Under the pieces are notes generated by a model, which saw only the letters and a list, made by a program, of their open reading frames with translations, was not told the DNA's origin and searched no databases. 20,233 bases of DNA from positions 1 to 20,233 of the IMG/VR virus record IMGVR_UViG_3300020189_000085. One strand, written 5' to 3'. Below are positions 1 to 20,233 of the stretch, one piece after another (within the stretch, counting starts at the first letter, position 1; each line of letters opens with the position of its first letter). This DNA is from a virus. Position numbers and translations under genes: made by a program.

Positions 1-771
1 ACGTCTAACACCACCAGCAAGTACTGCATCTGCTGAGTGCATAGAGATATCATATACATGAATAGGTTTCAATTCAGTGACGCCAGAGAGCACCAATCCT
101 TGAAGGAGGTGTTCAATCTTATCCAACGCTTTGCGCAATGGTTCGGGGCCTGGTGCCTTGAATCCACCAGAAATTTCTGCACCTTGCGGCCTAATTTTAG
201 AAAGGTCAAAATATACTTTACGGCCTTCGAATTCTGGATGAGTGCCACCACCAACAAAATAAGACGACATAAGAACAGACAAAGAGTCTGCCCAACCTTC
301 AATAGAATCCTCTACTACATATCCTTTTGCCTGCTTCTTTCTTTCTGTAATATTCGGTAGTTTTTCGACGTGGTGTTTTTGCACAGAAAATCCTGCGCCG
401 GCGCCGCACAAAAGAATATAAAACAATTCTCCAAAGAATGCCGCACGATCTGCGTAAGATGATGTGCAGTTATACATACGCATTTGATGTTTCAACAGTT
501 GGTCTCCACCAAACTGCAATGCTCTCTGAGCACCCAGTGCATACTGCAATTTATATGCGGCCTCAGCCTCGTCAATTAATAAGGAAAGGTTGTCAGTCAT
601 TTTATCTTTATAGTACTGACGGTGCATTTCCATAACTCTAGCAACCGATTCATCCCACGTTTCATATCTTTCATTGTCGTCATTCCATCTAGAATATGCC
701 TCATAAAATTTTGATTGTGACATAATGGAACGAGTATCCGTTTCCTTAATTGTATTGACTACTTTAAGCAT
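1..771 (-). CDS. nrdJ: Class II (adenosylcobalamin-dependent) ribonucleotide reductase, N-terminal part
   Basis: The gene runs off the left edge of the window, and 257 N-terminal residues are visible. The family reduces ribonucleotides to deoxyribonucleotides for phage DNA synthesis, using coenzyme B12 to make the radical. Motifs seen are HQMRMYNCTSSYADR around residues 95-109, with C102 in the place of the first redox cysteine of the Lactobacillus-type enzyme, then LLCGAGAGFSVQKHHVEKLP (about 121-140) and HSADAVLAGGVRR at the window edge. These match my recollection of monomeric B12-dependent reductases. The radical-site cysteine and the C-terminal redox cysteines lie outside the window. The ATG at 769-771 follows AGAGGAAAAAAT, a good ribosome binding site, 24 bases after the primase stop, so it is probably co-transcribed with primase. 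The class II assignment rests on motif memory. NrdA-type is unlikely because the QKHH and MYNC context differs. Confidence 0.85.
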   Translation of the reverse strand, partial: MLKVVNTIKETDTRSIMSQSKFYEAYSRWNDDNERYETWDESVARVMEMHRQYYKDKMTDNLSLLIDEAEAAYKLQYALGAQRALQFGGDQLLKHQMRMYNCTSSYADRAAFFGELFYILLCGAGAGFSVQKHHVEKLPNITERKKQAKGYVVEDSIEGWADSLSVLMSSYFVGGGTHPEFEGRKVYFDLSKIRPQGAEISGGFKAPGPEPLRKALDKIEHLLQGLVLSGVTELKPIHVYDISMHSADAVLAGGVRR

Positions 772-795
772 ATTTTTTCCTCTAATTTTATATAT

Positions 796-1800
796 TTAAC
801 ACTTTTTCCAACTAGCAAATTCTAGTTTGGCTTGAAGACCTGCGAAGGTATTTTTACTTATAATCTGTTTCAGTTCAACACTACTGATTCCAGACAAAAT
901 TATATCGTTTATATCTTTTTCTTTAATTTTTTCTGGCCATATTACACAATGATATTTTGAATCTATAATGTGTTGCATTCTATCTACAATCTGTTTATTT
1001 CTTGGTTCATTGTCCATCACAAAAACAACATTTTCATACTCATCAAACAATGATATATCGATATCAGACCCCATCATAGCAACACAATTATCGATGAATA
1101 AAGAGTCAATCGGGCCCTCTACCACATATATTGTTTCGTCTTTATCAATTCTCTCGATTCCAAAAATTTTTGGTTTTTCTTCGTCTATTTTGATAGTAAT
1201 ATATCTCATATCACTATTACCCAATGCACGTCCTTGCAGTGCAATAACATTACACTCCTCGTCAAAACTAGGAATTACAATTCTTTCTTCTTTTATTAGT
1301 TTATCATACCCTTCGGTTAGTGAGTTTACCAACTTGTGAAAATCGTTAGTATAATAGATTAAATCTAGTCTGGGTATTTTTCTATTCTCGCAATATACTC
1401 TTGCGGAATGGTTTACTGGCAAGTCGGATATTTTAATTGCATGTGAAAAATCACATACTTTTTTCTTAAAAACAGGGGATTCAAACTTAAATTCTGGTTC
1501 TTTTAAGTTTTTTCTTTTTCCAGTTTGTCCGTCTTTCCATTTTTCAAACACATATTCTTTATACAAAACGGGGTCAACAATCTCCATAAATTTGCCCAAA
1601 GACATACTTGCCCCACAGTTGTGGCACATATAATTGAAATTATTTTTCCGTAGATAGATATATCCACGGGCCTTGAATGTTTTCTTTTGGGAATCTCCAC
1701 ACAATGGACATCTACAATTGAAAAGATGGTCTCTTTTCTTTGCAAATCTATCCAACTTGTGTGATAATCTTGAGATATAAATTTGGTCAATATGAATCAT
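796..1800 (-). CDS. 61: DNA primase, T4 gp61-like
   Basis: This primase makes RNA primers for lagging-strand DNA synthesis in the T4-type replisome, where it works with the gp41 helicase. The protein has 334 residues, close to T4 gp61 at about 342. An N-terminal zinc-binding domain has CPLCGD near residue 31 and CHNCG near residue 59 (CxxC...CxxC). The TOPRIM catalytic core has YVVEGPIDSLF with the conserved Glu, and later VFVMDNEPRNKQ with the Asp pair. The segments VIPSFDEECNVIALQGRAL and KIFGIERI follow the T4 gp61 order. I place the start at ATG 1798-1800. An in-frame TTG nine bases upstream (1807-1809) lies within the -10 box of the adjacent promoter, so it should not be transcribed. No Shine-Dalgarno sequence precedes the ATG, which fits a leaderless message. 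The gene is followed by ribonucleotide reductase. Confidence 0.93.
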   Translation of the reverse strand: MIHIDQIYISRLSHKLDRFAKKRDHLFNCRCPLCGDSQKKTFKARGYIYLRKNNFNYMCHNCGASMSLGKFMEIVDPVLYKEYVFEKWKDGQTGKRKNLKEPEFKFESPVFKKKVCDFSHAIKISDLPVNHSARVYCENRKIPRLDLIYYTNDFHKLVNSLTEGYDKLIKEERIVIPSFDEECNVIALQGRALGNSDMRYITIKIDEEKPKIFGIERIDKDETIYVVEGPIDSLFIDNCVAMMGSDIDISLFDEYENVVFVMDNEPRNKQIVDRMQHIIDSKYHCVIWPEKIKEKDINDIILSGISSVELKQIISKNTFAGLQAKLEFASWKKC

Positions 1801-1807
1801 AAAGACC

Positions 1808-1836
1808 AATATACATTAACAATACAGTTTTGTCAA
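1808..1836 (-). promoter_or_regulatory. Sigma-70 type promoter for primase (early), predicted leaderless
   Basis: Reading the minus strand, TTGACA (1836-1831) is followed by a spacer of exactly 17 bases (1830-1814) and TATATT (1813-1808). The -35 box is a perfect consensus and the -10 box differs at one position from TATAAT. The primase ATG begins at 1800, eight bases after the -10 box, so transcription should start at or within a base or two of the ATG. It is the best bacterial-type promoter I found and lies at the junction between the lysis genes and the replication genes. I infer that host RNA polymerase uses it early in infection. Confidence 0.72.
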
Positions 1837-1844
1837 TAGTTATT

Positions 1845-2132
1845 TTATTGAAATTGATCTCTCAAAGTTTCTCGCAATTCAGCTCTAGTTACAAAAAGTG
1901 CCATATCTTTTTGCATCTGATCTAATTCATTTTCTATCAAAACAAGTTTTTGTTCTTGTCTGTTTAAAGTATCTCTCAAAGAAATAGACTCTGAAAGAAC
2001 TTGTGCAAGGCCCACCTTAACGTCTACTAATCCAGTACCAACCCAAGATAAAAATCCGACAATGAGAATCATTCCCACAGTCTGAATTCTTGTTTCTAAA
2101 GCCTGTCCACTATCTCTTTTATCTTCGGACAT
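1845..2132 (-). CDS. Small membrane protein with coiled coil (holin candidate)
   Basis: The protein has 95 residues. A short charged N-terminus (MSEDKRDSGQALETR) is followed by one hydrophobic segment at about residues 18-36 (TVGMILIVGFLSWVGTGLV) and then a heptad-like, charged helix rich in L, E and Q to the C-terminus (about 45-92). No signal peptidase site is obvious, so an N-in, single-pass inner membrane protein is likely. It lies 20 bases downstream of the outer spanin gene and has a good ribosome binding site (AAGGAATAGG). Its place at the end of the lysis cassette makes a holin, antiholin or lysis-timing role possible. That is inference from position and topology only; I do not recognise a named family. 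Confidence 0.75.
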   Translation of the reverse strand: MSEDKRDSGQALETRIQTVGMILIVGFLSWVGTGLVDVKVGLAQVLSESISLRDTLNRQEQKLVLIENELDQMQKDMALFVTRAELRETLRDQFQ

Positions 2133-2152
2133 AAAACCTATTCCTTTTATTA

Positions 2153-2494
2153 TTATTGTTTTTCGTAATAGTTTTTATATTGTATTATCACCAATTTTTG
2201 ATCAGCCATATATCTTTTCATTTCATTCACATTCAAAGTCAGGGATTTATAACCATCTTCATCAAACGCGAATAGTGATAGTGCTTTACCACTTTTTTCT
2301 AACTTTTCCATAACATCATCAAAGTTATCTTTGGTTATAATTATAACTTCAAAATCTTTCCATTCAAAAGGTTCTGGCATACTCAGATCCAAAGGGATCT
2401 TTTCTACTGGTACTTCTTTTGTTACTATTTCTGTAGGTTGTGCGGCACATCCACCCAACAACATTATAGTCAATATTGTAATATATTTAGTCAT
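2153..2494 (-). CDS. Outer membrane lipoprotein spanin (Rz1-like, o-spanin)
   Basis: The 113-residue protein starts with a classic lipoprotein signal peptide: MTKYITILTIMLLGGCAAQP, with lipobox LGGC and Cys16 as the lipidation site. A proline-rich stretch follows (about residues 18-45, VPVEKIPLDLSMPEPF), then a compact C-terminal region ending MADQKLVIIQYKNYYEKQ. O-spanins sit in the outer membrane and pair with an inner membrane partner to fuse the two membranes in the last step of lysis. The gene overlaps the putative i-spanin gene by 8 bases (2487-2494), the usual arrangement for two-component spanins. The mature part, about 98 residues, is longer than lambda Rz1. It resembles the unnamed lipoproteins often found beside Rz-like genes in marine phages. 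The spanin role is inferred from lipobox, topology and gene pair. Confidence 0.8.
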   Translation of the reverse strand: MTKYITILTIMLLGGCAAQPTEIVTKEVPVEKIPLDLSMPEPFEWKDFEVIIITKDNFDDVMEKLEKSGKALSLFAFDEDGYKSLTLNVNEMKRYMADQKLVIIQYKNYYEKQ

Positions 2495-2873
2495 TTTCGT
2501 TTCTCATAATATCTAAAACTCCACTCTTTAGAGAATTTTCAATATCTTTATTTATGATATTCTGAACAAGGCCTGGTTTTTTTTCGGCAAGATATCCTAA
2601 ATCATGGTCTGATAATTTTTGTCGCAAAGTTTTAACTTCGCCTTCGAGTTCATTTCTTTGACTTTCTACTGTCCTAGAAATACTCATAACTTCTTCAACA
2701 TTTTTTTGAAGTCTATCGATTTCTTCGTCTTTTGCTTTGACGGAATCTGTAAGTTTTGACTGATTTATTTTAAGTACACTTATAGTACTTTGTAAGTTTT
2801 GCACATACATCCAACCACCAGCAGCAATCACAATCGGCAGTAATACCACCAATACTTTAAATCCAGTTAACAT
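2487..2873 (-). CDS. Inner membrane spanin (Rz-like, i-spanin)
   Basis: The 128-residue protein has an N-terminal membrane anchor (about residues 4-24, GFKVLVVLLPIVIAAGGWMYV) with no cleavage site. A long periplasmic coiled coil covers about 25-90, with repeated L/V and E/K heptads. A C-terminal segment has HDLGYLAEKKPGLVQNIIN (about 90-108), which matches my memory of the conserved HDL...KPGLI tail of marine phage Rz-like proteins. It would contact the o-spanin across the periplasm and disrupt the outer membrane. It starts one base after the stop of the upstream gene and has only a weak ribosome binding site, so translational coupling is likely. Its 3' end overlaps the lipoprotein gene. Together they form the lysis pair. 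No endolysin is present in the window. Confidence 0.8.
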   Translation of the reverse strand: MLTGFKVLVVLLPIVIAAGGWMYVQNLQSTISVLKINQSKLTDSVKAKDEEIDRLQKNVEEVMSISRTVESQRNELEGEVKTLRQKLSDHDLGYLAEKKPGLVQNIINKDIENSLKSGVLDIMRNEND

Positions 2874-2874
2874 A

Positions 2875-3528
2875 TTAAATCTCGTTGTGTCTATACAATA
2901 TCATCATTGTCCCAAATTTATTGTCCATCAGAACAACCCTTTTTTTAGGGTTCTTCTTTATATAGTCTCTGATTGGCTCTGCTTCATCAGATTCTATGTA
3001 ATTTTTCCATCTTGCGTATTTTTTCTTACCTTTAAGTAATTTAGTATATGTATCATTTTTTACACTAAAAACTCGCATACCACCAAAGTTTTTGGGTGGA
3101 TTCAGTCCAAGGCCTGCAAGATTGCTCGCATCTCCTACCGAATTTGCAATTTCTTCATTTAACATAATAGTTTGTTGTTCTCTTTCAAGATGATTAATAT
3201 ACTCACAAAGACATTCTTCCATCATTTCCAAATCATCTTCAGACAAACCTTCTTTGTTTTCTCTGAGTAGAGCAAGGGCGGCCGCATAAGATGCAATTCT
3301 ACTTCTACCAAATGGAAACTTTTCAAGAATTCTTTTGAGATTAAATGTTACTCTATGAAAAATAGTGTATGCGTTTTTTTCTTTTTGAGTTTCTAAATCG
3401 TTCGATTTCTTTAATTGTTTTCCATTTTCATCAATTATACCCAAATCAAAAGCATCCATATCACTCCACTTAGTAGTGAGTGTTTTAATGAATTGATAAG
3501 CGACATATGCATTAAATATAGAAGCCAT
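2875..3528 (-). CDS. Conserved marine phage protein, unknown function (virion-associated?)
   Basis: The 217-residue protein is soluble and mixed alpha/beta, with no signal peptide or membrane segment. Its N-terminus (MASIFNAYVAYQFIKTLTTKW) and the segment FHRVTFNLKRILEKFPFGRS (about residues 57-76) recall a family I associate with marine myo- and podoviruses, often near structural genes. The middle is helical (LRENKEGLSEDDLEMMEECL). The C-terminus, from about 150, is short basic beta-strands ending FGTMMILYRHNEI. The gene starts two bases after the stop of the upstream gene and ends one base before the i-spanin start, so it belongs to the same late transcript. A structural or assembly role is possible but not shown. 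Function unknown. Confidence 0.75.
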   Translation of the reverse strand: MASIFNAYVAYQFIKTLTTKWSDMDAFDLGIIDENGKQLKKSNDLETQKEKNAYTIFHRVTFNLKRILEKFPFGRSRIASYAAALALLRENKEGLSEDDLEMMEECLCEYINHLEREQQTIMLNEEIANSVGDASNLAGLGLNPPKNFGGMRVFSVKNDTYTKLLKGKKKYARWKNYIESDEAEPIRDYIKKNPKKRVVLMDNKFGTMMILYRHNEI

Positions 3529-3530
3529 TA

Positions 3531-3902
3531 TTATGCCATTGGATCTGGTGGTGGATTATTTGGATCATATTCTCTATATGCATTTGGGTCTTCTGGTATT
3601 ATGCCGTCAGAAGTTACGATAGGATCTAAACTTTTATTAACGGCAGACACATCCGAAAGTTCTTGAATCAAACTCCATCTATGTACATTACTAGTTGGTG
3701 TTACATCTGACATAACAACTGGAGTATCATGCTCCAATAAATTTGGATTCAACACAACTAGTGTCCCATTAAAATCTTCGGTGGCGGCCTGTCTCAGTCC
3801 TATTCCAACTAAAGGGTTTGGACTACTCTCGTAAAAGTATATTTTATTTTTATTTTCTGAAATATTACCTTCGGCGATATTTCTCCAATCTTCTACACTC
3901 AT
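3531..3902 (-). CDS. Unknown small late protein, proline-rich C-terminus
   Basis: The protein has 123 residues, is acidic and is not recognised. The N-terminus (MSVEDWRNIAEGNISENKN) is followed by a region predicted to be beta-rich (KIYFYESSPNPLVGIGLRQ and GTLVVLNPNLLEHDTPVV) and a C-terminal tail of D, N and P (EYDPNNPPPDPMA) that is probably disordered. There is no signal peptide or membrane segment. The ATG is preceded by AGGAGAATTAAAA, a clear ribosome binding site. It lies 11 bases after the repeat-containing gene and 2 bases before the next gene. Context suggests a virion accessory protein of the fibre module. Confidence 0.7.
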   Translation of the reverse strand: MSVEDWRNIAEGNISENKNKIYFYESSPNPLVGIGLRQAATEDFNGTLVVLNPNLLEHDTPVVMSDVTPTSNVHRWSLIQELSDVSAVNKSLDPIVTSDGIIPEDPNAYREYDPNNPPPDPMA

Positions 3903-3913
3903 TTTTAATTCTC

Positions 3914-4429
3914 CTATGAAATTACAATTTCTATACTTGCATCTGTTGTACTACCACCGCCGCCAGCGGAACTTACGCCTTCACCAACAATACCAGAACT
4001 GATAAATGGAGCATAAGGTGTTGCTGTCTGTATTGTCAATAATGACATTGTTAGCGATCCGGTGAAGGATGGTGTTTCTGTCATAGTATTTATAATCAGA
4101 AGATCTCCTGCCGGATAAAATCCAGTATACAATACTGCTGTGGAAGTCTGTAATTGATATTGTGTCAATTGTCCTGTGTGTTCAAAAACTCCATTAGAAT
4201 CTACAGTATAATCTGCGTAGAATGCTGGGTCACTATCCGTAAATCCAGTATACGGTGATGCTGTGGAAGTCTGTAATTGATATTGTGTCAATTGTCCTGT
4301 GTGTTCAAAAACTCCATTAGAATCTGTTTCTGAAGTTTCTGAATACATTTCGATATCACCATCCGTAAACCCTGTCAAGATTTGCAGATCGTAATCTGTG
4401 GGCCAAACTCCTGCTGGTAAAGTAGGCAT
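3914..4429 (-). CDS. Repeat-containing virion-like protein
   Basis: The 171-residue, acidic, Thr/Ser/Gly-rich protein is built from degenerate tandem repeats. Units begin TGFTD and end with FEHTGQLTQYQLQTSTA. Two copies of the block DSNGVFEHTGQLTQYQLQTS are identical, about 41 residues apart, and a third, diverged copy (SFTGSLTMSLLTIQTATPY) follows. The C-terminus is a flexible Gly/Ser stretch (SSAGGGGSTTDASIEIVIS). Repeats of this kind, rich in beta-strand formers, are usual in fibre-associated or capsid decoration proteins. The start follows AAGGAATAAAATAA. It sits 12 bases downstream of the 518-residue virion-like gene. No known enzyme motif is seen, and a structural role is inferred from context and composition. 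Confidence 0.72.
   Translation of the reverse strand: MPTLPAGVWPTDYDLQILTGFTDGDIEMYSETSETDSNGVFEHTGQLTQYQLQTSTASPYTGFTDSDPAFYADYTVDSNGVFEHTGQLTQYQLQTSTAVLYTGFYPAGDLLIINTMTETPSFTGSLTMSLLTIQTATPYAPFISSGIVGEGVSSAGGGGSTTDASIEIVIS
4136..4202. repeat. 67-bp perfect direct repeat, copy 1
   Basis: This stretch is identical in all 67 bases to 4259-4325, and the two copies start 123 bases apart. Both copies lie in the same frame of the repeat-containing gene and encode the same residues. Perfect identity, including silent positions, points to a recent duplication or ongoing gene conversion. Confidence 0.95.
4259..4325. repeat. 67-bp perfect direct repeat, copy 2
   Basis: This is the second copy of the repeat at 4136-4202. 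Recombination between the two would remove or add exactly 41 codons without shifting the frame, so the length of the encoded protein could vary between relatives. Confidence 0.95.
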
Positions 4430-4441
4430 TTATTTTATTCC

Positions 4442-5998
4442 TTATTTTGGAATCCACATAATCACAGTTGATCCAGCATTAAGTGGAATCCCCCAGTGAT
4501 CAGTATCTGTTCCCCCAGATTGAAAAAATCCATTTGCATCTTGTGGGATTGTCGCAGCATCTAAAAATGCTAAAAAGTTTTGACTAAATCCAAAAGACAT
4601 TTTAAAGTTTCTAATTCTACCAAACACAGAAAATTTTACATTGGTCCCTGCATAAGAAACTCTTCCAGCTGCGGTGGTAATATTGATAGCGGAATAGGTA
4701 TTTTGAAACGCTGAGCCGCGCCAAGAATAGTTATAACTTCTATTTCTTGGTTTAACTCTTCCAGAATGTCCCACACTAACTGATGGTTCATAAATTACAT
4801 ATCCGTCATTGTGAGAATCAATTCCTTTTCCATTATAAGCATTAAACCAGCCTCGAATATTATCCTGTGCATAGTCATCACCACTTGAGAACATAGTGTT
4901 GGAATTTGCCGGCCTCTGATGCATGTTGCCAGTATTCGAATCTGTGGTGGGCAGGTCAGTTCCAGCAAACGAAGAAAGTGAGTATGCAATGGGCCCAAGG
5001 TGTCCTATCCATCCCAACCATCCCATATGCAATCTAGTGGCCAATCTAGAGTAAGAACCGCCAACATATGAATTATTCCAGGCTTCTGGTGTTCCATCGA
5101 TTCCGCGACCTGTAGGACTTCCATCCAATCCATTTGTGGACGTAGGATATTCGGTCAGTAGGAATTGCGGTCTTGATTCTCCTCTCTGTGCAACGTGATA
5201 CGTCCTTTCAGTTTGAGTGTAAAGACTTGGTCCAGTATCCGCTGGCCAAGAACCCATATATGTCATATTTTGATCATTATCGGGTTTGACGCCATTATTA
5301 CTGTCGTTCGCTCTTCTACTTTGAAACCAAGAAGCCGAAGAGTGTGCTGGAGCACCACTATGATCTGCAAATTCTCTACCATTAAATGCAATCCCATTGT
5401 GCAAAAATTCACTACTTAGTGGCATTTGTTCACCAAAGGATTTATCATATTCACCAAACACAAAAACATTAGTGCCATCGTTGATTTGTGCTGCACTCGT
5501 AAACACGAAAGTAGTTAAAAATGGGGCGTTCATAATCCACAGGGTTCCGGCAGAACTATATCCCAGCATTGTGTCCACATAAGGACCGGCTGCGTCATTT
5601 TTCCAATAATCGCCATTATCGCCATGAGGCAAACGAATTGGATTTACATAAGCAGTCTTACTCCCAGCATCAGTCCAATCGGCCGAATAAATCCACTGGA
5701 CTCTGTAGTTTGCGCCACTGTTGGCCGTACCTCCTTGACTAATGTTAATTGCAAGATATTGATAATGTCCAGATGATGCATTGTCAGACGTCGCTCTTCT
5801 AAAAATTCTCATTGCATCATCGTCCGTGCCTAAAACAGCGGCCGCTCCGGCGTTGTCAAATCTTGTCCAATTCATCGCAGTTAAAATATCACTTATTGCG
5901 ATTAAATGAGTTTTAGCGTCAGTTGCGGCATCCGAAGCGCCATATGATAAATATTTTGCATTTGTACTTAAACTGCCTGGGGTAATTGTTACTGCCAT
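4442..5998 (-). CDS. Large virion-like protein of the fibre module, unknown fold
   Basis: The protein has 518 residues, is rich in Gly, Asn, Ser and aromatic residues, and has almost no Cys, as is typical of secreted or virion surface proteins. The N-terminus (MAVTITPGSLSTNAKYLSYG) and the segment TDAKTHLIAISDILTAMNWT (about residues 26-45) suggest a small docking domain. The rest looks like a large beta-rich body with Trp and Tyr clusters (SASWFQSRRANDSNNG near 225; YNYSWRGSAFQNTYSA near 425). It ends AGSTVIMWIPK. There is no signal peptide and no catalytic motif I can identify. A TATAAATA late promoter lies 33 bases upstream of the ATG and an AGGAG ribosome binding site is present. Its position and composition suggest a tail, fibre or capsid-decoration protein. 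I do not recognise the family. Confidence 0.8.
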   Translation of the reverse strand: MAVTITPGSLSTNAKYLSYGASDAATDAKTHLIAISDILTAMNWTRFDNAGAAAVLGTDDDAMRIFRRATSDNASSGHYQYLAINISQGGTANSGANYRVQWIYSADWTDAGSKTAYVNPIRLPHGDNGDYWKNDAAGPYVDTMLGYSSAGTLWIMNAPFLTTFVFTSAAQINDGTNVFVFGEYDKSFGEQMPLSSEFLHNGIAFNGREFADHSGAPAHSSASWFQSRRANDSNNGVKPDNDQNMTYMGSWPADTGPSLYTQTERTYHVAQRGESRPQFLLTEYPTSTNGLDGSPTGRGIDGTPEAWNNSYVGGSYSRLATRLHMGWLGWIGHLGPIAYSLSSFAGTDLPTTDSNTGNMHQRPANSNTMFSSGDDYAQDNIRGWFNAYNGKGIDSHNDGYVIYEPSVSVGHSGRVKPRNRSYNYSWRGSAFQNTYSAINITTAAGRVSYAGTNVKFSVFGRIRNFKMSFGFSQNFLAFLDAATIPQDANGFFQSGGTDTDHWGIPLNAGSTVIMWIPK

Positions 5999-6030
5999 TT
6001 TTTTTTAACTCCTATCAAGGTTTTTTCTAC

Positions 6031-6038
6031 TATTTATA
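6031..6038 (-). promoter_or_regulatory. T4-type late promoter box (TATAAATA)
   Basis: An exact TATAAATA on the minus strand lies in the gap between the 2OG oxygenase gene and the 518-residue virion gene. It is followed by GTAGAAAAAA, then a ribosome binding site (AGGAG) and ATG at 5996-5998. In T4-like phages this box is read by the gp55 late sigma factor with the sliding clamp. Exact match, intergenic position and a shared leader make this a strong call. Confidence 0.85.
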
Positions 6039-6050
6039 AAAAAAAATCAA

Positions 6051-6809
6051 TTACCAAAAACTACCACTTGTTGGTTGGTCATTTGATGGTTTGACATACA
6101 ATTTATTTGGCGTTATAAAATCTGTATTAATACATATTCTGGTCCCTTCGGACTGTTGCGCTTCCGGCATATGAGACAACCACGAAGGAAAACAATATAA
6201 AATATTTTTTTCTGGTTTTAATTTTACTATATTTCCAGCGCATTGAAAGGATATTTCACCACCGTTTTCTGGAATATTCAAATAGAAAGTTGTACACAAG
6301 GAAGTTCCGTTCATCATCGCAGTTGGATTTGAATGTAAATGCCAACCATTGTAACTTATTTTCTCTGTTTGTAAATACAATGTAACGTAAGGATTCCATT
6401 CAAATTTCCACTCTTCTGCATCTTCGTGATGAAAATAACCATCTTTAATTTTAGTTGTATCTTTCCAACACATAAAAAGTTCACTAAGAGTTTTGGAATA
6501 TAGTGGAGTTATAAATTCTCTGAATTCTTCATCTCCCCACCCAATATTGTATCCATCGCCGGCAGCTGCCTGTTGTTCTATATTGTCATAATAGTAGTTT
6601 ATCATTTTATCTTCAAAATTTTTTTTGATAATATCATGATATGGAAAATTCACGCCTATTACTAATGGATAGTGTTTATTATATAAAAATAAATTTTCCG
6701 CATGGGCATTACTGCAATAATTTAAATAGTTGGTTTTCTTTTGTATGTCAGTTTGATTTCCTAAAAAAACTCCTTCGGGTAATAATTTATCATTAAATTT
6801 TGTATACAT
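6051..6809 (-). CDS. 2-oxoglutarate/Fe(II)-dependent oxygenase-like protein
   Basis: The 252-residue protein resembles a phage 2OG-Fe(II) oxygenase of the type with an HxH metal motif. The C-terminal half carries the signature: NGWHLHSNP (about residues 154-162) supplies HxH, TTFYLNIPENGGEISF forms the core strands, LYCFPSWLSHMPEAQ supplies the distal His, and TRICINTDF carries the Arg expected to bind 2-oxoglutarate. Such enzymes hydroxylate proteins, nucleotides or small molecules using O2 and 2-oxoglutarate. The substrate here is unknown. The N-terminal half (about 1-130) is not recognised and could provide specificity. The gene lies between virion genes and has its own ribosome binding site (AAGGAT), 18 bases after the 687-residue protein. 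A role in modifying the fibres or an infected-cell target is possible but unproven. Confidence 0.72.
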   Translation of the reverse strand: MYTKFNDKLLPEGVFLGNQTDIQKKTNYLNYCSNAHAENLFLYNKHYPLVIGVNFPYHDIIKKNFEDKMINYYYDNIEQQAAAGDGYNIGWGDEEFREFITPLYSKTLSELFMCWKDTTKIKDGYFHHEDAEEWKFEWNPYVTLYLQTEKISYNGWHLHSNPTAMMNGTSLCTTFYLNIPENGGEISFQCAGNIVKLKPEKNILYCFPSWLSHMPEAQQSEGTRICINTDFITPNKLYVKPSNDQPTSGSFW

Positions 6810-6827
6810 TATATAATCCTTATCTAA

Positions 6828-8891
6828 TTACACATAGTCTATTTTTACTGTTAAGTTTTCTCCAGAGCCACTATCAACATCTAAAGTTAACTGATCTGTA
6901 GTAAGAATTGAATTTGTTGTAAAGTTTGCTGTTACTGTATTTTGGCCTTGCAGAATTGTAAATTGTTGCAATTCGGTTCCGTTTTTATTTATAGAAAAAA
7001 TAACATCAGCTGAGACTGATGCAGCAATTGTCGCTGTCAATGTTTGTAAGGTTACAGTTCTATCTGGACTAAATGTTTTCGTCCCTACAAGCGGCGCGAC
7101 AAAGTTACCGGCCCGTAACATATAAAATGTTGTGTTTGCATTTGAGTTTGCCCATGACGTACCATCCCAGACATATAAGGCCTTGGTGGCAGTGACAAAT
7201 GCAAGATCTCCTTGCGTGGCGGACACTGGCAAGTCTGACAAAAGTGCATATGTCGTGACTCCAGAGCCACCAGAACCTGACGCAGTTCCATCCGCAACAG
7301 CAGTGATCCACTCATCCCCATCCCAAATATATAATTTGTTTGTATCTTGTGCAAATGCAATGTCACCATTGGTATTTCCAACAAGAGGTAGATATGATTC
7401 TAGTGAATAAATTTCTACAGATGCAACCAAAGATGTTCCATCTGGTGCAACTAATGTTGCAGTACCAGCAACTTCTTTAATCTTGTTTTTAAATGCTGGA
7501 GTGTTTTCTACATATGTAGATAAGTCCTGTGGTACGAACTTAGAAGTTGTCGCATCATAAACTAAACACATTTGTGATGTAAGAGTTGGAATTGGACGAA
7601 TTTCCATTTTTTGAACATGTTTTTCTTGTGAGTGTTGGCCATAAATGATATAGTTACCATTTTCATTCTGTTCTACCGCCAAATCCTTTACACGAATAGT
7701 TCCTCTCATGTTTGCATGATTTCCACACTGATAGTATAATTCGTCTGGTGCATTTGAAGGAACAGTAAATGTGATTGTGCCATTATCTGTTCTAGAATTT
7801 GTAACACCACTTGTCCATTCTCCGACATAATCTCCTGCAACAAATCCAGTACCGTTATCAGTAGTAAAATAGAATGGGTGTCCTACAGCATTAATATTTA
7901 CAGTATAGGTTCCGCCACGGTAAAACGGTCCAATTTCTGGGTTGTTTCCACTTGCAGTTCCACTAAACACATATGCACCAGTTACAGAAGTCACCGTATA
8001 AGAAACAGAGGGTGCGGTGAGAGTTGGTAGTGTAATCGAAGATGGGACAGACACTGCAAGTCTTTGGACACTAGTTGTATTGCCACTATTAATATCTGGA
8101 TGTGAGTGGTCAACTGTGGAATATGTAACCCATGAAACTAAATTATCATCTCCAGCACCTTCAATCCATTTTAATTTAAACAAATGTGTTTGTGTCATTG
8201 AACCATACTGAGTATTTGCAAAGTTATTGATTTGATATGTACCTTGCATATATAATGGGACACTTGTTTGAGTTTGATTGGTAATTGTTGTTCTTGCATA
8301 TGGTAATGAAGATTGTGTCCAAGTCCACTGCCAAGCTGTCCCATGACCTGCTGTTGGATCTGCAACTTGAATTTCTAATACTTCTGGTTGTACATCAGTA
8401 TCAATGTCTGTTAAATCACTAATTTGTGTAGGAACATTATTGGTGCCGACTTTTGATCCAGCAGGCAAAGTGATATATCCATTTGCATCTGAAGTGATTT
8501 GAGCATCTCCAAGATGTAGTGTATTTCCACTTAGATATGCATCTCTAAATCTTAGCGAAGATGAACCCAAGTCATATGTAACATCAGTGTCTGGTATGAT
8601 ACTTTCAGATACCGCGCCGAGATTGGTGGAGCCCCCACTTGGATTTCCGGCTGGATCTGACATTTTTTTGATTACATCACCAAGTTTTTTTACATCGTCT
8701 GGTGTCGCATTTGTAAGTAATGCATTCACTCTTGTATTGATGGCAGTTTCGATTGTAGTATTATTATCCTCTCCAATCGAATTTGCAGCGCGGGCCAAAT
8801 CAACTAGTTCATCAACCGTAGCTGTCGCAACGTCATTTGCAATTTTAGTTGCAAGTGCAGAGATGGATGTATTTAATAAGTTATCTGCCAT
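6828..8891 (-). CDS. Fibre-like virion protein with cupredoxin-like domain
   Basis: The protein has 687 residues in modules. Residues 1-90 form a helical docking domain shared with the 708-residue protein upstream. About 104-130 holds the fibre motif TYDLGSSSLRFRDAYLSGNT. About 294-402 resembles a cupredoxin: H338 in VGHPFYF, then C389, H392 and M395 in YYQCGNHANMRGTI, the order His...Cys-x2-His-x2-Met of a type 1 copper site. In plastocyanin the Cys-His spacing is the same, but Met is two residues further on. About 500-585 holds two copies of a GDxAFxxxxxxLYxWDG motif common in phage surface proteins. The C-terminal 90 residues are beta-rich. It has an AATAAATA box and an AAAAAGGG ribosome binding site upstream. 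A virion role is inferred from modules and context; copper binding is predicted, not shown. Confidence 0.85.
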   Translation of the reverse strand: MADNLLNTSISALATKIANDVATATVDELVDLARAANSIGEDNNTTIETAINTRVNALLTNATPDDVKKLGDVIKKMSDPAGNPSGGSTNLGAVSESIIPDTDVTYDLGSSSLRFRDAYLSGNTLHLGDAQITSDANGYITLPAGSKVGTNNVPTQISDLTDIDTDVQPEVLEIQVADPTAGHGTAWQWTWTQSSLPYARTTITNQTQTSVPLYMQGTYQINNFANTQYGSMTQTHLFKLKWIEGAGDDNLVSWVTYSTVDHSHPDINSGNTTSVQRLAVSVPSSITLPTLTAPSVSYTVTSVTGAYVFSGTASGNNPEIGPFYRGGTYTVNINAVGHPFYFTTDNGTGFVAGDYVGEWTSGVTNSRTDNGTITFTVPSNAPDELYYQCGNHANMRGTIRVKDLAVEQNENGNYIIYGQHSQEKHVQKMEIRPIPTLTSQMCLVYDATTSKFVPQDLSTYVENTPAFKNKIKEVAGTATLVAPDGTSLVASVEIYSLESYLPLVGNTNGDIAFAQDTNKLYIWDGDEWITAVADGTASGSGGSGVTTYALLSDLPVSATQGDLAFVTATKALYVWDGTSWANSNANTTFYMLRAGNFVAPLVGTKTFSPDRTVTLQTLTATIAASVSADVIFSINKNGTELQQFTILQGQNTVTANFTTNSILTTDQLTLDVDSGSGENLTVKIDYV

Positions 8892-8910
8892 TTCTAACCC
8901 TTTTTAGTAT

Positions 8911-8918
8911 TATTTATT
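8911..8918 (-). promoter_or_regulatory. Probable late promoter variant (AATAAATA)
   Basis: Minus-strand AATAAATA is followed by ATACTAAAAAGGG and the ATG of the 687-residue protein 20 bases downstream. The downstream leader is nearly the same as that of the exact TATAAATA at 11064-11071, which supports the call despite the first-base mismatch. The stop codon of the upstream gene lies inside the box. Confidence 0.6.
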
Positions 8919-11043
8919 ATACTGTAGTCTCTGGATCAACATTATAGTCATTGGTTGTGTTTGTGTCTGGATATGATCTACCATCACCCCATATGATTCT
9001 AACAGCTCCTTGCCAGCCTTGGCCACCGGCCCAAGTTGAATAAGTATTTCCTTTGCCTGCGCCGCCCGCACCGTAGAGAGGGGAATTTGATACAGCGGTT
9101 GGATCGGTCCCATTCCCTCCAGAACCCGCTCTACTTGTTGAAGAAGAACCCCCTATACCAGTTAGGCCCTTTCCATAAACACCTACTCCACCGCCGCGAT
9201 CCCCGCCTGCGTTACCGCTACCATTCCAAGTGTATGCTGCACATGCGCCTGCACCAGTACCCGATACTGGGGTTGGTGCATTGTAATCGCCACCTTGGCC
9301 AGTGTATCCACCGGCGCCGCCACCGCTGCCACCAGAACTATCTGAATCATTGTAATTTGCACCACCACGTCCACCAGAACCCCCGCCGGATGTTGTACCA
9401 GATGTTGATGCATGTTCTGTGCCGTGTACTGCAATTCCTCTACTTTGTGGCCAAGCTTGACCAGCGCCATTAAGAAATTGGCCAATCGCATCGTCCACAG
9501 CGCCACCGCCACCGCCTGTTCCTTGAACAATTCTTGTTGCATCACTTAAAGTACTACTTCCATATGATATCCAAGAATCACCTCCAGTCAGTCCACCTAC
9601 GGTCGTGCCGCTTCCTCCAGTTTGTCCGGCTGTACTACCAGCAACTCTAACATAAAGTGTATCTCCGGGCGTGACCGAAATATTACTCATCCATGCCAAA
9701 CCACCACCAGAACCTCCCGCTGCAGACCAATTTGCGCCAGCTGAACCGCCGGACCCACCAGCACCAACAACAACAGCGGAAATACTCGTCAATCCATCTG
9801 GCACAACCCAAGAATGTGTACCTGGCGTAGTGAATATTACGCTAGATGCAGCAGGACCAAACACAAGCGAAATATCGGTGTTGACTGTTACAGTTGATAC
9901 ACCATCAGTTGCACTGAGTGTTAATGTAAAAGTTCCGGCATTGGCACTATCGGTACTTGGTGTGATAGTAAATACATTGTCTACTTGACTTATTGCAGCA
10001 ATACTACCAAGTCCAGAAGTAGAATATGTCCATGTCAGAGGGGTGCCTTCTGGGTCTGAAGAAACCGCTGTGATTACAGTAGGAGTTCCGTCAGTTGCAA
10101 GTTCGTAGGTTCCATCCACTCCAGTAATCGCAATAGGAGGATCATTTACTAATGATATTGAACTAGTCTTATTTGTTACATTTACGCCGTCACTTGCTGT
10201 AATTGTAATACTAAAGGTTCCAGCATTAGCAATATCATTACTAGGTGTAATCGTGAATACATTGTCTGCTTGACTTACTGTGGCAATACTACCAAGTCCA
10301 CTAGTTGAATAACTCCATGTTAGAGCGAAACCGTCAGGGTCTGTAGAAACCGCCGTGATTACAGTAGGTGTTCCATCATCTGCAAGTGTATAAGACTCAG
10401 CAACTCCAGTGATTGCTGTTGGAGAATCATTCTGAACAGTTGCTATTTTATACCAACTAGCACCAGAATAGATATACATATTATTTGTTGCAGTGACTAG
10501 AGCCAAATCTCCAGAAGACATACCAGTAGCAGCTACTAGTGCTGCCATATCTGCATAGACAGTAGCACCACCACTTCCCAACAAACCAGTGGTGTCTGTT
10601 AGTTCGGAAATATCAGATGGGACTGCACCAGTGACAACTGTAGAGTTTGCCTGAATCCATTGAGCACCATCACCATCTTCGTAGTAGACATATAAATTCA
10701 AGTCATCAGTTTTCCACCACAGATCTCCGTTGACAGCAGATTCTGGTGCTGCGTCACCAACATGAACATCTGCGTTTACATTTGTCGCTCCAGTGGGATT
10801 TGATGTATCATCTACCTGATTGATAGCTTCTGCAATTGTCTGCAATTCCGTAGCATCTGCCGTTGCAGTAAGGGCATTCGCTCTATTATTAATAAGCGTG
10901 TCAATTGTCGCATCGCCGGAATATCCCAATTTTCTTACAGATCTAGCAAGTCTTTTAAGATTTTCTGGGTTTGCATTTGGTATTTCTGATTTAATATTAT
11001 TAATCAGAGCTGCAATCGAAGATGATAAATTATTGTCCGCCAT
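8917..11043 (-). CDS. Tail-fibre adhesin with cadherin-like repeats and glycine-rich receptor-binding domain
   Basis: The 708-residue protein consists of clear modules. Residues 1-90 form a helical docking domain paralogous to that of the 687-residue protein. About 93-130 and 150-203 hold phage surface motifs (NGDLWWKTDDLNLYVYYEDG; TVYADMAALVAATGMSSGDL). About 204-298 and 301-395 hold two tandem cadherin/dystroglycan-like (CADG) repeats with DGxxLTWSYSTSGLGSIA and DNVFTITPS. About 402-690 is extremely glycine-rich, with GG and GSGG runs, and ends QGAVRIIWGDGRSYPDTNT. Glycine-rich tips of this kind, as in T4-type gp38 adhesins, form polyglycine sandwiches that bind host receptors. The exact ending motif recurs in marine phage adhesins as I recall them. 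It has a strong TATAAATA promoter and an AAAAAGGA ribosome binding site. The receptor cannot be predicted. Confidence 0.87.
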   Translation of the reverse strand: MADNNLSSSIAALINNIKSEIPNANPENLKRLARSVRKLGYSGDATIDTLINNRANALTATADATELQTIAEAINQVDDTSNPTGATNVNADVHVGDAAPESAVNGDLWWKTDDLNLYVYYEDGDGAQWIQANSTVVTGAVPSDISELTDTTGLLGSGGATVYADMAALVAATGMSSGDLALVTATNNMYIYSGASWYKIATVQNDSPTAITGVAESYTLADDGTPTVITAVSTDPDGFALTWSYSTSGLGSIATVSQADNVFTITPSNDIANAGTFSITITASDGVNVTNKTSSISLVNDPPIAITGVDGTYELATDGTPTVITAVSSDPEGTPLTWTYSTSGLGSIAAISQVDNVFTITPSTDSANAGTFTLTLSATDGVSTVTVNTDISLVFGPAASSVIFTTPGTHSWVVPDGLTSISAVVVGAGGSGGSAGANWSAAGGSGGGLAWMSNISVTPGDTLYVRVAGSTAGQTGGSGTTVGGLTGGDSWISYGSSTLSDATRIVQGTGGGGGAVDDAIGQFLNGAGQAWPQSRGIAVHGTEHASTSGTTSGGGSGGRGGANYNDSDSSGGSGGGAGGYTGQGGDYNAPTPVSGTGAGACAAYTWNGSGNAGGDRGGGVGVYGKGLTGIGGSSSTSRAGSGGNGTDPTAVSNSPLYGAGGAGKGNTYSTWAGGQGWQGAVRIIWGDGRSYPDTNTTNDYNVDPETTV
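10516..10575. repeat. 60-bp perfect repeat shared between two adhesin genes, copy 1
   Basis: This stretch is identical in all 60 bases to 12739-12798, in the same reading frame, within the conserved TVYADMAALVAATGMS block. The surrounding sequence is also similar but with silent differences. It is evidence of recent exchange between the two adhesin genes. Confidence 0.93.
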
Positions 11044-11063
11044 TCATCTGTCCTTTTTAGTAC

Positions 11064-11071
11064 TATTTATA
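11064..11071 (-). promoter_or_regulatory. T4-type late promoter box (TATAAATA)
   Basis: An exact TATAAATA on the minus strand is followed by GTACTAAAAAGGACAG and the ATG of the 708-residue adhesin at 11043. The box lies 20 bases before the start codon in a true intergenic gap, so the leader is very short and the AAAAAGGA is both early transcript and ribosome binding site. Confidence 0.87.
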
Positions 11072-11091
11072 AGTGGATAATGTATATCTAA

Positions 11092-11133
11092 TTAAAACAC
11101 AAACCCATCTGCAATTGTATTTTGAGTTACCAT
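11092..11133 (-). CDS. 13-codon mini-ORF between adhesin genes (possible gene-start remnant)
   Basis: ATG at 11131-11133 opens the reading frame MVTQNTIADGFVF and stops at TAA 11092-11094. It is preceded by ATACTAAAAAGGATTTACA, a leader almost the same as those of the two large adhesin genes, so ribosomes should initiate here. The gap between the 614- and 708-residue protein genes is otherwise about 108 bases and holds only this and the late promoter. It may be a true tiny peptide, a leader peptide, or the leftover start of an older fibre gene displaced by the propeller gene. I cannot tell which. Confidence 0.35.
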   Translation of the reverse strand: MVTQNTIADGFVF

Positions 11134-11151
11134 TGTAAATCCTTTTTAGTA

Positions 11152-12351
11152 TTAGCCTTTAACAAAAATATAAGCTGAACCAGCATCAGTTGCAGGGCTA
11201 TCATCATCCTTCGCCCCAACAATAGCTGTGTTACCATCACTAGAAATAGAAACAGAATAACCAAATCTATCAGTGTTTCCAGCATCGCTGGCTTGTATCT
11301 TGACTTCCTGTGACCAAGTAGTACCAGAACGTGTGAAGATATAAGCGGAGCCAGCACCAGTTGCGGTGGTATCTTCGTCGCGAGCACTAACAATAGCTGT
11401 GTCTCCATCGCTGGAAATAGAAACAGAATAACCAAAGTAATCATTTTCTTCTGGATCACTGGCTTGTATTTTGGCTTGTTGGGACCATGATGAGCCTGAT
11501 CTGGTAAAGATATAAGCGGAGCCAGCATTAGTTGCAGTAGTGTCATCATATCTCGCACCAACAATAGCTGTGTTTCCGTCAGAAGAAATAGAAACAGAAA
11601 AACCAAATTCAGCACTTGCTTGTGCATCGCTGGCTTCTAACTTCTGTTGTTGGGACCAAGTAGACCCAGACCGAGTGAACACATAAGCTGCGCCGCTATC
11701 TACTGGAGTGTCTTCTTTGTAAGCTCCTACTATTGCTGTGTCTCCATCGCTGGAAATAGAAACAGACGTACCAAATTCATCATTTTCTGCAGCATCACTG
11801 GCTTGTATCTTGGCTTGTTGGGACCAAGTGGTTCCTGATCTGGTAAAGATATAAGCGGCGCCAGCATTAGATGCAGTGGTATCTACAGCTCTCGCACCAA
11901 CAATAGCTGTGTTACCATCGTCGGAAATAGAAACAGAAAAACCAAATAGAGCGCTTGCTTCTGGATCACTGGCTTGTATCTTGGCTCGCTGGGTCCATGA
12001 TGAGCCTGATCTGGTAAAGATATAAGCGGAGCCAGCATTAGTGATGCCGCCGGTATCTTCCAAATAAGCACCAACAATAGCTGTGTTACCATCACTAGAA
12101 ATAGAAACAGACATACCAAAGTAATCAGTTGCTTGTGCATCGCTTGCCGTCAGTTTTTCCTGCTGGGCCCATGTTGAGCCTGACCGTGTGAAGATATAAG
12201 CGGAGCCAGCACTAGTTGAAGGGGTATCTTCCCATCTCGCACCAACAATAGCTGTATTACCATCACTTGATATGCTCACACTTTCCCCAAAACCATCACT
12301 TGCTTGTGCATCGCTGGCTTGTATTTTAGCTTCTTGAGTGGCGTTGGCCCA
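11152..12351. repeat. Seven tandem ~174-bp repeats encoding propeller blades
   Basis: Seven in-frame units of about 57-58 codons encode the propeller. DNA similarity is high in the core (for example CAATAGCTGTGTTACCATC and close variants recur on the plus strand) and lower in the loop regions, so the array could expand or contract by recombination. The loop between the GARxxDT and AGSAYIF segments is the most variable part. Confidence 0.9.
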
Positions 12352-12996
12352 AGATACGAATGACAAGGAAAATTCACTACTTGCATTTACTGCTCCATTG
12401 ACACCATCAGTGGCACTAAATGTCAACTCAAATGTTCCGGCGTTAGCACTATCAGTACTAGGTGTAATAGTAAATACATTATCCGTTTGACTTATCGCAG
12501 CAATACTTCCTAAAGAACCAGATGTGACTGCATAACTCCATGTCAAAGGGAATCCTTCAGGGTCTGTAGAAACCGCTGTAATAACTGTTGCAGTCCCATC
12601 AGTTGCTAAGTTATAAACTCCATCCACTCCAGTGATTGCACTTGGTGAGTCATTTTGTACTGTAGCAATCTTATACCAACCAGAACCATTATAAACGTAT
12701 ATATTATTTGTTGCGGTAACTAATCCAAAATCTCCATTAGACATACCAGTAGCAGCTACTAGTGCTGCCATATCTGCATAGACAGTAGCACCACCACTAC
12801 CTAACAAACCAGTAGTATCAGTTAAATCAGAAACATCTGCCGGAATAGTTGGTGTGTTTGTTAAATTATTATAATCTGTAACAGTTGTGCCGGTCACAAC
12901 TTCCCAAACACCTGATGGACCATTGAATCTATATGTTCTGCCGGCCGATACAAAAGTGTCTTGGTCTGATGGATTGTTTGGAAAATTAATTGCCAT
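11152..12996 (-). CDS. Fibre-like adhesin with seven-bladed FG-GAP-type beta-propeller
   Basis: The 614-residue protein begins MAINFPNNPSDQDTF with FNGPSGVWE, a common N-terminus of marine phage surface proteins. About 52-112 repeats the DLTDTTGLLGSGGATVYADM block of the 708-residue adhesin. About 113-213 is one CADG (cadherin-like) repeat. From about 216 to the end come seven repeats of about 57 residues with the core FGxSVSISSDGNTAIVGA, then GSAYIFTRSG and WSQQ. This pattern resembles integrin-type FG-GAP propeller blades. The last blade ends at YIFVKG without its outer WSQQ strand, while WANATQEAKIQ before blade 1 supplies it, so the ring can close between N- and C-terminal ends. The likely role is receptor or glycan binding at the virion surface. 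Two TATAAATA boxes lie 41 and 56 bases upstream. Confidence 0.87.
   Translation of the reverse strand: MAINFPNNPSDQDTFVSAGRTYRFNGPSGVWEVVTGTTVTDYNNLTNTPTIPADVSDLTDTTGLLGSGGATVYADMAALVAATGMSNGDFGLVTATNNIYVYNGSGWYKIATVQNDSPSAITGVDGVYNLATDGTATVITAVSTDPEGFPLTWSYAVTSGSLGSIAAISQTDNVFTITPSTDSANAGTFELTFSATDGVNGAVNASSEFSLSFVSWANATQEAKIQASDAQASDGFGESVSISSDGNTAIVGARWEDTPSTSAGSAYIFTRSGSTWAQQEKLTASDAQATDYFGMSVSISSDGNTAIVGAYLEDTGGITNAGSAYIFTRSGSSWTQRAKIQASDPEASALFGFSVSISDDGNTAIVGARAVDTTASNAGAAYIFTRSGTTWSQQAKIQASDAAENDEFGTSVSISSDGDTAIVGAYKEDTPVDSGAAYVFTRSGSTWSQQQKLEASDAQASAEFGFSVSISSDGNTAIVGARYDDTTATNAGSAYIFTRSGSSWSQQAKIQASDPEENDYFGYSVSISSDGDTAIVSARDEDTTATGAGSAYIFTRSGTTWSQEVKIQASDAGNTDRFGYSVSISSDGNTAIVGAKDDDSPATDAGSAYIFVKG
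12739..12798. repeat. 60-bp perfect repeat shared between two adhesin genes, copy 2
   Basis: This is the second copy of 10516-10575, located in the N-terminal third of the propeller protein gene. The two copies lie about 2.2 kb apart in the same orientation, so homologous recombination between them could delete or swap the intervening adhesin sequence. Confidence 0.93.
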
Positions 12997-13388
12997 TAAA
13001 TTGCCTCTATTAAATATTCTAGTACATTTTCGTCTGTATTTATATTATTAGTATTTATATCTTTTCCACATATACCATTTACAGAATAGGGCAATTTATT
13101 TAAGAACTGTAGAAATGTTTTCAATATGTAATGCTGTTCTTCGTCAATCTTCAAAAACAATATTCTCGTACACGCCTCATTGCCCAAAACATTATAAAGA
13201 ATAATTAAATGATTTATTATCAATCTTTCTTTCAATACTTTCTTTGTATGATATCTATAAAATAATCTTTTAATGTATTTTATTCTTTTCATATCTTCAA
13301 GAAACTCGTCCATACTAAAACAAGAAGGATTTTCATAAGATTTCATTTGATATAATGCGACATTCGCTTCAGTTAAATTTTCAAACAT
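12996..13388 (-). CDS. Conserved phage protein of unknown function
   Basis: The 130-residue protein is mostly helical and basic in its middle: MKRIKYIKRLFYRYHTKKVL, then KERLIINHLIILYNVLGNEA (about 54-73) and EEQHYILKTFLQFLNKLPYS. I recall this KYIKRLF...LKERLIxNHLIxLYNVxG signature as widespread in T4-like and marine phages, with no assigned function. There is no signal peptide or membrane segment. Its last codons (INTNNINTDEN) contain two TATAAATA boxes on the coding strand. The stop overlaps the start of the propeller gene by one base (TAATG), so the two may be translationally coupled. The start is preceded by only a weak ribosome binding site; an AATAAATA box lies 24 bases upstream. Confidence 0.8.
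   Translation of the reverse strand: MFENLTEANVALYQMKSYENPSCFSMDEFLEDMKRIKYIKRLFYRYHTKKVLKERLIINHLIILYNVLGNEACTRILFLKIDEEQHYILKTFLQFLNKLPYSVNGICGKDINTNNINTDENVLEYLIEAI
13037..13059 (-). promoter_or_regulatory. Tandem T4-type late promoter boxes inside a coding 3' end
   Basis: Two exact minus-strand TATAAATA boxes (13052-13059 and 13037-13044), 15 bases apart, are each followed by C. They sit within the last 60 bases of the upstream gene and are spelled by its I-N-T...I-N-T codons. The propeller gene ATG is at 12996, 56 and 41 bases downstream, with AGAGG as ribosome binding site. Two exact boxes at promoter distance make function likely. Confidence 0.65.
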
Positions 13389-13411
13389 TAATTAAGTCAC
13401 CAATTTATTTT

Positions 13412-13419
13412 TATTTATT
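13412..13419 (-). promoter_or_regulatory. Possible late promoter variant (AATAAATA)
   Basis: Minus-strand AATAAATA overlaps the TAA stop of the 411-residue fibre protein gene, 24 bases upstream of the ATG at 13388. It is followed by an AT-rich leader without the GTACTAAAAAGG element seen at other sites, so it is a weaker candidate. Confidence 0.4.
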
Positions 13420-14653
13420 ACCAAGATGTTTCGATAGACGACCTAACCCAAGTATCTGTATCCGTACAAACATACATATAATCACCGACAACTCTTACAT
13501 CACCCTTTTTACCTTCGTCTGTATTAGAAGCTGGCGCTGGTTGGTCAATATAAACTTCCATACTCCTATCAATATTTGCCTCACTAAATGATGTATCACC
13601 AATTGTTAGTGAGTTCGAACTTAGATAGAAGTGACGAATTTTATATTCTGCCGAACCAAAGTCATAAGCGGCATTAGATGTAGGAATAAGATGTCCACCT
13701 GAAGTGAAATCCCAAGTGTGTGTCCCATTTGTATGAATTTCTATGTGTCCGTCTATACCTGTATCAATTACTTCAACTTTTGTGTCGCCCTCTGAAATGA
13801 GGTCAGAGGCAGTTGCGGCTCCACCTACCGACACTTGATTACCATTCCAAAGTAGATTTCCACTACCATCGTTTGAAAGGGTGGTTCCGTCAATATTGAT
13901 TGTTTTTGTATGAGTTTCATCCCACTGTGATGCAGATGTACCCAAATTTCCTACTTCATTATTAACAGGACGCAAGTTAAAGTCACCAGCGACTTCTTCG
14001 TGATAAACAAAGTTAGTACCATTAACTCTTGTCATAATTCTAGTGTTTGTATCATCTGTAAAGATTTGTGTATCATCATCACCGATTTGAGTAAATCCAG
14101 TGAATGAAAATGTACCGTTTCCATTTGCTCTTAAAAATGTTCCAGCAGCACCATCTACAATATTCAAATCCGTAAGAGAGTTGCCAGATAAATCCAAATT
14201 TGTCAGTCCAGAACCATTACCACTGAATTGACCATTTGTAAGAGTGACGTTTCCATTAGTGTTCGTGATATCACCATCAACCATGTTGATTGAACCTGTT
14301 GGAACTCCCACACTTTGCGAAACTGTAAGTTCACCCTGCACATCTATGTTTGTTTGATTTCCACCTAATATATTTCCAAAAGATATTGTAGCGCCAGGAA
14401 TGGAACCTACAATCGAGTCTGTTTTAATTCCACCAACTTCTGCAACTAATGTTGTTGCATTGCCGGTGTTCAATACACTGTCTAAGTCTTGCGCGGCAGC
14501 CTGAGTATCAATTACAGAAAGGTCTACCGTATTACCAGCACTAATCCCCAATGATGTTCCAACTAGGGTCAATGTTTGAGCAACACCATCAATTGCAGCA
14601 TTGCTTGGTGCTAATTCTATTCTTCCTGAGAGGGGATTAAACTGATAAGGCAT
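13418..14653 (-). CDS. Tail-fibre-like virion protein
   Basis: The 411-residue protein is rich in Gly, Asn, Thr and Asp. It has an N-terminal start (MPYQFNPLSGRIELAPSN) that I associate with marine phage fibre proteins. The middle is a low-complexity beta-helix-like region (GNVTLTNGQFSGNGSGLTNL, about residues 134-153). A motif near 335-355 (AAYDFGSAEYKIRHFYLSSN, followed by SLTIGD) is the counterpart of the YDLGSSSLRFRDAYLSGN motif in the 687-residue protein. The C-terminus (GDVRVVGDYMYVCTDTDTWV) matches the Gly-Asp...Tyr...Trp cap common in phage surface proteins. No enzymatic motif is seen. Its ATG overlaps the TAA of the upstream gene and follows an AGGAG site. It is probably a tail fibre or fibre-connector subunit. 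Confidence 0.8.
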   Translation of the reverse strand: MPYQFNPLSGRIELAPSNAAIDGVAQTLTLVGTSLGISAGNTVDLSVIDTQAAAQDLDSVLNTGNATTLVAEVGGIKTDSIVGSIPGATISFGNILGGNQTNIDVQGELTVSQSVGVPTGSINMVDGDITNTNGNVTLTNGQFSGNGSGLTNLDLSGNSLTDLNIVDGAAGTFLRANGNGTFSFTGFTQIGDDDTQIFTDDTNTRIMTRVNGTNFVYHEEVAGDFNLRPVNNEVGNLGTSASQWDETHTKTINIDGTTLSNDGSGNLLWNGNQVSVGGAATASDLISEGDTKVEVIDTGIDGHIEIHTNGTHTWDFTSGGHLIPTSNAAYDFGSAEYKIRHFYLSSNSLTIGDTSFSEANIDRSMEVYIDQPAPASNTDEGKKGDVRVVGDYMYVCTDTDTWVRSSIETSW

Positions 14654-14862
14654 TAGAGGCTCCTTGTGATTGTCAGTAGTTGTCCATTACCATCATAAGT
14701 CATATCTAAAATACCTACTAGTGACCCACCAGCGCCACCAATAAAATATTCAACTCTCAAAAGGTTCCCAGCGCCATCATATGTATTTGAAATATGATCG
14801 TGTGCCGGAATACCTAATCCATTAGGAATATAGTTAGATTGTGAATGTGCGGAATTAACCAT
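14653..14862 (-). CDS. Small protein with two YD-like repeats
   Basis: The 69-residue protein contains two copies of a Tyr-Asp motif: NTYDGAGNLLRVEYF (about residues 26-40) and MTYDGNGQLLTITRS (about 54-68), separated by a Gly-rich turn. The pattern resembles the YD repeats of RHS-type shells, but the protein is far too short to be an RHS polymorphic toxin; a small beta-hairpin protein of the virion is more likely. The gene overlaps the preceding coding region by 8 bases (14855-14862) and the next start by one base (TAATG). AGAGGAAAATAGAA precedes its ATG. I recall similar small proteins next to fibre genes in marine phages; their function is unknown. Confidence 0.75.
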   Translation of the reverse strand: MVNSAHSQSNYIPNGLGIPAHDHISNTYDGAGNLLRVEYFIGGAGGSLVGILDMTYDGNGQLLTITRSL

Positions 14863-15169
14863 TTCTATTTTCCTCTATTTCTGCTATTAGGGCCTTTTTT
14901 GTTTTTCTTTTGTCCAATTCAAGGTCAAGATGCTCTCTTGCCCATTCTTCCAGTTCATCCTTATTCATAGATTTCAAATCATCTGAGTTTTCTTCCACAA
15001 CTGGTTCTGGAGCAGGGGCAGGAGCAGGGACTCCACCGTTTGCAGCCATCCACTCATCAATTTCGGCCTGAGTGAAACTTCTAGATTGTAGAATTTCTCT
15101 TCTTGTAGGATGCTTCCAACCTTTAAGTGTTGGGATTGCGTTTTTGCACCATGCTGGTCTTACTATCAT
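14855..15169 (-). CDS. Small protein with C-terminal SAP/HeH-like helical domain
   Basis: The 104-residue protein has two parts joined by a proline-alanine linker. The N-terminal part (RPAWCKNAIPTLKGWKHP and SRSFTQAEIDEWMAANG, about residues 4-46) is a segment I recall from marine phage structural proteins. The linker is PAPAPAPEP. The C-terminal part (KSMNKDELEEWAREHLDLEL, then DKRKTKKALIAEIEE, about 66-101) looks like an HeH/SAP-type helix-extended-loop-helix, a fold that often binds nucleic acid or mediates protein contacts. The ribosome binding site is GGAGATAG. It sits between the mosaic protein gene and the YD-repeat gene in a continuous late operon. The domain call is moderate; a role in virion assembly is inferred. 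Confidence 0.75.
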   Translation of the reverse strand: MIVRPAWCKNAIPTLKGWKHPTRREILQSRSFTQAEIDEWMAANGGVPAPAPAPEPVVEENSDDLKSMNKDELEEWAREHLDLELDKRKTKKALIAEIEENRNG

Positions 15170-15179
15170 TTTCTATCTC

Positions 15180-16838
15180 CTATTTTACCATACCGGCAAT
15201 TTTGTTTGCTCTAGATTTATTTTTATATTTTTCCATTGCCATGTCATAAACTCTTTTTTTGAGTACCGCAACTTTTACTTTTGGATCTAATTCTTTTACA
15301 ACATCTGACATTTCTTTTGCATCTTCTTTGTCTGAATTTTCAACCAAATCACTAAATTCGAAGGATTCTTTCTTTGCGCGTAGTTTTGCAAGATCTGCGC
15401 CGTCAACTTTACCGTTTTTGTTAATGTCAATTTTCTTTTGTTTTGCAGACAATTCCTCATCTTTCATATGATACCCTTTGTCATTGCAATGTTCGCATCC
15501 TTTACCATCACACTCTGGACAAACAACTTTTTCTTCAGAAACACAATGGGAAGCCATTAGTTTTTGAATATCTTTTCCTGATACATAATCTGGTAGAATT
15601 TTTTCCAATGATTTGCGAATATTCATAGTTTTTGAAACATCTTGCTTAAACTTATCTGCAAAAGATTTCATCACAAAGTTTTTCTGCATTCCTTTATATA
15701 CATTATCAATATCGAGTGCGAGGTCTTTCATTTTACCTTCATTAACGAACTCTTCTTCTACTTCTTCGCTTCTATTGTTAAATCTTACCTTGAACATTTT
15801 TTCTGTTGCTTTAACACCAATATGATTTGCAACAACATCAACAATCTTTTCTCTTGGTTCTGTGTCTAAATCATTTGTGAAATCTACAAGTTTATCTGAC
15901 ATACCCTGTCTCATCAACTTGACAGCCTTCATAAAATCTTTCTTGTCAATACCACCAGATTTTTTTGAATATTTTTCTAATTCATCGGCAGCACCAATCA
16001 TTTTCATACCGCCCGTAGCTTCGTTCATGAAAGTCCCAAATCTTTTCATCGTTGTTCCCTCTTTTTTTGGTACACAGTTAGGTACTTCTTTACCGTTTTT
16101 CTTTTTCATACCAATCATTTCGTAACCCTTCCAACAGGGATTGTCATCTTCTTCCACCTTTTTATCTTCGTTGTTGCGGGCTCGGCTTTGATTTTTCGCC
16201 GCGAGCTTGTGCTCATATTCTGCCTGCGTCAATTCTACGATTTCTAATGCTTTCTTTGCGAATGCAATTGCTTTGACTGGACCAGTTGCTTTGTTGCCAG
16301 TCTCTTTTGAGTCCCAGAACATATTCCACACTTTACTACGTGCTGCATCATTTTTAGCTTGTTTCATGTATTTGTTTAAAATATCAGCATCTGCCTTTGA
16401 AAGTTTGTAATCTAACTTATCATCATATCTTAGATTACCACCTACTTTGTAATTTGTGTCGCCCTTATATTTCCATCTTTCTTCATCAAGTTCTACTTCT
16501 TCCTTATACATATTCAGTTCATATTTCTTATTGTCCATGTTGTACACTTGGATTTGAACTGCCTTTTTACCATCTTTATCAAGTAAACGATAAGAGTTTG
16601 TTTTACCAGATGTTGGTTTGCGAGGCCCTGTAGCGACCTTGTCGTCTATTTCTTTAGAATCAATGTCTATTCCATATTTCTTTTTTGCAAATTCATATGC
16701 GTGTTTCATCGCACTAGAAAAGTCTTTATGATACAATTGATAACCTGTAGAAGATTTATTCTCTTCTAAAGTTTTTTCCATAATGGATTTTATCAAATCT
16801 ACAACAGCTTTTGGTTGGTTTTGTAAATCGTTTTTCAT
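15180..16838 (-). CDS. Mosaic virion-associated protein with zinc-knuckle-like and EF-hand-like segments
   Basis: I choose the ATG at 16836-16838 (MKNDLQNQPK, 552 residues), because a late promoter and an AGGTG ribosome binding site lie just upstream; a longer frame reaching 16907 would start before that promoter. Segments in order: YHKDFSSAMKHAYEFAKKKY and KVATGPRKPTSGKTNSY (about 35-85) with QVYNMDNKKYELNMY, familiar from marine phage structural proteins; DDNPCWKGYEMIGMKKKNGK (about 231-250) with VPNCVP; a CPECDGKGCEHC cluster (440-451), DnaJ-like and possibly zinc-binding; a DINKNGKVDGADL loop (471-483), matching an EF-hand or dockerin calcium site; and a helical, basic C-terminus. It is highly charged and lysine-rich, as core or internal head proteins often are. 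The exact role is unknown. Confidence 0.78.
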   Translation of the reverse strand: MKNDLQNQPKAVVDLIKSIMEKTLEENKSSTGYQLYHKDFSSAMKHAYEFAKKKYGIDIDSKEIDDKVATGPRKPTSGKTNSYRLLDKDGKKAVQIQVYNMDNKKYELNMYKEEVELDEERWKYKGDTNYKVGGNLRYDDKLDYKLSKADADILNKYMKQAKNDAARSKVWNMFWDSKETGNKATGPVKAIAFAKKALEIVELTQAEYEHKLAAKNQSRARNNEDKKVEEDDNPCWKGYEMIGMKKKNGKEVPNCVPKKEGTTMKRFGTFMNEATGGMKMIGAADELEKYSKKSGGIDKKDFMKAVKLMRQGMSDKLVDFTNDLDTEPREKIVDVVANHIGVKATEKMFKVRFNNRSEEVEEEFVNEGKMKDLALDIDNVYKGMQKNFVMKSFADKFKQDVSKTMNIRKSLEKILPDYVSGKDIQKLMASHCVSEEKVVCPECDGKGCEHCNDKGYHMKDEELSAKQKKIDINKNGKVDGADLAKLRAKKESFEFSDLVENSDKEDAKEMSDVVKELDPKVKVAVLKKRVYDMAMEKYKNKSRANKIAGMVK

Positions 16839-16861
16839 ATTACACCTAATGTTTTTTCTAC

Positions 16862-16869
16862 TATTTATA
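16862..16869 (-). promoter_or_regulatory. T4-type late promoter box (TATAAATA)
   Basis: An exact minus-strand TATAAATA two bases after the stop codon of the nucleotidyltransferase gene is followed by GTAGAAAAAACATTAGG and the ATG at 16838. The leader matches that of the 6031-6038 promoter (GTAGAAAAAA). Confidence 0.85.
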
Positions 16870-16870
16870 A

Positions 16871-18583
16871 TTATGTTTCTTTGTATTTTTTCAACAATTC
16901 TTTCCAATCCATACCACCATAAGACTTTGCAATTGTAACTGCATAAGACTTTATAGAGCTCTGATCGCCTTTACTTTTTACGATCTTATCCAAATCTTTA
17001 ATTGCACTATTCCAATATTTTTCCTTGGGTGTTAGTAGTTTTTCAGAAACCTTCATATGTGGTGTATCTTTCATATAAGTATCTCTGAGTTTTTTAGACC
17101 CCCATTCACCAGCCCCCGCCTTTGAAACAAATGGTTGATTTTCAGCACCACTAATTGATTCTGTTTGCATTTGACTTAACTGACTCCAGCTTAGTTTTGC
17201 AGCTTCCTTATCTCCAATTTTCATTGCGACTTTTTTTCTTATTGCCATTTTTTGTTTTAGTGACAAATCCATTGGTTCAGTTTTCTTTTTAACAACAGTT
17301 ACTTTCTTTGGATTTGACCTTTTTTGCAACCAAAATTCATCTATCTCTTCCGTAGAATATCCCAATTTCTTTTTCAACATATTCATTGCAGTTGCCATTT
17401 TTACTGACTTCCACTCATCACCATATCTTTTCTTAAAATCTGCATCGGGTAAATCCTGTGCAATTTTTTCTAACTCTTTTTCTCTGTCTGGATTCATTTT
17501 AAAATCTTCGTATTTTAATTCTTTACTTGATGTAGAGAAGTTTTTCTTACGCATGATTGTTTTATGTACAACTTCAAACTCACCATTCTTATAGTTGATA
17601 ACTACAGGCAGATTTAAGTTAGTTGACATGTCTTTGAGAACTGCTTCGATATCGGGGTTCGCTTTAATTTGAGAACCCTTCTTCTGTTGAACTTTTTTAA
17701 AAAACTTTTGAAGTTCTGCGACTTTAATTTCTGGATCATTTCTTTTATCATTCATTCTATCAGCAAAATGTCTTGTAAATGTAATATCAATATCATATTT
17801 TGCAAGCATTCTATCTGCAAATTTTTCCAAATCGTCTATTTGTTTTTGAGATACATCCTCTCCATACATTTTATGATTTAAATCAGTTTTTCTTTCCATT
17901 AAAAACTCAAACAAATCAGCATCATCGATATCTTCCAACAATTCAACCATAGGATCTGTGATAAATTCTTCGTAACTTGGCGACAAGAATATAGATAGTT
18001 CTTCACTTATTCCCATCGCATCTTTGAGTGCATCGAATATTTTCTTTCCTGTTGTTTTTTCAAATTTTGGCGGCAATCCTTTTTTAAAACTTTCATAATC
18101 ATTTGCAGCGGCCGCAGCTCTCATTTTAGAGGCAGACATTCCAGTAACGCCTTCTGCATCTGGGTCTCTTTCGCCGGCAGAATGTATTTCAATGCCACCT
18201 TTAAAATCATAGAGCCCATGTTTGCCTTCAACACCATTATATTTGTTTAATAGCGTTTTAAATTCTGTAACTCTATCTCCACCTACTACCATTGCGCATT
18301 CTTTATATCCCATTTCATATAAAAGAGTTGCAACATTGATTGCAGTCTTTGCTTTATTATTTTGAATAATATTTTTTGCATAGTTTGGAAACATTTTTTT
18401 CATGAATCTAATTTTAGTTTTTATATCTAACGGATCTTTTTTAGGATTTTGAGAGTGACTTGGAAAGACCATAAAATCCGCATTCTCTTTTTTAGCGACT
18501 GCGGCAACTTTTTCGATTAATTTTTCGTGTCCTGTTGTTGGTGGGTTAAATCTACCAAACGTAAATACTATTTTATCCTTCAT
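16871..18583 (-). CDS. NMN-adenylyltransferase-like nucleotidyltransferase fused to a C-terminal phage domain region
   Basis: The 570-residue protein begins with a Rossmann-type nucleotidyltransferase domain (about residues 1-190): FTFGRFNPPTTGHEKLI gives the TxGH form of the HxGH motif (T16-H19), VVGGDRVTEF follows near 99-108, and GMSASKMR (148-155) fits the ISSTxxR motif. Relatives transfer adenylyl or cytidylyl groups to NMN, pantetheine phosphate or glycerol phosphate; NMN is the best guess. A central region has TFTRHFADRMNDKRND (268-283) and VVHKTIMRKKNF (338-349), which recall DUF4258/BrnT-like folds. The lysine-rich C-terminal third resembles virion-associated sequence (AENQPFVSKAGAGEWGSKK). 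It overlaps the upstream gene by 11 bases and has a GAGAGGAT ribosome binding site. NAD-related function is inferred. The first His of HxGH is Thr, as in phage relatives I recall. Confidence 0.8.
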   Translation of the reverse strand: MKDKIVFTFGRFNPPTTGHEKLIEKVAAVAKKENADFMVFPSHSQNPKKDPLDIKTKIRFMKKMFPNYAKNIIQNNKAKTAINVATLLYEMGYKECAMVVGGDRVTEFKTLLNKYNGVEGKHGLYDFKGGIEIHSAGERDPDAEGVTGMSASKMRAAAAANDYESFKKGLPPKFEKTTGKKIFDALKDAMGISEELSIFLSPSYEEFITDPMVELLEDIDDADLFEFLMERKTDLNHKMYGEDVSQKQIDDLEKFADRMLAKYDIDITFTRHFADRMNDKRNDPEIKVAELQKFFKKVQQKKGSQIKANPDIEAVLKDMSTNLNLPVVINYKNGEFEVVHKTIMRKKNFSTSSKELKYEDFKMNPDREKELEKIAQDLPDADFKKRYGDEWKSVKMATAMNMLKKKLGYSTEEIDEFWLQKRSNPKKVTVVKKKTEPMDLSLKQKMAIRKKVAMKIGDKEAAKLSWSQLSQMQTESISGAENQPFVSKAGAGEWGSKKLRDTYMKDTPHMKVSEKLLTPKEKYWNSAIKDLDKIVKSKGDQSSIKSYAVTIAKSYGGMDWKELLKKYKET

Positions 18584-18992
18584 TGGATCCTCTCGTTATT
18601 TCTAGAACCTTATCCATCTGGGCCCTAATAATAGGTTCTCTGTTCGGCCAAAAAATATACTCTTTATCTTTGTTCTTTAACAAATTGTGCAACAGTGGCA
18701 TAATGAGTCTTTCCAGTTTTATAACTTTATCTTCGGTTTGTTCTTTAGAGATGTCAAAATCATTAACCTTATCCTCGTAAAGTTGTTTCGCACCGATTAA
18801 CTCTGACATAACATCTCTTTGCATTTCTATTAATTCAGACAACTTAGCGTCCAAAGATTTAATCTCGGCACTAGTGCCTTCTACAACTCTAGTAACTTGT
18901 TCTGTATCGGCCCCACTTAGTCTGCCGAGTTCTTCTTCGTCTACGGCAGTGAATCCGAAATCTACATCTTCGTACTTATAATCGTTAGTCAT
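18573..18992 (-). CDS. Conserved phage protein, coiled-coil, unknown function
   Basis: From the ATG at 18990-18992 the protein has 139 residues (MTNDYKYEDVDFGFTAVDEE). This start follows GAGGGAACT and matches my memory of marine phage relatives whose N-terminus carries the DFGF motif. An alternative in-frame GTG at 19023-19025, with AGGA seven bases upstream, would add 11 residues. The middle (about residues 35-100) is a strong coiled coil (SAEIKSLDAKLSELIEMQRD). The C-terminus contains KDKEYIFWPNREPIIRAQMD, a segment I recall as conserved in T4-like marine phages. There is no membrane segment or enzyme motif. Its 3' end overlaps the nucleotidyltransferase gene by 11 bases. Function unknown. 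Confidence 0.78.
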   Translation of the reverse strand: MTNDYKYEDVDFGFTAVDEEELGRLSGADTEQVTRVVEGTSAEIKSLDAKLSELIEMQRDVMSELIGAKQLYEDKVNDFDISKEQTEDKVIKLERLIMPLLHNLLKNKDKEYIFWPNREPIIRAQMDKVLEITRGSNEG

Positions 18993-19044
18993 AGTTCCCT
19001 CTTTCTTTCCATTCCAAAATGCCACGTTATCATCCTTTCAATTA

Positions 19045-19380
19045 TCAATCCTCGACTTTACTACCGGCTCTCCATTGATAGCATGACCAATATCTAGCCT
19101 TCCATTTGGGGCCAGGATCGTCACAGTTATGTCTGGCACGGAATGAGGCTCTACGATCTGGGTCGTCTCGCTTAATTTCCATATTTGGATCGCCGAAACC
19201 AACTTTAACAATATTACCTTTATCATTTTTTACATAGACATAGAATTTTTTCTTGCCATCATTTGCTCTTTGTGGTTTGTTTAGAGTTACAGATTTGCCT
19301 TGATATTCTGCCTCTACCAATTCCAATTTTTCTCCACAACCGCAATCTTCGTTATAATAATCTCTAAACGTATACATCAA
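19045..19380 (-). CDS. Small conserved marine phage protein with basic C-terminal domain
   Basis: The 111-residue protein has an N-terminal cysteine pair (NEDCGCGEK), then QGKSVTLNKPQRANDGKKKF and YVYVKNDKGNIVKVGFGDPN (about residues 47-66). A final part, RASFRARHNCDDPGPKWKAR with YWSCYQW, is rich in Arg and Trp and has two more cysteines. I recall the VKVxFGDPNMxIKRDxPxRR...RARHNC...KARYWSC signature as widespread at the ends of marine phage proteins, often near prohead or structural genes. Metal binding through the four cysteines is possible. Its ATG overlaps the stop of the upstream gene (ATGA). It is probably a small virion or prohead protein; function unknown. Confidence 0.78.
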   Translation of the reverse strand: MMYTFRDYYNEDCGCGEKLELVEAEYQGKSVTLNKPQRANDGKKKFYVYVKNDKGNIVKVGFGDPNMEIKRDDPDRRASFRARHNCDDPGPKWKARYWSCYQWRAGSKVED

Positions 19381-19679
19381 TCTTCCTCTTCGTCTTCGGA
19401 ATACATCATGTAATCGAATACAGTATTCATGTAGTCGTTACACTTTGTAACTTTTGATTGCAACCATGCATCATATTCCACTTCATCAAATTCTTCCAAA
19501 TCTTCTCTAATCACTTCAATAACCTGTTCGGCTTTATCTGCGATAGATTTCAATTCAGTTAGCATCATGTTTGCTTCACTATCTTCTTTTATGAATTTAA
19601 CATCAGTAGAAATTTCTTCATTAGTTCTATTATGTAGATTTTCTACCATGTTTTTCCAAGTGTCAACGTAGTTTTTCAT
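19377..19679 (-). CDS. Unknown acidic helical protein
   Basis: The 100-residue, strongly acidic protein is predicted to be almost entirely helical. The segment MMLTELKSIADKAEQVIEVI (about residues 38-57) could form a helical bundle or coiled coil. The portion WLQSKVTKCNDYMNTVFDYM (about 72-91) is followed by an acidic tail, YSEDEEED. I recall this W.QSK.TK..DY...V.DYM signature in many marine phage proteins without known function. The ribosome binding site GGAGGTAAGAG is strong and lies inside the SNase gene end. Both ends overlap neighbours by four bases (ATGA). It belongs to the same translationally coupled run as the SNase-like gene. Confidence 0.75.
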   Translation of the reverse strand: MKNYVDTWKNMVENLHNRTNEEISTDVKFIKEDSEANMMLTELKSIADKAEQVIEVIREDLEEFDEVEYDAWLQSKVTKCNDYMNTVFDYMMYSEDEEED

Positions 19680-20032
19680 CTCTTACCTCCAAAGTATTCT
19701 ACTGCGTGTCCAGACTCAACCAACATCTTATTCAAAGATATTTCATCATCAATCATTATTTCTCCAAGAATTCTTCCGTACTTACCAGTTTCGTTATCCT
19801 TTTTCGTGCGGATGTAAATTTCTTTACCGACTGGTGCTTGACTTTTTGCAAATTCTTTTGCCGCAAGTCCAAGTTCCTTTTCCTTCAAATCTTTTGTTCT
19901 CGACTCTGGAGTATTGATACCGTATAAACGAACTCTTTGCCGGCGCATCCAAACGCCAAATCCAAGATCAATGTCAACATCAACGGTATCCCCGTCGACC
20001 CATCTTAGTACAGTTGCTCTATATTCATACAT
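19676..20032 (-). CDS. Staphylococcal nuclease (SNase)-like endonuclease
   Basis: The 118-residue protein has the OB-fold of thermonucleases: LRWVDGDTVDVDIDLGFG, then RVRLYGINTPESR (about residues 34-46) with the catalytic Arg and Glu, and TGKYGRILGEIMI (about 82-94) with the second catalytic Arg. The metal-binding Asp of VDGDT is present. These enzymes cut DNA or RNA with calcium. The protein lacks a signal peptide, so it should act inside the infected cell, for example in degrading host DNA or trimming phage DNA. It is close to the minimal size for the family. The start codon lies one base after the stop of the upstream gene, and the stop overlaps the next ATG. Confidence 0.9.
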   Translation of the reverse strand: MYEYRATVLRWVDGDTVDVDIDLGFGVWMRRQRVRLYGINTPESRTKDLKEKELGLAAKEFAKSQAPVGKEIYIRTKKDNETGKYGRILGEIMIDDEISLNKMLVESGHAVEYFGGKR

Positions 20033-20033
20033 A

Positions 20034-20233
20034 TCATTTATCCCAATTTTTTGCAGCAGTAAAGTTGTTGTAACTGAATTCCAATCTATCTACTAATTTG
20101 ACAGCCGTTTTTCCATCAGTATCGATTGCAACATACCCTTCTACATTAGTAACTTTATATCCATTATCTGTTCTTATAAACACTTTTGCTAATTGTTGAA
20201 TTTTATTTAATTTATTTACAATGAGACTTTTTG
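20034..20233 (-). CDS. C-terminal end of an unknown protein (runs off the window)
   Basis: An open frame enters from the right edge and stops at TGA 20034-20036, one base before the SNase start. The visible 65 residues include LIVNKLNKIQQLAKVFIRTD, then NGYKVTNVEGYVAIDTDGKT and VKLVDRLEFSYNNF, ending AAKNWDK. No in-frame ATG is seen, so this is taken as the end of a longer gene. It looks like a mixed alpha/beta domain with no motif I know. The tight junction suggests co-transcription with the SNase-like gene. Confidence 0.55.
   Translation of the reverse strand, partial: KSLIVNKLNKIQQLAKVFIRTDNGYKVTNVEGYVAIDTDGKTAVKLVDRLEFSYNNFTAAKNWDK

What the first reader, a model, noticed from the sequence alone, without database searches (positions are those of the whole stretch)
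1798..1836. Strong sigma-70 promoter that should make a leaderless primase transcript
TTGACA, a 17-base spacer and TATATT are followed by only seven bases before the primase ATG. No Shine-Dalgarno sequence is present, unlike nearly all other genes in the window, and the in-frame TTG upstream falls within the -10 box. The site marks a border between late lysis genes and replication genes. A leaderless early message for a replication protein would be an unusual way to start translation early in infection.
Basis: partly seen in the sequence, partly recalled or inferred. Interest (0 to 1): 0.6.

Follow-up and report, generated by a model that had tools for sequence, protein, structure and literature searches.

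The report
Leaderless early promoter of phage primase
A marine T4-like phage appears to start the message for its DNA primase exactly at the first codon, with no ribosome-binding leader; the promoter is conserved across relatives, and the leaderless form has arisen repeatedly, including in cultured phages of Pelagibacter and Methylophilales where it can be tested.

Summary
On the minus strand, TTGACA (1836-1831), 17 bases, TATATT (1813-1808) and GGTCTTT precede the primase ATG (1800-1798). It is the strongest sigma-70-like site in the window. Lysis genes lie upstream, replication genes downstream. The promoter is conserved: 202 of 239 distinct primase upstream regions carry a strong sigma-70 site, against 1% of shuffles and 15 of 200 genes in phage Mosig. 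The gap from -10 to start codon is bimodal: 5-13 nt in 125, none at 14-19, 20-45 nt in 77. The short class leaves no room for a normal leader. The window's sister lineage (67% identity) has a 23-nt gap and a good Shine-Dalgarno site; four contigs of the window's own phage share its exact site. Short gaps arose repeatedly and occur in cultured phages of Pelagibacter and Methylophilales. A second gene of the same phage (phrog_624) has its own leaderless-type promoter, and its homologues show the same two classes. Best explanation: host RNA polymerase starts at or within a base of the AUG, giving a leaderless primase mRNA. No transcript ends were available, so this is strong inference, not proof. 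A new variant of a known kind.

The parts
1831..1836 (-). -35 element TTGACA
   Evidence: Sequence; strong sigma-70 site, mostly TTGACA/TTGACT with 17-nt spacing, in 202 of 239 distinct primase upstream regions
1808..1813 (-). -10 element TATATT
   Evidence: Sequence; same survey
1801..1807 (-). Discriminator GGTCTTT; predicted transcription start at the A of ATG (1800) or one base before
   Evidence: 7-nt gap between -10 and ATG; inference from usual sigma-70 start positions; no 5'-end data
796..1800 (-). T4 gp61-type DNA primase, 334 aa plus stop, start codon ATG 1800-1798
   Evidence: phrog_451 E=3.6e-80 and phrog_47 DNA primase E=2.6e-75; M1 and D5 invariant in relatives
1845..2132 (-). 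Upstream small gene of the lysis region; its stop codon ends 44 nt before the primase ATG
   Evidence: ORF list; no family match
1..771 (-). 5' part of the ribonucleotide reductase gene downstream of the primase, with a Shine-Dalgarno site
   Evidence: L197 8221-10446 complete gene, B12-dependent RNR insertion domain

Best explanation
The site is a genuine host-sigma-70 (early-type) promoter whose -10 box sits one discriminator length before the primase start codon. Host RNA polymerase begins the transcript at or within about one base of the AUG, so the primase message that opens the replication gene cluster is leaderless. It would be translated by recognition of the 5'-terminal AUG rather than by a Shine-Dalgarno site. 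Shown here: the sequence, its conservation, the start codon, the two-class distribution of gaps and the repeated change between classes. Inferred: the exact transcript start, early timing, and translation of the leaderless message.
For: Promoter far above shuffles in 202 of 239 distinct homologous upstream regions, against 15 of 200 genes in phage Mosig. Gap from -10 to start: 5-13 nt in 125, none at 14-19, 20-45 in 77; after clustering at 85% identity 66 short, 52 long, still none at 14-19. The short class lacks SD (0 of 41 with gap 9 or less at -4 kcal/mol or better). At least 10 changes between short and long on the tree; the window is short beside a long-gap sister with a strong SD. Exact 41-base site in 4 contigs of the same phage from 4 metagenome datasets. 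Cultured phages Melnitz (gap 7), Mosig (10) and HTVC008M (11) share the arrangement. The same phage has a second site, TTGACA-17-TATATT-AATAGT-ATG, at a phrog_624 gene, whose homologues split into gap 9 or less without SD (0 of 18) and gap 20 or more with SD (20 of 26). The leaderless pattern is enriched over its reversed control in Melnitz (10 to 1) and Mosig (8 to 0), not in cyanophage Syn33 (0 to 5).
Against: No transcript 5' end has been mapped for this phage or, in the papers found, for its relatives. With a 7-nt gap the start could fall one or two bases either side of the A, and a start inside the AUG would destroy it. Gaps of 10-13 nt in the Mosig-like clade imply leaders of about 3-6 nt, so they are near-leaderless, not strictly leaderless. 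A few short-gap homologues start with GTG (3 of 65), a poor leaderless start in E. coli (general knowledge). Read-through from the lysis genes upstream could also supply primase mRNA.
Confidence: 0.82

Rival explanations
1. The promoter is real, but most primase is translated from longer transcripts that read through from the lysis genes, by termination-reinitiation after the upstream stop codon 44 nt away; the leaderless transcript is minor.
For: Upstream genes run in the same direction and no terminator-like hairpin lies in the 44-nt gap.
Against: No SD in the gap, and 44 nt is long for coupling. It does not explain why a promoter is conserved immediately before the primase in 202 of 239 relatives, nor the empty zone at 14-19 nt.
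Confidence: 0.1
2. The transcript starts at or near the promoter, but translation uses the in-frame TTG at 1809-1807 or another start.
For: The mechanical ORF call begins at that TTG.
Against: The TTG overlaps the -10 box, upstream of any start site this promoter could use, and no SD precedes it. M1 and D5 are invariant across relatives down to 34% identity. Codons 2-30 are under protein-level constraint against the sister (7 identical, 12 synonymous, 10 non-synonymous), so a start further downstream is unlikely too.
Confidence: 0.03
3. The match to the promoter consensus is a chance feature of AT-rich DNA.
For: The window as a whole has no more promoter-like matches than shuffles.
Against: This is the single best site, one in 2840 shuffles scores as high, and it is conserved at the homologous place in most relatives.
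Confidence: 0.03

Closest known systems
Leaderless mRNA of lambda cI (transcript from PRM begins at the AUG; general knowledge, the standard phage example)
   Same: Sigma-70 promoter placed so that the transcript begins at the start codon; no Shine-Dalgarno site
   Different: cI is a repressor of a temperate phage; here it is a replication gene of a lytic-type T4-like phage, and the arrangement recurs across a family and in several early genes
'-10 region adjacent to ORF' expression mode of Deinococcus-Thermus (PMC12340547)
   Same: -10 box directly before the start codon giving leaderless mRNA
   Different: There the -10 motif can suffice without a -35; here a consensus TTGACA with 17-nt spacing is conserved, and the setting is phage early genes
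Early sigma-70 promoters of T4-like marine phages (predicted by BPROM in Melnitz, PMC9004378, and in pelagimyophages, PMC7029224)
   Same: Host-sigma-70 type promoters before early gene clusters; Melnitz itself has the arrangement at its primase
   Different: The passages of those papers read here do not describe leaderless starts or two classes of leader length
Leadered primase promoters of the window's own relatives (L036, L012, L015 and others)
   Same: Homologous gene, homologous promoter position and sequence
   Different: 23-40 nt between -10 and start, most with a Shine-Dalgarno-like site

Membership tests
Sigma-70 (host, early-type) promoter | -35 TTGACA-like and -10 TATAAT-like hexamers at 16-18 nt spacing, conserved | tested here: met
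   TTGACA-17-TATATT; strong site in 202 of 239 relatives
Sigma-70 (host, early-type) promoter | Used by host RNA polymerase early in infection | not testable with these tools
   No expression data
Leaderless gene | -10 box about 5-9 nt before the start codon, leaving no leader | tested here: met
   Gap of 7 nt; ATG is the invariant M1
Leaderless gene | No Shine-Dalgarno site before the start codon | tested here: met
   -2.2 kcal/mol with anti-SD; sister with leader -6.9
Leaderless gene | Transcript 5' end at the start codon | not testable with these tools
   Needs 5'-end mapping
T4 gp61-type primase | Zinc-finger cysteines and Toprim-type core, family profile match | tested here: met
   phrog_451 and phrog_47; C31, C34, C59, C62 invariant; weak Toprim_2 match just below its cut-off
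T4 late promoter | TATAAATA box without a -35 element | tested here: not met
   Site is TATATT with TTGACA; the late box occurs elsewhere in the window

The most novel reading that the evidence does not exclude
In marine T4-like phages leaderlessness works as a gate: replication proteins are made only from transcripts that start at their own early promoter, not from late read-through mRNA in which the same AUG is internal and lacks an SD site. Leader lengths between the two workable designs are selected against, and phages switch between the designs repeatedly.
Probability: 0.25. Interest if true: 0.7.

Novelty: new variant of a known kind. Interest (0 to 1): 0.52.

Why it matters
Leaderless messages are usually treated as rare in Gram-negative hosts and their phages. 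Here a core replication gene of an abundant group of marine phages is predicted to use one. The leader-length distribution has a clean empty zone, and the change between leadered and leaderless states happened many times. This gives a natural comparative system for how ribosomes of Pelagibacter and related hosts start on leaderless mRNA. Cultured phage-host pairs (Melnitz, Mosig, HTVC008M) make it directly testable. It also warns that start-codon prediction relying on ribosome-binding sites can misplace such starts.

Tried and rejected
Chance match: rejected by conservation. TTG start: rejected. Late promoter: not the T4 late box. A terminator overlapping the promoter as the general rule: hairpin plus T-run found in 8 of 52 long-gap representatives (15%, shuffled 4%) and at background in short-gap ones, so it is a side feature of some leadered relatives only. 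RNA structure at the 5' end of the message: nothing unusual (z 0.91). The first 40 nt of the CDS fold less stably in short-gap than in long-gap sequences (-2.05 against -3.97 kcal/mol), but this was not corrected for base composition and I do not rely on it. Literature: searches with leaderless, phage, promoter and TSS terms gave no description of this arrangement in T4-like phages; subscription papers, including cyanophage transcriptomics, are mostly not held, so this is not proof of absence.

Full report
What is there. The window is part of a T4-like marine phage; G000 is a 20,233-base virus record, and the nearest annotated isolates are Kyanoviridae at about 47% primase identity. The genes discussed run on the minus strand. 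Reading along that strand, tail and adhesin-like genes are followed by two spanins (phrog_739 and phrog_812), a 95-aa gene ending at 1845, the site in question, and the primase. Contig L197 overlaps the window with 100% identity over 3267 bases and continues downstream: B12-type ribonucleotide reductase, RuvC-like resolvase, a phrog_624 protein, RNase H, a likely dihydrofolate reductase (judged by eye, not searched) and thymidylate synthase. So the border between lysis and replication genes is real. Seven TATAAATA late boxes in the window all lie on this strand upstream of the primase.

The site. TTGACA-17-TATATT-GGTCTTT-ATG is exact. It is the best promoter-like match in the window, though the window as a whole holds no more such matches than shuffled sequence does. 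Sigma-70 transcripts usually begin about seven bases after the -10 box (general knowledge). Here that is the last T of GGTCTTT or the A of the ATG; a purine start favours the A. The predicted message therefore begins with, or one base before, the AUG.

Is the start codon right? Relatives align from residue 1, and M1 and D5 are invariant in eleven diverse primases down to 34% identity. The alternative TTG lies partly inside the -10 box.

Conservation. I collected primase loci from IMG/VR with five protein scans, plus isolates from the phage collection, giving 239 distinct upstream regions. With a fixed weight matrix and a threshold at the 99th percentile of dinucleotide shuffles, 202 have a strong sigma-70 site. 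In the complete genome of Pelagibacter phage Mosig only 15 of 200 annotated genes do. The exact 41-base site of the window occurs in four contigs of the same phage from four metagenome datasets, so an assembly error is unlikely.

Two classes of leader. The gap between -10 and start codon is 5-13 nt in 125 sequences and 20-45 nt in 77, with none at 14-19. After clustering at 85% protein identity the split is 66 to 52, still with an empty zone. Under a uniform spread over 5-45 the empty zone would have probability about 8e-9; the sequences are related, so this is only a guide. Allowing six or seven bases for the discriminator, the empty zone corresponds to leaders of roughly 7-13 nt, presumably too long for a leaderless start and too short for a normal ribosome-binding site (inference). 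In the short class (gap 9 or less) no representative of 41 has an SD site at -4 kcal/mol or better; in the long class 11 of 52 do. Many cyanophage-like leadered homologues lack SD too, so for the primase the SD contrast is clear mainly among the window's own relatives.

Evolution. On a FastTree tree of 147 representatives the short/long state changes at least 10 times. The window is short; its sister L036 (67% identity, support 98) has a 23-nt gap and an SD of -6.9 kcal/mol; L039/L040 are a second short case in the same ten-member clade, whose other members with a promoter are long. A large clade that holds HTVC008M, Mosig (both Pelagibacter) and Melnitz (Methylophilales) is mostly short, while the clade with Synechococcus and Prochlorococcus phages is long wherever a promoter was found. 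The tree is approximate and some deep forks are weak.

Not only the primase. The same phage has TTGACA-17-TATATT-AATAGT-ATG before a phrog_624 gene, overlapping the stop codon of the RuvC-like gene. Eighty homologous loci of that gene, fetched without regard to promoters, show the same two classes: gap 9 or less with no SD (0 of 18), or gap 20 and more with SD (20 of 26; Mann-Whitney p about 1e-7). At the lower threshold used there, a few weak sites do fall between the classes. In one relative a gene that looks like the DNA polymerase has the pattern too (L381, judged by eye). Genome-wide, the leaderless pattern is enriched over its reversed control in Melnitz (10 to 1) and Mosig (8 to 0), weakly in HTVC008M (4 to 2) and T4 (4 to 1), and not in cyanophage Syn33 (0 to 5). 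Across 21 IMG/VR records it was 37 to 3, although some of those ATGs begin only short ORFs.

Mechanism. Most likely host RNA polymerase transcribes the replication cluster from this promoter and the first gene is translated from a 5'-terminal AUG. What this buys the phage is open. One idea is that a leaderless start makes the protein only from its own promoter and not from late read-through mRNA, because there the AUG is internal and has no SD; this is untested. Plain genome economy is an alternative.

Known or new. Leaderless mRNA is an established kind (lambda cI; Deinococcus-Thermus, PMC12340547). Papers on Melnitz and pelagimyophages predict early promoters but, in the passages read, do not describe leaderless starts. 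I rate it a new variant of a known kind.

Noticed in passing
L021, L023, L024 upstream of primase: These leadered relatives read TATATTGGTCTAATGTACTAA: the predicted transcript would itself begin with AUG-UAC-UAA, a 5'-terminal two-codon ORF, before the SD and the real start. L015-type leaders contain ATGTAA.
   Followed up: no
L012, L052, L092, L167, L176 upstream of primase: A terminator-like hairpin overlaps the -10 box of the primase promoter, so the upstream operon may end inside the early promoter; reminiscent of promoter/stem-loop cassettes of T4-type phages (from memory).
   Followed up: partly
L197 6870-7424 (-): phrog_624 gene of the window's own phage with a second leaderless-type promoter overlapping the stop codon of the upstream RuvC-like gene.
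   Followed up: yes
window 4118-4202 and 4241-4325: An 85-base stretch is repeated within the gene 3914-4429 (cross-match at 95% identity).
   Followed up: no
L202 (Syn33) 2001-2157 and L208 (S-PRM1) 1498-1747: Annotated gp61 starts lie about 156 and 250 nt downstream of where homology begins; both may use a TTG start that was missed.
   Followed up: no
Melnitz MZ577098 (W02), many sites: Many early promoter-like sites share a longer spacer motif of the form TTGACWTTTGTT..AAACATGTATA, suggesting a phage-specific promoter family or a regulator site.
   Followed up: no
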